Shown here: piece after piece, positions 1 through 64,000 of the stretch | Layout of the letters: every line of letters starts with the position of its first letter | Numbering within the stretch: the first letter of the stretch is position 1 | Program-made: the position numbers and the translations under genes | NCBI GenBank assembly: GCA_947500525.1 | Contig: CANMSH010000006.1 | Coordinates: 124,001-188,000 of the forward strand | From: an uncultured Flavobacteriaceae bacterium | GTDB taxonomy: Bacteria > Bacteroidota > Bacteroidia > Flavobacteriales > Flavobacteriaceae | Direction of reading: 5' to 3' | Length of the DNA stretch: 64,000 nucleotides | Notes under the pieces: generated by a model | The model's input: the letters and a program-made list of their open reading frames with translations, nothing else | Database searches by the model: none | Told to the model about the DNA's origin: nothing

Positions 1-559
1 GCCAATGATTGAGCGAAGTGACATGTCACTTTTGGAAAAGTTAAATTTTGTGGTTGAAAATGATTTTAAACGTGTTAGTTATACTGAAGCTATTGATATA
101 CTCAGAAATTCAAAACCTAACAAAAAGAAAAAATTCAAGTTCCCTATTAATGAATGGGGTGCCGATTTACAGAGTGAACATGAACGATATTTAGTTGAAA
201 AACATTTTAAATGTCCGGTTATATTATTTGATTATCCTGCAAATATAAAGGCATTTTATATGCGCTTAAATGAAGATGGTAAAACGGTAAGAGCTATGGA
301 TGTGCTTTTTCCTGGTATTGGAGAAATTGTTGGCGGGTCACAAAGAGAGGAACGTTTAGATGTATTAAAAGATAAAATAAAAGCGTTACATATTGACGAA
401 CGCGAACTATGGTGGTATTTAGATTTACGAAAATTCGGAACCGCAGAACATTCAGGTTTTGGTCTAGGTTTTGAGCGATTAGTTCAATTTACTACTGGCA
501 TGAGTAATATTAGAGATGTAATTCCGTTTCCTAGAACACCACAGAATGCCGAATTTTAA
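1..559 (+). CDS. asnS: Asparagine--tRNA ligase, C-terminal part (5' cut by window)
   Basis: This is the C-terminal ~185 residues of asparaginyl-tRNA synthetase, a class II enzyme that charges tRNA-Asn in the cytoplasm. The reading frame is open to the left edge, so the start and the anticodon-binding N-terminal domain lie outside the window. The visible part is the catalytic core: a motif-2-like stretch, the segment [12 protein letters not shown] that is typical of AsnS, and class II motif 3 ([10 protein letters not shown]) near the end, followed by the usual DVIPFPRTP tail. It is followed after 25 bp by the WG-repeat gene on the same strand. The family assignment is secure; only the truncation limits what can be said. 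Confidence 0.96.
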
Positions 560-584
560 ATAAAATGATCTTAAAAAGAATATT

Positions 585-2090
585 ATGAAGAAGTTAGTTT
601 TAATTACCTTGAGCATGCTTTCATTTTTCGTTACTTTTTCTCAAGAAGACGTTATTGAAGAAGTCCTTATAGAAAGTACAGAAGCTGAAGAAACCAATGT
701 AAATTCATTATATAGTAGAAGCACCTCCGATATTGTTACCGGAGAAATAGACAATACCTTGCTTATTTTTAAAGGAAGAAATACTTCTCTTTATGGCTTA
801 AAAGATAAAAACAATAAAGTTCTGGTAAAGCCTATTTTTAATTCAATCTCAACGTATGGTTCTACTAAAAATAGAATTCAAGCACGATTTAGCTGGGAAA
901 AAAATGGTGTTATCGATAGTAAAGGCAACATCATTATACCTTTTGAATATTCGAATATTTCTAAGAATAATAACAATCAATTCATTGTAACCAAAAAGAA
1001 CCAGAAACAGTTACTTGATTATTTTGGAAGACCTTTGTTAAAAAATAGCTATGAAGATATTTATTTTCTAAATCAGAAGTATATCAAAATAAAAAGCAAT
1101 GGTCTATATGGCTTGCTCTCGTTAAATGGTGAAGAAGTGTTTCCTGCTGAATATGAAGACATCAACCATTATTCATCTCAAGATTGGTTTTTATTAAATC
1201 AAAATGGTAAAACCCTCATAAAAGATAGTCAAGGCAAGAGCGTTTTTGGAAAACAGTACACGAACATTTCAAAATTAGACTACGATTTCAAATACATTTT
1301 GGCTGAGAAAAATGGAAAGTACGGAATCATTAATAAGTTTAATGATGAAATTGCACCGTTTATTTTTGATGCGATAAGTAAAGAGTATGACAATAGGTTA
1401 TTTACAGTACAAGAAAAAGGAAAATGGGGAATTTATAGTGTTCTTTTTGATGCATATATTGTGAAACCAGAATATGATGCTATTCAGCGAGTGTCTAGCG
1501 GTTATTATATATTGGATCAAGGAGCGACGAGAACGTTCATTAATTTATTATCAAATAAAAAAGTTGATTTCTCTAACTATGATAAAATAAACAATTACGT
1601 TTCCTATAATATTGTAAGAGTAGAAAACAATGGTTTAAAGGGAGGTGTGGATGTAAATAGTGGTAAACTAATCATTCCGGTGAAGTATAGCTATCTAGAT
1701 ATCTCTTCTAATTATATCAGCGCTAGGTTGCCAAACACGAAAATTTCTGACGTTTATGATAGAAATGGCAAACTGTTATTTAAAAATGTAACTCAAATTA
1801 GTCGTTTGAAAGATTATCATTATCGCGTAGCAAGTGAAGGTAAAGTAGGCGTCGTAAGTAAAAATAAGATCGTTATTAATGCCAAATATGATTTTATTAA
1901 AAGTTATGACAATTTATCTGCGTTCTTAGTGAAAGAAAATGACAAGTATGGTCTTATCAATTACGACAACAAATTTCTAATTCCTTTGGGCAAGCACAAA
2001 ATCAACGTTAATGAATCTAAAAACACGATTCATTGGAAAGACAAAAATTATATGATCAGCTTGGGTAAATTAGTACAATTAAAAAAGTAA
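585..2090 (+). CDS. Exported WG-repeat protein
   Basis: A 501-residue protein with an N-terminal signal peptide (about residues 1-20, ending in FSQ), so it is probably periplasmic or surface-associated. About eight WG-type repeats follow, each with a G-hydrophobic-[ND]..G pattern and then a P-x-[EK]-[YF]-[DS] turn, for example GVIDSKGNIIIPFEYSNI and KYGIINKFNDEIAPFIFDAI. WG repeats form beta-rich solenoid or propeller-like folds; no enzymatic motif is visible. It sits between asnS and rpoN with gaps of 25 and 6 bp, so it is likely cotranscribed with them. The family is recognised but its function is unknown. Confidence 0.85.
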   Translation: MKKLVLITLSMLSFFVTFSQEDVIEEVLIESTEAEETNVNSLYSRSTSDIVTGEIDNTLLIFKGRNTSLYGLKDKNNKVLVKPIFNSISTYGSTKNRIQARFSWEKNGVIDSKGNIIIPFEYSNISKNNNNQFIVTKKNQKQLLDYFGRPLLKNSYEDIYFLNQKYIKIKSNGLYGLLSLNGEEVFPAEYEDINHYSSQDWFLLNQNGKTLIKDSQGKSVFGKQYTNISKLDYDFKYILAEKNGKYGIINKFNDEIAPFIFDAISKEYDNRLFTVQEKGKWGIYSVLFDAYIVKPEYDAIQRVSSGYYILDQGATRTFINLLSNKKVDFSNYDKINNYVSYNIVRVENNGLKGGVDVNSGKLIIPVKYSYLDISSNYISARLPNTKISDVYDRNGKLLFKNVTQISRLKDYHYRVASEGKVGVVSKNKIVINAKYDFIKSYDNLSAFLVKENDKYGLINYDNKFLIPLGKHKINVNESKNTIHWKDKNYMISLGKLVQLKK

Positions 2091-2096
2091 TGTTAA

Positions 2097-3548
2097 ATGC
2101 TTAAACAAAATCTTCATTATAAATTATTACAAAAGTTATCTCCTCAACAAATTCAGTTGATGAAGCTAATTCAATTGCCTACGCAAGCTTTTGAAGATAA
2201 AATAAAGCAAGAAATTGAAGAAAACCCAGCATTAGAATCGGGTAAAGAATCTAAAGATTCTAGTGATGAAGATACAGCAAATGAATATGAAGATGCTGGA
2301 AATGAGACGATCGAAACTGATATAAATATTGATGATTACTTAAGCGATGATGAGACACCGAGTTATAAGCTTCAGGCCAATAATTACAGTGACAGCGATG
2401 ATGATAAGCATATTCCGTATGCCTCTGGAACATCGTTTAATCAACATTTAAAGGCACAGTTGAACACGGTAATATTGAGCGATCATGAACGTCAAATTGC
2501 CGAATTTTTGGTTGGTAGTATTGACGAAAGTGGATATATAAGAAGATCTATAGAAGATATTGTTGACGATTTAGCTTTTACAGCAAATATCTACACGAAT
2601 GAAGAGGAAGTGGCCGATATGCTTAAAATTGTACATCAGTTAGATCCAGCTGGTGTTGGGGCGACTACTTTAGAAGAATGTTTATTGATTCAATTAAAAC
2701 GAAAAAGAGAAAAAGAAGAACGCATTCTTGCTATTGCAATTTTAGAAAATGCTTTTGATCATTTCGTAAAAAAACACTACAAGAAATTACTTCAAAAGTT
2801 CAATATTTCGGAAGATCAATTAAAAAAAGCGATTCAAGAAATAGAAAAATTAAACCCTAAACCAGGAGGGTCCTACGCCGGAAGTAATAAAATAGTAGAA
2901 CAAATTGTTCCTGATTTTTCGATTAAAATTATCGAAGGCAAATTAGAATTAACTTTGAATTCTAGAAATGCTCCAGAACTGCATATTTCTTCGGAATATA
3001 ATAACATGTTAAAGGGCTACAAAGAATCTAAAGACAAGTCTAAATCTCAAAAAGATGCCGTTTTATTTATCAAGCAAAAATTAGATGCTGCAAAATGGTT
3101 TATTGATGCTATTAAGCAAAGACAGCAGACCTTGTTGCTCACCATGAATGCTATTATGCATAGACAAGAAGCTTATTTCTTATCTGGAGATGAACGTAAA
3201 TTGAAACCGATGATATTAAAAGATATTGCGGATAAAATTAATATGGATGTCTCTACCGTTTCCAGAGTAGCCAACAGTAAATATGTAGACACTCCTTATG
3301 GTACGAAACTGATCAAAGAATTCTTTTCTGAATCAATGAAAAACGACCAAGGTGAAGATATTTCTACACGAGAAATAAAAAAAATACTTCAAACTGTCAT
3401 CGAAGAAGAAAACAAAAAGAAACCATTGACTGATGATAAACTTTCAGCAATTTTAAAAGAAAAAGGATATTTAATAGCGCGTAGAACCGTAGCGAAATAT
3501 AGGGAGCAATTAGACATACCGGTAGCTCGTTTACGTAAAGAAATATAA
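2097..3548 (+). CDS. rpoN: RNA polymerase sigma-54 factor
   Basis: Sigma-54 directs RNA polymerase to -24/-12 promoters and needs AAA+ activators. The 483-residue sequence has the glutamine-rich activator region at the N-terminus (LSPQQIQLMKLIQLP), an acidic linker (about 50-100), the core-binding region, a helix-turn-helix around DVSTVSRVANSKYV, and the diagnostic RpoN box ARRTVAKYRE at residues 461-470. All canonical elements are present. It starts 6 bp after the WG-repeat gene and is followed after 2 bp by a membrane protein gene, which suggests one transcript. No sigma-54 activator gene is seen in this window. Confidence 0.97.
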   Translation: MLKQNLHYKLLQKLSPQQIQLMKLIQLPTQAFEDKIKQEIEENPALESGKESKDSSDEDTANEYEDAGNETIETDINIDDYLSDDETPSYKLQANNYSDSDDDKHIPYASGTSFNQHLKAQLNTVILSDHERQIAEFLVGSIDESGYIRRSIEDIVDDLAFTANIYTNEEEVADMLKIVHQLDPAGVGATTLEECLLIQLKRKREKEERILAIAILENAFDHFVKKHYKKLLQKFNISEDQLKKAIQEIEKLNPKPGGSYAGSNKIVEQIVPDFSIKIIEGKLELTLNSRNAPELHISSEYNNMLKGYKESKDKSKSQKDAVLFIKQKLDAAKWFIDAIKQRQQTLLLTMNAIMHRQEAYFLSGDERKLKPMILKDIADKINMDVSTVSRVANSKYVDTPYGTKLIKEFFSESMKNDQGEDISTREIKKILQTVIEEENKKKPLTDDKLSAILKEKGYLIARRTVAKYREQLDIPVARLRKEI

Positions 3549-3550
3549 TC

Positions 3551-4165
3551 ATGTTATTTCACAAAATTATTTCATACGTTTTTCATCCTATTGTATTTTC
3601 TATCATTGCTACGTTGTTATATTTTATGGCATTACCAAGTCATATACCGAAGCAATCAGAATATCATATTCTAATCCTCGTTTTCTTAGCCACCTATGTC
3701 ACTCCAATATTATTGTTAGTGGTTTTAAAAGGTTTTAGAATGATTCAAACATATCATTTGGAAACTATTCAAGAACGTAAATTTCCAACATTGTTTATGA
3801 TAGTATTGTTCGGGTTATTAGGCAAAAAATTATTGGAGATCCAAGCTTTAGATTTGTTAGCCTATTCTTTTATAGCCTGCGCAATTGCTTTGCTTTGCGT
3901 CTATATACTCTTCTTGCTTAAATTAAAAACTAGTTTACATACACTGAGTATTGCTGGTTTAATTGGATTCGCCTGTATTGTTAGCTATCATTATAAAATT
4001 AACTTATTAATTCCGCTTATGATCTTATTTCTACTCGCTGGAATTATTTCAACAGCGAGGTTAAAGTTAAAAGCTCATAACCCTAGTGAAGTATATATTG
4101 GTTTTTTAATAGGCTTTGTAATACAGTTGTTTACCTATTATATAGGCATTAATTATAATATATAA
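3551..4165 (+). CDS. Integral membrane protein, PAP2-like C-terminus
   Basis: A 204-residue, very hydrophobic protein with about six predicted membrane segments. The closing segment (PSEVYIGFLIGFVIQL) resembles the end of PAP2-type phosphatases, but I do not see the full set of PAP2 catalytic motifs (KxxxxxxRP, SGH, SRxxxxxH), so it is probably a non-catalytic relative or an unrelated membrane protein. It begins 2 bp after rpoN, so it is translationally close to it. Its last 13 bases overlap the 3' end of the convergent beta-barrel gene. No function can be assigned. Confidence 0.75.
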   Translation: MLFHKIISYVFHPIVFSIIATLLYFMALPSHIPKQSEYHILILVFLATYVTPILLLVVLKGFRMIQTYHLETIQERKFPTLFMIVLFGLLGKKLLEIQALDLLAYSFIACAIALLCVYILFLLKLKTSLHTLSIAGLIGFACIVSYHYKINLLIPLMILFLLAGIISTARLKLKAHNPSEVYIGFLIGFVIQLFTYYIGINYNI

Positions 4166-4830
4166 AATATCAATCCAATTCTTAAATCACGTCCTCGCAC
4201 GAGAACTTGAGGACGGTTTAATATAGCATCTGAAGAGAATATATCATTCAAACCGTAATACACGTTTACGTTCCAAGTTCCGAAACCAACTCCCATTGTT
4301 AGACCATATTGAAATTTATTAATTTCTTCTATACCTCTTACTTTTATGGTTCCGTCCTTCTTTAGTTTTGCATTTGATGCGAAAACATATCCCAATTTAA
4401 CGCCAGAATAAATTCTCCAGAACTTATACTTTGTTGCTGTAGATGTTCTCCATCTTATTTCTATCGGAAGTTCAATCGTATGTAAAGAAAATTTATTTCG
4501 GTCAAAAGATCGTACCTCCTCAAAGGTAGTAACGTCGTTAATCACTTCAATCTTTAAATCTTGAAAATATGTATTTCTGCCATATCCAAGGCCAATACCA
4601 AAGCCAAAGTTTCTAATATCATTTATGGGAAGGTCTTTTATATAACCAAAAAAGATTCCATTAGAAAAACCGTTTTGATCAATACCATCAGGCACATTAT
4701 ATAAAGAATTATAAGTTGCTCCAATATAGAACTGATCTTCTAAATAATGTGCATCACTTATAGAATCTTTTGATTGAGCTAATGCACCATTAGCTACAAA
4801 CACAATAAGAATGATAATACATTTCTTCAT
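4153..4830 (-). CDS. Outer-membrane beta-barrel (PorT-like) protein
   Basis: About 225 residues with a signal peptide (MKKCIIILIVFVANGALAQ) and alternating short amphipathic strands typical of eight-stranded OMP_b-brl_2 barrels. The chain ends in an aromatic/hydrophobic strand (LRIGLIFYIL). A GTG start lies 12 bases upstream, but the ATG at 4830 gives a clean signal peptide and is preferred. Its opening resembles the PorT family linked to type IX secretion, but that family is broad and I do not claim the orthologue. It lies downstream of the ExbB/ExbD genes, separated by a terminator. Its 3' end overlaps the convergent gene by 13 bp. Confidence 0.75.
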   Translation of the reverse strand: MKKCIIILIVFVANGALAQSKDSISDAHYLEDQFYIGATYNSLYNVPDGIDQNGFSNGIFFGYIKDLPINDIRNFGFGIGLGYGRNTYFQDLKIEVINDVTTFEEVRSFDRNKFSLHTIELPIEIRWRTSTATKYKFWRIYSGVKLGYVFASNAKLKKDGTIKVRGIEEINKFQYGLTMGVGFGTWNVNVYYGLNDIFSSDAILNRPQVLVRGRDLRIGLIFYIL

Positions 4831-4859
4831 TAGGGTACCCACATATACTTTTATAAAAT

Positions 4860-4888
4860 AAAAAAAGGCAATCGATTAGATTGCCTTT
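4860..4888 (-). terminator. Intrinsic terminator of the exb operon
   Basis: A 9-bp inverted repeat, AAGGCAATC/GATTGCCTT (4865-4873 and 4879-4887), with a 5-base loop. Read on the minus strand it is followed by a run of T (the A-run at 4861-4866). It lies just downstream of the second exbD stop codon. Confidence 0.8.
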
Positions 4889-4906
4889 TCATAGTATAAA
4901 AACAAA

Positions 4907-5377
4907 TTAGTTTTTAATATTATCTAGAGCACTACCCTTACGAGTAGAATAATTAAGCTTTAATGCATTAATGTCTCTCAACTGTATTTTTATATCAGTA
5001 ATTGTTCCAACATTTGCATCCATATCTGCTTTAATAGACGTTGTCATTTTAGGCACATCTGTTTCTTTACGCTCTGCTCTTTCTGCGAAAATAAAACTCT
5101 TTACTTCCTCAACATTAGAAATTCTATCATTTAACTGAATCTTATCTCCTGGTGTTTTATCTTTCGATTTACCCACATAAATATAACTCACTAAACTTTT
5201 CTTTTCTAATTTCTTCACTTCTGTTGCCTTTGGCAACACAGGCTGTTGAATTTTCAATGATGTTTCACGCATCACTGTTGTAACCATAAAGAAGAATAAT
5301 AACATAAAAACAATATCCGGTAAGGATGCCGTAGAAATACCAGGCGTTCCTTTTTTCTTTTTTCCAAATTTAGCCAT
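4907..5377 (-). CDS. ExbD/TolR-family biopolymer transport protein
   Basis: A 156-residue inner-membrane protein of the ExbD/TolR family, which with ExbB uses the proton gradient to energise TonB-dependent transport across the outer membrane. A short basic N-terminus is followed by one membrane helix (about 20-37) carrying the conserved aspartate in the context SLPDIVFMLLFFF, then a periplasmic domain. It is the last of four clustered genes and starts 8 bp after the first exbD stop. Paired exbD genes are usual in flavobacteria, and the two proteins are clearly different from each other. Confidence 0.92.
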   Translation of the reverse strand: MAKFGKKKKGTPGISTASLPDIVFMLLFFFMVTTVMRETSLKIQQPVLPKATEVKKLEKKSLVSYIYVGKSKDKTPGDKIQLNDRISNVEEVKSFIFAERAERKETDVPKMTTSIKADMDANVGTITDIKIQLRDINALKLNYSTRKGSALDNIKN

Positions 5378-5385
5378 ACTTATTC

Positions 5386-5976
5386 TTATTTAGTTGGTTC
5401 AGCCTCAGAGATAATTTGAGGATAAATATTTATTTTAATATCTTTCTGCTGTTCAAAGTTAAGTCTATCAAAATCCTTGCCATATTTCTTATTAGAATAT
5501 CTATTTCTAAGCACCGTATAAGCACCTACTAATTCATTCTGTACTGAAATATAAGTGGCATAATTTGTTCCTCTATCACTTTGAAGAGATATAATTGCCT
5601 TTTTAGGATGATCTGATGATGCAGGATCTTTCTCTCCTTCACACCAACTACAAACTTTTAAGTCTTCTTTAGCTAATGCTTCAGCAGTACCTCCACCATT
5701 ATCAATAAATTTGATAGCGGCTTCGCGTAAATCTTCAACCTTCATGTATTGATCACCTTCTACTAAGATTTCATTACGTCTGTTGATATTCACTTCAAAA
5801 ACGTTTTTCTCTTTAAGTATTGGTGGTACTACATCTTCTGGTTGTTTCTCAGGTAATTTACGAGAAATACCTGTGTCTACATCCATTGTAGTTGTTACTA
5901 AGAAAAATATCAATAACAAGAACGCTATATCGGCCATAGAACCTGCATTAATTTCTGGGGTGTCTCTTCTAGCCAT
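5386..5976 (-). CDS. ExbD/TolR-family biopolymer transport protein
   Basis: A 196-residue ExbD-type protein. The N-terminal membrane helix contains the proton-path aspartate (GSMADIAFLLLIFFLV). The periplasmic part is longer than in its neighbour and includes an unusual insert with a CSWC pair (about residues 109-112), which could form a disulfide or bind metal. It lies 5 bp downstream of the small four-helix membrane protein and 8 bp upstream of the second exbD. It probably works with the ExbB-type protein encoded at 6479-7213. Confidence 0.92.
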   Translation of the reverse strand: MARRDTPEINAGSMADIAFLLLIFFLVTTTMDVDTGISRKLPEKQPEDVVPPILKEKNVFEVNINRRNEILVEGDQYMKVEDLREAAIKFIDNGGGTAEALAKEDLKVCSWCEGEKDPASSDHPKKAIISLQSDRGTNYATYISVQNELVGAYTVLRNRYSNKKYGKDFDRLNFEQQKDIKINIYPQIISEAEPTK

Positions 5977-5981
5977 AATTT

Positions 5982-6470
5982 TTATTTTGCTAAGTTCTTA
6001 ACAAGTCCGAAACCAATAATTCCTAGACCAGCAGCTCCTAATATTCCAGTAAATGTAATCAATCCACTTACCCATTTAGTTACTGATTTTGCTTCATCTC
6101 CTGTAAGAATATCTCCTGAGATATTTTTAACTTCGATAGCTTCTCCCAATGCACCTGTTGCCAACTCATCAGAAGCTGTAAAATAGGTTACTAATAAAAG
6201 AGCTACGAGTATACCCAAACCTAACAATGTCTTTTTTAAGTTTTGAGGATTTTTAACAAGATTCACTATAGATAGTACTACAGTAACTAAGGTCACCACT
6301 ATCAACAGAAATACTGCAAATGATACAAAACCAGAAACTATTGATTGTGCATCTACATCTGTTTTTATTACTTCATCTCCTACCATTATTATTCTAACCA
6401 TGAAGAAAACTCCAATAAGACTAATAATCGCAGCTACGATCGTTAATATTTTTGATTTATTATTATCCAT
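5982..6470 (-). CDS. Small four-helix membrane protein of the exb cluster
   Basis: A 162-residue protein with about four predicted membrane helices (roughly 8-26, 45-70, 82-100 and 132-158) and no catalytic motif. It sits between exbB and the first exbD, with gaps of 8 and 5 bp, so it is almost certainly cotranscribed and may belong to the same energy-transduction complex. I recognise the placement as common in flavobacterial exb clusters but do not know a function. Confidence 0.8.
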   Translation of the reverse strand: MDNNKSKILTIVAAIISLIGVFFMVRIIMVGDEVIKTDVDAQSIVSGFVSFAVFLLIVVTLVTVVLSIVNLVKNPQNLKKTLLGLGILVALLLVTYFTASDELATGALGEAIEVKNISGDILTGDEAKSVTKWVSGLITFTGILGAAGLGIIGFGLVKNLAK

Positions 6471-6478
6471 GCTCTGTC

Positions 6479-7213
6479 TTATTTTTTATGTCTAACCAAA
6501 AGGTCAACAAGTGAAATTGAAGCGTCTTCCATACTGTTCACAATTCCGTCTACTTTAGAAACGATGTAGTTGTAAAAAATTTGAAGAATAATTGCTACTA
6601 CTAATCCGAATACTGTTGTTAATAAGGCAACTTTAATACCACCTGCAACAATAGAAGGAGAAATATCACCAGCCGCTGCAATCGCATCAAAGGCTCCAAT
6701 CATACCAATTACAGTTCCCATGAAACCAAGCATTGGTGCTAACGCTATAAATAAAGACAACCATGATATATTTTTTTCTAATAGACCCATTTGAACACCA
6801 CCGTAACTTACAACAGCTTTTTCAGCCTGTTCTACGCCTTCGTCCATTCTATCTAGTCCTTGATAAAAAATAGATGCAACTGGTCCTTTTGTATTTCTAC
6901 AAACTTCTTTAGCTGCTTCTACACCTCCAGAAGACAATGCGTCCTCAACACTCGCTACTAATTTATTTGTATTTGTAGTCGACATGTTTAGGTATATAAT
7001 TCTCTCAATAGCAATTGCTAATCCTAAGATCAAACAAACCAAAACAATCCCCATAAAAAATGGGCCTCCCTCTATAAAACGCTGTTTCAACTCTTGGTGA
7101 AACGTTTTTTCTACTGCTGCTGCCTCTTCAGTTTGAATTACAGCTGCAAAACTGTTTTGAACTGAACCTAAAAATAATCCTGTCATTGCTAGGATAGTAA
7201 ATGCTTTTTTCAT
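6479..7213 (-). CDS. exbB: MotA/TolQ/ExbB proton-channel family protein
   Basis: A 244-residue ExbB-type protein, the proton-channel partner of ExbD in TonB energisation at the inner membrane. It has a cleavable signal-like N-terminus (MKKAFTILAMTGLFLGSV), then a first helix at about 50-75 and two further helices within the conserved MotA/TolQ/ExbB region (LFIALAPMLGFMGTVIGMIGAF and a second around 190-215). It is the first gene of a four-gene unit with two exbD genes. A candidate promoter lies 38-66 bp upstream, between the gene and tRNA-Ser. Confidence 0.93.
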   Translation of the reverse strand: MKKAFTILAMTGLFLGSVQNSFAAVIQTEEAAAVEKTFHQELKQRFIEGGPFFMGIVLVCLILGLAIAIERIIYLNMSTTNTNKLVASVEDALSSGGVEAAKEVCRNTKGPVASIFYQGLDRMDEGVEQAEKAVVSYGGVQMGLLEKNISWLSLFIALAPMLGFMGTVIGMIGAFDAIAAAGDISPSIVAGGIKVALLTTVFGLVVAIILQIFYNYIVSKVDGIVNSMEDASISLVDLLVRHKK

Positions 7214-7250
7214 TGTGTGAATCTTAATTAATTAAATTAGTTATTGGGTT

Positions 7251-7279
7251 TAAAGATATAAATTTTTTATTAAAAACAA
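7251..7279 (-). promoter_or_regulatory. Candidate Bacteroidota promoter upstream of exbB
   Basis: On the minus strand, TTG (7277-7279), an 18-base spacer and TATCTTTA (7251-7258) approximate the Bacteroidota TTTG/TAnnTTTG promoter, with A instead of G at the last -7 position. It lies 38 bp upstream of the exbB start. Confidence 0.35.
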
Positions 7280-7288
7280 CAATCTCAG

Positions 7289-7375
7289 CAGAGAGAAAGG
7301 GATTCGAACCCTTGTTATAATTCCTTATAAACACGCTTTCCAAGCGTGCGCCTTAAACCACTCGGCCACCTCTCT
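7289..7375 (-). tRNA. tRNA-Ser(GGA)
   Basis: A full cloverleaf can be drawn on the minus strand. It has an AGAGAGG acceptor stem pairing with the 3' end, a D-arm with GTGGCCGAGTGG, and an anticodon stem CACGC/GCGTG around TTGGAAA (anticodon GGA). A long variable arm typical of type II tRNAs and a T-arm GGGTTCGAATCCC follow. The 87-nt length and class II variable arm support serine. It lies between ansA and exbB. Confidence 0.95.
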
Positions 7376-7448
7376 AAATGTTAATTTTTAACTTTAGGAG
7401 TGCCAAGTAACAAAAAATTATTTATTAAATAAAAAATTATTGAAAAAA

Positions 7449-8483
7449 CTAACTTATTTCTCCGCGTAAGGACGTTTCAAAAATTAATTTAAAGTCGGCC
7501 TTCGGTATATTCTCTCCTAATAGATACATTAATTTGGCAACCGCCGATTCTGTGGTGATATCCTTACCGCTTATAAGACCTATCGCTTCTAATTGCACAC
7601 TAGTTTCATAATGTCCCAAAATAACACTTCCTCCAGCACACTGAGTAACATCGACAATATGAATACCTTTTTCTAAAGCTTCTTTTAAAAGGTCTATAAA
7701 CCATTTTTCAGTAGGCGCATTGCCAGAGCCATATGCTTCCAAGACTACACCTTTAATAGTAGGTATGTTTAAAATACTCTCTACAACACTCTTTGTAATT
7801 CCAGGAAACAACTTTAGTATGACTATATTGTCTTCTAATTTTTTTCTTATTTTTAGTTCGCTGCCATTAAAACGTTGATGAATGATTCCTTCATTGAACT
7901 TTAAGTGTACTCCACTTTCTGCTAAAGGCGGATAATTAGGTGAGGTAAAAGCTTCAAATTGTTCAGCATTAATTTTAGTTGTTCTATTTGCCCTATATAA
8001 CTTGTATTCAAAATACAAACCTACTTCTTTTACATGTGGTTCATTCGTCTTCTCATTTCTTGAAGCTGCAATTTGCACGGCCGTTATTAAATTCTCTTTG
8101 GCATCGGTTCTGAGATCCCCTATCGGTAATTGAGAACCTGTAAATATAATAGGCTTGGCCAAATTTTCGATCATAAAACTTATTGCCGAAGATGTATATG
8201 ACATTGTATCAGAACCCGTTAATACAACAAAACCATCCTTTTGGCTGTAATTATTCTCTATGATCTCAACAATATCTACCCAGTATGCTGTATTCATATT
8301 AGAAGAATCAATTGGTTCTTTAAAAGAAATTGCTTCAATATTACAATTGAGTTGATTTAGCTCTGGTATCTTCTCATATAAATGATTAAAATCAAATGCA
8401 CGCAGCGCATTGGTTGTATAATCCTTAATCATACCAATGGTACCTCCTGTATAAATCAATAAAATTTCGGGCTTTGTTGTCAT
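7449..8483 (-). CDS. ansA: Type I L-asparaginase
   Basis: A 344-residue cytoplasmic asparaginase that hydrolyses L-asparagine to aspartate and ammonia. Both family signatures are present: TGGTIG at residues 12-17 with the nucleophilic threonine, and LTGSDTMSYTSSA around 88-100 with the T/D pair. No signal peptide is present, which fits the type I (cytoplasmic) class. It is transcribed toward tRNA-Ser and the exb genes; the 3' flank has no strong terminator before the tRNA. Confidence 0.93.
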   Translation of the reverse strand: MTTKPEILLIYTGGTIGMIKDYTTNALRAFDFNHLYEKIPELNQLNCNIEAISFKEPIDSSNMNTAYWVDIVEIIENNYSQKDGFVVLTGSDTMSYTSSAISFMIENLAKPIIFTGSQLPIGDLRTDAKENLITAVQIAASRNEKTNEPHVKEVGLYFEYKLYRANRTTKINAEQFEAFTSPNYPPLAESGVHLKFNEGIIHQRFNGSELKIRKKLEDNIVILKLFPGITKSVVESILNIPTIKGVVLEAYGSGNAPTEKWFIDLLKEALEKGIHIVDVTQCAGGSVILGHYETSVQLEAIGLISGKDITTESAVAKLMYLLGENIPKADFKLIFETSLRGEIS

Positions 8484-8641
8484 CTTGTCATTACAATTAA
8501 AAAATATAATTATATGTTAATCAAATATTTAAAGGCAATTATACGTTCATTAACAAAGAAATAATACTTTCATTTTCATTTGGAACAATTTATGCAGTAA
8601 ATTTACATGAATATTACAATAAACTATTAAAATTTTAAATT

Positions 8642-9340
8642 ATGATTGGATTCTATATACTTATCGGAGCTATCTCCTTAGTAAGCTGGTTGATAAGCAG
8701 TAAATTGAAAAGCAAATTTAAGCATTACTCTAAAGTTCAATTGACAAACGGAATGAGCGGTGCCGAAATTGCTGAAAAAATGTTAGCAGATCATGGTATT
8801 TCTAATGTAAAAGTTATTTCTACGCCAGGTATGTTAACAGATCATTATAATCCTAAAAATAAAACGGTCAATCTAAGTGAAGGTGTATACAATCAGCGAA
8901 ATGCTGCGGCCGCGGCTGTTGCGGCTCATGAAGTTGGTCATGCGGTGCAACATGCTACAGCATATGAATGGTTGACGATGCGTTCAAAATTAGTACCTGC
9001 AGTAAGTATCACTTCAAAATTCTCTCAATATATGGTTATTGGAGGAATCATATTTGGAGCAGCATCAGGCAATACAGGTATTGGCTTTTACATCGCAATT
9101 GCTGGTTTAGCATTTATGGCTCTGGGAACGTTATTTAGTTTTATTACACTTCCAGTGGAATATGACGCGAGTAATAGAGCTTTAGCTTGGTTGAAAAATA
9201 AGAATATGGTAAATCAACAAGAATTTAAAGGATCTGAAGATGCCTTAAAATGGGCGGCTAGAACGTATTTAGTCGCGGCTCTTGGATCTCTAGCGATGCT
9301 ACTTTATTGGGGTTTGCAACTTTTAGGAGGCCGAGATTAA
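8642..9340 (+). CDS. Membrane zinc metallopeptidase, YugP family
   Basis: A 232-residue protein of the neutral zinc metallopeptidase family (Zn_peptidase_2, YugP). The zinc motif HEVGH is at residues 96-100, followed by QH. An N-terminal membrane helix (1-20) and further hydrophobic segments at about 125-165 and 208-228 place it in the membrane. A downstream acidic motif (PVEYDASNRA) supplies the expected third-ligand region. It stands alone and is followed by a strong bidirectional terminator. Confidence 0.9.
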   Translation: MIGFYILIGAISLVSWLISSKLKSKFKHYSKVQLTNGMSGAEIAEKMLADHGISNVKVISTPGMLTDHYNPKNKTVNLSEGVYNQRNAAAAAVAAHEVGHAVQHATAYEWLTMRSKLVPAVSITSKFSQYMVIGGIIFGAASGNTGIGFYIAIAGLAFMALGTLFSFITLPVEYDASNRALAWLKNKNMVNQQEFKGSEDALKWAARTYLVAALGSLAMLLYWGLQLLGGRD

Positions 9341-9358
9341 ACACAATACTAAATATAA

Positions 9359-9386
9359 AAAATCCCGCTTTCGCGGGATTTTTTAT
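9359..9386. terminator. Bidirectional intrinsic terminator
   Basis: The hairpin AATCCCGC/GCGGGATT (9361-9368 and 9373-9380) with a TTTC loop is bordered by A-rich sequence on the left and T-rich sequence on the right. It can stop both the + strand protease gene and the convergent Lrp/AsnC gene. Confidence 0.9.
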
Positions 9387-9847
9387 ATTTTAATCTGTCG
9401 ATCTATTTGTTGATCTAAGGAAATAAAAGTCTCAGTTCTTGCTACTCCTTTTATCAATTGAATCTGTTTGTTTAAAACCTCCATTAAGTGTTCATTATCT
9501 CGACATAAAATTTTTACAAAAATTGCATAATTACCAGTGGTGTAATGACTTTCAATGACCTCATCGATTTCTTTTAGACGTTTCACTGCTTCTTTGTACG
9601 TACTGGCCGCATCTAAAAAAATACCTGCAAACGCCAATGTTTTATAACCAAGAGCTTTCGGATTGATTATAAATTTTGAGCCCTGTAACAATCCAGATTT
9701 TTCTAATTTTCTCAACCTTTGATGGATTGCTGCGCCTGAAATACCTACCTCGCGAGCAATGGCTAAAATGGGAGCTCTCGCATCACTCATTAAATTTTTT
9801 AAAATTATCTTATCAATACCATCTATATGTAACGCTTTTTCTTTCAT
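9383..9847 (-). CDS. Lrp/AsnC-family transcriptional regulator
   Basis: About 154 residues. The N-terminal winged helix-turn-helix (IDKIILKNLMSDARAPI..., with a recognition helix in EVGISGAAIHQRLRKLEKSG) is followed by an RAM/AsnC ligand-binding domain that usually senses amino acids. An in-frame upstream start at 9937 would add a hydrophobic extension unlike the family, so the ATG at 9847 is preferred. No target is evident from the neighbours. Its stop codon lies inside the shared terminator region. Confidence 0.92.
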   Translation of the reverse strand: MKEKALHIDGIDKIILKNLMSDARAPILAIAREVGISGAAIHQRLRKLEKSGLLQGSKFIINPKALGYKTLAFAGIFLDAASTYKEAVKRLKEIDEVIESHYTTGNYAIFVKILCRDNEHLMEVLNKQIQLIKGVARTETFISLDQQIDRQIKI

Positions 9848-9965
9848 CTTTCTATAGTTAATGTTTGTAAGTACATACTTACTACAACCTTTTAAATATA
9901 TAATAAAATTAAAAAAATAAAGGATATGAAAAATCATATCCTTTAAAACTTATTATAAATTGAAA

Positions 9966-11312
9966 TTAATCTTGCGGTTCCATTTCAAAATCTTCCATGA
10001 ACTTTGTAGTATAATTTCCTGCTAGATAATCAGGATGATCCATTAGCTGTCTATGAAAAGGTATTGTGGTTTTTACTCCTTCTATCACGAACTCATCTAA
10101 TGCTCGCTTCATTTTATTGATTGCTTCTTCACGTGTTTGTGCCGTTGTAATTAGCTTTGCAATCATAGAATCATAATTTGGAGGAATCATATAACCTGCG
10201 TACACATGAGTATCCAATCGTACTCCATGACCTCCCGGCGCGTGTAATGTGGTAATTTTACCTGGAGACGGACGGAAATCATTATAAGGATCTTCAGCAT
10301 TGATACGACATTCTATTGAATGTAAATTCGGTGTATAATTCTTTCCAGAAATTGGCACACCTGCCGCAACTAATACTTGTTCACGAATCAAATCAAAATC
10401 TATCACCTGTTCAGTAATAGGGTGTTCTACTTGAATACGCGTATTCATCTCCATAAAATAGAAATTTCTATGCTTATCAACGAGAAACTCAACCGTTCCT
10501 GCACCTTCGTATTTAATATATTCTGCAGCCTTAACAGCAGCTTCTCCCATCTTTTTGCGCAATGTACTTGTCATAAACGGAGAAGGAACTTCCTCAGTTA
10601 ATTTCTGATGACGACGTTGCACTGAACAATCTCTTTCAGATAAATGACAAGCTCTACCTGTTGAATCACCTACCACCTGTATTTCGATATGTCTTGGCTC
10701 TTCAATCAACTTTTCCATGTACATATCATCATTTCCGAAGGCAGCCTTAGATTCTTGTCTTGCTGAGTCCCAAGCATCTTTTAAGTCTTCTGGCTTCCAA
10801 ACTGCACGCATACCTTTACCTCCACCTCCTGCTGTCGCCTTTAGCATGACAGGATAGCCAGTTTCTTTCGCAATTTTTTGACAATCTTTAAAATCTATAA
10901 TAATACCATCACTTCCAGGTACACAGGGCACACCAGCTTCTTTCATAGTTGCTTTTGCCGTAGCTTTATCTCCCATTTTGGAGATCATTTCCGCAGAAGC
11001 GCCAATAAATTTAATATTATGCTCTTCACATATCTTAGAGAATTTAGCGTTCTCTGACAAAAATCCATAACCCGGATGTATAGCATCGGCATTGGTAATC
11101 TCTGCTGCGGCAATAATATTAGAAATTTTTAAGTAGGAATCACTACTAGGAGCGGGGCCAATACACACGGCTTCATCGGCAAACTTTACATGCAAACTTT
11201 CCTCGTCGGCGGTTGAATAGACAGCAACCGTTTTTATACCCATTTCCTTACAAGTTCTTATAACACGTAAAGCAATCTCACCTCTATTGGCAATTAATAT
11301 TTTTTTAAACAT
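9966..11312 (-). CDS. accC: Acetyl-CoA carboxylase, biotin carboxylase subunit
   Basis: The 448-residue biotin carboxylase uses ATP and bicarbonate to carboxylate biotin on AccB in the first committed step of fatty-acid synthesis. The start [17 protein letters not shown] is the family's standard N-terminus. An upstream in-frame ATG at 11342 would add ten residues and is less likely. The ATP-grasp glycine-rich loop ([12 protein letters not shown]) and the catalytic [14 protein letters not shown] segment are intact. It is the last gene of fabH-accB-accC, about 100 bp after accB. Confidence 0.97.
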
Positions 11313-11413
11313 AACTTTATGAATTAAGTTTTCACAAAACATTTAATGTATATACATAACTCTTACTATTCATTGTAAGATTTGCATATATCTAAAATGC
11401 GGGGTTAAAATTG

Positions 11414-11896
11414 TTATGATGGATCAACTAAAAATAACGGTTGATCAAATTCTACTGGGGAAGCATCGTCAACTAAAATTTTAACAATCTTACCAGCAAC
11501 TTCTGATTCGATTTCATTAAATAATTTCATAGCTTCAATAATACATACCGTATCTCCAACATTTATAGTACTACCCACCTCTACAAACAATGGTTTGTCT
11601 GGTGAAGGTTTTCTATACATTGTACCAATTATTGGAGATTTGATCATGACATATTTAGAATCGTCATCTGCCGCTGGGGCTGGAGTTGCAGGAGTTTCAG
11701 TTGCTGCCGCTGGAGCAGCTGGAGCTTGTGCTACAGGTACCTGAGCGATTGGTGCTTGATGTACAATAGTAGTTTCCGTTTTATCTGACGATCCTGTTTT
11801 AATGGTAACTTTAACGTCTTCCATTTCTAATTTAACTTCGCTCGCACCTGATTTTGCAACGAATTTTATTAGATTCTGAATATCTTTTAAATCCAT
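11414..11896 (-). CDS. accB: Acetyl-CoA carboxylase biotin carboxyl carrier protein
   Basis: A 160-residue BCCP. The N-terminal region is followed by an alanine/proline-rich flexible linker (about 48-76) and a C-terminal biotinyl domain with the biotinylation motif EAMKLFNEIE, where the modified lysine is residue 124. It carries carboxybiotin between AccC and the carboxyltransferase. It lies between fabH (24 bp upstream) and accC. Confidence 0.97.
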   Translation of the reverse strand: MDLKDIQNLIKFVAKSGASEVKLEMEDVKVTIKTGSSDKTETTIVHQAPIAQVPVAQAPAAPAAATETPATPAPAADDDSKYVMIKSPIIGTMYRKPSPDKPLFVEVGSTINVGDTVCIIEAMKLFNEIESEVAGKIVKILVDDASPVEFDQPLFLVDPS

Positions 11897-11920
11897 ATTT
11901 TTTTAAGTTTAGTTAGTTCT

Positions 11921-12919
11921 TTAGCTATTATACGCCCATTTCAAATAGATAGCTCCCCAAGAGAAACCACCTCCAAATGCGGCAAAAATTATATTGTCTC
12001 CTTTTTTGAGTTTCGATTCATAATCTGCCAACAATAAAGGTAACGTAGCAGATGTGGTATTACCATATCTGTGTATATTCATTAATACTTTAGATTCAGA
12101 AAGTCCTATTCTTTCTGCCGTAGCATCAATAATTCTCTTATTCGCTTGATGTGCTGCGAGCCATGCAACATCATCTATATTCAAATTATTCCTTTTCAAT
12201 ATTTTCTCACTGACATCAGCCATATTAAAAACAGCATTCTTGAAGACCGTTCTACCTTCTTGATGTACAAAACATTCTGGTCCTCCAAATACTTCTCCTT
12301 TTTCAAAAGGATTTGCCGAACCTCCTTTTTGAACTTGTAAAAATTCTCTTCCTTCTCCATTCGTTCTTAAATATTCATCTTGAACACCTAAACCATCATT
12401 GGAAGGTTCAAATAATACAGCTCCAGCTCCATCACCAAAAATGATACATGTAGCGCGGTTACTGTAATCTATCATAGAAGAATTCTTATCGGCACCTATG
12501 AGTAACACTTTTTTATACTTCCCAGATTCAATAAAACTTGATACAACCGACATTCCAAAAAGAAAACTAGAACAAGCAGCATCCATATCAAATGAAAAAG
12601 CTTCTGTCGCTCCTATTTGAGAGGCTACAAAAGCTGCAGTTGAAGCTGCTTGCATATCTGGTGTAGCCGTAGCCACGACTACAAGTTCAATTTCTTTTGG
12701 ATCTAAATTCGTTTTTTCTATTAAATCTTTTGCCGCATTAATCGCCATGAACGAAGTTCCCTTTCCCTCTCCTTTTAATATCCTTCTTTCTTTTATACCT
12801 GTTCTTGAGGTTATCCATTCATCATTTGTCTCAACTAAAGTTTCCAATATTTCGTTCGATAAAACGTATTCTGGAAGATATTTTCCTACGGCCGTTATTG
12901 CTGCAGTGATTTTACTCAT
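11921..12919 (-). CDS. fabH: 3-oxoacyl-ACP synthase III
   Basis: A 332-residue KAS III, which condenses acetyl-CoA with malonyl-ACP to start fatty-acid chains. The family motif TNDEWITSRTGIKERR (31-46), the active-site cysteine at residue 116 (DAACSSF), and the later histidine (AAHQANKRI) and asparagine (RYGNTTSAT) of the triad are all present. It heads the fabH-accB-accC unit. The usual upstream neighbours rpmF and the DUF177 gene are not here; tRNA-Leu lies upstream instead. Confidence 0.97.
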   Translation of the reverse strand: MSKITAAITAVGKYLPEYVLSNEILETLVETNDEWITSRTGIKERRILKGEGKGTSFMAINAAKDLIEKTNLDPKEIELVVVATATPDMQAASTAAFVASQIGATEAFSFDMDAACSSFLFGMSVVSSFIESGKYKKVLLIGADKNSSMIDYSNRATCIIFGDGAGAVLFEPSNDGLGVQDEYLRTNGEGREFLQVQKGGSANPFEKGEVFGGPECFVHQEGRTVFKNAVFNMADVSEKILKRNNLNIDDVAWLAAHQANKRIIDATAERIGLSESKVLMNIHRYGNTTSATLPLLLADYESKLKKGDNIIFAAFGGGFSWGAIYLKWAYNS

Positions 12920-13113
12920 AATGATATCTTAATTAATAGATAATTTCTTACTAAAAGTGGCACCAAAGTAATGAAATTTATTTTGGTTTATACCTAAAAA
13001 AATATTGTTTTTTGCTCATTTTCACTCTAAAACACAAAAAAAAAAAGCTAAAAAAAATCACTTTTTAGTGTTTTTCGACTTTTTTTGAAAAATAGTCAAT
13101 ACCTATTTTTTCA

Positions 13114-13146
13114 ATTAAAAAAGCTCTTCAAAAATCGAAGAGCTTT
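13114..13146 (-). terminator. Intrinsic terminator after tRNA-Leu
   Basis: An inverted repeat AAAGCTCTTC/GAAGAGCTTT (about 13120-13129 and 13137-13146), with a loop of about 7 bases. On the minus strand it runs into a T-stretch, directly 3' of tRNA-Leu. The rest of 12920-13147 is AT-rich and shows no gene. Confidence 0.85.
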
Positions 13147-13147
13147 G

Positions 13148-13229
13148 TGCGGCTGAAGGGAGTCGAACCCCCACACCTTGCGGCACTAGATCCTAAGTCT
13201 AGCGTGTCTACCAATTCCACCACAGCCGC
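13148..13229 (-). tRNA. tRNA-Leu(TAG)
   Basis: The minus strand folds into a class II tRNA. It has a GCGGCTG acceptor stem pairing with CAGCCGC, a D-arm GTGGTGGAATTGGTAGAC, an anticodon stem CTAGA/TCTAG around CTTAGGA (anticodon TAG), an extended variable arm, and a T-arm GGGGGTTCGACTCCC-like. The discriminator base is A, as expected for leucine. Confidence 0.95.
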
Positions 13230-13348
13230 AATTCGCATGTGCTGAATTTATTTCAGTAAATGTGGGTGCAAATATAATCAAACTTACTAAATAGCAAAGC
13301 TGTTCAGTTATATTTTTAGTATTTTTGATTTATCCCAATTTCTCATAC

Positions 13349-14746
13349 ATGAATGACATTAAAATTTACATAGAAAAACATAAAGATCGATTTATTGAAG
13401 AGCTCATTGAACTCTTAAAAATACCTTCTATAAGTGCTGATTCAGCGTTTAGCGAAGCTGTCATCAGTACATCCAAATTAATAAAAATAAGTCTTGAAAA
13501 AGCAGGATGTGATTATGTTGAAATATGTGAAACTCCTGGTTATCCTATTGTTTATGGTGAAAAAGTTATTGATCCTAATTTACCTACAGTGTTGGTATAT
13601 GGTCATTATGATGTACAACCTCCAGATCCTTTAGAATTATGGGATTCTCCTCCTTTCGAGCCCATTATAAAAAATACAAAAACACATCCCGAAGGTGCTA
13701 TTTTTGCAAGAGGTGCTTGCGATGACAAAGGCCAATTGTATATGCATGTCAAAGCGCTAGAATACATGACTTCTACAAACCAACTACCTTGCAATGTTAA
13801 ATTCATGATTGAAGGTGAAGAAGAAGTAGGTTCAGAAAGTCTTGCTTGGTTCGTAAAAAAGCACCAAGAAAAATTAGCCAATGATGTAATTTTGATTTCT
13901 GACACCGGCATGATAGCCAATGATATCCCCTCAATTACCACAGGCCTGCGAGGTTTAAGCTACGTGGAAGTTGAAGTAACTGGTCCGAATCGTGATTTGC
14001 ATTCTGGATTATATGGAGGAGCTGTGGCTAATCCGATAAATGTCTTAACCAAAATGATCGCTTCCTTGCATGACGAAAACAATCATATAACTATCCCAGG
14101 GTTTTATGATCGTGTTGAAAACTTATCCACAGCCGAACGCGCTGAAATGGCAGAGGCCCCGTTTTCTTTGGAAGACTATAAAAAGGCACTAGATATTGAC
14201 GCTGTGTATGGAGAAAAAGGATATACCACAAATGAACGAAACTCAATTCGTCCAACACTAGACGTTAATGGTATTTGGGGTGGATATACAGGTGAAGGAG
14301 CAAAAACTGTGATTGCTAGTCAAGCATTTGCTAAAATATCTATGCGCTTGGTTCCAAATCAAGATTGGGAAGAAATAACGAATTTATTCAAATCTCATTT
14401 TGAAAAAATAGCCCCAAAGGGAGTTATCGTGAAAGTAACACCTCATCATGGCGGTCAAGGTTATGTAACACCAATTGATAGTATTGGATACCGTGCTGCA
14501 GCGAAAGCATACGAAGATACTTTTGGTAAAAAACCTATTCCGCAACGAAGTGGTGGAAGTATTCCTATTGTTTCTTTATTTGAAAAAGAGTTAAAAAGTA
14601 AAACTATTTTGATGGGGTTTGGATTAGACAGTGATGCCATTCACTCGCCCAATGAACATTTTGGAATTTTCAATTATCTGAAAGGGATAGAAACCATTCC
14701 GCTCTTCTATAATCATTTTACACAAATGAAGTTAACCGAACTATAA
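13349..14746 (+). CDS. M20-family dipeptidase
   Basis: A 465-residue M20 metallopeptidase (ArgE/DapE/CPG2 type, dipeptidase branch) without a signal peptide. The metal-binding signatures are visible: VYGHYDVQPPDP with the first histidine and aspartate, GACDDKGQ, and the catalytic glutamates in EGEEEVGSESL. The DLHSGLYGG segment is typical of the dipeptidase branch. A TTG 24 bases upstream is in frame, but the ATG at 13349 fits the family start. The gene stands alone; a TATTTTTG element at 13320-13327 matches the Bacteroidota -7 box but has no clear -33 partner. Confidence 0.92.
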   Translation: MNDIKIYIEKHKDRFIEELIELLKIPSISADSAFSEAVISTSKLIKISLEKAGCDYVEICETPGYPIVYGEKVIDPNLPTVLVYGHYDVQPPDPLELWDSPPFEPIIKNTKTHPEGAIFARGACDDKGQLYMHVKALEYMTSTNQLPCNVKFMIEGEEEVGSESLAWFVKKHQEKLANDVILISDTGMIANDIPSITTGLRGLSYVEVEVTGPNRDLHSGLYGGAVANPINVLTKMIASLHDENNHITIPGFYDRVENLSTAERAEMAEAPFSLEDYKKALDIDAVYGEKGYTTNERNSIRPTLDVNGIWGGYTGEGAKTVIASQAFAKISMRLVPNQDWEEITNLFKSHFEKIAPKGVIVKVTPHHGGQGYVTPIDSIGYRAAAKAYEDTFGKKPIPQRSGGSIPIVSLFEKELKSKTILMGFGLDSDAIHSPNEHFGIFNYLKGIETIPLFYNHFTQMKLTEL

Positions 14747-14902
14747 ATTCTGCATACGACTTAAATATCCATAATCGCTGTTTGTCTTTCTTTGCGAAGG
14801 GACAACCTTATCTTTATTTGAGCCAACTGAATGATTGGTTTCTTTTTTTGAAGATAGGGTATTAATTAGGGTATTAATTTTTTGTTTAATTAGTTTAGTC
14901 AT
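14741..14902 (-). CDS. Possible 53-residue small basic protein
   Basis: A short open frame begins MTKLIKQKINTLINTLSSKK and ends SDYGYLSRMQNL. It fills most of the 230-bp space between two genes and overlaps the last 6 bases of the M20 gene. It is rich in lysine, serine and asparagine, with a possible amphipathic N-terminal helix. There is no recognisable domain or strong ribosome-binding site, so it could be chance. Conservation in related genomes would decide. Confidence 0.3.
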   Translation of the reverse strand: MTKLIKQKINTLINTLSSKKETNHSVGSNKDKVVPSQRKTNSDYGYLSRMQNL

Positions 14903-14977
14903 TTGTTACTCTATTAGGGATGCTTTATAAAAACAACTTCAACGTAAAAACTCCTAACTTATTTTCAAAAAAATCAA

Positions 14978-15835
14978 TTAATCTTTTTTCCTCTTTAGAT
15001 AATTATGGTCGTACAACCAGTCTTCGAGACGTTTTGGCCAACCACTTATTGTTTTTAATTTTGTACGATATCCCATATTAAAAGCGTGTCCCCCCTTCGC
15101 ATAAATATGTGCTTCTACTGATTGACCCATCTTTCGATATCCCTTCAAAATTTGTACGATAGACTCTGAACAGCATTCATCATCATTTGCGGTAACCAAA
15201 AAAGCTGGCGGTAATTTTGAAGGAAATTTTTCAGGAATACCTAAGGGGCCTGGATATACCAATATTTGAAAATCAGGTACAGCACTAAGATCATCTATGG
15301 CGTCACTACCTTTCATCTTTTGCTTATCGTCATTATAAGTTACCATAGATACCACTTCTCCTCCTGCCGAAAATCCAAGCATACCAATTTTTGTTGTATC
15401 AATATTCCATTTGTTCGCATTAAATCTTACCATTCTCATCGCCCTTAAACCATCTTCTTTGGCATGTTCTTCAATGGTATATTTTGATCCTTCTTCTCGA
15501 GCTAAGCGATATTTTAATACAAAAGCGGTAATACCTAATTTATTTAAAAATAGTGCAGCTCTCTTTCCTTCTGAATTATAGACCAAGGCCCTATGACCTC
15601 CTCCAGGACAAATAATTACCGCAGTGCCATTAGAGAGTTCTTTCGATGGAGCATACATTGTTATTGAAGGGTTATGGATGTTTTTCACCCACCAATCTTT
15701 TGCTCTTTCTTTTTCATCTTTTAAATTTTCGAAGCCCGGCGCACCGTTTTTCCAAAGTGGAATTTCTTTCGGAGTTATTTGGCTAAAAAGAGCTATTGGA
15801 ATTACAACTAACGCTATATTTAAAAGAGTTTTCAT
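14978..15835 (-). CDS. Secreted alpha/beta-hydrolase (acetyl-xylan esterase-like)
   Basis: About 285 residues, with a signal peptide starting MKTLLNIALVVIPIALFSQ, so it is exported. The alpha/beta-hydrolase features are clear: an oxyanion-hole motif CPGGGHRAL, the nucleophile elbow GFSAGGE, a late aspartate in VTANDDECC, and the catalytic histidine in GGHAFNMGYR. This arrangement matches the BD-FAE/COG0657 esterases that deacetylate xylan or related glycans. A longer ORF starts at 15856, but the later ATG gives a cleaner signal peptide. The gene stands alone, so its substrate cannot be deduced from neighbours. Confidence 0.88.
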   Translation of the reverse strand: MKTLLNIALVVIPIALFSQITPKEIPLWKNGAPGFENLKDEKERAKDWWVKNIHNPSITMYAPSKELSNGTAVIICPGGGHRALVYNSEGKRAALFLNKLGITAFVLKYRLAREEGSKYTIEEHAKEDGLRAMRMVRFNANKWNIDTTKIGMLGFSAGGEVVSMVTYNDDKQKMKGSDAIDDLSAVPDFQILVYPGPLGIPEKFPSKLPPAFLVTANDDECCSESIVQILKGYRKMGQSVEAHIYAKGGHAFNMGYRTKLKTISGWPKRLEDWLYDHNYLKRKKD

Positions 15836-15970
15836 AGAGTACATATATTTTCTCAAATATAATATTTTAAATATTTTTTAAGGTTTACTGTAACTTTAAC
15901 AGTTAATTCACACTTATATAGCAACATATGCCCCCTATTGTGCGTTTTAATTATTTAAATTCTCTCTACA

Positions 15971-17071
15971 ATGCTTAAAAACTTCTTTTGGATGTGCTCT
16001 GGTGCTGATCCTGATTTACTTAATGAAAGTCCAAAATCTGAACAAATAAAGTATGCTGGTATAGGTGGTACTGTTTTTTTTACAGCTGTCATGGCTTTTA
16101 TATCTGGTTCATACGCATTATACACTGTGTTCGATTCAGCATATACAGCTATTGCTTTTGGTCTAATTTGGGGGCTACTTATTTTTAACTTAGATCGGTT
16201 TATCGTTTCCACCATAAAAAAACAAGACAATGTTTGGAAAGAGTTACTACAGGCATCTCCTAGAATTATTTTAGCAATCATAATTGCCATCGTAATTTCT
16301 AAGCCCTTAGAAATGAAGATTTTTGAAAAGGAAATCAATCAGGTATTACTAGAGCAAAAGAATGAATTGACTCTACAAAATCAAAATCAAATTGCAGAAC
16401 AATTCTCTCCAGAAATCAGCAGAATATCGACTGAGATTCAGGATATAAAAGATGCCGTAAATGCCAAAGAAAAAGAGACAAACGAACTATACAATACTTA
16501 TATCGCCGAAGCCGAAGGAACTGCGGGTACCATGAAATTAGGGAAAGGTCCGGTATATAAAGAAAAAAGAGAGAAACATGATGCTCTCTTATTAGAACTA
16601 CAAGAGTTAAAAGAAAATAGTAAACTGAAGATATCAGAAAAAGAAGCCGCCATTACTACTTTAAGAAGTAAACAAGATAACCAAGTAACTTCGAGCCAAC
16701 CAATTATTGATGGATTCGATGGACTGATGGCTCGAATCAATGCGTTAGGAGAACTAGCATGGTTTCCTTCTTTCTTCATTTTATTATTATTCCTAGCAAT
16801 AGAAACGGCTCCAGTTTTAGCAAAAGTAATGGCTCCTAAAGGGGCTTATGATTTAAAATTTGACGAACAAGAAGATGCATTGGCCACTTGGGTTGCTCAA
16901 CAAAAAAATCAGAGAGCTGCAATGCTGAACACGGATACTACGTTAAATGAAAAAGTGTATTATGACGTTTCTGAAGATGCGGAGATTTATGATTATAAAA
17001 AACAAAAAGCAAAGGACCTATTGAAATTACAATCTGATAAATTTTTTAAGAAACAGAGTGATTTGATTTAG
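15971..17071 (+). CDS. DUF4407 membrane protein
   Basis: A 366-residue protein matching DUF4407. The N-terminal motif (FFWMCSGADPDLL) is followed by three membrane segments at about 31-53, 58-74 and 96-111. A long charged coiled-coil stretch (about 120-245) comes next, then a fourth membrane segment (about 262-284, ending in IETAPVLAK) and a basic cytoplasmic tail. The molecular function of this family is unknown. It is monocistronic and convergent with the adenine deaminase gene 38 bp away. Confidence 0.88.
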   Translation: MLKNFFWMCSGADPDLLNESPKSEQIKYAGIGGTVFFTAVMAFISGSYALYTVFDSAYTAIAFGLIWGLLIFNLDRFIVSTIKKQDNVWKELLQASPRIILAIIIAIVISKPLEMKIFEKEINQVLLEQKNELTLQNQNQIAEQFSPEISRISTEIQDIKDAVNAKEKETNELYNTYIAEAEGTAGTMKLGKGPVYKEKREKHDALLLELQELKENSKLKISEKEAAITTLRSKQDNQVTSSQPIIDGFDGLMARINALGELAWFPSFFILLLFLAIETAPVLAKVMAPKGAYDLKFDEQEDALATWVAQQKNQRAAMLNTDTTLNEKVYYDVSEDAEIYDYKKQKAKDLLKLQSDKFFKKQSDLI

Positions 17072-17109
17072 AATCTGATTTCCCAATTGATTTTCAGAGA
17101 TTCATAATT

Positions 17110-18732
17110 TTATTTCACCTCTAGAGAGGTAAATCTAAATTGCTTACCGTCAAAGAGACCTTTATCACTAAGTTTTAATGAAGGTATTACAAGTAATGCC
17201 ATGAAAGACAATGTCATATAAGGTGATCTCAAAGTACTTCCCATCTTCTTGGCTAATACATCCAATTCAGCATAAGTACGGCCCACTTCTTCTCCTGATC
17301 GATCACTCATAATGCCTGCAACTGGCAAAGAAAGAGCTTTTTCTAGAGTATTTGTAACAGCACAAACACCACCTTTATTTTGAATCAATAAATTTACTGC
17401 TCGGCAGATGGCTTCATCTGAAACACCCACAGCAATAATATTATGAGAATCATGTCCAACAGAACTGGCTATTGCACCTTGTTTGAGTCCAAAATTCTTA
17501 ATAAATGCAATAGCGGGTTTCGAATTATTATACCTATTAACTACAGTTATTTTTAAAATATCATGTTTAGGGTTTGAGATTAAATTTCCTTCTTGAATTA
17601 AGCTTTCTACTTCTATTTCATTTGTTATAAGTTCTCCGTCTAAAGCCTCAATAACTTTTATTTTTTCGGAAGCAGAATAAAATTCAAAGTCTGATATTTT
17701 TTTAAAATCAGTATTGAAATTATTTAACACCTCAAAATCTACATTTTCTATATATGAAACTCCCTCTTTGGCTACTAGTTCACCATCTATATAAGTTTCT
17801 AAAACTCTAAAGTTCGTTAAATCTTCAACGATAATAAAATCAGCTGGATCTCCAGGGTTAAGCAAACCCACGTTTAAATCATAATGTTTCACTGGGTTTA
17901 TACAGGCGACCTGTAAAACTTTGAATACATCTATATTTTTGGCAACCGCCCTTGCACACAACTCATTTATATGGCCCAATAATAAGTCATCTGGATGTTT
18001 ATCATCAGAACAAAACATTATTGACTCAAAATTTTCAGGAAGTAACGCTACTAAAGCTTCAAAATTTTTTGCCGCACTACCTTCTCTAATTATTATTTTC
18101 ATTCCTTTATGAAGTTTCTCTAAAGCTTCATCATAGGTAAAACATTCGTGATCTGTCGAAATTCCAGCTGCAATATATCTTGAGACATCATCACCTCTTA
18201 ATCCTGGGGCGTGTCCGTCTATGGGTTTATTATACTTTTTCGCAGTCGCAATTTTTTTCATGACCTCATCATCCTGAAAAAGAACTCCAGGATAGTTCAT
18301 CATTTCGGCTAAATATTTGATATCTGGATTTTGGAGCATGCTCTCAATATCGTTTGAATCTATAGAAGCTCCAGCACTTTCAAAAGAGGTAGCGGGCACA
18401 CAAGAGGGCGCGCCAAAATTAAATTTAAGCGGTACTTTTTTACCATTTTCTATCATGAAATTTACACCCGATACACCTAATACATTTGCAATTTCATGCG
18501 GGTCTGAAACAGTGCTTACTGTGCCCTGTACAACAGCTAGTTTGGCAAATTCAGATGGCACTAACATAGAGCTTTCTATATGAATATGAGCATCAACAAA
18601 TCCAGGTAAAATGAAGGTTTCAACGGAGTGGTTTTTCGGGGTAATTGAAACAATCTTTCCGTTCTCAACTAAGACTTCCCCTTTAAAGATATTTCTATTT
18701 AAAATATCTACAATATTTCCTTGTATAATCAT
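17110..18732 (-). CDS. ade: Adenine deaminase
   Basis: A 540-residue amidohydrolase that converts adenine to hypoxanthine and ammonia in purine salvage. The metal-binding motif [18 protein letters not shown] near the N-terminus, the segment [17 protein letters not shown] and the C-terminal DSHNIIAVG match the Ade family, as does the full-length size. It lies downstream (on the minus strand) of the two small paralogues and a terminator, and seems to be a single-gene unit. Confidence 0.95.
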
Positions 18733-18789
18733 TCGTTCGATTTACTAAACGAATCTACAAAGAATAAAACGTAATCGTTAAAAAATAAA

Positions 18790-18828
18790 TTGAAAAGAAA
18801 AAGACTATCTATATTCTAAGATAGTTTA
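18790..18828 (-). terminator. Intrinsic terminator overlapping a stop codon
   Basis: On the minus strand, AAACTATCT (18819-18827) pairs with AGATAGT (18804-18810), followed by a T-rich stretch. The stem-loop includes the stop codon of the 105-residue gene. Confidence 0.65.
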
Positions 18829-19133
18829 AAAAGGGATAAAAAGAATCCCTGCAAAGATGCTGGTATCAACTCTATGGTTTCTTTTTCCTTAGATCCGATA
18901 TCTTGAAGAAGGTTCGTTGCAAACTTATAATCAACTTTTCTAAATCGATCTGCTCGGTAAGCATTATATCCACTACTTGGGGATTTCGTTTCTTTCAAAA
19001 TGAGGCCTCCATCGAAAGGATTGAAACCTTCAATAGTATACATTTCTCCTTTTTTTAACCCACCTAACCTGTACCATCTCCTTCTTGCGTTAGTACAAAC
19101 TACGACTTCTCCTATTTCAAAAGTAGTATCCAT
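18816..19133 (-). CDS. Small SH3-like protein, tandem paralogue A
   Basis: A 105-residue protein of unknown function. Its first ~75 residues closely match the gene upstream (shared blocks include GLKKGE.YTI.GFNP and GGLILKE.KSP.SGYNAYR), while the tails differ. The pattern FEIGEVVVCTNARRRWYRLGGLKKG looks like a KOW/SH3-like beta-barrel, as often seen in small nucleic-acid-associated proteins. No partner gene is visible. The two copies are separated by about 160 bp, so each may have its own promoter. Confidence 0.75.
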   Translation of the reverse strand: MDTTFEIGEVVVCTNARRRWYRLGGLKKGEMYTIEGFNPFDGGLILKETKSPSSGYNAYRADRFRKVDYKFATNLLQDIGSKEKETIELIPASLQGFFLSLFKLS

Positions 19134-19296
19134 ATTTTTTCGTTATTATAAGTTAAGGGGGCCTATTATACTTTAAACATACAAATAGAATCTAAAGGAA
19201 ATCTAAAGATTTGATGCTTCTATTAATTTTAGAGTAAATAAAAAAGAAAAGACTTAATTTGACTGTAGTTAAAACAACGCTTCTCTAAGACAGATA

Positions 19297-19623
19297 TTAG
19301 TTCAACGATAAGAAGTTGAAACTATAGATTTTTGAAGTACTAGCAACTCTTATTTTCAATTTTTGCGGTCCTTCTTCTTTGACTGGAAGAATTTTTTGAA
19401 TAATTGAATCCGCAAAACCATAGTCCACTTTTCTGAATCGATCAGTTCTATAAGCATTATATCCACTTCTAGGAGATTTAACTTCCTTCAAAATTAATCC
19501 TCCATCATATGGATTGAATCCCGAAATAGTATAGATTTCTCCTTTTTTAAGCCCACCAAGCTTAAACCATCTTTTACGATCATTAGTACAAACTACTTTT
19601 TCTCCTATTTCAAAATTATTCAT
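19297..19623 (-). CDS. Small SH3-like protein, tandem paralogue B
   Basis: A 108-residue paralogue of the next gene downstream. The core with MNNFEIGEKVVCTNDRKRW and DGGLILKEVKSPRSGYN is nearly identical, but the C-terminal ~35 residues have diverged. An in-frame start at 19647 would add eight residues; the ATG at 19623 aligns with the paralogue's start. The function is not known; the fold is inferred as a small SH3-like barrel. The pair looks like a recent tandem duplication. Confidence 0.75.
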   Translation of the reverse strand: MNNFEIGEKVVCTNDRKRWFKLGGLKKGEIYTISGFNPYDGGLILKEVKSPRSGYNAYRTDRFRKVDYGFADSIIQKILPVKEEGPQKLKIRVASTSKIYSFNFLSLN

Positions 19624-19881
19624 ATCTGCTATTTTAATTAAAAACAATTGAAGAATAAAAAATCCTCAACTTAATTTCATTATTTTCATAAGTCGTTCAT
19701 TTTAAAACTTTTAATCATTTCAAAAAAATCTTATGACTACTTGAAAATAAACTTGCAGGGGGTAATTGCCAAATATATACATATCAATAATGCAAGACAA
19801 TAGCGAAAACCATGATTTTTAAAACTAGTGGTTTTTGGGTAGCTTCATTTTAACTATCTTATAATCAAATATTTATAATTA

Positions 19882-21126
19882 TTAAAAATTCCTTTCTGGA
19901 TGAAAAGCAGCAAGATGTATAGCGGTTTTCTTTTTTGATATTATTTGAGAAACTAATTTTCCTGTAGCCGTTGCCATACTCCAACCCATCATTGCATGAC
20001 CAGTAGCAACGGTCAAATTTTGGCATTTATTAGATTTCCCTATATAAGGTAATCCATCTGGAGAAACGGGTCTTAAGCCTGAAGCAGCATTGGCTTTTTC
20101 CTCTTCAGATAATGAAATTTCTGGGTAATACCTTGTTACGGCTTTAGCTATGGCCTCTACTCTAGTAGTACGAATTTTTTGATTGATTCCTGCAATCTCC
20201 ATAGTTCCGGCAAATCGAGTAAAACCATTCATGGGCGTTATGGCAACTTTTGCTTCTGCTAAAATTGCTGGTATGGTAATATTCGTTTGACTAAAACGAT
20301 TCATGCGGTATCCTTTACCAGCCTCAATTAATAATTGTAATCCTATTTTTTTACTTAATTTTCCACTCCAAGATCCTGTGGCTAATACAAATTCGTCAGC
20401 CTTAAATTTTCGCTCTGCAGAAACTACCGCAGCGATTTTATCTCCTTTAATTTCTACATCTTCAATTTTTTCGTTTTTGTAAAAAATCACACCAACTCGC
20501 TCCAAAAACTCTTTCATTTCATTCATAAATTCTTGTGGCGTGGTATGGTAATCACATTTGTAATAGGTTGCTCCCATCACATTTAAGTTCACACCAGGTT
20601 CTAAGTTTTTGACTTCTGTCTCGGTCAAATCTTTGACCTCTAAACCTTCTTTTCTGGCTAACTGCGCTACTTTCATTTCTGATGATAGTGCCTTTTCTGA
20701 TTGACATAACATCATCAATCCCTTTTTCTCATAATGAAAGGTAAAATTTTCATCTCGTCGGATATCATCATATAGCTCTTGACTCAATAATGCAATATCT
20801 TTAATTGCCGGAATTGATCTAGCGACATGTTTCGGGTTACACGATTTATTAAAAGCCCATACCCATTTTAAAAAATCTACTTCTAATCGTGGTTTTATAT
20901 ATAACGGGCTGGATGCATTGAACATCCACTTTAATCCCTTTTTCATAACTCCAGGCGCTGCTAAAGGTATTATATGACTTGGCGATAAATAACCCGCGTT
21001 TACGTACGATGCGCCCGAATCCATATTGGATTGATCAACAACCGTAACATGGTGTCCTTCTTTATGCAAATAGTACGCTGAACATAGTCCAATAACTCCA
21101 CCCCCAATTACAACACATTCTTTCAT
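19882..21126 (-). CDS. FAD-dependent D-amino-acid (D-hydroxyproline) dehydrogenase
   Basis: A 414-residue DadA-type flavoprotein. The dinucleotide-binding motif VVIGGGVIGLCSAYYL is at residues 4-19, followed by the acidic end of the second strand (VVDQ), and a C-terminal ATGHAMMGWSM segment closes the FAD site. In this operon the expected substrate is cis-4-hydroxy-D-proline, oxidised to the imine delta1-pyrroline-4-hydroxy-2-carboxylate. That substrate is inferred from context, since DadA relatives also act on other D-amino acids. It is the last gene of the operon and overlaps the VOC gene by 4 bp. Confidence 0.9.
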   Translation of the reverse strand: MKECVVIGGGVIGLCSAYYLHKEGHHVTVVDQSNMDSGASYVNAGYLSPSHIIPLAAPGVMKKGLKWMFNASSPLYIKPRLEVDFLKWVWAFNKSCNPKHVARSIPAIKDIALLSQELYDDIRRDENFTFHYEKKGLMMLCQSEKALSSEMKVAQLARKEGLEVKDLTETEVKNLEPGVNLNVMGATYYKCDYHTTPQEFMNEMKEFLERVGVIFYKNEKIEDVEIKGDKIAAVVSAERKFKADEFVLATGSWSGKLSKKIGLQLLIEAGKGYRMNRFSQTNITIPAILAEAKVAITPMNGFTRFAGTMEIAGINQKIRTTRVEAIAKAVTRYYPEISLSEEEKANAASGLRPVSPDGLPYIGKSNKCQNLTVATGHAMMGWSMATATGKLVSQIISKKKTAIHLAAFHPERNF

Positions 21127-21524
21127 TTTTGTTCGGGTTTAGGTTCGATCAAATCCCAAAGGTTTCCGTACAAATCTTTAAAAACACATACAATACCATA
21201 TGATTCTTCTTTTGGAGCACGCACAATTCTAATTTTTTGATCTAAGAGGTTTTGGTAATCTCTATCAAAATTATCTGTATTCAAAAATAAAAAAACACGT
21301 CCTCCAGATTGATTCCCGATATACTCTTTTTGAACTTCTCCATCGGCTTTAGCCAATAATAAAGAAAAAGTACTGTCTTGCGACGGCGCAATTAACACCC
21401 AACGTTTCTTTTCGGTCAATACTGTATCTTCTATTAACTTAAAATGTAGCTTATGAACATAGAAATCTATGGCTTCATCATAATCTCTTACTACCAATGC
21501 GATATGAGCAATTTTTCTATCCAT
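21123..21524 (-). CDS. VOC-family (glyoxalase/bleomycin-resistance fold) protein
   Basis: A 133-residue single-domain vicinal-oxygen-chelate protein. The betaalphabetabetabeta pattern is seen twice: it opens HIALVVRDYDEAIDFYVHKL with a metal-ligand histidine, and ends VCVFKDLYGNLWDLIEP with the late glutamate. It lies between the epimerase and the dehydrogenase genes (2-bp gap and 4-bp overlap). It may process a side product of hydroxyproline breakdown or act in detoxification; the exact reaction cannot be read from sequence. Confidence 0.85.
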   Translation of the reverse strand: MDRKIAHIALVVRDYDEAIDFYVHKLHFKLIEDTVLTEKKRWVLIAPSQDSTFSLLLAKADGEVQKEYIGNQSGGRVFLFLNTDNFDRDYQNLLDQKIRIVRAPKEESYGIVCVFKDLYGNLWDLIEPKPEQK

Positions 21525-21526
21525 AT

Positions 21527-22537
21527 TTATAATACCTGAAATCCATGAGCATATGGATCATCTTGCTCATCAATTATTATTTTATTATATCCGTATACTT
21601 TGGCCCAGCCTTGAATACTAGGAATAATTGCCATATTATCACCCAATGATGTTTCTTCTAAAATACATCCTTTAAATGTAGAACCGATAAAACTCTCATG
21701 AATATATTCTTCATTTTTTTTCAATTTTCCTTGTGTATATAATTGCGCCATACGTGCTGAAGTTCCGGTTCCGCATGGACTTCTATCAATAGCCTTATCA
21801 CCATAAAAAACTGCGTTTCTACCTGAAGATGATGCATGTAACGGATCACCGGTCCAAAGCAAATGTGTAACATCTCGAATGGTTTCGTTTTCAGGATGTA
21901 CAAACATATCAGGATATTTAGAATTAATTTTCGCTCTTAAAAGTTGTGAAAAACGAATAATTTGATTTGCCGTATGCCCATGTACTCCTACAAAATTCTC
22001 TTGCGGGTCTATTATGGCATAGAAATTTCCTCCATAAGCCACATCGAATACAAGTCGTCCTAAATGCGGGCACTCAACACTTAAATTCTCAGCAGCCAAA
22101 TAACTCTTTACATTTATTATTTTAACCGATTCTACTTTCTTATTTTGTATTGTATATGTAATATGTATGAGTCCGGCTGGGGTCTCCATCAAAATTTTAC
22201 CAGGTACTTTGGGCGTGACTAAGTTTTCTTCTATTGCCACCGTAATGGTGCCAATTGTTCCATGCCCGCACATCGGTAAACAACCTGACGTTTCAATAAA
22301 CAGCACTGCTATATCATTTTGAGGATCATGAGGTGGAAATAACATACTGCCGCTCATCATATCATGCCCTCGTGGTTCGAACATTAGCCCTTTTCGGATC
22401 CAATCATATTCTTGCAAGAAATGTTGTCTTTTCAAGCTCATTGAATCTCCTTTCAATGGAGGAATTCCGTCAAGAACTACCCTTACTGGATTTCCGCAGG
22501 TATGAGCATCAACACAATTGAACACATTTCTAGCCAT
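21527..22537 (-). CDS. 4-hydroxyproline 2-epimerase (proline racemase family)
   Basis: A 336-residue proline-racemase-family enzyme that interconverts trans-4-hydroxy-L-proline and cis-4-hydroxy-D-proline. Both catalytic cysteines are present, Cys90 (PMCGHGTIGT) and Cys255 (SPCGTGTSA), which supports epimerase or racemase activity rather than the dehydratase branch that has lost one cysteine. The N-terminal DAHTCGNPVR motif is typical. The neighbours (D-hydroxyproline dehydrogenase, DapA-type lyase, semialdehyde dehydrogenase) make hydroxyproline the likely substrate rather than proline. It overlaps the DUF885 gene by 8 bp. Confidence 0.92.
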   Translation of the reverse strand: MARNVFNCVDAHTCGNPVRVVLDGIPPLKGDSMSLKRQHFLQEYDWIRKGLMFEPRGHDMMSGSMLFPPHDPQNDIAVLFIETSGCLPMCGHGTIGTITVAIEENLVTPKVPGKILMETPAGLIHITYTIQNKKVESVKIINVKSYLAAENLSVECPHLGRLVFDVAYGGNFYAIIDPQENFVGVHGHTANQIIRFSQLLRAKINSKYPDMFVHPENETIRDVTHLLWTGDPLHASSSGRNAVFYGDKAIDRSPCGTGTSARMAQLYTQGKLKKNEEYIHESFIGSTFKGCILEETSLGDNMAIIPSIQGWAKVYGYNKIIIDEQDDPYAHGFQVL

Positions 22538-24260
22538 TTTTCATGTTTTCGATATAGGCGTTTATTCTATTTTCTAAAATAGAAAGAGTAACTGTACCTT
22601 GTTCTAATATAACTTCATGAAAAGTTCTAATATCGAATTCTTCACCGAGTTCAGTTTCTGCCTTCTTTCTAAGTTCTCTAATTTTTAGTTCTCCAATTTT
22701 ATATGAAAGTGCTTGACCCGGCCAAGAAATGTATCGATCTGTTTCAGTATTTATTTCATGAATAGACAAAGCTGTATTAGATGCCATATAGTTCACCACC
22801 TGTTCGCGTGTCCATTGTTTTGCATGAATCCCTGTATCTACCACCAAACGACATGCACGCCACATTTCATAGGTTAATTGTCCAAATTTTTCATAGGGTG
22901 TTGTATACATTCCCATTTCATCGGCTAGAAACTCACTATATAAACCCCAACCTTCACCATAAGCAGATAAATACATATTTTTTCTAAAATCAGGAATACT
23001 ATCTCCTAACTCATTGTTTAAACTACCTTGCAAATGATGTCCAGGAACTGCCTCATGTACTGTTAATGCGGGTAACGTATAGAGTGTTCTACTTGGTAAA
23101 TCGTATGTATTTACCCAATAATAGCCAGGATCGGTACTGTTTTTAGACGTTCCAATATAGCGTCCGGTTGTATACTTTGGAGCTATCGCGTCAGGTACCG
23201 GAGCGACTCCATAGGGTTTTCTAGGTAAAGTTTTAAAAAAGCGAGGGAGTTGCGCATCAACTCTCTTTGCCATGTCTCTTGCTATCATTAATAATTCATC
23301 TGGAGTCTTCGCATAAAACTGTTTATCTGTTCGCAAAAATTGAAAGAAATCAGCAAAAGAACCATCAAACTCCAAACTTGAAATTATCTCCTCCATTTCC
23401 TTTTTGATACGAGCAACTTCAGTCAATCCTATTTGATGAATATCATCTGCTGAATATTGCGTACTCGTTGTATAATAGTTAATTCGATTTTGATAATAAT
23501 CAAGGCCTCCAGGAGTTTCAGATACGCCCAACGTTGTCCTTGTTTTTGGCAAGTACTCTTCTTCAAAAAAAGTCTTGATTCGTTTAAACTGAGGAATCAC
23601 ATTTTGCTTAATTGTTTTTTTTGCAGCATCGATTACAGAATCACTTTGATTTTCGGTTAGTACCGAAACTACATCCTTAAAAGGTGTAAAGAAAAAACTA
23701 TCTTCTACTACATCAACAATATGTGTATTATATGTAGATTCATATCCTTTAAAAATAACTTTCGGTTGTGATACTCCTTTATCTAATCCTTCTTGAATTA
23801 ATGCTAAATTTTGATCAACATAAGTAGGCAACGCATTTAGTTTACTCAAGTATTCTTTTGCCTGTTTATAGTTTGTTATTGGTCGTACCATATAAGGCAA
23901 ACTCACATGGAATCCAGCATCAGAGAGTAGTGGATTTAGGTATCGCTCAAAAGCGGTATAATCTATCGTTTCTTGTAACTTAAATTTTAGCAATTCTACC
24001 GAAATTTTCTCTGTTTCGCTCAAATTAGTTAGTTCCAATTTTTTTAATTTTTCCAAAACGGATTGTGCAAAATCTCTCTCTTTTTGAAAGCGCTCTTTGG
24101 TAAATTCTCCTAATGGATATGTTTCTTTATCATAACTTTCAAAATCATTAAACTCTTCTATAATATATTGTAATTCTAAGGATTCATTAGAGGTATCATT
24201 TTTAACACATCCAAAGATTATCAAACAAACCAATAATGTTATAATTCTAAAAAGCTTCAT
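22530..24260 (-). CDS. DUF885-family lipoprotein, putative metallopeptidase
   Basis: A 576-residue lipoprotein (lipobox ending IFGC, Cys18) of the DUF885 family. A gluzincin-like motif HEAVPGHHLQ lies in the C-terminal third, where the His and Glu residues would bind zinc. DUF885 proteins are thought to be peptidases. Its place inside the hydroxyproline operon suggests that it releases hydroxyproline from peptides such as collagen fragments at the envelope; this is inference. It overlaps the flanking genes by 4 bp (upstream) and 8 bp (downstream), so it is firmly part of the operon. Confidence 0.88.
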   Translation of the reverse strand: MKLFRIITLLVCLIIFGCVKNDTSNESLELQYIIEEFNDFESYDKETYPLGEFTKERFQKERDFAQSVLEKLKKLELTNLSETEKISVELLKFKLQETIDYTAFERYLNPLLSDAGFHVSLPYMVRPITNYKQAKEYLSKLNALPTYVDQNLALIQEGLDKGVSQPKVIFKGYESTYNTHIVDVVEDSFFFTPFKDVVSVLTENQSDSVIDAAKKTIKQNVIPQFKRIKTFFEEEYLPKTRTTLGVSETPGGLDYYQNRINYYTTSTQYSADDIHQIGLTEVARIKKEMEEIISSLEFDGSFADFFQFLRTDKQFYAKTPDELLMIARDMAKRVDAQLPRFFKTLPRKPYGVAPVPDAIAPKYTTGRYIGTSKNSTDPGYYWVNTYDLPSRTLYTLPALTVHEAVPGHHLQGSLNNELGDSIPDFRKNMYLSAYGEGWGLYSEFLADEMGMYTTPYEKFGQLTYEMWRACRLVVDTGIHAKQWTREQVVNYMASNTALSIHEINTETDRYISWPGQALSYKIGELKIRELRKKAETELGEEFDIRTFHEVILEQGTVTLSILENRINAYIENMKNG

Positions 24261-25849
24261 ACTGATTCAATTTTTATGTTTGTTTGATGGTTATTAACCA
24301 ATCGATAAATTCCCAAAGGGTTTTCGTTTTTTAATGCATCGGGCAACAGTTCGTTAGGGCAATTTTGATAACTAAATGGTCGTACCCAGCGTTTAATTGA
24401 ATGAATGCCAACCGCTGTAAATCTACTATCGGTAGAAGCCGGATACGGCCCGCCGTGATTCATCGACGTACATACCTCCACTCCAGTAGGCACACCATTA
24501 AAAATAATGCGCCCAACTCGATTTTTTAACGCTTCAAAAACGTCTACATGTTCTGACAATTCAAGTTTGTCGCCAATCAATGTTCCCGTTAATTGCCCGT
24601 CAAGATTCTTAATTACTTGAATTAATTGATTGATATCCTCACATTGAACGATCATTGAAAAAGGTCCAAATACTTCTTGATGCAACAGCTTATTTTCTAA
24701 AAAGCTTCTACCATCTACAGTGGTAAGCAACTGACGCGCGTAATTGGGTTGTACATCTAATTCATACTGCCCTGAGACCTCTATTTGAGACTGATTTAAT
24801 ATGTTATTTTTCTTACTTTCATATGCCTCAAGAATCGCTGGATGCAGCATGCTCGAAGGTTCAATTTTTAAAATTTCTTCAGACAAGCTATCCATAAAAT
24901 TGGTCAACGCTTCTCCCTTTACCCCTAAGAGCAAACCAGGATTTGTACAAAACTGCCCTGCACCTAAGGTTATTGAACCGGCATAGGTTTGGGCAAGTTC
25001 CTCTTTACGTTTCACTAAGGCATTTGGCAATATAACTACTGGGTTTATACTTCCCATTTCGGCAAAAACGGGTATTGGTTCGGGGCGCTTGGCAGCGAGG
25101 TCATATAAGGCTCTTCCTCCTTTTATACTTCCGGTAAATCCAACCGCCTTTACCAAAGGGTGTTGTACTAACATTTCACCTACTTCGATTCCACTACTAT
25201 TTAAATTTGAGAATACACCATTTGGCATTCCCGTTTGACGCGCCGCTTTTAGTATTGCCGAAGCGACTAATTCACCGGTTCCGGCATGCATTGGATGCGA
25301 TTTCACAATAACAGAGCAACCTGCTGCCAACGCTGAAGCAGTATCTCCTCCCGCAGTAGCATAGGCTAACGGAAAGTTGCTTGCTCCAAAAACAACCGTT
25401 GGCCCTAGAGGTACTAGCATTTTTCGTAGGTCTGGTTTAGGAGCTGGTGTTCGATCCGGCACTGCTGTATCTATGGCAGCTTCTACCCAAGAACCTTCAG
25501 ATGCTAATGTTGCAAATGCGCGCAATTGCCCGACGGTTCTACCTCGCTCTCCTTTCGCTCTCCCTTCTGGCAATCCTGTTTCAGAGCAATACATTTGAAT
25601 TAGTGCATCGTCTAACTTCATAATTTCGTCTGCTATTGCATTTAAAAAGAGTGCCTTTTTAGCACCAGGCATGGTTTTATAAACGTTGAACGCTATAGCG
25701 GCAAGATTTGCCGCTACATTTATTTCTTCGATTGTGGCCTCGGTATAAACAAATGAATTTTCTCTGTTTAATTGCGGATTAAACGTTTTGTAGGTTTTAT
25801 TTCCCAAAGAGGATAGTTGATTGCCAATATAATTTTCACCTGTAATCAT
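24257..25849 (-). CDS. Aldehyde dehydrogenase (2-oxoglutarate semialdehyde type)
   Basis: A 530-residue NAD(P)-dependent aldehyde dehydrogenase. The catalytic cysteine is Cys301 (GAGQFCTNPG), with Glu264 (FAEMGSINP) and the cofactor motif GFTGSIKGG at about 237-245. Its length and the N-terminal segment fit the ketoglutaric-semialdehyde branch, which oxidises 2,5-dioxopentanoate to 2-oxoglutarate, the last step of hydroxyproline degradation. The start codon overlaps the DUF1272 stop by one base, and it shares a 4-bp overlap with DUF885. Confidence 0.92.
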   Translation of the reverse strand: MITGENYIGNQLSSLGNKTYKTFNPQLNRENSFVYTEATIEEINVAANLAAIAFNVYKTMPGAKKALFLNAIADEIMKLDDALIQMYCSETGLPEGRAKGERGRTVGQLRAFATLASEGSWVEAAIDTAVPDRTPAPKPDLRKMLVPLGPTVVFGASNFPLAYATAGGDTASALAAGCSVIVKSHPMHAGTGELVASAILKAARQTGMPNGVFSNLNSSGIEVGEMLVQHPLVKAVGFTGSIKGGRALYDLAAKRPEPIPVFAEMGSINPVVILPNALVKRKEELAQTYAGSITLGAGQFCTNPGLLLGVKGEALTNFMDSLSEEILKIEPSSMLHPAILEAYESKKNNILNQSQIEVSGQYELDVQPNYARQLLTTVDGRSFLENKLLHQEVFGPFSMIVQCEDINQLIQVIKNLDGQLTGTLIGDKLELSEHVDVFEALKNRVGRIIFNGVPTGVEVCTSMNHGGPYPASTDSRFTAVGIHSIKRWVRPFSYQNCPNELLPDALKNENPLGIYRLVNNHQTNIKIESV

Positions 25850-26112
25850 TATGATTGTATTCTTTTTAAATGAGCAGCAATGTCCACCGATTTATGAACC
25901 ACTTTCGTCGATGGTGGATATTTGTTTATGAATTCTTTTGGACGAATAGGGCGTTTTTCAAAACCACCTCCACAATTTGGACACACATGGTGCAGAATAT
26001 CTTCAACGCAGGTGACACAAAACGTGCATTCAAAAGTACATATCAATGCATCTGGAGAATCATATGGTAAACTCTTATTACAATTCTCGCATGTTGGTCT
26101 TATCTCAAGCAT
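25849..26112 (-). CDS. DUF1272 zinc-binding protein
   Basis: An 87-residue cysteine-rich protein matching DUF1272. Four Cys-x2-Cys pairs (CENC, CTFECTFC, CVTC, CPNC) indicate binding of one or two zinc ions, probably in a RING-like fold. It begins directly after the DapA-type gene and its stop overlaps the next start by one base. Its role in hydroxyproline catabolism is unknown; it may be a regulatory or protein-interaction module. Confidence 0.9.
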   Translation of the reverse strand: MLEIRPTCENCNKSLPYDSPDALICTFECTFCVTCVEDILHHVCPNCGGGFEKRPIRPKEFINKYPPSTKVVHKSVDIAAHLKRIQS

Positions 26113-27027
26113 TTATAGGTTTTTATAATTAGGCAACGTTGGTCTTGTCTTTAGACTATCTTCAATAATTTTGACAACCTTTTGACGCTCTTCTCCAAAA
26201 AGTGGCAATCTCGGCGGTCGTACATTCTCTGTACCAATACCTGTATAGACTTCCGCTAACTTAATATTTTGTACTAATTTAGGGTTAATATCTAATTCTA
26301 ACAAAGGTAAAAACCAACGATATATATCTATTGCTTCTTGAATTCTTCCAACTTTTTGCAATTCAAATATTGCCACCGTCTCAGCTGGAAAAGCACAAAC
26401 CAACCCAGCAATCCATCCATCAGCGCCCATTAATAAACTCTCTAGAGCTACCGTATCTACACCTGTCATTATTTTAAGTCTATCGCCGAATCTATTTTTG
26501 ATTCGTGTAATATTAGAAATATCCCGGGTTGATTCTTTGACTGCTTCAATATTTTTACATTTTAATAATTCATCGAACATATCAAGAGTAACTTCAATAT
26601 TATAATCAACAGGATTGTTATAGATCATAATAGGAAGTTTCGTGCTATGTGCAACAGATTTAAAATACGCAACTGTTTCTCTTTCTCCCGCCTTGTAACG
26701 CATAGGAGGCAACATCATCAAGCCTTGTGCTCCGTCTTCTTCCGCTTGATGAGCAGCAGCGATGGCTCCTTTGGTGCTTTGCTCGGCAATATTCATTAAA
26801 ACAGGTACACTGTCATTTACGATTTCTACAGTTGCCTTAGTTAATAAACTTTTTTCCCGTTCTAATAAGGTACTGGCTTCACCTAAGGTTCCTCCTAAAA
26901 CGATTCCATGCACACCTGCATCAAGTTGAGCCTTAATATTGGTTTCGAACGTATTTAAATCTAACTGATCTTCTTTCGTAAATTTAGTTGTAACTGCTGG
27001 CATTACGCCTTTCCATTCTATACTCAT
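26113..27027 (-). CDS. DapA/NAL-family lyase (putative hydroxyproline-pathway deaminase)
   Basis: A 304-residue class I aldolase-fold enzyme. The Schiff-base lysine is Lys164 (AVKESTRD), with the conserved tyrosine in IYNNPV (Tyr136) and the pyruvate-binding GGTLGE loop. In this operon it most likely converts pyrroline-4-hydroxy-2-carboxylate to 2-oxoglutarate semialdehyde with loss of ammonia, as seen for the DapA-type deaminase in known hydroxyproline clusters. Alone it could be called dihydrodipicolinate synthase, so the assignment rests on context. It is the first gene of the operon. Confidence 0.88.
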   Translation of the reverse strand: MSIEWKGVMPAVTTKFTKEDQLDLNTFETNIKAQLDAGVHGIVLGGTLGEASTLLEREKSLLTKATVEIVNDSVPVLMNIAEQSTKGAIAAAHQAEEDGAQGLMMLPPMRYKAGERETVAYFKSVAHSTKLPIMIYNNPVDYNIEVTLDMFDELLKCKNIEAVKESTRDISNITRIKNRFGDRLKIMTGVDTVALESLLMGADGWIAGLVCAFPAETVAIFELQKVGRIQEAIDIYRWFLPLLELDINPKLVQNIKLAEVYTGIGTENVRPPRLPLFGEERQKVVKIIEDSLKTRPTLPNYKNL

Positions 27028-27045
27028 ACGCGCTATTTATTGAAA

Positions 27046-27111
27046 CAAATTTATCAAAGAGGGTGTACAGAGAGTACTTAGTAATTATCCATTATTGATA
27101 TAATATTATCC
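27046..27111 (-). promoter_or_regulatory. Candidate AraC-controlled promoter of the hydroxyproline operon
   Basis: On the minus strand a TAAATTTG box (27046-27053) matches the Bacteroidota -7 element, but no good -33 TTTG is in place. About 30-60 bp further upstream, ATTATCC on + (27084-27090 and 27105-27111) is repeated directly with a 21-bp period. That is two helical turns, the spacing expected for an AraC-type dimer. A weak -33 plus a nearby activator site is typical of activated promoters. Confidence 0.4.
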
Positions 27112-27161
27112 TTATTTATATATTTACAATTAAATATGAATAATATTAACACATTTATTGC

Positions 27162-28010
27162 ATGAAAGTCTTACCATTCAATATACCTAAACAGGAAAAT
27201 GTTGCTCTTATTTATCAAGAAGACCATGCGCCTTTATTTTATGACAAATTTCATCAACATGAAGAAATTCAACTAAGCTATATAGCCAAAGGAGAGGGTA
27301 CATTAGTACTCGGTGATTCTGTGAATAAATACAACCAAGGAGACATCATTATTATTGGCAGTAACATTCCTCATGTGTTTCGGAGCGATTTTGTTGAACA
27401 TCAAAAATCGCTCATGATTTCGATATTTGTAAACATTTCTTCTTTGAATACCAGTTTTTTTGAATTGGATGAATTTGAATCCCTACAATCGTTTTTTAGT
27501 TTGATTACATACGGTTTAAAAGTACAATCGAACCAGGAACAATTAAAAGAGCAGTTTCTAAAATTAAAAATGGCTGATAAATTGGAACGTCTGATCATTT
27601 TTTTTAAGATTTTAAAGACAGTTAGCCTTTCGAAATATGTACAATTATCATCATTCGTTTATCCAAAAAACTATTCAAATTCTGAAGGAAAACGTATGAG
27701 TACGATCTTAGAATATTCAATGCGTAACTATGATCAATCTATAAGTTTAAAGCAAATTGCGAATCTTGCCAACTTAACTCCTAACGCATTTTGTAAATAT
27801 TTCAAATCAAGAACCAATAAAACATATATTCAATTTCTAACAGAAATTAGAATTGAACATGCGTGCAAGTTATTGAGTAAATCACAAGAATTATCTGTTT
27901 TAGATATTGCTATAGCTTCAGGATTTACGAATATTTCAAACTTTAATAGAAAGTTTAAAACCCTTAAAAAACAGACACCTACCCAATATAAAAAAGCGCA
28001 TTCTTTTTAA
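27162..28010 (+). CDS. AraC-family transcriptional regulator with cupin domain
   Basis: A 282-residue AraC/XylS regulator. The N-terminal cupin ligand domain (HEEIQLSYIAKGEG..., about 25-90) is followed by a C-terminal pair of helix-turn-helix motifs (about 190-280), with the second HTH in LDIAIASGFTNISNFNRKFK. It is divergent from the hydroxyproline operon, with 134 bp between the start codons. The direct ATTATCC repeats there suggest control of that operon, probably in response to hydroxyproline or an intermediate. Confidence 0.92.
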   Translation: MKVLPFNIPKQENVALIYQEDHAPLFYDKFHQHEEIQLSYIAKGEGTLVLGDSVNKYNQGDIIIIGSNIPHVFRSDFVEHQKSLMISIFVNISSLNTSFFELDEFESLQSFFSLITYGLKVQSNQEQLKEQFLKLKMADKLERLIIFFKILKTVSLSKYVQLSSFVYPKNYSNSEGKRMSTILEYSMRNYDQSISLKQIANLANLTPNAFCKYFKSRTNKTYIQFLTEIRIEHACKLLSKSQELSVLDIAIASGFTNISNFNRKFKTLKKQTPTQYKKAHSF

Positions 28011-28026
28011 TTTTTCTATCTAAAAA

Positions 28027-28081
28027 TTTGGAGTTTCAATTTTTTATTCTACATTTGTAGAGTTAATTCTAAATTTGTAGA
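28027..28081 (+). promoter_or_regulatory. Promoter with two BlaI-type operators
   Basis: A -33 TTTG (28027-28030), a 19-base spacer and a -7 TACATTTG (28050-28057) form a near-ideal Bacteroidota promoter. A perfect inverted repeat TCTACA-TT-TGTAGA (28048-28061) covers the -7 box. A second, imperfect copy TCTAAA-TT-TGTAGA (28068-28081) is centred 20 bp downstream, on the same face of the helix. TACAnnTGTA is the known BlaI/MecI operator core, so repression by the next gene's product is very likely. Confidence 0.85.
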
Positions 28082-28084
28082 GCA

Positions 28085-28450
28085 ATGCAATTATCAAAAA
28101 CCGAAGAACAATTGATGCAACATTTATGGAAGCTCGAAAAAGCTTTTATGAAAGATTTATTAAATGCATTTGAAGATCCTAAACCCGCTACGACAACGGT
28201 TGCTACGCTTTTAAAACGGATGACCGACAAAGGTTTTGTGGCCTACAAATTATACGGTAAATCAAGAGAATATTATCCTTTAGTAAAAAAGAAAGATTAT
28301 TTCTCAAAACATGTAAACGGACTTATTAAAAACTTCTTTAATGACAGTGCCTCACAATTTGCCTCTTTCTTTACTCAAGAGACCGATTTGTCTAAGAATG
28401 AACTAGAGGATTTAAAGAAAATAATTGATAGTGAACTTAAAAAGAAATAA
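28085..28450 (+). CDS. BlaI/MecI-family repressor
   Basis: A 121-residue winged-helix repressor of the BlaI/MecI/CopY family. It starts QLSKTEEQLMQHLWKLEKAF, with the wing region in KPATTTVATLLKRMTDKGFV, and has a C-terminal dimerisation helix. In the known systems it is cleaved or released when its BlaR1 partner senses a signal. It is followed after 2 bp by an M56 BlaR1-type gene, and two matching operators sit immediately upstream, so it probably regulates its own operon. The inducing signal is not known here and need not be a beta-lactam. Confidence 0.93.
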   Translation: MQLSKTEEQLMQHLWKLEKAFMKDLLNAFEDPKPATTTVATLLKRMTDKGFVAYKLYGKSREYYPLVKKKDYFSKHVNGLIKNFFNDSASQFASFFTQETDLSKNELEDLKKIIDSELKKK

Positions 28451-28452
28451 TC

Positions 28453-30795
28453 ATGGTAGTTTATCTCTTGAAATCTAATGCTTGCCTTTTGGTGTTTTTA
28501 CTATTCTACAAATTGTTTTTAGAAAAGGAAAACATGCATGTATTTAAACGTTTCTATTTATTAGGTACCATTATTGTTTCGTTTTGTATTCCCTTTATCA
28601 CTTTTACGAGCTATATTTCTGTCTCACCCATGCAGGAATTCGCAACAATAGATGCACATTTGATTCCTTTTTCGGAAGAAGATGTAAGGCTTCCTGTAAA
28701 TTATTTGCCCATTATTTTATGGACCATCTATGGTTTTGGCGTTTCTCTTTTTGCTTTTAAGTTTATTTTTAATTTATGGAGAATCATAACTAAAATTCGC
28801 AAAAATCCGCATTTCAAGAAAAAATCCTTTATCAATGTATTGTTGGAAGATTTAGTAGCACCTCATACCTTTTTCAACTATATCTTTTTAGATAGATATA
28901 AATTCGAAACTAAACAAATACCAAAAGAAGTAATCTTACATGAAGAAACACATGCCAAGCAAAAGCATACCGTAGACATCTTATTTGTTGAACTATTGCA
29001 GATTCTATTTTGGTTCAATCCATTCATCTACGTTGCAAAACACGCTATCAAGTTGAATCATGAATTCTTGGCAGATCGAGCTGTTTTAAACCAAGGTATT
29101 TCGACATCAATTTATCAAAATATACTACTCAATTTTTCGTCGACCAATGAACACCCTCAATTAACCAACGCCATTAATTATTCATTCATCAAAAAACGAT
29201 TTACAATTATGAAAACACAAACATCAAAAAGAGCGGGCCTGGTTAGAGTTTTGATCTTACTACCATTGTTGGCCCTACTAGTTTACGGGTTTAGCGAAAG
29301 AATTATGGTAGAGCAATACGATCCACAGATTGAGGAAAAAGTTCTCGAAAATCAGGATAAGATGACTAGAAACGATGTCATTGAATATAATAAAAAATGG
29401 AACGACGGATCTCCAGATTTCTACTACACCAAGCAGACGTTCTGGATAAAAGATAAATTCGGAGAAAAGCAACCTAAAAAATTCCATGAACTTTCAGAAT
29501 TACACAAAAAAAAGTGGTTAATTTTTCCACCAGATATTCACACCAAAGAACAAATTTCAAATTTAGAATTTGATAAACTTAAAGATGCTTCAAGGTATGT
29601 AGTTAGAATAAACGGTGTACTCATTGACAACACCAAATTGAAAAGGTACAAATCTACAGACTTTGTTACATTTTCGAAAAATGATATTTCTTCGTTAGCT
29701 TATTTACCTCAAAAATATCATTATAATTTAATGACTTCAAAAGGTCTTGAAATGAGCCGATTACTAAAAGAAAGTATAGAAAAAAGACAAAAACAAGATA
29801 AAGCGACCCCAGCGCAGTTAGCCGAATACAATAGACTTGCCAACTACTACAATTCCATGTCTAAAGAGAGTATGACTGTCAAATTGAAAGACGTGAAACG
29901 ACTTGAATATCTCTATAGCATCATGAGTGCATCGCAAAAAAAGTCGGCACAAAAGTTTCCCAATTTTCCACCGCCTCCGCCACCTCCACCAATAGTGGAC
30001 ACAGGTAACATTAAGAAAGGCTCAAAAGAACTGCAGGCAGTCTCGAAGCAATTTTATGAAATTACAGAAAACTATATAGATGCAATTCGAAAGTATTATA
30101 AAACAAAAACAAATTATAGTGATTTAAAACCTCTATTTAAAAGGGTAATGGATGTACATAAAGTATATGCAGCATTGGCGAAAAAAGAGAATGTAGCAGT
30201 ACCACCACCACCGCCACCGGCTCCAGACCCAAAGATTATAGAAGAGGAAGAAATTGAAAAGAAACGAGAAATTTTGGAAATAATTGGAGAAGAGAAAGAA
30301 ATTCAAGAAGAACAAGAGACCATTGAGGAACGCGAAATTGAAGAAAAAGTTGCTCAATCTGCGAATGGATTAAATCCAGTTTTCAAAAATTTTGTAGCAA
30401 ATATGAAGAAGAAGGGAGCTGAATTTTATTTCGATAATAGAAAAGTATCACCTCAGGTTGCGTTAAATTTTCTCGAAGCTAACATGGTTAACGTTCGAGT
30501 AGAAAATAAAAACTCCGAAAAACCAATTGTAAAATTATCTCAAAAAAAAGGGGTTCCAGAAATAATTGAAGTGGTTCCACCAGTACCTCCAACACCCCCA
30601 AACCCTTTAGATCATATCATTGATTTGGCAAAAAAAGGTGCAACGTTTTATTATAAAGACAACAAAATTTCTTCCGATAAGGCTATCGAATTGGTAAAAC
30701 AACGGACTAACATGCATATTCAAGTTAGAAAGGGTAATTCGAATAGTGCTATTGTCTATTTATCAAATAAACCTTCTTCAAACAAGAAAAATTAG
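28453..30795 (+). CDS. BlaR1-type M56 peptidase with long repeated C-terminal tail
   Basis: A 780-residue M56 sensor-protease. About four membrane helices lie in the first 280 residues. The zinc motif HEETH is at 163-167, followed by the FNPF motif around 190, and a final membrane helix (about 262-280) leads to a long outside region. Two proline-rich runs sit near residues 510 and 580, and a charged Glu-rich helix around 600. The tail ends with two copies of a ~45-residue module (GAxFYxD..K.S..A) near 650 and 735. There is no penicillin-binding sensor domain, so the ligand is unknown. It is cotranscribed with the BlaI gene. Confidence 0.88.
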   Translation: MVVYLLKSNACLLVFLLFYKLFLEKENMHVFKRFYLLGTIIVSFCIPFITFTSYISVSPMQEFATIDAHLIPFSEEDVRLPVNYLPIILWTIYGFGVSLFAFKFIFNLWRIITKIRKNPHFKKKSFINVLLEDLVAPHTFFNYIFLDRYKFETKQIPKEVILHEETHAKQKHTVDILFVELLQILFWFNPFIYVAKHAIKLNHEFLADRAVLNQGISTSIYQNILLNFSSTNEHPQLTNAINYSFIKKRFTIMKTQTSKRAGLVRVLILLPLLALLVYGFSERIMVEQYDPQIEEKVLENQDKMTRNDVIEYNKKWNDGSPDFYYTKQTFWIKDKFGEKQPKKFHELSELHKKKWLIFPPDIHTKEQISNLEFDKLKDASRYVVRINGVLIDNTKLKRYKSTDFVTFSKNDISSLAYLPQKYHYNLMTSKGLEMSRLLKESIEKRQKQDKATPAQLAEYNRLANYYNSMSKESMTVKLKDVKRLEYLYSIMSASQKKSAQKFPNFPPPPPPPPIVDTGNIKKGSKELQAVSKQFYEITENYIDAIRKYYKTKTNYSDLKPLFKRVMDVHKVYAALAKKENVAVPPPPPPAPDPKIIEEEEIEKKREILEIIGEEKEIQEEQETIEEREIEEKVAQSANGLNPVFKNFVANMKKKGAEFYFDNRKVSPQVALNFLEANMVNVRVENKNSEKPIVKLSQKKGVPEIIEVVPPVPPTPPNPLDHIIDLAKKGATFYYKDNKISSDKAIELVKQRTNMHIQVRKGNSNSAIVYLSNKPSSNKKN

Positions 30796-30831
30796 TTATC
30801 ACTAAAAATGACATTGAAAAAATAAAGCAGT

Positions 30832-30866
30832 AAAAAAAAGACTCACCAAATTGGTGAGTCTTTTTA
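30832..30866. terminator. Bidirectional intrinsic terminator
   Basis: GACTCACC/GGTGAGTC (30840-30847 and 30853-30860) with a 5-base loop is flanked by an A-run on the left and a T-run on the right. It terminates the BlaR1 gene on + and the convergent PhnA-like gene on -. Confidence 0.9.
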
Positions 30867-30867
30867 G

Positions 30868-31449
30868 TTATGATAATTTCTTTACATACTGTGTAATAAT
30901 GACAATTTGTTGTCCATCAACTTTGCCTTCAATATAGTCAGCATTTTCATGATCTAATGAAATTCTGCGCACGGCGGTGCCTTGTTTGGCAACCATACTT
31001 GATCCTTTCACTTTCAAATCTTTAATCAACACCACTGAGTCTCCAGTCTCTAAAACAACACCGTTTACATCTCGGTGAATTATTTTTTCACTCTCATCTT
31101 CTCCTTCTCCTGTAGCCTTGGCCCAAAGCAACGTGTTTTCTTCTAGATAGAGCATTTCTAATAAATCTTGCGGCCAACCTTCTTCTTTTAAACGAGACAA
31201 CATTCGCCAAGCCATTACTTGAACCGAAGCATGTTCACTCCACATACTGTCGTTTAAGGAACGCCAATGATTGGCTTCAGTGCGTTCTGGATGTTCTATC
31301 TGATCTATACAAGTATCGCAGGCCAATAAGCTCCTGTCTACTCCACCTGTTGAAATTGGCGGTACTTCAAAAACTTTTAAATTTTCGGTCGCACTGCATA
31401 ATTCGCATTTCGAACCACTTCTTTGTTCTAGCTCTTTTAAGACACTCAT
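30868..31449 (-). CDS. PhnA-domain zinc-ribbon protein
   Basis: A 193-residue protein resembling the PhnA/YjdM family. The N-terminal zinc ribbon has the pairs CELC (about 15-18) and CDTC (about 44-47), and the C-terminal PhnA domain contains DVNGVVLETGDSVVLIKDLKVKG. The family was named after phosphonate uptake clusters, but its members are not themselves phosphonate-cleaving enzymes and no other phn gene is present here. The gene is monocistronic. Confidence 0.85.
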   Translation of the reverse strand: MSVLKELEQRSGSKCELCSATENLKVFEVPPISTGGVDRSLLACDTCIDQIEHPERTEANHWRSLNDSMWSEHASVQVMAWRMLSRLKEEGWPQDLLEMLYLEENTLLWAKATGEGEDESEKIIHRDVNGVVLETGDSVVLIKDLKVKGSSMVAKQGTAVRRISLDHENADYIEGKVDGQQIVIITQYVKKLS

Positions 31450-31504
31450 AATTAGATACTCTTTTGATGCCGCAATATTACACTATTTATAATGTAATAC
31501 AAAC

Positions 31505-31536
31505 ATAAAAAAGCTCCGATCAAGTGATCGAAGCTT
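31505..31536 (-). terminator. Hairpin with T-tract in an otherwise empty 312-bp gap
   Basis: AGCTTCGATCA and TGATCGGAGCT pair on the minus strand, followed by six T. It could end a transcript coming from the YjbR-like gene. The rest of 31450-31761 is AT-rich and I see no gene or RNA in it. Confidence 0.5.
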
Positions 31537-31761
31537 AATTCTTAACTAACTCAACTTATATGAAAACTCATTATTGAGAATCTTGTAAAAAAAAGCGGAT
31601 ATTAAACCCTAAGCACCCCTACTTAAACTTTTTTTGTTTCTCAACAACACTACAAATATATGCCATGTTTAAGGTTAAATAGATTGATATTCGATGGGAC
31701 CTAGGCAATGTGTCGATAAAACAACCTTCTAGGTCGACGAACGTTTTAGAGTGCCATCGTT

Positions 31762-32121
31762 TTAGTCTAATAGATCTAGCTGGGCTCTTAATTTTTTCGA
31801 CATTTTTGCCACAACCAAAGCATAAGAATGATCTATCAAATCATATATCAATGTTTGAGGCAAGTTAGTTATCTCTAAGGTATTCCATAATTTTTTATTC
31901 ATATGATATCCTCCATAAATAAGGCCATCATATGTGTCTCTCAATTCAATGGAACGTTCTGGATCACATTTCAAATTAATTTGTGGGGGCAATCGCTCTA
32001 ATCCAGACAAAACAAACATTTTCCCTAGCACTTTAAAAACTAAGGTTTGCTCATCAAAAGGAAACTCTTCTGTCACTCCTTTCTTGGATAAGCAATAGTC
32101 TCTTATCTCTTCTATATTCAT
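31762..32121 (-). CDS. MmcQ/YjbR-family protein
   Basis: A 119-residue single-domain protein of the MmcQ/YjbR family. It starts with the typical EIRDYCLSKKGVTEEFPFDEQTLVFKV and ends with a helix LIDHSYALVVAKMSKK. The fold is known to resemble a DNA-binding CyaY-like domain, but its function is not established. It is a single gene with a possible terminator about 230 bp downstream. Confidence 0.92.
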   Translation of the reverse strand: MNIEEIRDYCLSKKGVTEEFPFDEQTLVFKVLGKMFVLSGLERLPPQINLKCDPERSIELRDTYDGLIYGGYHMNKKLWNTLEITNLPQTLIYDLIDHSYALVVAKMSKKLRAQLDLLD

Positions 32122-32246
32122 GATATAATTATTTCTAATTCTATGTTGGTAATTTCTCTCTATGGCATACTAACATAAACATCCAACTATAAAGAAAGTA
32201 GTATATCTTTGAGAAATATATCTAAAAGGTTTTCATCGTAGCGATC

Positions 32247-32999
32247 TCAACTGTTTTCGATTTTATACAAAACTGGACGACTGGGCGATGCATCATTTTC
32301 AAAAGGTGCTATCTGAATATTTAAAAAATACGTACCATCTTCAATATCATTATTTACAAAAATAAATTCACTAATGGTTGCATCTAATCGTAGCTTTCCT
32401 GAAGTATTCCAAAATGCATTATGAGACAACAATTCTCCATCATCTTTTTCCTTATCAACACTTGGTAAATCAATGAGTAAATGTTTCACTCCCTTTTCTT
32501 TTAATAAAATGGCCGCTTCTTCTAACAAATAAGGTGGGTTTGTATGCGAATATTGCATACTCATTTTTTCATTTGTGTTCGGGATAGTTCTAATAACGAC
32601 GGCTTCTCTTTTCTTGTTTCCAATAGCAAACTGTAACTGTTTACGCGAAATAACAAAATCATCTCCTAATTTCTCTGGTGCTACCGTTATCAACTCGGCA
32701 AAAAAGAAAAAGGTCTTTAAGTACTTATTTATGGAGTGATTCTCTTTGGTAATATGACCCACACATTCTGTATGCGTGCCGTGTGCATGCGGATTGAATT
32801 GTATATTATTAAAATTAACTACCGCGCCTTCTTCTACACTAATTATATCGCCATCTATCTCTGCAGGCTTTATTTCTGGTTTACCAATATACCAGGCATT
32901 TACGTTGTTTTTTGAATCCTTTAAAGGCATAGAAATATCAAGAGGTTTTGACAAATCTATCTGATGTTTTCGAGAATTATAGTGTATCGTTGCTAGCAT
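32247..32999 (-). CDS. Cyclase/kynurenine-formamidase-like protein
   Basis: A 250-residue member of the cyclase (kynurenine formamidase-like) superfamily. The metal-binding stretch is NPHAHGTHTECVGHI at about residues 89-103, a variant of HxGTHxDxPxH. DLPSVDKEKD lies in the second half. These enzymes are metal-dependent amidohydrolases. There is no kyn gene nearby, so the substrate is open. It is 13 bp downstream of hemW on the same strand and probably shares its transcript. Confidence 0.85.
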   Translation of the reverse strand: MLATIHYNSRKHQIDLSKPLDISMPLKDSKNNVNAWYIGKPEIKPAEIDGDIISVEEGAVVNFNNIQFNPHAHGTHTECVGHITKENHSINKYLKTFFFFAELITVAPEKLGDDFVISRKQLQFAIGNKKREAVVIRTIPNTNEKMSMQYSHTNPPYLLEEAAILLKEKGVKHLLIDLPSVDKEKDDGELLSHNAFWNTSGKLRLDATISEFIFVNNDIEDGTYFLNIQIAPFENDASPSRPVLYKIENS

Positions 33000-33012
33000 G
33001 TACCAAAGATAA

Positions 33013-34152
33013 TTAAATCATAAACAAATCAGAAGCAATTCCATCAATCAAAAATTTACCTTTTTCAGAAGCTTTAAGCACTGTAGTTTTTTCATCTTTC
33101 TTGGAAATCACAAGTAGCTTTTGATCGACAAAATGTTGCGCATTTTTCAGCAATTGATCCTTAAATGTTTGTCCAAAATTTTGTTCAACTTTTTCCAATG
33201 AAACTCCCCAAATAGTTCTTAATCCGGTCATAATGCATTCATTAAATCGATCCTCTTTTGAGAGCATTTCACTTTCTTTAGGTAATTTCTCTAATTGTAT
33301 CGCTTTGATATACTTCGGATTGTTCGCAACATTCCAACTTCTAACATTATCAATAAAAGAATGTGCCGAAGGCCCAATACCCAGATAAGGTTTTCCTAAC
33401 CAATAGGAGGTATTATGCTTTGAATAAAAAGTGGGCTTCCCAAAATTTGAGATTTCATATTGCACATATCCGTACTTTTCGGTTTCGCTTACTAAAATAG
33501 AAAAATGGGCCAACGCTACTTCTTCAGAAACATCAGGATATTTTCCTTGACGGATAAATCTATCTAATGCTGTTTTAGGCTCAACGGTTAAGGCATAGCT
33601 AGAAATGTGTTGTACACCTGAGTCTAAGGCAAACTTCAGATTTTCTTTCCACCTATCATTTGTCATATTCGGAATACCATAAATCATATCGATCGTGATG
33701 TTATCGAAATATTGTTTCGCCAAGGTCAATGATTTTTTCGCCTCTTTCGCATTATGTGCTCGATTCATGAATATCAAATCTTCATCGAAAAAAGATTGAA
33801 TACCAATACTCAATCGATTCACAGGACTACGAGACAATTCGATCATTTTTTTCTCGGTTAAATCATCGGGATTTGCTTCTAATGAGATTTCGGGATTTTT
33901 ACTAACAAGATAATTTTGCTGGATGGCATCAATTATTTCTTGAAGCTCTTGTGCCGATAACACACTTGGCGTTCCTCCACCAAAATAAATAGTCTCAATA
34001 ACTTCATGTCTTAGTTCTTCCTTTCGCAATCCTATTTCTTTTACGAGCGATTGTAGCATTTCAGCTTTTCGCTTTAGCGATGTAGAAAAATGAAAATCAC
34101 AATAATGACATGCTTGCTTGCAAAATGGAATATGAATATAGATACCAGCCAA
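33013..34152 (-). CDS. hemW: HemW-type radical SAM protein
   Basis: A 379-residue radical SAM protein. The [4Fe-4S]/SAM motif CxxxCxxC is Cys11, Cys15 and Cys18 (PFCKQACHYCDFHF), where the phenylalanine-rich variant is usual for HemW rather than HemN. Later, YFGGGTPS and the GIPNMTNDRW segment are typical. HemW is thought to act in heme trafficking and is often mis-annotated as coproporphyrinogen III dehydrogenase. It lies 1 bp after ruvC. Confidence 0.93.
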   Translation of the reverse strand: MAGIYIHIPFCKQACHYCDFHFSTSLKRKAEMLQSLVKEIGLRKEELRHEVIETIYFGGGTPSVLSAQELQEIIDAIQQNYLVSKNPEISLEANPDDLTEKKMIELSRSPVNRLSIGIQSFFDEDLIFMNRAHNAKEAKKSLTLAKQYFDNITIDMIYGIPNMTNDRWKENLKFALDSGVQHISSYALTVEPKTALDRFIRQGKYPDVSEEVALAHFSILVSETEKYGYVQYEISNFGKPTFYSKHNTSYWLGKPYLGIGPSAHSFIDNVRSWNVANNPKYIKAIQLEKLPKESEMLSKEDRFNECIMTGLRTIWGVSLEKVEQNFGQTFKDQLLKNAQHFVDQKLLVISKKDEKTTVLKASEKGKFLIDGIASDLFMI

Positions 34153-34153
34153 T

Positions 34154-34705
34154 TTATCCTATCTTATCTTGATTCTGCTTTACAAAGGCACCCCAACCAG
34201 AATAACTTTTCCCAGTAGATACTTTTCCTTCATTATAGAAATGACAAACTGCAGCAGCTAAACCATCAGTAGAATCTAAATTTTTTGGCAGCTCTTTAAT
34301 ACCTAAAGTACTTTGAAGCATTTTTGCCACTTGCTCTTTGCTTGCATTTCCATTTCCGGTAATTGCCATTTTAATTTTCTTAGGAGAATATTCGGTAATA
34401 GGCACTTCTCGAGATAAGCCTGCTGCCATGGCAACACCTTGGGCACGACCTAATTTTAACATACTCTGCACATTTTTTCCGAAAAAAGGTGCTTCGATGG
34501 CAATTTCATCGGGATGATAAGTATCAATAAGTTCTACCGTTCGCTCAAAAATTAACTTCAGCTTGACATAATGGTCATCGTACTTCTTCAACATCAGTTC
34601 GTTTAGTTGCATAAACTGCATCTGTTTTTTGACAACTTTTATCAACCCAAAACCCATTATGGTTGTTCCCGGATCTATTCCTAAAATAATTTTTTCTGTA
34701 CTCAA
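34154..34705 (-). CDS. ruvC: Crossover junction endodeoxyribonuclease RuvC
   Basis: A 183-residue RuvC Holliday-junction resolvase that cuts four-way DNA junctions in recombination. The first active-site aspartate is in GIDPGTTIMGFG near the N-terminus, followed by AIEAPFFGKN and the C-terminal LDSTDGLAAAVCH with the other acidic residues. No ruvA or ruvB is adjacent. It is followed by hemW after 1 bp, an arrangement common in flavobacteria. Confidence 0.95.
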   Translation of the reverse strand: MSTEKIILGIDPGTTIMGFGLIKVVKKQMQFMQLNELMLKKYDDHYVKLKLIFERTVELIDTYHPDEIAIEAPFFGKNVQSMLKLGRAQGVAMAAGLSREVPITEYSPKKIKMAITGNGNASKEQVAKMLQSTLGIKELPKNLDSTDGLAAAVCHFYNEGKVSTGKSYSGWGAFVKQNQDKIG

Positions 34706-34767
34706 TTTTTGCAGATGCTATAATTTATAAAACAACACATTCAAGTTAATTCCTTTACTTTGCACTA

Positions 34768-35754
34768 ATGTACAATTCGTTGCAATACAAAACTAAACAA
34801 TTCTTATTTCTCCTTGTTAAGTTAACCATTATTGTTGGAGCCCTTTATTTTATCTACAATAAGGTTGTGCATAACGAACAACTTGAATTTTCTGTTTTTA
34901 TTGAGCAATTAGAAGCTACTATTTTTAATAATTACGGTACACTATTCACATTGTTCGTATTTAGCTTTCTTAACTGGTTTTTTGAAATTATCAAATGGCA
35001 AACGCTCGCTAGTTTTGTTCATAAAACGTCTTTCATAAGTGCAGCCAAACAGAGTTTAGGCTCATTGACAGCCTCCTTATTTACACCGAATAGAATTGGA
35101 GAATATGGAGCCAAAGCCGTCTATTTTAAAAAAGGAAATAGACGTAAAATAATGCTCATGAACCTCGTAAGTAATAGTACGCAAATGCTAATTACTACTG
35201 TTTTCGGAATTGTGGGTTTGCTTTATTTCTTCACTCATTATACGGTAGAAATTGAGGTATTTCGATTGCGAAGAGCTGCATATTTAGTCATGTTTTTGAT
35301 TGCCTTTGTTTTTCTAGGAAAAAAAATTGGTTATAAAAAAATTAGAGGTTTTTATATAGATAAGATCATCCGTTTCTTAAAGGAGATTCCCTTTAAAACT
35401 CATTTTAAAACGGTGTTTTTCTCAGCAATCAGGTATCTCATTTTTTCTCATCAATTCTATTATTTACTGCTTATTTTTAACATTCAGATAGACTATACAA
35501 CCGCTATGTCATTCATATCTAGCATGTATTTGTTAGCTTCTTTGGTACCAAGTCTTAGTTTTTTTGATTGGTTGATTAAAGGATCTGTGGCCCTATGGGT
35601 ATTTAGCTTTGTAGGGAATTACGAACTTGTAGTGGTTACCATTTCTTTAGTTATGTGGGCGTTAAATTTTGGTATTCCCGCAATTTTTGGAAGTTATTTC
35701 GTGCTCAACTTCAGTTTTGCTACAACTACGAACACAGTTAACTCTCAACAATAA
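34768..35754 (+). CDS. Flippase-like membrane protein (LPG synthase TM family)
   Basis: A 328-residue polytopic membrane protein of the lysylphosphatidylglycerol-synthase transmembrane family, with about eight hydrophobic segments and the characteristic SLGSLTASLFTPNRIGEYGAKAVYFKK loop. It has no cytoplasmic aminoacyl-transferase domain, so it is likely a flippase-like protein. The stop codon TAA overlaps the ATG of the next glycosyltransferase gene by 1 base, which suggests that they act together in making or exporting a lipid-linked glycan. Confidence 0.85.
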   Translation: MYNSLQYKTKQFLFLLVKLTIIVGALYFIYNKVVHNEQLEFSVFIEQLEATIFNNYGTLFTLFVFSFLNWFFEIIKWQTLASFVHKTSFISAAKQSLGSLTASLFTPNRIGEYGAKAVYFKKGNRRKIMLMNLVSNSTQMLITTVFGIVGLLYFFTHYTVEIEVFRLRRAAYLVMFLIAFVFLGKKIGYKKIRGFYIDKIIRFLKEIPFKTHFKTVFFSAIRYLIFSHQFYYLLLIFNIQIDYTTAMSFISSMYLLASLVPSLSFFDWLIKGSVALWVFSFVGNYELVVVTISLVMWALNFGIPAIFGSYFVLNFSFATTTNTVNSQQ

Positions 35755-36875
35755 TGGTTGCAGTAATTATTATAACATGTATATATAGTGCACTCATTAT
35801 ATCTTTCATTGTAGGGTATGATCGTGTCAATCTATTCAGCATAAAAGAGCCTTCTAATGAATCTCGATTTTCTATTGTTATACCTTTTCGAAATGAAGCT
35901 CCTCAATTACCAATATTACTAAATAGTCTTAGTGACCTTAGTTATCCGGAGGAAAAATATGAACTCATTTTTGTTGATGACGAATCAGAAGACGCATCAG
36001 TCACAATTATACAAGACTTCTTGGTGAACTCTAGTCAAAATTTTAAGATCTTAAGTAATGAGAGAGTCACAAAATCTCCAAAAAAAGACGCGATTAATGT
36101 GGCCATAAAAGAGGCTTCTTTTAATTGGATAATTACCACAGACGCTGATTGCATACTCCCTAAAAAATGGCTACAAAGCTTCGATCAATTTGTACAGCAC
36201 AAAACTCCTAAGTTAATAGTAGGGCCTGTGACATATCTTTCTAAAAATAGTTTTATAGAGCGTTTTCAGCATTTAGATTTTTTAAGTTTAATGGGTAGTA
36301 CTATTGGCGGGTTTGGAATTGGTAAGCCCTTTCTATGTAATGGTGCTAATTTGTGCTATCACAAAGATACTTTTTTGGAAGTAGGAGGGTTTAAAGGTAA
36401 TTCTGGTATTGCAAGCGGTGACGACATTTTTTTATTAGAGAAAATAAATAAGAAGTACCCAAATGACGTACATTATTTAAAATCTAAAGATGCTACCGTA
36501 CGCACCAAACCTCAGCCTACATTTAAACAATTACTACATCAGCGTACGCGTTGGGCTGCTAAATCTACCACATATAAAAACGTATTTAGTCAATTCGTAA
36601 GCCTCGTTGTACTTGCCATGAATCTACTGCTCATTCTTTTATGTATTGGGGCAGTTTTTAGCATAAATTCTTGGTACTTATTGGCAATCATTTTTTGTCT
36701 AAAATTTTGTGTGGACATTTTATTACTATATAAGACTTGCGTGTTTTTTGATCAACGAATCATTTTGAAGCACTTTTTGCTAAGTAGCTTAGTGTATCCT
36801 CTTTTTATTATGTTTGTAATAATTAATTCGCTAAAATCAGGATATTCTTGGAAAGGAAGAGCCTTTAAAAAATAA
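35754..36875 (+). CDS. Glycosyltransferase family 2, membrane-anchored
   Basis: A 373-residue GT2 enzyme with an N-terminal membrane anchor (about 1-20), then a GT-A domain. The UDP-sugar-binding DDESED motif is at about 77-82 and the metal-binding TDADC around 126-130. An acidic SGDDIF segment is followed by the QRTRW (QxxRW-like) motif, and two or three membrane helices lie at the C-terminus. This is the typical plan of processive or lipid-linked glycan synthases. It is translationally coupled to the flippase-like gene and followed after 11 bp by the Bax-inhibitor-like gene. Confidence 0.9.
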   Translation: MVAVIIITCIYSALIISFIVGYDRVNLFSIKEPSNESRFSIVIPFRNEAPQLPILLNSLSDLSYPEEKYELIFVDDESEDASVTIIQDFLVNSSQNFKILSNERVTKSPKKDAINVAIKEASFNWIITTDADCILPKKWLQSFDQFVQHKTPKLIVGPVTYLSKNSFIERFQHLDFLSLMGSTIGGFGIGKPFLCNGANLCYHKDTFLEVGGFKGNSGIASGDDIFLLEKINKKYPNDVHYLKSKDATVRTKPQPTFKQLLHQRTRWAAKSTTYKNVFSQFVSLVVLAMNLLLILLCIGAVFSINSWYLLAIIFCLKFCVDILLLYKTCVFFDQRIILKHFLLSSLVYPLFIMFVIINSLKSGYSWKGRAFKK

Positions 36876-36886
36876 CCTTATAACCA

Positions 36887-37627
36887 ATGTCAATTCTTAA
36901 TTACAATACTTCCAACCCAGTATTTAACCGAAGTATTTGGAAAAGCGAAAAGTCAAAAAAAGCTCGTATGAGTATGGCTGGACTCTTTTTTAAGTCAATT
37001 TTATCTCTTATGTTACTCGGTGTTACTACTTGGTACGTTTGGGATTTAGTTCAAAAAGGTGTTGATGTAAAATGGTATACGTCTGGAGGAATGCTGGCAG
37101 CCATCGTATTTAGCTTACTCACGTCTTTTAAAAGAACGTGGGCTCCTATTACCACTCCTTTATATGCATTGGCAAAAGGATTATTTCTTGGTGGTATTTC
37201 GGCATATGCCGAAGTGCGATTTCCTGGTATGCCCATGAAAGCAGTGAGCATTACCATTCTTACTTTTTTAGTGATGCTTTTATTATATCAACTTCGCATT
37301 ATTGTTGTTACAAGACGCTTTAGAAGCGTCGTTATAAGCGCAGCTATTACTATTATGTTTATCTATATCATTAATTGGATTTTAACCTTCTTCGGTTTGC
37401 GTTTACCTTTTGTATGGGGTACTTCATGGTTTGCTATTGGTTTTAATGTGGTGGCTGCAATCATTGCATCATTTTCATTGTTGCTAGATTTTGATTTTAT
37501 AGATCGTAAAGTGGGTAGAGCACCAAAATATTATGAATGGGTTGCCACTTGGGGATTGTTAGTGACACTCGTATGGCTTTATATTGAAGTATTACGCTTA
37601 ATGAAAAAACTAGCCATTCGTTTTTAA
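36887..37627 (+). CDS. Bax inhibitor-1/YccA-family membrane protein
   Basis: A 246-residue polytopic protein of the BaxI_1 (Bax inhibitor-1/YccA) family. The opening (YNTSNPVFN followed by RMSMAGLFFKSI) and the central GLFLGGISAYAEVRFPGM segment match that family, and about seven hydrophobic segments can be drawn. The bacterial members are thought to be ion-leak channels or protease modulators. Its stop codon abuts the stop of the convergent gene, forming TAATTA. Confidence 0.85.
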   Translation: MSILNYNTSNPVFNRSIWKSEKSKKARMSMAGLFFKSILSLMLLGVTTWYVWDLVQKGVDVKWYTSGGMLAAIVFSLLTSFKRTWAPITTPLYALAKGLFLGGISAYAEVRFPGMPMKAVSITILTFLVMLLLYQLRIIVVTRRFRSVVISAAITIMFIYIINWILTFFGLRLPFVWGTSWFAIGFNVVAAIIASFSLLLDFDFIDRKVGRAPKYYEWVATWGLLVTLVWLYIEVLRLMKKLAIRF

Positions 37628-38110
37628 TTAAAGCATCTCAATCACTATCTCCATTCTATATTGAGATTTCACAAACATTCCATTTTTACGAGCGGGCTCC
37701 ATAGATGGTAATGCATTCACACCTTCTCTAATGATTTGCTCTAGATTTGGGAGTTCTTTCGAAATAGTAAGAGGAGAGTTTAAATTCACTAATGAAGCTT
37801 TGCCCGTAAGGTCAATTAAGATATCGATAGAAGCTTTGTCATTCACATCATTATCAACATTTAGTTCATTTTGCGACAGAAGTTCTGTTAATTTTTGTGT
37901 AATAGAAGTCTCAAAACATTCCTTTTGATTGCTATCTTCAGAGTAATCTTTACAATCAGAAAAAATTGGATACTTTGTAACAGCGGTATAGTCAATCACC
38001 GTATCTAATACCTGTATATTCCTCTTCGTAGTACTATTTTGACTCGAAAAATAGTCACAAGAAGTACACAGCATACATACCAATAAAAGTTTACTAGCTT
38101 GTCTCAACAT
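37628..38110 (-). CDS. Lipoprotein with TonB-like C-terminal domain
   Basis: About 160 residues. The lipobox ends LCTSC, so it should be a lipoprotein, and an in-frame upstream start at 38140 is less likely. The remainder resembles the TonB C-terminal type: a PIFSDCKDYSEDSNQKECF motif (with two cysteines) that is also found in the nearby BlaR1 paralogue (PVFPGCEDDSDPKECF), and a closing basic strand. It is 47 bp downstream of the broken TPR gene, so it may be the last gene of the BlaI2 operon. Its function is unknown. Confidence 0.75.
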   Translation of the reverse strand: MLRQASKLLLVCMLCTSCDYFSSQNSTTKRNIQVLDTVIDYTAVTKYPIFSDCKDYSEDSNQKECFETSITQKLTELLSQNELNVDNDVNDKASIDILIDLTGKASLVNLNSPLTISKELPNLEQIIREGVNALPSMEPARKNGMFVKSQYRMEIVIEML

Positions 38111-38157
38111 TGTTATTTGATTGACAATGTGAAAGTACAATTTTTTGCTAAACGGTG

Positions 38158-39408
38158 TTACTCAACTTTTTCACCTTTTATAAACAGTGCCATCTTGATT
38201 TCTTTTATCCGTCTTTTCACGTATGCAGATTCTTCAGGATCTTTAGATTGAAAGGTGTCTAAATATCGCTGATAGTATTTTAACGCTAGCTTTTTATCTT
38301 TATAATAACTATCCGTAGACATGGCAATTTGAAATAAAATGGAGTTATTTCTTGGATTGGACTCCAATCCCTTTTCAAAAAAATTTATCGCTCTCTTATG
38401 CTCTTTCTGCGCCAATTGCAACATCCCTAAATGATAATAATGAGTATCTATTCGAGGCTTCTGTAAATAAATTGAAGTGATAAAACTTAGTTGTGCTTTT
38501 CGATACTCTTTTAAATGGGCATATACCAATCCTAAGTTATAATATATTTCGTCATCTTGACTATCTTTATCTTTTGCCTTGAGAAAATACAACTTTGCAT
38601 TCTCAAAATCCTCTAATTTTATATATGTGAGCCCGTACATCTTATAGGTAAATAAGGTTTTAAATCCTAAGGTATCTAGTTTGTCAAGGTGCTTTAGGGC
38701 AACCTTATAGTCTTTCTTAAAATAGGCGTCCTTTGCTTTTAGCTGATTGAAATTAATGCTCTCTGGATTTATTTTCAAGCCTTTATTAATAAATAAGCTA
38801 GCTGAATCTTTAACATCAATTGCTCGATAAAATTTCGCCAATCGATATATACTTTTTAAGTGCATAGAATCCAGCTTAAAGGCTTTTAAAAATCCTATAG
38901 AGGGGTCTTTTTTAATTTTATCATAGGCCAATCCTAGATAGTAGTGATAGTTCGGATTTTTAGCATCTTACTCACTCAACTCGGTAAACAATTTTATGGC
39001 GCTCTTAACTTTGCGTTCACTCATATACAATTTTGCAAGCGTATATTTCAATACCAAATTATTAGGATTTGCTTCTAAGACTTCTTGATATAATGCAATA
39101 GTCTTAGATACGTTTCCCATAAATTGATAGCTCACTCCTAGTCTTTCTTTTATCCTATCTGATGGTTTTGATTTGTATGCTTTATTATAGAAAGCAATCG
39201 CTTCAGAATGATTTCCCACTTTTTGATATACAGAAGCAATTTTTTCTAAGACTATTGAAGAAGGGTCTTTTACTCCTTTCAAGGTTTTCAACGTGAGCTG
39301 ATAATCACCTGTATTCATAATGCTATCAGCAACTTTTAAGATAGAGCTTTGAGCTTCTACTTTAAAAAGTGTAAGTGCACAGATACAAAAGAGAAATTGT
39401 TTTTTCAT
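38158..39408 (-). pseudogene. TPR-repeat protein interrupted by one in-frame stop
   Basis: Two TPR-containing open frames lie head to tail in the same frame, separated only by TAA at 38968-38970. Translation through the stop gives ELSE-stop-DAKNPNYHYYLGLAYDKI, and the second half fits a TPR helix exactly; a CAA (Gln) to TAA change would explain it. The whole gene would encode about 416 residues with an N-terminal signal peptide (MKKQFLFCICALTLFKVEA) and around nine TPR units. It follows the DUF4350-like gene by 4 bp. It may be a true nonsense mutation or a sequencing error; a downstream TTG could also give a second protein. Confidence 0.8.
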
Positions 39409-39412
39409 ACTA

Positions 39413-40318
39413 TTAATAGAGTCTATCTAACCAATGTATAATATTTAGTAGTAACTTGTAATTTTGCGCGGCATAATCAGCATTCATGCCCACTTTACGA
39501 CGTTGTTGGCCCGCCAGCTGTCCGGTAAACATAGCCGCCTCACCAAATATCGCCACACGCCCTTTCCCAAATTCTAAGACAGCGCCTTGAGACAAATTAG
39601 AAGCTTTGAATTGTTTAATATTATCATTAAAAACCCACATTGTATCTGGTAAGTGAACCGTATATTTCTCATTCAACTTTAAAATTGACAGTGCATCTTT
39701 AGGGGTCTCAAAAGCTTGTCCTGTAAATGTGACTACTTTGTCAACGAGTTCATCTCTATTTCTACCTTTAGTAATACTATTAGATGCCAAGAGTGAATTG
39801 TCAATTGAAAAGTCTAAAATTCCTCGTCGTTCACTATCAAATAAAAAACTATCATAGAACTTAAATCCAAACGCTTTTCCTAATTCGGCAGCTGCCCCAG
39901 CAAAAGGCATATGATCAGCAATTAAAAATAATGAACCTCCGTTTGCTGTCCATTTTTTTAAATGTTTTATTTCCTTTTTAGAAAAAGCACTTTTCGTTGG
40001 ACTCGTAAATGGAGGTCTACTATCTGGAGAAAGTGCATTTGAAATAACAAGTATATTCACATTTTTCAACCTCTCTTTGGTAAATACTGTATCGAACCCT
40101 TTTATTATATATCCATCTTGTTGAAGTAATCGTGCAAAAGGTAAAAACCGATTGTCCTTGGTATGAAAATTTCGATGCCCTTCATCAATGTACACCACAG
40201 AACCCTTTCCTTTTACATAAGTACTCTTCTTTATTATGGGCCTGTACAATGTATCTGGAACCTGCTGACTATAGGCCAATCCACTTATCGTAAAAAAGAA
40301 CAAATATATCTTTCTCAT
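39413..40318 (-). CDS. Exported DUF4350-like protein
   Basis: A 301-residue protein with a signal peptide (MRKIYLFFFTISGLAYSQ). The body matches the DUF4350 pattern (glutamine amidotransferase-like fold): VVYIDEGHRNFHTKD, VNILVISNALSPD and SLFLIADHMPFAGAA. No catalytic cysteine is obvious, so a binding or structural role is possible. It starts directly after the BlaR1 stop (0-bp gap) and is followed by the TPR gene after 4 bp, so it is part of the BlaI2-BlaR1 operon. Confidence 0.8.
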   Translation of the reverse strand: MRKIYLFFFTISGLAYSQQVPDTLYRPIIKKSTYVKGKGSVVYIDEGHRNFHTKDNRFLPFARLLQQDGYIIKGFDTVFTKERLKNVNILVISNALSPDSRPPFTSPTKSAFSKKEIKHLKKWTANGGSLFLIADHMPFAGAAAELGKAFGFKFYDSFLFDSERRGILDFSIDNSLLASNSITKGRNRDELVDKVVTFTGQAFETPKDALSILKLNEKYTVHLPDTMWVFNDNIKQFKASNLSQGAVLEFGKGRVAIFGEAAMFTGQLAGQQRRKVGMNADYAAQNYKLLLNIIHWLDRLY

Positions 40319-41578
40319 CTATTGAATCATAAGACCTATCGGTAAGACATATTTAACAACTACTTTTTCATCATTTTCATTCTCTCCTGCCAATAATTTA
40401 GGGACACTATTCATTACTCTCGCTGCTTCCTTTTCTAACGCTTTATGCGGAGCCCGAGGTTTGACATCAACGATATCACCATTTTTATTAATCTTAAAGT
40501 GTACATATATTTTCTTCGTTCCTGGTGTAAGATTCAACGATTTTCCAATTGATGCGTCAAAATTTCTAGCGACAAAACGTTGTAGGTTTTTATTAAAGCA
40601 TTCTTTCGGATCTGAGTCATCTTCACAACCAGGGAATACAGGTGAATTTATAACTTCAGCAAATGGTACAACATGGTTTTCATTACCCTCTGAAAAATTT
40701 TCTTCTGCAATAATTATCTCTTGTCCGGTCACCGACGAAGTATAGACTAACATGCTCAATAGTACTGGGATTAACAACAAATATTTTAACTTTAAAATTT
40801 GTTTTGATTTTTCTTTGTTTAACATAATGATACGTTTTTTAATTAAGGAAATTTTTAAAAATGAATTAATAAATGACAACTTTTGAGTACCAAAAGTTTG
40901 TGACAATAAGTTTTGAAAGTACTCTTTCTTATTAGTCGCCTTTACTATTTTAGCGTCAGCAATAAATTCGTGCAATTCGGCGATCCTATTTTGAAATAAA
41001 TAACTAAAGGGATTGAACCAACAAACTATTTTTTGTATTTCAAAAATGAATAAGTCAATACTGTGTTTTTGTTGTACATGGACCAACTCATGTGATATCA
41101 CTTGATCCTTCTGGTCATCCGATAAGGACTTTCCTAAAAAAATATAGTTAAAAAATGAAAAGGCCTTGCTATTTTCTAAAAGTACCAATTGATAATTCTT
41201 CAAGGTTTTTTTTTCACTCTTTACTATGAGTTGTATAAGCCGATACAACTTTATTACAAACATTAAAAACGCCCCGACGGCCCCGAGTATAAAAACTATC
41301 TGTAAACCATTAAAAAGCAAATTAGACCAGTCAAACTGCTTCTGAATTACGGTGGTAGGTGATAACATTACTTCTGGCAGGAGTATCATATATTCTTGAG
41401 GCATTACTTTTTGAAATCCCGTAAATTTGATGAACGGGATACAATACGCAATCACTGACGTAATTAATAAATAGGCTCTATTCCATTGAAAGAAGGTTTC
41501 TTTTTTTAGCACTATGTCGTATACGGCTAAAAATAAGGTCTGAAATAACAGTACTTGAATTATATAGTCTAATAACAT
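40319..41578 (-). CDS. BlaR1-type M56 peptidase with TonB-like C-terminus
   Basis: A 419-residue M56 sensor-protease. About four membrane helices lie in the first 270 residues, the zinc motif HELVH is at 163-167 (the same position as in the other paralogue), and FNPFSYL around 193. The periplasmic tail is short and ends with a TonB-like domain (KIYVHFKINKNGDIVDVKPRAPHK). It lies 2 bp after its BlaI gene. No beta-lactam-binding domain is present, so the signal is unknown. It is a shorter and different architecture from the 780-residue copy. Confidence 0.9.
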   Translation of the reverse strand: MLLDYIIQVLLFQTLFLAVYDIVLKKETFFQWNRAYLLITSVIAYCIPFIKFTGFQKVMPQEYMILLPEVMLSPTTVIQKQFDWSNLLFNGLQIVFILGAVGAFLMFVIKLYRLIQLIVKSEKKTLKNYQLVLLENSKAFSFFNYIFLGKSLSDDQKDQVISHELVHVQQKHSIDLFIFEIQKIVCWFNPFSYLFQNRIAELHEFIADAKIVKATNKKEYFQNLLSQTFGTQKLSFINSFLKISLIKKRIIMLNKEKSKQILKLKYLLLIPVLLSMLVYTSSVTGQEIIIAEENFSEGNENHVVPFAEVINSPVFPGCEDDSDPKECFNKNLQRFVARNFDASIGKSLNLTPGTKKIYVHFKINKNGDIVDVKPRAPHKALEKEAARVMNSVPKLLAGENENDEKVVVKYVLPIGLMIQ

Positions 41579-41580
41579 AA

Positions 41581-41943
41581 TTACTTCTTTTTATTTATTT
41601 CATGCAAAATGTCTTCAACTTCTTCGAGGCTCACATCATTCTTTTCCACAAAAAAAGATACCATACTTTTAAAAGATCCTCCAAAATAACCATCCATTAA
41701 CTTATGTAAGCTTTGATTGCTATAGGCTTCCTTTTTTACCAACGGAAAATACTTGTATCCTTTTCCGAAGGCTTCGTGATCTACAAATTTTTTATCCTCT
41801 AATATTCTTGCAATTGTAGATACTGTATTATATGCTGGCTTGGGTAGTGGAAGTTCTGCGATAATTTCTTTTACCGTGCACAACTCTAATTGCCACAAAA
41901 TATGCATAATCTGTTCTTCTGCTTTTGTTAATTGTTTTGACAT
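41581..41943 (-). CDS. BlaI/MecI-family repressor
   Basis: About 120 residues, starting MSKQLTKAEEQIMHILWQLELC. It has the same winged-helix plan as the other BlaI protein (NTVSTIARILEDKKFVDHEAFG). An ATG nine bases upstream is in frame, but the family start is at 41943. It heads an operon with BlaR1, a DUF4350-like protein and the TPR gene. Three AACTAA-N4-TTAGTT palindromes directly upstream are its probable operators and differ from those of the other BlaI. Confidence 0.92.
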   Translation of the reverse strand: MSKQLTKAEEQIMHILWQLELCTVKEIIAELPLPKPAYNTVSTIARILEDKKFVDHEAFGKGYKYFPLVKKEAYSNQSLHKLMDGYFGGSFKSMVSFFVEKNDVSLEEVEDILHEINKKK

Positions 41944-41950
41944 ATTTTTC

Positions 41951-42015
41951 AACTAATTTTTTAGTTCGATAATACAAATATAACTAAATATTTAGTTTAA
42001 ACTAATTTTTTAGTT
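41951..42015. promoter_or_regulatory. Three AACTAA-N4-TTAGTT operator palindromes
   Basis: The same 16-bp inverted repeat AACTAA-N4-TTAGTT occurs three times without mismatch in the arms (41951-41966, 41982-41997 and 42000-42015), spaced 31 and 18 bp centre to centre. They lie in the 123-bp region between the BlaI2 gene (-) and the DUF456 gene (+), the first only 8 bp from the BlaI2 start. They probably repress BlaI2 and perhaps both divergent genes. Confidence 0.8.
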
Positions 42016-42066
42016 GAATAATTTTGTAACAAACTTTTAGTAATTTCGTCAGATAAGCAAAAAAAT

Positions 42067-42570
42067 ATGGATATAGTATTAGTTATATTAGGCTTTTGCC
42101 TCATGGGTCTAGGTCTTGTGGGCTCATTTTTACCAGTCTTACCTGGCCCCTTAACGGGATGGGTAGGTTTATTAGTCTTACACCTTACAAAAGCAGTAGA
42201 ACTCACTTGGACTTTTTTAGGCGTTACCTTAGGTATCGCTATTTTGGTTTGGATCTTAGACTATTTTATACCTGCAATGGGCACAAAAAAATTTGGAGGC
42301 ACTAAATCGGGCGTTATTGGTACCACTATAGGTCTTATAATTGGTTTGATTTCTCCTATTCCGTTAGGCTTTATTATTGGTGCCTTTGTTGGAGCACTGA
42401 TTGGTGAGTTGATGCATGATAGTAAAGACACTTCGCGTGCTGTAAAAGCCGCTTTCGGGGCCTTCGTTGGTTTTATTTTTTCGAGTACCCTTAAGTTTAT
42501 GGTGAGTTTAGTCTTTTTAGTACTGTTTTGTCAAAAAGCCTACGAACATTGGGGCTCTATTATAGGTTAA
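42067..42570 (+). CDS. DUF456 membrane protein
   Basis: A 167-residue protein matching DUF456. It has about five hydrophobic segments with the typical GLVGSFLPVLPGPLTGWVGL opening and glycine-rich IGLISPIPLGFIIGAFVGALIGEL. Its function is unknown. It is divergent from the BlaI2 operon and may share the triple operator region. Its stop codon lies only 3 bp before the first copy of the non-coding repeat. Confidence 0.88.
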   Translation: MDIVLVILGFCLMGLGLVGSFLPVLPGPLTGWVGLLVLHLTKAVELTWTFLGVTLGIAILVWILDYFIPAMGTKKFGGTKSGVIGTTIGLIIGLISPIPLGFIIGAFVGALIGELMHDSKDTSRAVKAAFGAFVGFIFSSTLKFMVSLVFLVLFCQKAYEHWGSIIG

Positions 42571-42572
42571 AA

Positions 42573-42768
42573 GAAAAAAGGCTTCGGTAACCACTCCGAA
42601 GCCTTTATATTTATCATGAAAATCTTAGTATGTTTTCTTAGCAATTTTCCCATTTCTGCGAAAATTTATGTCAGTGTTTCTTTTTAGAGGCTCAACGCTT
42701 ATTGTATGTTTCACTTACACTATTAAAACAACTCTCTTGTTAAAATTCCTACCCAAGGCATAAAAAAG
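42573..42768 (-). repeat. ~195-bp non-coding repeat, copy 1
   Basis: This stretch is about nine-tenths identical to 44490-44688. Read on the minus strand it ends in a perfect intrinsic terminator (GGCTTCGGAG...GAAGCC followed by a T-run), as expected for a small RNA or a 3' untranslated region. No reading frame is conserved between the copies: the only ORF in copy 2 is 18 codons and is shifted in copy 1. The hairpin may also serve as the terminator of the DUF456 gene on +. Confidence 0.8.
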
Positions 42769-42788
42769 CACCCATTTAGGGTGCTTTT
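42764..42788 (-). terminator. Intrinsic terminator of the secreted-protein gene
   Basis: GCACCC/GGGTGC with a loop of about 6 bases lies 20 bp past the stop codon and is followed by a T-run on the minus strand (AAAAAA on +). Confidence 0.85.
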
Positions 42789-42807
42789 TTATTCTAAAAG
42801 TTATGTT

Positions 42808-44310
42808 TTAATAACAGTGAATAACCACTCGTTTAACAACAACACAACAGCCACTCCATATTTTAATATAGTAAGTGCCATTTCTGTAATTTCTTGCATT
42901 TAAACCAAACTCAACCTCTTCTCCTTCAGCCACGTTCTTATCGTACAACGGACAAACAAATTGCCCCCAAGCATTGAACATATATGCAACTGTTCTTCCT
43001 GAATGTGTTGGTGTAAATTTAACCGAACCATTCGTCACTATTGGATTAGGAGTTACAATTACATCATCACTAGTCAAACAAGGGTTTGGTTCTTCTTCCT
43101 CTTCTTCCTCGCAGCTTCCAGGACCGGTAACACCTTCATTATAATCTCTCAATTTTTTCGCTAAGTGAACAAAATTTCGTTTCAATTTTTTACTCCACCA
43201 ACTTCTTCTATACTTTAAATAAGCAATTTGTCCAGGGCTATATTTACCTAAAAGATAAGATGCCTTATCAAATGATTCTTGCACATCTGTTGCATCTGCA
43301 CCTTTTAACATATTTAGCTTTGCAGCGATAAATTGACGTGCTAAAATATAGTATACATTACGACGAGGAGATGTATTTATAACATCGTAATAACTCTTAT
43401 TTGATAAATAGAAGTTAGTATCTTCACCTTCAGCAGAAATTTGAGCCCAAGTCGCGTCATATTTATCTTCACCATCATATTTTGAATGTGTTTTCCAATA
43501 TCCTTGACTTAATGTACAACCAGGATCTTCTTCAACAATATCAACGTCGGCAATTACACCACTCACAAAAAATGAATCTCCTCTCCCTTCACCTTGACTT
43601 GGGTCTGGTGAATAAATACTCACTTTTATCTTTTCAACATCACCTGGTACATTTTCTAACATATATTCACCTAAGAAAAATGAATCTCCTAAATTATATG
43701 TAGTTTCCTCAATATGTCTAGTCATATCTCCAGCTGTAATATCAATAACTACATTTCTTGAAGTATCATCTAATTCGGTGATTGGGATTTTAACTTTTAC
43801 ATTTCTTACATCGGAAGCCGTCTCTATTGGAATGTCATATACATATGGATCATTTGATCCATTTTCGTAATAAGCAGTTACCTTTAAATCAGCAAAACTC
43901 TTAAATGTTGCATTAGGGTCGTTTCTGTAAACAAATCCGTAAAACGAATATGTCGAAGAACTCGGAACGATCGTTGCGTTAATACCTCCTACATCTACAG
44001 AATTAAATGTCGAGGTGTAATACGCATCATTATTAACATCAAAAATATGTTTAATAACAATATCTGTATTAAGGGTGCCCATATTATTTTCATCACTGTC
44101 TGAAAACTGAACATCGGTAGTTAAAGGTGTTCTGGAAAGACCCTTATAAATAACACCAACGTCTACACGATCGACATTAGAAACATTAGGAACCACTAAA
44201 TTTGGATTGGGGACCTTGTGCACACCGACCCCAACAAGGTCGATAGTTTGCGCATAAGTAAATGTGACAATGCCGCATAGCATTGCCATTAATAGTAATT
44301 TTCTTTTCAT
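42808..44310 (-). CDS. Secreted protein with type IX-like C-terminal sorting module
   Basis: A 500-residue exported protein (signal peptide ending TFTYAQ). The central part carries a GYWKTH-type motif (CTLSQGYWKTHSKYDG), also seen in various secreted bacterial proteins, followed by a basic helical stretch (about 320-400) and a seven-glutamate run. The last ~85 residues open with VTPNPIVTNG and close with KRVVIHCY, as in type IX (type A) sorting domains, so surface or extracellular delivery is likely. The gene is flanked on both sides by the ~195-bp repeat. Its function is unknown. Confidence 0.8.
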   Translation of the reverse strand: MKRKLLLMAMLCGIVTFTYAQTIDLVGVGVHKVPNPNLVVPNVSNVDRVDVGVIYKGLSRTPLTTDVQFSDSDENNMGTLNTDIVIKHIFDVNNDAYYTSTFNSVDVGGINATIVPSSSTYSFYGFVYRNDPNATFKSFADLKVTAYYENGSNDPYVYDIPIETASDVRNVKVKIPITELDDTSRNVVIDITAGDMTRHIEETTYNLGDSFFLGEYMLENVPGDVEKIKVSIYSPDPSQGEGRGDSFFVSGVIADVDIVEEDPGCTLSQGYWKTHSKYDGEDKYDATWAQISAEGEDTNFYLSNKSYYDVINTSPRRNVYYILARQFIAAKLNMLKGADATDVQESFDKASYLLGKYSPGQIAYLKYRRSWWSKKLKRNFVHLAKKLRDYNEGVTGPGSCEEEEEEEPNPCLTSDDVIVTPNPIVTNGSVKFTPTHSGRTVAYMFNAWGQFVCPLYDKNVAEGEEVEFGLNARNYRNGTYYIKIWSGCCVVVKRVVIHCY

Positions 44311-44337
44311 AGCAAAATTTTATTATTAATAGTACCG

Positions 44338-44345
44338 CAAAGGTA
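44338..44345 (-). promoter_or_regulatory. Candidate -7 box of the secreted-protein gene
   Basis: On the minus strand TACCTTTG matches TAnnTTTG exactly, 28 bp upstream of the start codon. No clear -33 TTTG is found at the right spacing. The remaining gap from 44346 to 44489 is AT-rich without other visible structure. Confidence 0.4.
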
Positions 44346-44489
44346 AAAAAAATATGTAATTATAATTTGAAAAACTACAAAAGGTTAGTTTTTAACTATA
44401 AAAAGTAACTTTTATCACACCATTTTCAGTATTTCGATTGATATAGAAAAAGCTTCGAGGTAGAATTCTGCACCATGTGTGTATACAAT

Positions 44490-44688
44490 GAAAAAGGCTT
44501 CGGTAACCACTCCGAAGCCTTTATATTTATCATGAAAATCTTAGTATGTTTTTCTTAGCAATTTTCCCATTTCTGCGAAAATTTTTTGTCAGTGTTTCTT
44601 TTTAGAGGCATAACGCTTATTGTATGTTTCACTTACATTATTAAAACAACCCTATCCTTAAAATTCCTACCCTTATTCTTAAAAAAGA
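44490..44688 (-). repeat. ~195-bp non-coding repeat, copy 2
   Basis: The second copy of the element, in the same orientation as copy 1. On the minus strand it begins 23 bp past the M14 peptidase stop and ends with the same terminator hairpin (GGCTTCGG...CCGAAGCC and T-run). It could be the M14 3' untranslated region or a separate small RNA. The outer ~35 bases nearest the M14 gene are the least conserved. Confidence 0.8.
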
Positions 44689-44711
44689 TTCTATTTTATG
44701 GTATATAAGAC

Positions 44712-47267
44712 TCAATTTCTTCTAGGAACATTGATTTGAGAACCAAAAAAGAGTGCGTTAAAAAACAATTTATTTGTACCAAACCATGAACCCCTAAAGT
44801 TAGGATTATCAGCAAAAAGCACTACCCGTCCGCTGCCTATTGGACTTACAATCAACGAAGCAGATTTCTTAAGATAGGTATCCAAATTCTTCTTGGTAAT
44901 AAATCCATCTATATGCGGATTCTTTGTATATGTTGCAACCGTAGCGTATGGGTTTTTACTCGGTGCTAACCAAACATTACTATTTCGATATACAGGTAGT
45001 TTTTTTCTGTGATATCCAAAACCTAGCGGATTTGTTACATCTAAATCGACTTCAAAAATAGCGCCTCCTACACGTTCTCTTCCAATGTGCTCACCTGCAT
45101 CACCGTAAGGTAGTCTCTTTACTTTTTTTGATGAATCTTTAGGCTTCTTAATTAGTTTTTCATTTACTATTTTTTTATTCACAGCCCATGCAGTCGCTTG
45201 CCTCGTTGTAATTAATGTATTCCCTCTGGCAACCCAATCTTTAATTTTCTTACGCTTTAAACTGTCTAGCTCATTATAACCTCCCGACACTAAAATCAAA
45301 GTATTGTAACGATTCAAATCTATTCTATTAAAAATTCGTAAAGGTGCCTTAGTTATGGGCATGTTTAACTTAGTGTCTAGTAAATGCCATACTTCACCTG
45401 CCTCGTATGAAGACACGCTATTACCAATAAGCATTAACGGTTTTGGTTTTTCAAGCGGTCTAAAGTTCCAGCTTCCTAAGTCAATACCTTGTTCGCTAAA
45501 ACCTGTATTAACGTCATAAATACTTACTTGATGCTTCTTTGACGAACTCTTCAGCAATTTATACAATGCTTCTGGGTTCTTTTTCTGTGTACTTACTGGA
45601 ATTAACAAGGTACCTCTGCCAAAATTATTTCCACCAATCGCAAAGGGCTTCATACTCGATTTTAGCTGTATTCCCTTTTGTTGTAAATCATATAACAAGC
45701 CTGCAGCATTATAATCATCCCAAGGAATTAAATAAGCATACGTGGATTTTTGTACCTCATTTATCTGAACAAAATCTTTAGTATCAATTACCCTTGCTCC
45801 TCTTTTAACCGTCTTACTTACTTTCTGATATGGCATATTATAAAAATTCGCCACCGACCATGCCGAAGCATCATAATATACACTATCTCTATATTGACTA
45901 TACGTCTCAAACATAGTTTGTACCATTCGGTACTGCTTTTGTTTGGTGGGTACTAAAAATGCCTTTCCTTTTTTGAAGGGCATGCCCTTTAATCGTAGTG
46001 ATGTATCTAAATTATACACCTCTATTTTATGTAATAATAAAAAGTCTACAAACCTTTTCATTCTATTTTGATCATGTGGATCACCAAATACATAACCCTT
46101 TATAGCGCTTTTATCTGCTTTGGCTATTGCTGATGTAAAAAATCTTCGTTCATATTCATGCAAATAGTTTTTATTGGCGACAGCCGCTTTTATAGTAGCA
46201 AAACTCGATACATATTGATTTCTAATGGTAAATCTAAACGACAACTCACCCGTTTCTGTCTCTTGTAAATGCCCTCGAGAACTTGCCTGTTCAAATAATA
46301 AGGCCAGCGCTCCTTGCAAGTCAGGATAGGAAGATCCATAACCAGGATAGGTACCATCGAAGGCTTCTTTGGTAAAATATAATGATCCTATGGCATTGAG
46401 ATCTTTGGTAAACTGTTTTGCAAATAAATCGTTTAAGGTTGTATAATTTTCCTTGGGCATTATCGGATCTTTTGACCCTATAGGTTTCATTGGTTCAAAA
46501 AAATACGTACTGTTAGTTCCCATCTCATGAAAATCGGTCACCACATTAGGATACCATTGATGGTACCAATTTAATTTTCCCTGACTTTCTGGATGCACTC
46601 CTAACAACCAATCTCTATTTAAGTCAAACCAATAATGGTTCGTACGACCATTGGGGTTCGGCTCGTTGTGTTCAATATCATATCTATCGGATACTAAAGG
46701 AGTACCTCGTCTCGTATTTGCCCAATGTGTATGGCGATCACGTCCATCAGGATTAATGGTTGGATCAACAAAAACCACAGCATTGTCTAGATAAGAACGC
46801 ACTGTTTCATTCTTAGAAGCTATCAGCGTATAGGCAGTCAACATTGCCGCTTCGGTACTCGATGGTTCATTACCGTGCACATTATAGGCAAGATTAATAA
46901 ACACTGGAAGTTCATCTACTTTTGGTAACGGTTTATCTATATCTACCAATTCTAAATGCTGTTGGCGAATATTTTCTAAATTTTTGATATTCGCAGCATT
47001 TGAAATATTTAGAATTACTAATTCACGTTGCTCATGGGTTTTACCATAAACAGTCAACGTTGCTTTATCAGATAAAGAAGCTAATGTTCTAAAATAAGCT
47101 ACCACACGGTCATGGCGCGTATGATAATCTCCAATCTCATAGCCTAAAAAAGCAGCCGGACTCGGTATTTTACCGTCAAAAGGACCTTGGTTTCCATAAA
47201 AATAATCTTGCGATAGTGCTGAGAAACTAAGGCACGAGAGCATTAAACATAAGAAGCTTCTTTTCAT
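44712..47267 (-). CDS. Exported M14-family zinc carboxypeptidase
   Basis: An 851-residue exported protein (signal peptide ending FSALSQ) with an N-terminal M14 metallocarboxypeptidase domain. Zinc ligands His131 and Glu134 (NVHGNEPSST) are followed by the VDPTINPDGRDRH segment, FDLNRDW and the third ligand in VVTDFHEMG. The remaining half (about 390-851) has no clear catalytic motif and is a glutamine-amidotransferase-like or binding region typical of such large flavobacterial enzymes. It probably removes C-terminal residues from peptides at the envelope. It is followed by the non-coding repeat. Confidence 0.92.
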   Translation of the reverse strand: MKRSFLCLMLSCLSFSALSQDYFYGNQGPFDGKIPSPAAFLGYEIGDYHTRHDRVVAYFRTLASLSDKATLTVYGKTHEQRELVILNISNAANIKNLENIRQQHLELVDIDKPLPKVDELPVFINLAYNVHGNEPSSTEAAMLTAYTLIASKNETVRSYLDNAVVFVDPTINPDGRDRHTHWANTRRGTPLVSDRYDIEHNEPNPNGRTNHYWFDLNRDWLLGVHPESQGKLNWYHQWYPNVVTDFHEMGTNSTYFFEPMKPIGSKDPIMPKENYTTLNDLFAKQFTKDLNAIGSLYFTKEAFDGTYPGYGSSYPDLQGALALLFEQASSRGHLQETETGELSFRFTIRNQYVSSFATIKAAVANKNYLHEYERRFFTSAIAKADKSAIKGYVFGDPHDQNRMKRFVDFLLLHKIEVYNLDTSLRLKGMPFKKGKAFLVPTKQKQYRMVQTMFETYSQYRDSVYYDASAWSVANFYNMPYQKVSKTVKRGARVIDTKDFVQINEVQKSTYAYLIPWDDYNAAGLLYDLQQKGIQLKSSMKPFAIGGNNFGRGTLLIPVSTQKKNPEALYKLLKSSSKKHQVSIYDVNTGFSEQGIDLGSWNFRPLEKPKPLMLIGNSVSSYEAGEVWHLLDTKLNMPITKAPLRIFNRIDLNRYNTLILVSGGYNELDSLKRKKIKDWVARGNTLITTRQATAWAVNKKIVNEKLIKKPKDSSKKVKRLPYGDAGEHIGRERVGGAIFEVDLDVTNPLGFGYHRKKLPVYRNSNVWLAPSKNPYATVATYTKNPHIDGFITKKNLDTYLKKSASLIVSPIGSGRVVLFADNPNFRGSWFGTNKLFFNALFFGSQINVPRRN

Positions 47268-47319
47268 TGTAATTGAAGTTAGTTAAGCCCTAAAATTACG
47301 AAAAAGAATGGTAGCTATT

Positions 47320-47718
47320 CTATGAAACCATCAATTCGGTTCTCATACCATCATGTTTCTGTTTGATCCTATACATATATGAAAGGTTAATTTTTGAAAT
47401 GATGTTTTTTTGAGCTTGAAAAAGCCTCATTCTAAGACTCTCATAATTCGTATGACTTTCGATACGTTCACATGCCATAGATAATGAAATCGTATGCATT
47501 ATCATGAATAGCAACTCATCAGGATCTTCTGTTGTTTCTCGAGATATTTGTTGACCATTCTCTGAAACTACCAAATGGTATTTTCGATCTGAAATTTCTA
47601 CATGAGGTAATCCTGATTCTTTCGAATAACCAAAGGTTGGAATGAGATCTAATGGAGCATGCATGATAGTGGCAAATTCTCTTACTTTGCCTTCAATTTG
47701 GGGTAATGTTAATTCCAT
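47320..47718 (-). CDS. Imm63-like protein
   Basis: A 132-residue cytoplasmic protein without a signal peptide. The layout resembles the Imm63 immunity-protein family: a central YHLVVSENGQQISRETT stretch, then TTEDPDELLFMIMHTISLSMACE, and a basic C-terminal helix. Imm63 proteins usually neutralise polymorphic toxins, but no toxin gene is adjacent here: the neighbours are the M14 and S41 peptidases. I recognise the family from memory only. It could be an orphan immunity gene or have another role. Confidence 0.6.
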   Translation of the reverse strand: MELTLPQIEGKVREFATIMHAPLDLIPTFGYSKESGLPHVEISDRKYHLVVSENGQQISRETTEDPDELLFMIMHTISLSMACERIESHTNYESLRMRLFQAQKNIISKINLSYMYRIKQKHDGMRTELMVS

Positions 47719-47822
47719 ATATTATAAATTAGCGACGTTTATATATCACCAAGTTACTTAAAAACTAGACATATAAAGATGAATAGTTTTTCAATTTTAT
47801 TAACAAACCATTATTAAAAATA

Positions 47823-47855
47823 AAAAAAGAGTCGAATTTCTTCGACTCTTTTTAG
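47823..47855 (-). terminator. Intrinsic terminator after the S41 gene
   Basis: GAGTCGAA/TTCGACTC with a TTTC loop (about 47829-47848) is followed on the minus strand by a T-run. An A-run on the other side would also allow it to work on +. Confidence 0.85.
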
Positions 47856-47867
47856 TTGGTTGACATC

Positions 47868-49445
47868 TTATTTTTTAAGATCATTTAGAACCCATTCTAA
47901 TTCAGGATCTTTATTGTTGACTCTATCATTTTGGGTTGGTATAACTTCAACATCGGGTTGCACACCGTACCCTTTTAAGTTTCTCTTATAAGGAGTTTCT
48001 AACACTAACAACCCAAAGTACATCTCAACTTTAGAATTTGGCAAAGTCACATCATAGGTGAAACCTGCCACCGTACTATTATACGCACCTCCCGTTTCTT
48101 CGCCAACAAGCGTAGCTCTCTTACTAGCTTGTAAATTTACTGACAGTACAGATGATGCACTAAAAGAATGCCCATTAATTAAAACATATACCGGACCGCT
48201 ATACTTTAGTGCTTTTGGCTTTTGTAGTTTGGTACTTTTAAACTTATAGTATTTTTTACCATTCTTTTTTCGCACTCTAAACAAATCTCTAAAGAAAAAT
48301 ATGGGTGTTGCAATTCCTTTACCAATAGCCATTCCAAAAGATGTTGAACGTCTCGACTGCAACGCCTTCAATGTAGGAAAACGAACATTTGTCTCTCCCT
48401 CTTCAATAAACTTAAATTCTTTATCAGCAAGGTACGAATACAACTCATTGATTTCTTTCAATCTACCTCCAGGGTTATCACGTAAATCGATGACTAAGGC
48501 TTTTGATTTTGCCGAACCTATTTTCGTAAATGCCTCTTTATAAAATTCTTCAAAACCACCTGTACTGAAACCACGAATCTTCATATAAGCAACAGTACTG
48601 TCTGCAATAAACTCAAAGTTTCGCTTATACTGTTTCTTTAATTTTACATAACCATATTTGTAGTTATCCTTTACTTTTTTCTTAAACTTTAACTTGGCTA
48701 ATTTTCGCTCAGCTTTGGTCAATTTTTTTGGTGATTTTTTAACCGAATCTTTCTTTACCTTACCAGGAATAGAGTCATGAGGTATACGTCTAAACATTTT
48801 CTTAAAAACACTATCGTTCTTTTTAAATGTCATTTCAAGACTGTCTAACCTACCTTTATCATTTGCATAATATCTTGGCAAGAACAAACCAACTCTTCTA
48901 TTATAGAAAGTCGTATTATATCCATCTGACGAAAATCGTTTAGAATATTTTTTTACCAAATCGGCAACAAATTCGTCATTTACTTTTTCTACTTTGGCAC
49001 CAACGAGGGTGCTATCTTTATCAACAGTACTTTTTACCCATATCGCATTATCTAAATACTCAAAATTTAAATTATTTAATTCGAATTTCTTTTTGTTACG
49101 GAGTCTTTTTTCTTTTTTGTCAAGCTTCTTAATTGGAGCTACAACACCTGCATGTCCTTGTCGTACATTAGTTACGGTTTCTGTTATTTTTTTATAGAAA
49201 TCATGACTATTCATTGGTTTTACAATAGTCATTTTTAAACTGTCAAACTTAGCATCTAATGTCTCCTTAGGCGTATATAGATAAAGTCTGGGGTGTAATT
49301 TTTGTAATTTTTGATAAGCCACATCAACATCTTCATGAAGACTTTCTACAGAATGTAAGGTGGCGATTTGTTGGTTGTATTTTTGTACGCTAGCACACGA
49401 AACAAATAATAATACGGTTACTATTAGCAATAGGGATTTTCTCAT
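47868..49445 (-). CDS. Lipoprotein S41-family peptidase
   Basis: About 525 residues, starting MRKSLLLIVTVLLFVSC, so a lipoprotein (Cys17). A longer ORF begins at 49496 but lacks a signal peptide. The S41 (C-terminal processing) protease domain contains the nucleophilic serine in NGHSFSASS and the later VGEETGG segment, with a PDZ-like region before it and a large lysine-rich insert at about 220-270. It is expected to be an envelope tail-specific protease. It forms a single gene with its own terminator. Confidence 0.9.
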   Translation of the reverse strand: MRKSLLLIVTVLLFVSCASVQKYNQQIATLHSVESLHEDVDVAYQKLQKLHPRLYLYTPKETLDAKFDSLKMTIVKPMNSHDFYKKITETVTNVRQGHAGVVAPIKKLDKKEKRLRNKKKFELNNLNFEYLDNAIWVKSTVDKDSTLVGAKVEKVNDEFVADLVKKYSKRFSSDGYNTTFYNRRVGLFLPRYYANDKGRLDSLEMTFKKNDSVFKKMFRRIPHDSIPGKVKKDSVKKSPKKLTKAERKLAKLKFKKKVKDNYKYGYVKLKKQYKRNFEFIADSTVAYMKIRGFSTGGFEEFYKEAFTKIGSAKSKALVIDLRDNPGGRLKEINELYSYLADKEFKFIEEGETNVRFPTLKALQSRRSTSFGMAIGKGIATPIFFFRDLFRVRKKNGKKYYKFKSTKLQKPKALKYSGPVYVLINGHSFSASSVLSVNLQASKRATLVGEETGGAYNSTVAGFTYDVTLPNSKVEMYFGLLVLETPYKRNLKGYGVQPDVEVIPTQNDRVNNKDPELEWVLNDLKK

Positions 49446-49590
49446 GGGGCTGTTTTTAGATTTAGTAAAGCAAGGTATTATCATTTTTCGTGCCATTTTT
49501 TTAAGGGATCAAAAATAATACGATTGATCGTTTAAAACAAAAAAGCCACACGTTTGACGAGTATTTTATTTTTATAATTGAAGAAAAAAA

Positions 49591-50721
49591 TTATCCCAAT
49601 ACCGAACTCAAGGTAAACATAGGTAGATACATTGCAATGAGTATAATTGCAACAAAAGCACCAAGAAATACAATTATTAAGGGTTCTAATACCGTACTCA
49701 ACATTTTAGATTTATACTGTATTTCTTCATTATACTGGGTGGTCAAGCGTTCAAAAATAAATTCATTTTGATTGGTCTCTTCGGCCACTTTTAATAAAGA
49801 AATCATCTTGTTGTCGAACACTTTGTGAGGTTTTAGGCTTTCACTCAAATTATCTCCAGATAGTATTCTTGATTCGGCGTCGGTCAATGCCACTTGTAAC
49901 GGATGAAAATCGATCATTTTATTGGTTAATTTAATACTATTTAGCACAGGCACTTTGGCTGTTGTCAACAAAGCTACTGCCTGCGTAAATTGACCTATAT
50001 ACATCTTTCGCATTAACTCACCAACAAATGGTATTCTTAGCAAAAATTTGGCACTGTATTTTTTATACCATACTTTTTTCGAGACTATCTTTCTAACAAC
50101 AAATAGGGCGACTATTCCGATTGCAAAACTCCAAAAATACTCTTGAAACAAATTAGATGCTTTGACCACCATCTTCGTCAACCATGGTAATTCTACTTGA
50201 TTTTGTTTAAAAATATCGGCAAACATCGGCACCACATATCGTAGCATAAACAATACTGCTAAGGTTGCTGTGGTTAATACAACAATAGGATATGATAGTG
50301 CATTTAAAACTGTTCGGCGTTGCTCATTTTTTCTTCTAAAAAACAAACCCAATTCTTTTATTACTTTTTGTAAAGACCCTGTCTCTTCTCCAATCTTTAA
50401 AGAATAATATTCATACTCTGAAAAGTCTTTCACATTTTCTATACTATTGGATAGGCTTTTACCTGCAACTAAATCATTTACCATAGTGCCAAGCAATAGC
50501 TTGTCTTTCTCTTTCTTTTGTTCTTCTAATAATAGATTTAAACTCTCCTTTAGACTAATTCCGGCACTTAATAACACACTTAACTCTGTGTAAAAAGCTT
50601 CTTTTTTCTTGTTTGAAAATGAGTTTCCAAACAACGAAATTTCAGTTTTTAACAAAGCATCAAGATCAAAATTTGATGTTGATTTTTCTCTTGGTTTTAC
50701 CTTATCTAATTTAAAAGCCAT
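49591..50721 (-). CDS. GspF/PilC-type inner-membrane platform protein
   Basis: A 376-residue protein of the type II secretion/type IV pilus platform family, with two T2SSF domains (about 40-160 and 240-370) and three membrane helices (about 140-160, 195-212 and 345-367). The second domain ends VLEPLIIVFLGAFVAIIL as in GspF. It is the last gene of a pseudopilus operon and overlaps nothing. No GspE-type ATPase or GspD secretin gene is present in this window. Confidence 0.92.
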   Translation of the reverse strand: MAFKLDKVKPREKSTSNFDLDALLKTEISLFGNSFSNKKKEAFYTELSVLLSAGISLKESLNLLLEEQKKEKDKLLLGTMVNDLVAGKSLSNSIENVKDFSEYEYYSLKIGEETGSLQKVIKELGLFFRRKNEQRRTVLNALSYPIVVLTTATLAVLFMLRYVVPMFADIFKQNQVELPWLTKMVVKASNLFQEYFWSFAIGIVALFVVRKIVSKKVWYKKYSAKFLLRIPFVGELMRKMYIGQFTQAVALLTTAKVPVLNSIKLTNKMIDFHPLQVALTDAESRILSGDNLSESLKPHKVFDNKMISLLKVAEETNQNEFIFERLTTQYNEEIQYKSKMLSTVLEPLIIVFLGAFVAIILIAMYLPMFTLSSVLG

Positions 50722-50723
50722 TC

Positions 50724-51179
50724 TTAATTCATATAATGCGTAGCATCATTCTTTTTGAAAACAAACAATTTTTTATTTTTTATCTCTTTAGACAATTGAA
50801 GCTCCAAAGCATCAAAAGCACCTGAGGTCACTTCGATACCATCTAGGAAAATCTTCTTCTTAATTACAGTAGTTCTAATGGTATCTATATTTCTTACAAT
50901 ATACTCATTTCGGAAATGATACACCACTGTATCTATTTCTGACGTACCCAAAATACGCTCGTTATTGTTATCATAAGTTAGGTTAAACTTATTAAAATCT
51001 CCCCATAAAGTTCGTTCTAACAAACGAATTTCGGTATCGGTATTATATATGTTTTGTACGTTTCTTATTTGGCCTTGAACCAAGCCCAACACTAAGATGG
51101 TAATTGTTATAATAATTCCCGAAATTACCAAAACAACTAACATCTCAGAGAGTGTAAATGCCTTTATTTTTTTATTCAC
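50724..51179 (-). CDS. Prepilin-like protein (GspJ/GspH position)
   Basis: About 151 residues if it starts at the GTG at 51179 (VNKKIKAFTLSEMLVV), which leaves the short basic leader and the hydrophobic helix with Glu5 that prepilin peptidase recognises (KA/FTLSE). An ATG at 51248 would overlap the upstream gene by 77 bp and is less likely. With the GTG start it overlaps the upstream stop by 8 bp. The rest is a short globular domain. It probably forms part of a pseudopilus rather than a long pilus. Confidence 0.8.
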   Translation of the reverse strand: MNKKIKAFTLSEMLVVLVISGIIITITILVLGLVQGQIRNVQNIYNTDTEIRLLERTLWGDFNKFNLTYDNNNERILGTSEIDTVVYHFRNEYIVRNIDTIRTTVIKKKIFLDGIEVTSGAFDALELQLSKEIKNKKLFVFKKNDATHYMN

Positions 51180-51513
51180 CTGCACTATATTCAAGCTTTT
51201 GTGAAATACTTTTTTTTGTTTCTTTCTTAGTTGCTTCAAGGAGTACAAATGATACTTCTCTCTCTGTTTGTTGCCTCAATTGTATGTTCCAATTTTCAAA
51301 ATCTTCTTGATACGGATATTTAATTTTGCTATTTATATACAAATAGTGAAGCTCATTCATTCTGTTTTGAACTCGACTGGTATTATTTTTTACTGATGAT
51401 TCAAAAACGTTGTTCAAGGTTAATGAAGCTATGGTAAAAATAATGATAATGATGACCGAAGCTACCAAACTTTCAATCAAAGTGGCACCTTTCACTTTTT
51501 TACATTTCTTCAT
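51172..51513 (-). CDS. Prepilin-like protein (GspI/PilV type)
   Basis: About 113 residues from the ATG at 51513. The leader MKKCKKVKG is cut before ATLIESL, followed by the hydrophobic helix, as in type IV prepilins (G/ATLIES with Glu5). A longer ORF start at 51552 adds residues that do not fit the leader. It lies between the PilX-like gene (26-bp gap) and the next prepilin gene (8-bp overlap). The small globular part is lysine-rich and unassigned. Confidence 0.8.
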   Translation of the reverse strand: MKKCKKVKGATLIESLVASVIIIIIFTIASLTLNNVFESSVKNNTSRVQNRMNELHYLYINSKIKYPYQEDFENWNIQLRQQTEREVSFVLLEATKKETKKSISQKLEYSAGE

Positions 51514-51539
51514 CAAAAAGAATTTGCGCAAAACCTGTA

Positions 51540-52817
51540 TTAATATAGCCATTTCGCAATATTTTTAGTGTTCTTTTCAAATAGCAATCCACTGTATTGA
51601 ATTGGAAAATCAGCGCTCAAAATTTTACCATTATACACATGGTTTTGATAAATAGAACCGAACTGATTCGCAATAAATCCTTTGGTGAAAACACTACCAA
51701 TAACAGTACCTTTCAACTCAACATTACCTTTGCAATATACTTCTCCGGTTACAAAAGCACTTTCTTCTAATACAATTTGAGGTTTATAGTTGTTCCTTTT
51801 GCTATCGGATAGATACGCAACCACTCCTTCTATTTTCGCACCAGCTTGAACTTCAACCTTACTAAATACATCATTTCTAGTATTCGGAGTTACCTCAGTA
51901 TTAACTTCTTTATCATATACCGTTAATGAACTTGGGTATATGAGTTTGCAATTTTTCCCAATTATAATTTCATCCGACGCAAATGCTTGAAAACTACCCT
52001 CAAAACCACTCACAATGTTAATTTTTGGAGCAACCAAAATGACATCTTTAAGTATGGCATCATCATATACAGTAATTCTTGTGTTCGATTTTATGATAAT
52101 GTTACCTATGAGTTCAACAGATTTGAGATCAATAGATATATCGCTAAAAAAGGCTTGTGCAACTTCCCCAAATGAGTTTACAATTCGACTATCTTCTTTG
52201 AGTTCAAGCATAGTATTATTCTCAGATTGAATACTCCCTCTCGTTAGTTGTTTTAAATAGTGTCTATTTTCTAAAACAGGTAACTTATTTCTGCTAGGAC
52301 CTACAGATCCATAAACAAGTTGCGAACCAGCATACGCATTACCGGCAATAGTACCTCGTTTGACGCCTTGTTTTGGTAGTAAGGTCTTACCTTCAATACG
52401 GGTTGTTCCAACCAATACTAAGGGTTGATTATCATCTTGAAGATACAGCGCAGTCCGATCAGCGTTTAAACCACCCATTAATGCATGTTTAGTGACTGTT
52501 TCTTTTTTTATAGATGAAGTGGCCGAAATTAAATCGAAAATACCCCAGTTCTTTTTTAGGATCTTGGTATTCTCTAATTCATTATCTGAGAACCTTATAT
52601 TGGTAACTTCGTTGTAAGGCATTGTACTTGTTTGAGCATAATTAATGGCCAAGTTCGCTTGCTGAACAACTTTCGTGAAATTGGTCGCTTTGAGTTTAAA
52701 ATGTTGCTGGGTATAGCTTAATGAAATAAATGCGAAAACTAATAACGCAATCACCACAGCCACGAAAATCGTGTACTGTAAGGCTCCTGCTTTTACTTTT
52801 ATTGGTTTGATTTGCAT
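51540..52817 (-). CDS. PilX/GspK-position protein with beta-helix-like region
   Basis: A 425-residue protein with a short basic leader and an N-terminal hydrophobic helix (GALQYTIFVAVVIALLVFAF) resembling a minor pseudopilin such as PilX or GspK. The later two-thirds contains repeated short strands (LELKEDSRI.., VELKGTVIG...) suggestive of a right-handed beta-helix or bactofilin-like fold. It shares an operon with GspF and two prepilins. The exact role is not known. Confidence 0.75.
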   Translation of the reverse strand: MQIKPIKVKAGALQYTIFVAVVIALLVFAFISLSYTQQHFKLKATNFTKVVQQANLAINYAQTSTMPYNEVTNIRFSDNELENTKILKKNWGIFDLISATSSIKKETVTKHALMGGLNADRTALYLQDDNQPLVLVGTTRIEGKTLLPKQGVKRGTIAGNAYAGSQLVYGSVGPSRNKLPVLENRHYLKQLTRGSIQSENNTMLELKEDSRIVNSFGEVAQAFFSDISIDLKSVELIGNIIIKSNTRITVYDDAILKDVILVAPKINIVSGFEGSFQAFASDEIIIGKNCKLIYPSSLTVYDKEVNTEVTPNTRNDVFSKVEVQAGAKIEGVVAYLSDSKRNNYKPQIVLEESAFVTGEVYCKGNVELKGTVIGSVFTKGFIANQFGSIYQNHVYNGKILSADFPIQYSGLLFEKNTKNIAKWLY

Positions 52818-52884
52818 CTTCTTAAGGTAATGAATACTAAAAAAATAAACCCCTTTTCATTTTATATCCACGGTCGTAAACACA

Positions 52885-52919
52885 GGTTTCTCAATCGCTG
52901 TGCTCATTTCGAAATGACA
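52885..52919 (-). repeat. Interspersed repeat family II, copy
   Basis: On the minus strand this reads TGTCATTTCGA... AGCGATTGAGAAACC. Both blocks recur at 55761-55820, which carries a longer centre. It lies in the 111-bp gap between two genes of the pseudopilus operon. Confidence 0.6.
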
Positions 52920-52928
52920 ACATCATTC

Positions 52929-53396
52929 TTATTTTTTTAGCTGAAATGTTTGCACTTGCTTTTCAAATTGCATCGTAACTTCTGTAGCATTTCCTTTTAG
53001 CAATTTCACCTCATTAAAAACAGCATTTTGTTTAAAAAGATATTGATTTCCATTTACTTGTATCAAAAACACTTTTTCATTTTTCCCTTTCGGAGAAATA
53101 ATTCCTTTAAACACCACGTTTGGAAAAGGAGTTGTAGGTTTTTCGGGGGTAGGTTTTACCCTGCTCCTTTTTTTTGTTTTCTTTTTAAAAGTTCCTAAAA
53201 ACGGATCTCTATAATCGGCGGCAATTGTGAATGATTCGGCTTGCTTAAATGACTTTGGTTTAAACTCAACTATTGTTTCACTTGTTGGTGTTGTATCAAC
53301 AGACGGATTTAAACCAGCGACAATTTTATAAATGAGCAAGCCCCAAACTAGAACGACGGCAGGTGCTAGAATGTATATGTTTTTTTTGTTTTTCAA
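52929..53396 (-). CDS. GspC/PilP-like pseudopilus accessory protein
   Basis: A 155-residue protein with an N-terminal membrane helix (about 7-27) and a periplasmic domain that contains a YRDPFLG motif and a strand-rich segment (VVFKGIISPKGKNEKVFLIQVNG), as in the HR domain of GspC or PilP. These proteins normally link the inner-membrane platform to the secretin. The secretin is not in this window. It lies upstream of the PilX-like gene with a 111-bp gap that holds a repeat fragment. Confidence 0.7.
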   Translation of the reverse strand: MKNKKNIYILAPAVVLVWGLLIYKIVAGLNPSVDTTPTSETIVEFKPKSFKQAESFTIAADYRDPFLGTFKKKTKKRSRVKPTPEKPTTPFPNVVFKGIISPKGKNEKVFLIQVNGNQYLFKQNAVFNEVKLLKGNATEVTMQFEKQVQTFQLKK

Positions 53397-53413
53397 TAGA
53401 CTAAAAAATTAAC

Positions 53414-53450
53414 AGATTGCTTCTCCCGAGTGCTCGGGATCGCAATGACG
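53414..53450 (+). repeat. REP-like palindromic repeat (family I), unit 1
   Basis: A palindrome GATTGCTTCT-CCCGAG-TG-CTCGGG-ATCGCAATGAC. The inner CCCGAG/CTCGGG stem and the outer ATTGC/GCAAT stem can both form. The same unit recurs in the next 1.5 kb, with the central pair TG replaced by AATACT-type variants. Confidence 0.8.
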
Positions 53451-53456
53451 TTTTCA

Positions 53457-54107
53457 TTACGGTTCCTGTACGGTTAAATTATACTCACTGTATGCTGTTG
53501 CACTAATGGCATTCATGGCTTTTACGCGCCATCTGTATGTATTGGCTTCTAACGTTTGATTAAAGTTTACATCAGTAACTACCATATCTACAATCTGAGT
53601 ATTGCCACTAGAAAAATCTGGTGTTGCAATTTGCAATCTATAATTCTCAGCTCCTGATACTGCATTCCAACCAAAAGAGATAGTTCCTGGCGCGACAGTT
53701 GCATCATCTTCTGGAGAAGACAATTGTACTGTATCATCAGATAGATCGTTCACAATACTAAATGAATTTGCTGTATATGGTGTTGCAAAGGCGGAATTCA
53801 CACCTCTAATACGCCATTCGTAAGCTCCTGCCGTCAAAGTTTTTATAAAACTATTTGAGCTTACTGTTGAATCTAATACTATCTGTGTTGCTGCTGCAAA
53901 ATTAGGCGTCGCAATTTGTAATTCATAGCCATCAGCACCACTCAAACCTTGCCAGTTAAAAGACACTGCTCCATCGGCCAATTGCGCATTGTTTGTGGGT
54001 GCCAAAATTTGAATTGTATCGTTTGATATATTCTCAACATTTATGATTTCTTCACAAGAGAGTAACAGTATACTCACTATTAAAAAAACAACTCCTCTTC
54101 TTAACAT
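53457..54107 (-). CDS. Lipoprotein with two fibronectin-III-like repeats
   Basis: A 216-residue lipoprotein (lipobox ending LLLSC, followed by EE). Two tandem ~90-residue repeats share the blocks ISNDTIQI..PTNNAQ, SGADGYELQIATPNF and AGAYEWRIRGVN, with second copies SGAENYRLQIATPDF and ANTYRWRVKAMN. The fold is fibronectin-III-like. It is the first gene of the pseudopilus operon and has a promoter element that is duplicated upstream of another lipoprotein gene. Its role in the complex is unknown. Confidence 0.85.
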   Translation of the reverse strand: MLRRGVVFLIVSILLLSCEEIINVENISNDTIQILAPTNNAQLADGAVSFNWQGLSGADGYELQIATPNFAAATQIVLDSTVSSNSFIKTLTAGAYEWRIRGVNSAFATPYTANSFSIVNDLSDDTVQLSSPEDDATVAPGTISFGWNAVSGAENYRLQIATPDFSSGNTQIVDMVVTDVNFNQTLEANTYRWRVKAMNAISATAYSEYNLTVQEP

Positions 54108-54121
54108 ATATTCAATTTAGA

Positions 54122-54160
54122 TAGGTAAATGTAAGGAAAAGGGTTGGGTTTTACAATGAC
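54122..54160 (-). promoter_or_regulatory. Duplicated promoter cassette, copy 1
   Basis: 39 bp that is 36/39 identical to 55684-55722, and equally placed (14 and 15 bp before the start codon). On the minus strand it includes TTG, a 20-base spacer and TACATTTA, a near-consensus Bacteroidota promoter. Its far end carries a CAATGA block shared with the REP-like repeat. Confidence 0.6.
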
Positions 54161-54200
54161 TGCAACGTGATAATCCATTTAAATACTGGACTCGTTTGGA

Positions 54201-54320
54201 AGATTGCTTCACTATGTTCGTAATGACCAAACAACACCTCATTACGAGGAGTGGAACGACAAAGCAATCCGTTTATCTTTAGATAGATTGCTTCTCCCGA
54301 ATACTCGGGATCGCAATGAC
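54201..54320 (+). repeat. REP-like composite repeat (family I), unit 2
   Basis: A ~120-bp composite with a left arm GATTGCTTCACTATGTTCGTAATGAC, a middle arm (from CATTACGAGGAG to CAAAGCAATCC) that is roughly the reverse complement of the left, and the CCCGAATACTCGGG palindrome ending in GCAATGAC. The next unit has the same order, so they look like tandem copies. Confidence 0.8.
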
Positions 54321-54361
54321 TGTAATCAGACATGCTATTTAATTAACGCTTTCATTTGTCA

Positions 54362-54472
54362 GTATGCTGTGCTATGTTCGCAACGACCAAGCAATACCTC
54401 ATTGCGAGGAGTGAAACGAGGAAGCAATCCGTTTATCATTAGACAGATTGCTTCGCTACGCTCGCAATGACG
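54362..54472 (+). repeat. REP-like composite repeat (family I), unit 3
   Basis: The same order as unit 2: a GTATGCTGTGCTATGTTCGC-type left arm, CATTGCGAGGAGTGAAACGAG, then GAAGCAATCC and GATTGCTTCGCTACGCTCGCAATGACG. It ends 14 bp before the GIY-YIG start codon, so the repeat could hold its promoter or a recognition site. Confidence 0.8.
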
Positions 54473-54486
54473 TTAAAAATTGAAAT

Positions 54487-54786
54487 GTGAAAAAATCTTT
54501 TATTTATTTCATGACCAACAAAAACAATACAGTAATTTATACTGGAGTGACAAGTGATATATTCAAAAGAGTGTATCAACACAAAACCAAATTCTATAAA
54601 GGTTTTAGTGCTCGCTATAATTGTGACAAACTGGTTTACTTTGAAGAGTTTAATAGCTTTAAATTAGCGATTGCAAGAGAAAAGCAATTAAAAGCAGGAA
54701 ACAGGAAACGAAAAGAAGATCTGATAAACTCGATGAATCCTGAGTGGAATGATCTTTCCGAAGATTGGTTGTTCGATTTTGAATGA
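54487..54786 (+). CDS. Single-domain GIY-YIG nuclease-like protein
   Basis: A 99-residue GIY-YIG protein starting at a GTG (54487). The two strand motifs are FIYFM and YTGVT (GIY..YIG equivalents). The next helix has the conserved arginine in KRVYQHK and the late motif REKQLKAGNRKRKEDLIN..NPEW is typical of the UPF0213-like clade. It is short and has no DNA-binding or repair partner. It is embedded in a cluster of REP-like repeats on both sides, 14 bp downstream of one and 3 bp upstream of another, so the gene and repeats may be a unit. Confidence 0.85.
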   Translation: MKKSFIYFMTNKNNTVIYTGVTSDIFKRVYQHKTKFYKGFSARYNCDKLVYFEEFNSFKLAIAREKQLKAGNRKRKEDLINSMNPEWNDLSEDWLFDFE

Positions 54787-54789
54787 ACC

Positions 54790-54823
54790 GATTGCTTCTC
54801 CCGAATACTCGGGATCGCAATTA
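54790..54823 (+). repeat. REP-like palindromic repeat (family I), unit 4
   Basis: GATTGCTTCT-CCCGAATACTCGGG-ATCGCAATTAC, the same palindrome as unit 2, beginning 3 bp after the GIY-YIG stop codon. It can also act as a terminator hairpin without a T-run. Confidence 0.8.
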
Positions 54824-54895
54824 CTGAATCGTTCGCCATTACGAAATTTTCAAAAAAAATTGAAGTAATCTGTTTTTTTGAAGTTCAGATCTGAC

Positions 54896-54944
54896 AGATT
54901 GCTTCCCCCTCCCGAATACTCGGAATCGGGGTCGCAATGTCGTT
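54896..54944 (+). repeat. REP-like palindromic repeat (family I), unit 5
   Basis: A longer variant of the unit (AGATTGCTTCCCCCTCCCGAATAC... GGGGTCGCAATGTCG). The centre is slightly expanded. It covers the stop codon region of the convergent lipoprotein gene (stop at 54943). Confidence 0.75.
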
Positions 54945-55668
54945 AATACTTAAAATAATTCACTTTTTTGTTGAGTCTTGCTACATTTCGGTAGGTGTCT
55001 TTAGCGCAAGTTTCGCGGCTTTCGATAATGTTGGCGATGCTAATTTTACTGCCTTCTTTTTTCCAGCAAAAGGAAGCGGTGGTATATGTAAACGGTACGC
55101 CCTTAGAGATATCTAACAGAGCAAAAGGTTTACCATTTTTTACCAATTCTAAACTGTATTTTTGTGGTTTGTTATTTACCACATATACTTCTTCGGCTTG
55201 CGATATGGTACTCAAATCCACAGCACCAAAATAGGCCGACATTGATGTCACCAACACATTGGCATTTGAGTTTTGTAAAAAGGTATTTGTTGCCTTATTA
55301 TGCGTTGCGTTGAGCTCATTTAGCAGGGCTACTTTGTCTAAAATTCGTAGGTGGGCATAACCAGGTTTATTGGCAACAGAATCAATGTAAGTAATTTGTA
55401 TGGGTTTGCTCTGTTCTTTGGCGGCCTGGGCATAGGCGTTAAAGGTAGCATCGGTAAACGTTGTTATACTGGCTGCTACCCGTATTTTTTGTTTGTACAC
55501 TGGTAAGTTACTTGTTTGAAACACATTTTGTTGTAGGCCTTTTGTAATTGTACCTATTGAGCCTATTTCTACAACCTTCTTCGTGGTTCGTTGCTGAGAC
55601 TGTTGTACCTGTACCGTTTTACAAGAAACCACAGAAAGTATAATTACAAGTAAGCCTAGTTTTTTCAT
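54943..55668 (-). CDS. Lipoprotein of unknown function
   Basis: A 241-residue lipoprotein (lipobox ending VVSC, then KTVQVQQSQQ). I do not recognise a domain. The middle (VLVTSMSAYFGAVDLSTISQAEEVYVV) and the C-terminus (two cysteines in FCWKKEG and RETCAKD) might form a disulfide-bonded domain. The gene is monocistronic, with a promoter cassette nearly identical to that of the pseudopilus lipoprotein, so the two may be coregulated. Confidence 0.75.
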   Translation of the reverse strand: MKKLGLLVIILSVVSCKTVQVQQSQQRTTKKVVEIGSIGTITKGLQQNVFQTSNLPVYKQKIRVAASITTFTDATFNAYAQAAKEQSKPIQITYIDSVANKPGYAHLRILDKVALLNELNATHNKATNTFLQNSNANVLVTSMSAYFGAVDLSTISQAEEVYVVNNKPQKYSLELVKNGKPFALLDISKGVPFTYTTASFCWKKEGSKISIANIIESRETCAKDTYRNVARLNKKVNYFKY

Positions 55669-55683
55669 GTATCTATTTTATGC

Positions 55684-55722
55684 TAGGTAAATGTAACGAA
55701 AAGGGTTGGGTTTTGCAATGAG
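55684..55722 (-). promoter_or_regulatory. Duplicated promoter cassette, copy 2
   Basis: The second copy of the element at 54122-54160, 15 bp before the start codon. TTG, a 20-base spacer and TACATTTA are present on the minus strand. Three differences in 39 bases are visible. Confidence 0.6.
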
Positions 55723-55760
55723 CTTCTTCTTTTCACTCAGAAGGATAAAAAAGGACTCGA

Positions 55761-55820
55761 ATGTCATCTCGATACCGCCACGAAGCCTCGGGGTCGTGAG
55801 AGCCAAGCGATTGAGAAACC
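55761..55820 (+). repeat. Interspersed repeat family II, copy
   Basis: It opens ATGTCATCTCGAT and closes AGCGATTGAGAAACC, matching the two blocks of 52885-52919. The centre contains CACGAAGCCTCGGGGTCGTG, itself a partial palindrome. No gene is visible in 55669-55893. Confidence 0.6.
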
Positions 55821-55860
55821 GTAAGGTTCATCGTAGCTAAATTTATGTTTTAAATTATTA

Positions 55861-55893
55861 GTAAACACGGATTGCAAATCCGCGCCATCGGGT
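55861..55893 (+). repeat. Hairpin repeat CGGATT-GCA-AATCCG
   Basis: A 6-bp perfect stem with a 3-base loop (55868-55882), followed by CGCGCCATCGGG. The block resembles interspersed hairpins often found in Bacteroidota intergenic regions. It lies right after the stop codon of the candidate immunity gene and may act as its terminator. Confidence 0.5.
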
Positions 55894-56499
55894 CTAGTTT
55901 TTTAAATGAAAATAACCATTCTCATCGCAAAAATAAATTTGTGTTATTATTTTCTTAGAATTAACAACTTCATCATCATTCGATGGTTCAGTATAATAAT
56001 TATTCACCGCAAAAATTCTAGTTATTTTAAAATCTAAATTATCTTCAATTTCTAAAGTATAATCAACATAATCTTCTCTAGGGTTAAAGTTAGAAATCAA
56101 TAATTTGGAATTAATTCTATTCTCAAGTTTATTGACCGCTGCAACAAATACCTTAACATCAACTGGTGGTTCATTAATAGTATAAAATATTAAATCAATT
56201 TTTTCAGAAAAAACAAATCTGAATAATTCCGAATAACTGTTCATAATAGAACTTTTTGTAAAAAAACAAGAATTTCTATCAAAGCAAAGAAATTTGGCAA
56301 CATATACGGAATCAATCCTATCGTTATTCTGAACCCTATCAAAGTCAATCTTTTTCAAATCTTCTATTTTTATTTCTTGAAAATTTCTCAAAAAATTATT
56401 CAGTTCAATACCAAGGTCATCGGGTAACTTTGAGGTTTCAACATTCTTTTTCTCCTCACAAGCGAAAAAAAGCAAAAATAGGACTAGGATTCTTTTCAT
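55894..56499 (-). CDS. Lipoprotein, candidate immunity protein of the RHS toxin
   Basis: A 201-residue lipoprotein (lipobox LLFFAC, Cys14, followed by EE). No known domain is recognised. It starts exactly where the RHS gene ends (0-bp gap), and in such loci the gene directly after the toxin usually encodes its immunity protein. An outer-membrane or periplasmic lipoprotein fits a toxin that acts in the periplasm. The assignment is by position only. The composition is charged, with an Asp/Glu-rich N-terminal half. Confidence 0.65.
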   Translation of the reverse strand: MKRILVLFLLFFACEEKKNVETSKLPDDLGIELNNFLRNFQEIKIEDLKKIDFDRVQNNDRIDSVYVAKFLCFDRNSCFFTKSSIMNSYSELFRFVFSEKIDLIFYTINEPPVDVKVFVAAVNKLENRINSKLLISNFNPREDYVDYTLEIEDNLDFKITRIFAVNNYYTEPSNDDEVVNSKKIITQIYFCDENGYFHLKN

Positions 56500-59400
56500 T
56501 TAATCAATATTGATATTAGGTCTAATCTCTGTTACTCTAAAAGATTGCTTCGTCCAAGTTGATCTGTCAAACAATGCGTCTTTTCTTAAATAAAATCTGT
56601 TTTGTGCAGTGTCCGTACCAGGAAACTTCGGAGTACTTACATTGTCCCAATATATAAAATAATTTCCATGTTTATCATGCCCTTGACCGACTATGTTTAC
56701 AAAATGCTTAGTCAGTTGATTTTTATTTGCCAGAGTTGAACCATAATCATAGTACACCCCCGTTTGTACTGAATGTCCTTTTAACAAGTTACTTCTTATA
56801 GTTCTAAGAGCCAATGGTACATCTGCTTTTAAATCCGAATCTGATAAAGTCCAGAGATTTATTTGACCGTTTTTATATGCAGGATTTCCTCCATTTTTCA
56901 CCTCTTGTTCTCTAGAACAAGCAAAACAATCATTCCCAGCACTACTTCCTCTATATTTAATCAATTTTTGACCTTCCAATACATTGTTAATGGTAAAAAA
57001 CAAATCCGGTCTTGCAGTACCATTTTTCTGTAAAACGTAATTTTGAAAATTATCAATAAAATTTCCTCCATCATAACTTTTGGATAAGCCAACAGCCCAA
57101 TTCCAATATTTCGCATCTATTTCAAGAACTTGATTCAATCCGTCATTAACGTAAACACTTTCTCCCGTTTCCTTATTTACATAATCAGTAAAAAAGGCTC
57201 CATCAGGATCAGTACCATTAATTGGGTTGTTTCCCATTCCGAGATATGGTGAACTATATTGTCCCGCCGGGTCAGTAGTTAGCCACCTTCCAATTCTAGC
57301 ATCCCATAAGCGTAATTCAAAGGCTTCTTTACCTGTCTCTTGGTCTTTTTCTTGCCCTTGAAAAGCATACCGATATTGCTCACCACCGATGGTTTGTCTT
57401 CCTGGCATGGCCATACCAAAAGGGTAATAATCCGTTGTTGTGCTTGGGTTGGGGTCCATTCTTTGTATAACTGCCCTTACGTTTCCTAAATGATCGACCA
57501 ATTGATAGTAATATGTATTTGTTTCCTTATAGTGCACACCTATTCGCTCAGCTCCATAAATCGGCAATTCTGTTAAGATATTATTTTTATAGACAGCCAA
57601 GGTATTACCGGTCGCATCTCGTATATAATGATCCGTACTTGTTAAGCTACCATTAATAAAACTTTCTTTACGCACTCTATAATCTTTATCATTGTAATAA
57701 AACTTGACTATTGGTTGATTATTATGTTGTACTTCTGTTACCAAGCCGCCCACACTATAAAAATATTTAATTCCTTCGCTAACATTTTCTACCAACTGCC
57801 CAATACTATTGTACTTATAATTATCTCCATCTTGATCACCTATATCGTTTGCACCCAATACGGTACCCGATAGATCATCTACTCTTTTCAATTGATTCGG
57901 TCTAAAATTATCCGGATCGCTAGGGTCGTCATAATACTCATATGTTAATTGATCCATAACATTTGACCCACTATTTTCTGTTTGCTTATTTCGGTTAAGC
58001 GTTTTAATATTTCCATTAGCGTCATAGGTGATATTGCTTACATTATAATCCCCTCCGTTTGCTCCTTGTGCATTGGGATCTATTTTAGCCGTAAATACAG
58101 TGCCTGTCTGCACATGAAAACCGGGTAGTAAGGTAATACTTTGTCTAGCTACTATATCTTCATTAGTTGTAATTACGGTATTTTTGATAATGGAATCTTG
58201 TGCAGTACCTGTACCTTCAATTGGCGCTCCCATACCAGCACTCTCTAACCAATTATTTTTATTATATCCATAGTAATAGGTTTGTGCCGTAGGTGTTGTA
58301 TTAGGATGCTTGTTAACCCAAGTCATTGCTTTGATATTACCATTAAACTGGTCTTTACCATCATTAACTGAACCTATTGGCGTTGGCGTACTAGAACGGG
58401 CATAATCACCATTATAATAATCCAAACGCATACTAAAAACATCTGTATTAAAACCATTGCTGGCAATACCATCATTTCCGGGGTCATTGTTCTGAGGATC
58501 ATTAATTGCCTTTAATTGCCCCGCTAAATTATATACAAAATCTATCCCCTGTAAATTATCTGCCAATTCTGTACGTCGTAATGCTCCATTTTCGTAGTAA
58601 TAATATTTAACTTGATTAATAAAAGTTTGTCCCCCGTCAGATGAAGTTATCACTTGTTCTAATTCATCAACGATATTGTAAATATATTTATGTATAAAGC
58701 GTTCATTTGGGACATACTTTTGATAGTCAACCTGTGTAACATTGCCTGTTATAGGATCATACACATAATCGATGGTTTTTATACCTAAACCTATAATGTT
58801 CTGTACCATCCATTCTACTCTACCATATGCATCATAACTATACCAAGTTATTGTATTTTCATTGTACGTCTTCGAAACGTTCCCAGCTACAAATCGTTGT
58901 TCAGGTGCGTCTCCCATAAACAAAGTCGCCATATCACTAGATAATGCATCGCTATCTTTTTCGTCATATAATGTAAATTGTTGTTCTTTACAGTTAGCAT
59001 TTGGTAAGTCATCCAAATCATTAACGTATTGTTCTTGGGTATAAGAGTTATTTATAATTCCGTCTAACGCATTGTTGTTTTCAGCATCAAAAGCATAAGT
59101 GTTATTTTCCGTAAATACACCACTTTCAACAGGTCGTCCGTAACTATCATAATTCGTATAAGAAAATTCATTGGCTATTGCTTGCTTCGAGTTCTGGGAA
59201 AAACGTATTTGTCCATCACTACGATATTTAAACCAAGCTTCTCCCTTATCAGGACTTTTACTATATACTAATTGATTCAATGAATTATACTTAAACTCAT
59301 TTTTCAAATTAAATAAGGCCTGGTAAGAAGCCAACAACCTCCCAGCATCATCATATTCGTATAAGTTATAATCATAGTAATTCTCTTTATAAGTTACCAT

Positions 59401-60837
59401 AACTGACTCTGTAGTGTAATTTTCGAGGTCATTTATTACTATTCTATAAAAACCATTGGGTAATGTGGAAGTATTACTTACAACTACCTGTTCGGTAATC
59501 AAATCATACACAGTAATGTCAGATGAGCTTACTACAAAGCCTTTGGCGTTCTCATTTTGCGGTACGTGAACATCAACATACCCTTGCTCCCCAATGGCTA
59601 TATTAGCAGTACGAACAATATCGCCCCCACTTCTAGCGACCGCCAATATCTTACCGTCAGTATCATTAAAAATCGCTGTCTCCACACCATGTACATCTCT
59701 ATTGATCGTTTTAACAGTTTCAATGGAATTATAAGCAGCGTTATCAAAAGCACCAACTTCTGATAATTCATTACTTGCTTGCATGTTAAATTCATAACCT
59801 TGTAACCACGTATCAAGAGTACCGTTACCGTCAACATCTACTTTATTTGCGCCTAAAGTTTTTAATATATTACCAGGATTCAATTTACTGTAAATGGTTC
59901 TTGTAAATGGGTAATCTGTTATATCCTGGTAACTGTTCCCTTCAAAACTGGAGTTGGTATTATTTGCACTGAAGTAATGTCCTAATGTGTTAATCCCTTT
60001 TCCTACTGGGGTAGGGTTTTCAGGATCGGATTCGAAATCAAATTCATTATATATCGAACCATCAATTTTCTTCACAAAATCCAATTTATATAAAAATGAT
60101 CCCGAGGCATTTATTGGAGCGCTTAAGGTCTGCAAAGCGGGCCTCCCTTGGGCATCGTACATCGTTTGAGTTGCCCAAGATTTATTAGTCTTTAAATCTA
60201 AACTCTGACTCTGAATACCACGTCCCAAATCATCAAAATATGATTTTGAGCTTGCCTTGATGGTACCATTAATATCATATCCTTTTGAAATAGTCCAATT
60301 CATATTTTCATATACATAACCATCATAACAACCATTATTATTTGCATTAGCGTCATACGTACAATAGTCTAAATTGTTGTTCACTCTTCCTGTTACGGCT
60401 GTACAACTAGAAACTGGATCGAAATCATTATAATTTCCATAACCATCTCCATCTGTATCCAAATACCAATTTTCATAACACCCTTCAGCTTGATTAATTT
60501 GAAAAAAGCCTAGATAGGCATTTGGGTTGCTATCATAAGCATAAGTTATTAACCCGTTCCTATCACCGTTCGTTGTATTTTCTTGGGTAGTAATTTGCAA
60601 TTGCAAAAGATTTATTTGAGTTATAGTTACCCATTCCGGCACTCCAGTAAAACAAATCGAGGAAGCACAATCATTTGAATTCGGTGAAAAACCCAAAGTA
60701 ATGGTTCTAGTTTCACCAGTGGCACTAAAAATACTAGGTGGAGGAATTGTAACTTGACAATTCGGCAATTGCCCCCATGAATTAACACTTATAAAACCAA
60801 TAATAAACAATACAATTCTAAATAAATTCTTTTTCAT
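56500..60837 (-). CDS. Exported RHS-repeat protein with papain/C39-like C-terminal toxin domain
   Basis: A 1445-residue exported protein (signal peptide ending SVNSWGQ). After a BACON-like segment (about 25-115) and a Ca-binding DTDGDGYGNYND stretch come DUF6443/RHS repeats (YD repeats, about 180-1110), with an LPGFxxxxGxxF block near 930. The RHS core domain runs 1115-1213 (DHLGNV.., RLWDARIGRWLTTDP, GTDPDG). The C-terminal ~230 residues differ from the core and look like a papain/C39-type cysteine protease: a CFAC pair (Cys1304 and Cys1307), HFVNIVGQG (His1378) and IYWDN (Asp1398/Asn1399). It lies 2 bp after the partner gene and ends at the lipoprotein gene. Confidence 0.85.
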   Translation of the reverse strand: MKKNLFRIVLFIIGFISVNSWGQLPNCQVTIPPPSIFSATGETRTITLGFSPNSNDCASSICFTGVPEWVTITQINLLQLQITTQENTTNGDRNGLITYAYDSNPNAYLGFFQINQAEGCYENWYLDTDGDGYGNYNDFDPVSSCTAVTGRVNNNLDYCTYDANANNNGCYDGYVYENMNWTISKGYDINGTIKASSKSYFDDLGRGIQSQSLDLKTNKSWATQTMYDAQGRPALQTLSAPINASGSFLYKLDFVKKIDGSIYNEFDFESDPENPTPVGKGINTLGHYFSANNTNSSFEGNSYQDITDYPFTRTIYSKLNPGNILKTLGANKVDVDGNGTLDTWLQGYEFNMQASNELSEVGAFDNAAYNSIETVKTINRDVHGVETAIFNDTDGKILAVARSGGDIVRTANIAIGEQGYVDVHVPQNENAKGFVVSSSDITVYDLITEQVVVSNTSTLPNGFYRIVINDLENYTTESVMVTYKENYYDYNLYEYDDAGRLLASYQALFNLKNEFKYNSLNQLVYSKSPDKGEAWFKYRSDGQIRFSQNSKQAIANEFSYTNYDSYGRPVESGVFTENNTYAFDAENNNALDGIINNSYTQEQYVNDLDDLPNANCKEQQFTLYDEKDSDALSSDMATLFMGDAPEQRFVAGNVSKTYNENTITWYSYDAYGRVEWMVQNIIGLGIKTIDYVYDPITGNVTQVDYQKYVPNERFIHKYIYNIVDELEQVITSSDGGQTFINQVKYYYYENGALRRTELADNLQGIDFVYNLAGQLKAINDPQNNDPGNDGIASNGFNTDVFSMRLDYYNGDYARSSTPTPIGSVNDGKDQFNGNIKAMTWVNKHPNTTPTAQTYYYGYNKNNWLESAGMGAPIEGTGTAQDSIIKNTVITTNEDIVARQSITLLPGFHVQTGTVFTAKIDPNAQGANGGDYNVSNITYDANGNIKTLNRNKQTENSGSNVMDQLTYEYYDDPSDPDNFRPNQLKRVDDLSGTVLGANDIGDQDGDNYKYNSIGQLVENVSEGIKYFYSVGGLVTEVQHNNQPIVKFYYNDKDYRVRKESFINGSLTSTDHYIRDATGNTLAVYKNNILTELPIYGAERIGVHYKETNTYYYQLVDHLGNVRAVIQRMDPNPSTTTDYYPFGMAMPGRQTIGGEQYRYAFQGQEKDQETGKEAFELRLWDARIGRWLTTDPAGQYSSPYLGMGNNPINGTDPDGAFFTDYVNKETGESVYVNDGLNQVLEIDAKYWNWAVGLSKSYDGGNFIDNFQNYVLQKNGTARPDLFFTINNVLEGQKLIKYRGSSAGNDCFACSREQEVKNGGNPAYKNGQINLWTLSDSDLKADVPLALRTIRSNLLKGHSVQTGVYYDYGSTLANKNQLTKHFVNIVGQGHDKHGNYFIYWDNVSTPKFPGTDTAQNRFYLRKDALFDRSTWTKQSFRVTEIRPNINID

Positions 60838-60839
60838 AA

Positions 60840-63800
60840 CTACTGCCCTTTATAATTATACCTAGTTTTACTAACCTGTTTAAATCCTCCTAGAATACCA
60901 TCGTCATCTTCTATTTCTTCATATATTTGCAACAACCTACCTACTTCATCATATTCAAATTTAGACGCCATCCCATTTGAACCAATGATACACCATAGTT
61001 CTCCCCATTCATTATATACATACGAAGTCATTTCTGAAGCAATCGGACATAATTTAAAATCATCAAGATCAATTTCTCCAGTTGTAGTGAATATGGCAAC
61101 GTTAGTTTGATCGGATGGTATATCAATATATCCATTTAATAGCACCCAACTACCTGCATAGACCTTTTCAGAAGAACTGAATAATTGTGTTGAAGTTCCA
61201 ACCTTTATACGTGCATTGTCTTCACCTCCCTTGCGTACCCAAACCGAAACTTTGAATTTTTGTTTGCTAGGGTCAATGCGATCATTATCTTCCGGGACAT
61301 TTACCTCGAATGCATTCTCACCTACTCCAATATTAACACTATACATACCTGTATGAGCATTCACATCTAGTTGTCTTCCAATAGATTTTACCTCACCATC
61401 AAAATAATTTGTAAATGGAATTTCATATTCCGCACCGGAATAATACATCTCCGTATATTTAGCATTAGAAACCGCCAATACCTTACTTCTGTTATCGCCC
61501 ATTTTCGTGGAAATGTAATTATTATTAATATCTTTAGTTTCCAAAGGAGCCGAAAAATGATCATACATAGTTGTTGTGGAAACATTTCTCCATTTTGGAT
61601 TTGTTTGTGCATCACCTACTCCCCAATTAAAATCATCATCATTATTAATATTGAAACCAACATAAGTACCACCTACAACATCAACATCTCCATTCCAAAC
61701 GTAATTTTTATGAATTCGCCATATTGGTACTTCAGAACTTGCCAACGGCCCAGCCCCAAAATAATTCCTATATTTCCAAGTATTATTCCAAGTAGTAATT
61801 TCAACATCTACTACTTTTTCCTCAGTTGTAGATTCATTTAGCAAATAGGTATAACTTGCAGCCTGTTGAGTTAACATATTCTTAAAATTTGAACTATTTA
61901 TCTTCGGGCCCATTTGAGGATATTTCAAATAAGCAGGAACTATTTTAGTTTTAAAAGCTTTTCCTTCACTATCATATGTGCGTGTTTCAAGCAATTGTCC
62001 AGAATTAAGATCGTGTTTATCAAAATAAGTAGTTTTCTTGAATCCACCTCGAATCACTTCGTTACTCTCCAACACTAACGGATACTTTGTATAACTCGTA
62101 CTTAGTAAGTGGTTAATTTTAGTATAATCATCTTCTCCAGGTTTAGGGTTTACTGACTTGTACATTTGAGTTGAGACCGTATTTGCAAATCCTGAACTTT
62201 CATCTAGAAACTTATAGTTATTCGTGTTTTTAGACAACAATGTTGATCCTTGGAAAACACTAGTGCTTTTCAAGTTTCCAATTATACTTTGATAATCTTT
62301 ATAGTTATAATAAACCCCTCTCGTTGTATTAGAATTGAAGCTATTTAACACTCCTGGTGAACCTGTGATGTCATAACTCAATTTTGAAGTGATTCCATCA
62401 AAAAAGGTTTTATCCGTAAAAAACTCATATTCAGTTTTAACATCGTTGATAACATCGTCATTAATATCTAAATTCTTTACTATTACTTTGTCGTACAAAA
62501 CATTAGGGCTTCTCAATAAAGATTGGTTAACCGCTCCTTCAAAGTTGTAATATGGCTCGTACGGCACCGATCCTACGCCATATTCATAAGTTGTTTTCCA
62601 TGTGTTTGTATTATCCGAAGTACTAATTGATGCCACTCGTATTCCGGCGTGATTTTTATATTTAAAAGGAGTGCCACTTACATTTTTAAAAGTAGGAGCA
62701 CCAATAGAAAACTCCTCGCAACTAGATGTTAATGGAATTGGCGTAGACGAATATGAATAATTAGCGGGTTCTAAAATATTGAATTTATACCTAGTTTTAA
62801 AATCAGTATCGTTATTAATGCTACCCTCCAATTGTACTGTTCCGTGATATTCTGCATGTATGGTATATCCAGAAAAATTACCATCATTATTACAATCACC
62901 AAAAGTTGAATCATAATCTAAATAAATAATATCACCATCTTTCAACTCATAATTACCAACATCACCAATAATATTTAATGTTGTTGGCGATGGATTGACT
63001 TCAACGTTCATAAAATCATATGCGATGAATGATTGATTGTAATTATCATACACATCGCCTTCATATTCAATCCCAATTTTCCCTCCTTGTGGGCTTATTA
63101 TTTCATCTAAATTCCAAACTGCCGCATTTAAATTATTATAACCCCAATAATTTCCATTATTATAATCCCAAACAGGATTGCTTGAATATTTAAATTGATA
63201 AGGTGGAACTAAGGATATTCCGGACTTCCCTTTGAATAAAAGGTTCGTTAGAGTCAGTTTTCCTGTTGCTTCCGTATTTGGAGCGTTCTGAGCTAGTCGA
63301 TAGTCATACGTAAAGTTTATAACCTTCAAAGCATCATTTTCTATATCTGTTACAAAACCATCTTTAGTATCCAGCACATTATTTTGCAAGTTTAAACTAA
63401 AGTTATAAGTTTTGTTAATTTTTGGATCACTAAAGGTATAATTACTATTTGGCCCTGGTTCTATATTTTGAGCATTCAATTTACTAATGGCACCTAGATT
63501 CGAATTCTGTAGTAATACTATTTTATTTAATTTTAGTTGCTTCTGCGAAGGCATCGTATAATCAAAATTAGCATCTTTATATTTAAAAAGTTGAGGAACC
63601 CCTTTGTTGTCTTTACGTAAATCTTTAATGAATAAGGCTGTATGTGTCCTTGTAGAAATTCTATCCAAATAATAGAGTTCCTTTAATCCCCAACTATATC
63701 TACGAGTACCTTTAATTTTCGAATATTCATCACCTTTACTAGGGTTTCTCCACGTATACCCCTCAGACCATTTTCCATATTCGAAATCTACCCAATACCC

Positions 63801-64000
63801 ATAATCACCATCATCGACTTTACCGTTAGTATTTACGTCAACATAATCTGGTCCCTCAATAGAAGTAAGCAACCAATGCGTCGCATAGGCAGAGTTCGTT
63901 TTTTCCGAATACACATCTCTCTCTACATCTTGATAATTAAAAGTCCTAGATTTTTCGAATACACTATATACTGGTAACATATAACTATAAACAATACCAT
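60840..64000 (-). CDS. Large RHS-partner surface protein (5' cut by window)
   Basis: At least 1046 residues. The first ATG is at 63980, but the frame is open to the window edge, so the true start lies upstream. The body holds repeated tyrosine- and asparagine-rich segments, a Ca-binding-like DVNTNGKVDDGDYG, and, near the end, a carbohydrate-binding-like module (about 880-1000). The closing FEYDEVGRLLQIYEE is an RHS-type YD unit, so it resembles the non-toxin partner of RHS proteins. It is 2 bp upstream of the RHS toxin gene and almost certainly forms an operon with it. Its export signal lies outside the window. Confidence 0.8.
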   Translation of the reverse strand, partial: GIVYSYMLPVYSVFEKSRTFNYQDVERDVYSEKTNSAYATHWLLTSIEGPDYVDVNTNGKVDDGDYGYWVDFEYGKWSEGYTWRNPSKGDEYSKIKGTRRYSWGLKELYYLDRISTRTHTALFIKDLRKDNKGVPQLFKYKDANFDYTMPSQKQLKLNKIVLLQNSNLGAISKLNAQNIEPGPNSNYTFSDPKINKTYNFSLNLQNNVLDTKDGFVTDIENDALKVINFTYDYRLAQNAPNTEATGKLTLTNLLFKGKSGISLVPPYQFKYSSNPVWDYNNGNYWGYNNLNAAVWNLDEIISPQGGKIGIEYEGDVYDNYNQSFIAYDFMNVEVNPSPTTLNIIGDVGNYELKDGDIIYLDYDSTFGDCNNDGNFSGYTIHAEYHGTVQLEGSINNDTDFKTRYKFNILEPANYSYSSTPIPLTSSCEEFSIGAPTFKNVSGTPFKYKNHAGIRVASISTSDNTNTWKTTYEYGVGSVPYEPYYNFEGAVNQSLLRSPNVLYDKVIVKNLDINDDVINDVKTEYEFFTDKTFFDGITSKLSYDITGSPGVLNSFNSNTTRGVYYNYKDYQSIIGNLKSTSVFQGSTLLSKNTNNYKFLDESSGFANTVSTQMYKSVNPKPGEDDYTKINHLLSTSYTKYPLVLESNEVIRGGFKKTTYFDKHDLNSGQLLETRTYDSEGKAFKTKIVPAYLKYPQMGPKINSSNFKNMLTQQAASYTYLLNESTTEEKVVDVEITTWNNTWKYRNYFGAGPLASSEVPIWRIHKNYVWNGDVDVVGGTYVGFNINNDDDFNWGVGDAQTNPKWRNVSTTTMYDHFSAPLETKDINNNYISTKMGDNRSKVLAVSNAKYTEMYYSGAEYEIPFTNYFDGEVKSIGRQLDVNAHTGMYSVNIGVGENAFEVNVPEDNDRIDPSKQKFKVSVWVRKGGEDNARIKVGTSTQLFSSSEKVYAGSWVLLNGYIDIPSDQTNVAIFTTTGEIDLDDFKLCPIASEMTSYVYNEWGELWCIIGSNGMASKFEYDEVGRLLQIYEEIEDDDGILGGFKQVSKTRYNYKGQ

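Follow-up and report, generated by a model that had tools for sequence, protein, structure and literature searches.

The GIY-YIG gene and the palindromes around it

The window, by which we mean the whole stretch of 64 000 nucleotides that was analysed, carries a standalone GIY-YIG nuclease gene on the plus strand at 54487–54786. The gene has a GTG start codon and encodes a protein of 99 amino acids that matches the Pfam GIY-YIG domain with an E value of 2.8e-15. The conserved Tyr, Arg and Glu of this domain, which we take to be the catalytic residues, are present, and Y7, Y18, G20, R28, H32, A61, E65 and K69 are invariant in an alignment of 31 sequences. An AlphaFold2 model of the protein has a mean pLDDT of 94.7. 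By sequence, the closest relatives of solved structure belong to UPF0213 (1zg2, E 4e-11; 1ywl, E 9e-9), followed by UvrC (1yd6, E 2e-4). By fold, a UPF0213 NMR model (Z 7.1) and Slx1 (Z 6.9) are tied as the nearest and the UvrC and I-TevI domains score 5.4, all values being below 8; GIY-YIG restriction enzymes are not among the entries listed in the structure re-alignment, which excludes nothing. By eye, pilus or secretion-like genes lie upstream (49591–52817) and a gene for an RHS-like protein of 1445 amino acids lies downstream (56500–60837).

About nine palindromes surround the gene, the nearest of them 14 bp before and 3 bp after it. The sequence-only reading that preceded this work had placed the gene inside an array of at least five palindromic units between 53414 and 54944 and had given these same two distances. 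The distances are correct, palindromes do stand on both sides of the gene and the number of units is exceeded. The upstream neighbour (54446–54472, minus strand) has a perfect ATTGC outer stem and a CGTC tag that faces the gene, unlike the outward tags that are usual at homologous loci. The downstream neighbour (54790–54824, minus strand), starting just past the stop codon, is a CGTC-type REP with the tag altered to AGTA and the tag end pointing away from the gene; it folds with −8.5 kcal/mol (z −4.1). Beyond it are a weak, degenerate inverted unit with one mismatch to the pattern (54835–54870, plus strand) and a unit with a nested inner palindrome and the tag altered to CGAC (54897–54942, minus strand).

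On the upstream side there are two units of opposite orientation with CCTC tags, one at 54397–54429 and one with an imperfect stem at 54237–54269 (both plus strand), together with a unit at 54202–54227 (minus strand) that has an imperfect outer stem. The unit at 54286–54320 (minus strand, fold z −4.2) contains the inner palindrome TCCCGAATACTCGGGA. An outlying unit at 53415–53450 (minus strand) sits between two minus-strand ORFs about 1 kb upstream of the gene. A decayed copy can be recognized by eye near 54362–54387. A composite unit of 141 nt is present in two copies, 54154–54294 and 54314–54454, which are 77% identical.

Read on the other strand, a unit takes the form C-GTC-ATTGC-GA-(inner part, mostly a palindrome)-GAA-GCAAT-CTG, with an unpaired CGTC-type tag at one end of the palindrome. 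The stem starts with AT; its outer part measures 5 bp and leads into an internal loop, beyond which four units have an inner stem. When folded as single-stranded DNA these four units are better than shuffled sequences (z −2.4 to −4.2), and another four are no better than shuffles (z −1.3 to +1.0). The loops of the folded units are of 4 nt and the tails of the strict units are CTG or CTA.

A similar plan is known. Di Nocera, De Gregorio and Rocco (2013; PMC3733652) described CGTC-tagged REPs with an unpaired CGTC tag, a stem of 8–9 bp starting with AT, a loop of 4–5 nt and a short CCA-like tail, gave TGTC and CCTC as tag variants and reported the class from five phyla, Bacteroidetes included. 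The window units share the CGTC/TGTC/CCTC tag and the AT-first stem. Many homologous loci have, in addition, loops of 4–5 nt (4 nt at L002 and L036) and a CCA-like tail (often CCA, CCG or CTN), and plain 8 bp stems are found at, for example, L002, L036 and L070. There is also an overlap of species with the parts of that paper available here, namely Novosphingobium aromaticivorans, Azospirillum lipoferum, Sinorhizobium (S.) meliloti and Neisseria (PMC3733652). The difference is that, where these have one stem of 8–9 bp, the window units have 5 bp of outer stem, then an internal loop and then an inner palindrome. Since the stem is not a plain 8–9 bp helix, we class the window repeat as a CGTC-type REP with an inner palindrome. 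Many dispersed copies are a trait of CGTC REPs; strict copies of the window stem type number three in its own genome, all at one locus and none dispersed.

That genome comprises 3.59 Mb in 33 contigs and is about 90% complete. The strict pattern GATTGCTTCN{4,30}CGCAATGAC has three matches in the 3.59 Mb, all of them at most 1.1 kb upstream of the GIY-YIG gene, and the reversed control pattern has none; the repeat is therefore not scattered evenly through the genome. Another rule, GTC followed by a perfect 5 bp stem with A first, describes only three of the window units and has 24 matches in the whole 64 kb, so that on its own it would not single out the GIY-YIG locus. The sequence-only reading had seen a GIY-YIG gene here and no RAYT, and the genome agrees: the Y1 HUH transposase domain (PF01797, Y1_Tnp) has no match at E ≤ 0.01 in the approximately 90% complete sequence, and a control search gave a match in six of 14 control genomes.

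Other stem types accompany two further GIY-YIG genes of the same genome. The ATTCCTGC stem occurs six times, three of them within 300 bp of gene L002, and an ATGCTG/ACCCTG-type pattern also occurs six times, with two of these copies framing gene L003 at distances of 18 and 11 bp.

Association of GIY-YIG genes with tagged palindromes

A homologue at E ≤ 1e-15 is present in 84 of 199 genomes of the family, at 145 places and with up to six GIY-YIG genes per genome. One place was dropped for an overlapping second hit in G157, and 144 were analysed. In a tag-blind scan, hairpins were counted according to the triplet adjoining them on the outside, near the genes (≤150 bp) and far from them (≥500 bp). 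GTC was the most enriched outside triplet at the 144 loci, by 7.3-, 11.6- and 28.5-fold for stems of 5, 6 and 8 bp; by raw count with 6 bp stems, TCA, GAT and AGA precede it. A rule that demanded a perfect 6 bp A-first stem missed the window repeats and was relaxed to 5 bp, with all triplets as the control. Next to the gene there are 0.49 hairpins per 50 bp, against 0.03–0.06 at 600 bp and a far mean of 0.03.

With 5 bp stems and a limit of 150 bp, a GTC hairpin lies on at least one side of 112 of the 144 GIY-YIG genes, compared with 44 of 124 control ORFs. On both sides the figures are 77 of 144 and 6 of 124 (Fisher p 9e-20). As controls we took computed ORFs, not checked genes, of 80 amino acids or more from the same loci, at least 450 bp from the GIY-YIG gene; the two-sided count was 78 in the triplet scan and 77 in the control-ORF scan, probably from a slightly different length limit, and 77 is used. 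In 125 of 177 cases the A-first repeat closest to the gene points its tag away from it; 32 of the 144 loci have no GTC hairpin within 150 bp in the 5 bp scan. Homologues of the gene are thus not usually found without the repeats.

The association extends well beyond the family. A global set was formed from the best 80 of at least 576 confirmed matches in one scan of GTDB genomes, and the titles of these best 80 range from Alphaproteobacteria to Parcubacteria, Omnitrophota, Sedimentisphaerales and Atribacteria. Among these best 80 of at least 576, GTC hairpins with 8 bp stems lie on both sides of 37 loci, against none of 223 control ORFs; with 5 bp stems the counts are 47 of 80 and 16 of 223. 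The one-sided background is high in both sets, with 96 of the 223 control ORFs of the global set scoring in the 5 bp scan next to the 44 of 124 in the family. Again for the best 80 of at least 576, 15 loci have no GTC hairpin within 150 bp (5 bp scan), and 33 lack two-sided hairpins with 6 bp stems and a 200 bp limit, among them S. meliloti 4H41 and Rhizobium sp. L51/94, where this search gave no hairpin at all; in 83 of 112 cases the tag closest to the gene points outward. With 8 bp stems GTC leads in enrichment in this set of the best 80 of at least 576 (54-fold); with 5 and 6 bp stems it is third or fourth, TCA and GGA being ahead. In our reading, this lead probably comes from the GTC palindromes themselves being counted in a shifted frame, one base in or from the tail side.

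Plasmid records give a similar picture. Twelve loci were chosen from 32 hits for taxonomic spread, before the flanks were seen, and span Alpha-, Beta- and Gammaproteobacteria, a cyanobacterium and Spirosoma. Nine of the 12 have a GTC hairpin on each side, at most 250 bp away. The loci without two-sided GTC hairpins are those of S. meliloti, where CCTC-like palindromes are visible by eye, Rhizobium tumorigenes and Photobacterium. On a Planktothrix plasmid (L073, 1184–2100) the cassette has the gene for an MmeI-like restriction enzyme on one side and drmA, of the DISARM system, on the other.

GIY-YIG genes are associated with CGTC-type repeats; of this we are almost certain. The sequence-only reading had taken gene and repeats for a nuclease–repeat unit distinct from RAYT. 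That idea is well supported, and what has to be given up is its local character, the association spanning many phyla.

Several candidates were set aside. The YhbQ/UPF0213-like gene L004 of the window's own genome was considered as a subfamily with another tag, its frame being TCCCGAGT(A/G)CTCGGGA with no GTC tag. This type occurs in six of 100 genomes, and no palindrome is common to the six loci. At L285 (1383–1825; G000:C3) CGTC-type REPs with two different stems frame a cold-shock-like gene; the notion that it hides a GIY-YIG gene was dropped, the profile finding none there, and a decayed GIY-YIG gene at G000:C4 is unsupported at a score of 0.7 bits. GIY-YIG genes also form clusters within 7 kb, four at G087:C1:1187326-1193552 and three at G174:C31:267294-274097.

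Stem types, protein types and alleles at the same site

One stem is common to both flanks at 53 of 72 family loci, where 9.5 were expected and the maximum in 2000 permutations was 20. Stem–protein matching was assessed on 163 of 224 loci, those with an A-first stem no more than 150 bp away; 61 loci were left out. The nearest protein relative has an equal stem at 75 of 105 family loci (18.8 expected) and, in the set drawn from the best 80 of at least 576 matches, at 45 of 58 global loci (22.7 expected). When those global loci (from the best 80 of at least 576) are matched to family loci, the stem is equal in 30 of 58 cases, with 10.3 expected and a maximum of 19. The matching is partly shared descent. 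Since it holds between the family and global sets, shared descent is unlikely to be its sole cause.

The four residues after the Glu tend to vary with the stem: AG[NS]R goes with ATTGC/ATTAC, KW[KN]R with ATTCC, RW[YP]R with ATCCT and NWHK with ATGCT/ACCCT. At the genome level, the window's repeat pattern is present in 14 of the 17 genomes that encode an AG-type protein, the type found in the window, compared with 21 of 67 that have only other types and 23 of 115 without a hit. One genome of the same genus (G119) has the repeat pattern and no GIY-YIG hit. Another genome, G016 (about 220 contigs, 91% complete), holds 28 matches to the window pattern and no GIY-YIG hit at E ≤ 1e-15.

The cassette is present or absent at the same place in related genomes. 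In Azospirillum lipoferum 4B the gene and at least three CGTC REPs lie between sufB and sufC (L070, 1363–1981). In eleven other Azospirillum records among the matches listed, both sides align with 81–82% coverage and there is no GIY-YIG hit; in the three that were fetched, sufC starts 87–129 bp past sufB. The A. lipoferum cassette splits a gene pair that stands close together in relatives. In Shinella, three records carry the cassette, H4-D48 has 116 bp in place of the 682 bp stretch with the gene and repeats, and S. zoogloeoides XJ20 lacks the whole spacer of about 1.2 kb. In Novosphingobium sp. ES2-1 the gene is absent between conserved neighbours and the spacer holds other sequence.

In Sphingobium the cassette lies in the interval from fnrL to a response-regulator gene. 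Seven records cover this stretch nearly in full, six of them being protein hits as well, and the cassette is absent from this position in four other fetched records. At the TomTYG64 site there is a single symmetric palindrome, CGTC-ACCCCGGG-TCAAG-CCCGGGGT-GACG. The TomMM7A cassette stands between two repeats whose outer halves, joined, make up this palindrome; in TomTYG74 the palindrome differs by two base changes. A symmetric solo palindrome in the unoccupied allele is compatible with the look expected of a homing target. Loss by recombination or deletion between the repeat arms would leave an equal solo palindrome. No target-site duplication was seen in these same-site comparisons, in which the spacers are otherwise diverged. 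For the window locus itself an empty site was sought in G119; the only match there is one REP match of 32 bp, so that no empty site can be read.

The gene is under selection, with a dN/dS of 0.07 between the window gene and L011 and of 0.13 between two Shinella copies, and it also decays, with in-frame stops in 17 of the 145 homologous places in the family genomes. This pattern fits a mobile gene, active in certain lineages and decaying in others.

We considered whether the gene might be a passenger, spread by homologous recombination among REPs that serve as recombination hot spots or safe intergenic landing sites, and not acting on them. REPs are found without a GIY-YIG gene, and the Sphingobium site holds other palindromes in some strains, both of which would agree with a passenger. 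However, two-sided framing is rare for the control ORFs, both in the family and, with 8 bp stems, for the best 80 of at least 576, and the stem type tracks the protein type within and between phyla as well as at the genome level, a match for which a passenger would have no reason. We judge this explanation improbable.

A second alternative, which we hold to be distinctly improbable, is that the hairpins serve to regulate the nuclease gene, as terminators or autoregulation operators, rather than its mobility, and that the protein serves in DNA repair. Repeats do lie within tens of base pairs of both gene ends at many loci, and an autoregulator would also be expected to co-vary with its sites. 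The available parts of the 2006 GIY-YIG survey describe the Slx1 family as mostly inherited vertically and its prokaryotic members as predicted repair enzymes (PMC1564403), to which the Slx1-like fold of the window protein adds weight. The likeness to UPF0213 and the prokaryotic Slx1-like proteins (1zg2, 1ywl, Slx1–Slx4, E. coli YhbQ) is that of a minimal one-domain GIY-YIG fold. In contrast to the vertical inheritance of that family, the genes studied here are multicopy, present or absent among relatives and framed by repeats. The absence of the cassette at matching sites, the disabled copies, the multiple genes per genome and the solo repeat copies elsewhere all speak against regulation. So does a search of six L004-type loci, E. 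coli YhbQ among them, in which no GTC hairpin with a 7 bp stem starting with A lies within 150 bp, although one of the six, L295, has GTC before a T-first stem.

A nuclease with probable cognate repeats: proposed mechanism and meaning

We regard it as fairly likely that the locus is a member of a widespread mobile cassette, in which a minimal Slx1-like GIY-YIG nuclease gene is bounded by its cognate CGTC REPs and spreads in a homing-like manner. That the GIY-YIG protein acts on the repeats is likely, and we infer that the nuclease cuts at the repeat. The homing-like route is put forward tentatively, at somewhat less than an even chance.

Free-standing GIY-YIG homing endonucleases of the I-TevI type are present or absent at a fixed site and spread by cutting and repair. 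The cassette resembles them in having a nuclease gene that is present or absent at a fixed site and in the cut-and-repair spread proposed for it. It differs in that the protein has 99 amino acids without a separate DNA-binding domain and in that the sites are dispersed palindromes and not one conserved gene.

In the mechanism that we propose, the repeat would take the form of a hairpin or cruciform, and the nuclease, reading both the stem and the unpaired CGTC tag, would recognize the repeat as its own and nick or cut it. The break would be repaired from another copy of the repeat, and the repair would copy repeats, and sometimes the whole cassette, into new palindromes. The result would be a homing-like spread between palindromes, with hydrolysis and repair in the role ascribed to the RAYT transposases for GTAG REPs. 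GIY-YIG enzymes are not known to carry out strand joining. Slx1–Slx4 processes branched DNA, as the titles of structure entries state. An extruded palindrome on a replicating strand is a branched structure, and for this reason we favour stem- and tag-selective cutting of extruded REPs.

In more general form, the proposal is that standalone GIY-YIG nucleases are the dedicated mobilizers of CGTC REPs in many phyla, forming a class of minimal mobile elements with a nuclease of about 95 residues and tagged palindromes as the components and structure-selective hairpin cleavage and homing-like repair as the means. The residues that follow the catalytic Glu would hold the code by which a stem is recognized. 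We give this an even chance of being right.

We class the pairing as a repeat with its partner enzyme, as in the REP–RAYT (TnpA–REP) systems, with an unrelated enzyme in the partner's place. In both cases a gene lies between palindromes with an unpaired tetranucleotide tag, solo copies exist elsewhere and the type of repeat is paired with the type of enzyme. The enzyme here, however, is a GIY-YIG protein without an HUH domain, and the tag is CGTC-type and not GTAG. It is very unlikely that the REPs are mobilized by another enzyme, a RAYT or other transposase, with the GIY-YIG gene as a domesticated derivative or cargo: Bacteroidetes do have TnpA–REP subclasses (PMC6006769, in part) and RAYTs have been hypothesized to move GTAG REPs (PMC3733652, in part), but Y1_Tnp has no match at E ≤ 0.01 in the approximately 90% complete genome of the window, and the available sections of the CGTC REP paper state that tyrosine transposase genes are never flanked by CGTC repeats and that associations with other transposases are few and fortuitous (PMC3733652).

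The CGTC palindromes are widespread in bacteria, and in the sections available their describers found a dedicated transposase apparently lacking, named no partner enzyme and left open which enzyme, if any, spreads them; the term GIY-YIG does not occur in these sections (PMC3733652). Across the available parts of the 2018 TnpA–REP survey (PMC6006769) and the 2025 RepRanger paper (PMC12306157) the string CGTC occurs once, in a reference list. In the open-access literature, preprints not included, we found no paper that, judged by its title, the opening of its abstract and counts of terms, connects REPs of the CGTC or any other kind to GIY-YIG genes, though one may have appeared elsewhere. Both the repeats and the protein fold have been described before; their pairing is, to our knowledge, new.

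The association names a small candidate enzyme for the spread of CGTC REPs, predicts pairs of proteins and stems and supplies natural pairs of present and absent alleles. If the reading of a mobile cassette is true, unrelated nucleases gave rise to palindrome-spreading systems on two or more occasions, and a group of genes that has been read as repair enzymes is largely mobile.

A minor observation concerns the inner palindromes of the window. Those of the units at 53415–53449, 54286–54320 and 54790–54824, TCCCGAGTGCTCGGGA and TCCCGAATACTCGGGA, are identical or similar to the palindromes that flank L004. Palindromes may insert into the loops of other palindromes. Two Kordia loci, L265 and L269, can be compared upstream of the GIY-YIG gene: the loop of the ATTCCTGC REP is longer in Kordia periserrulae by a palindromic stretch of about 23 nt, and the corresponding REP of Kordia sp. 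TARA_039_SRF is without it.
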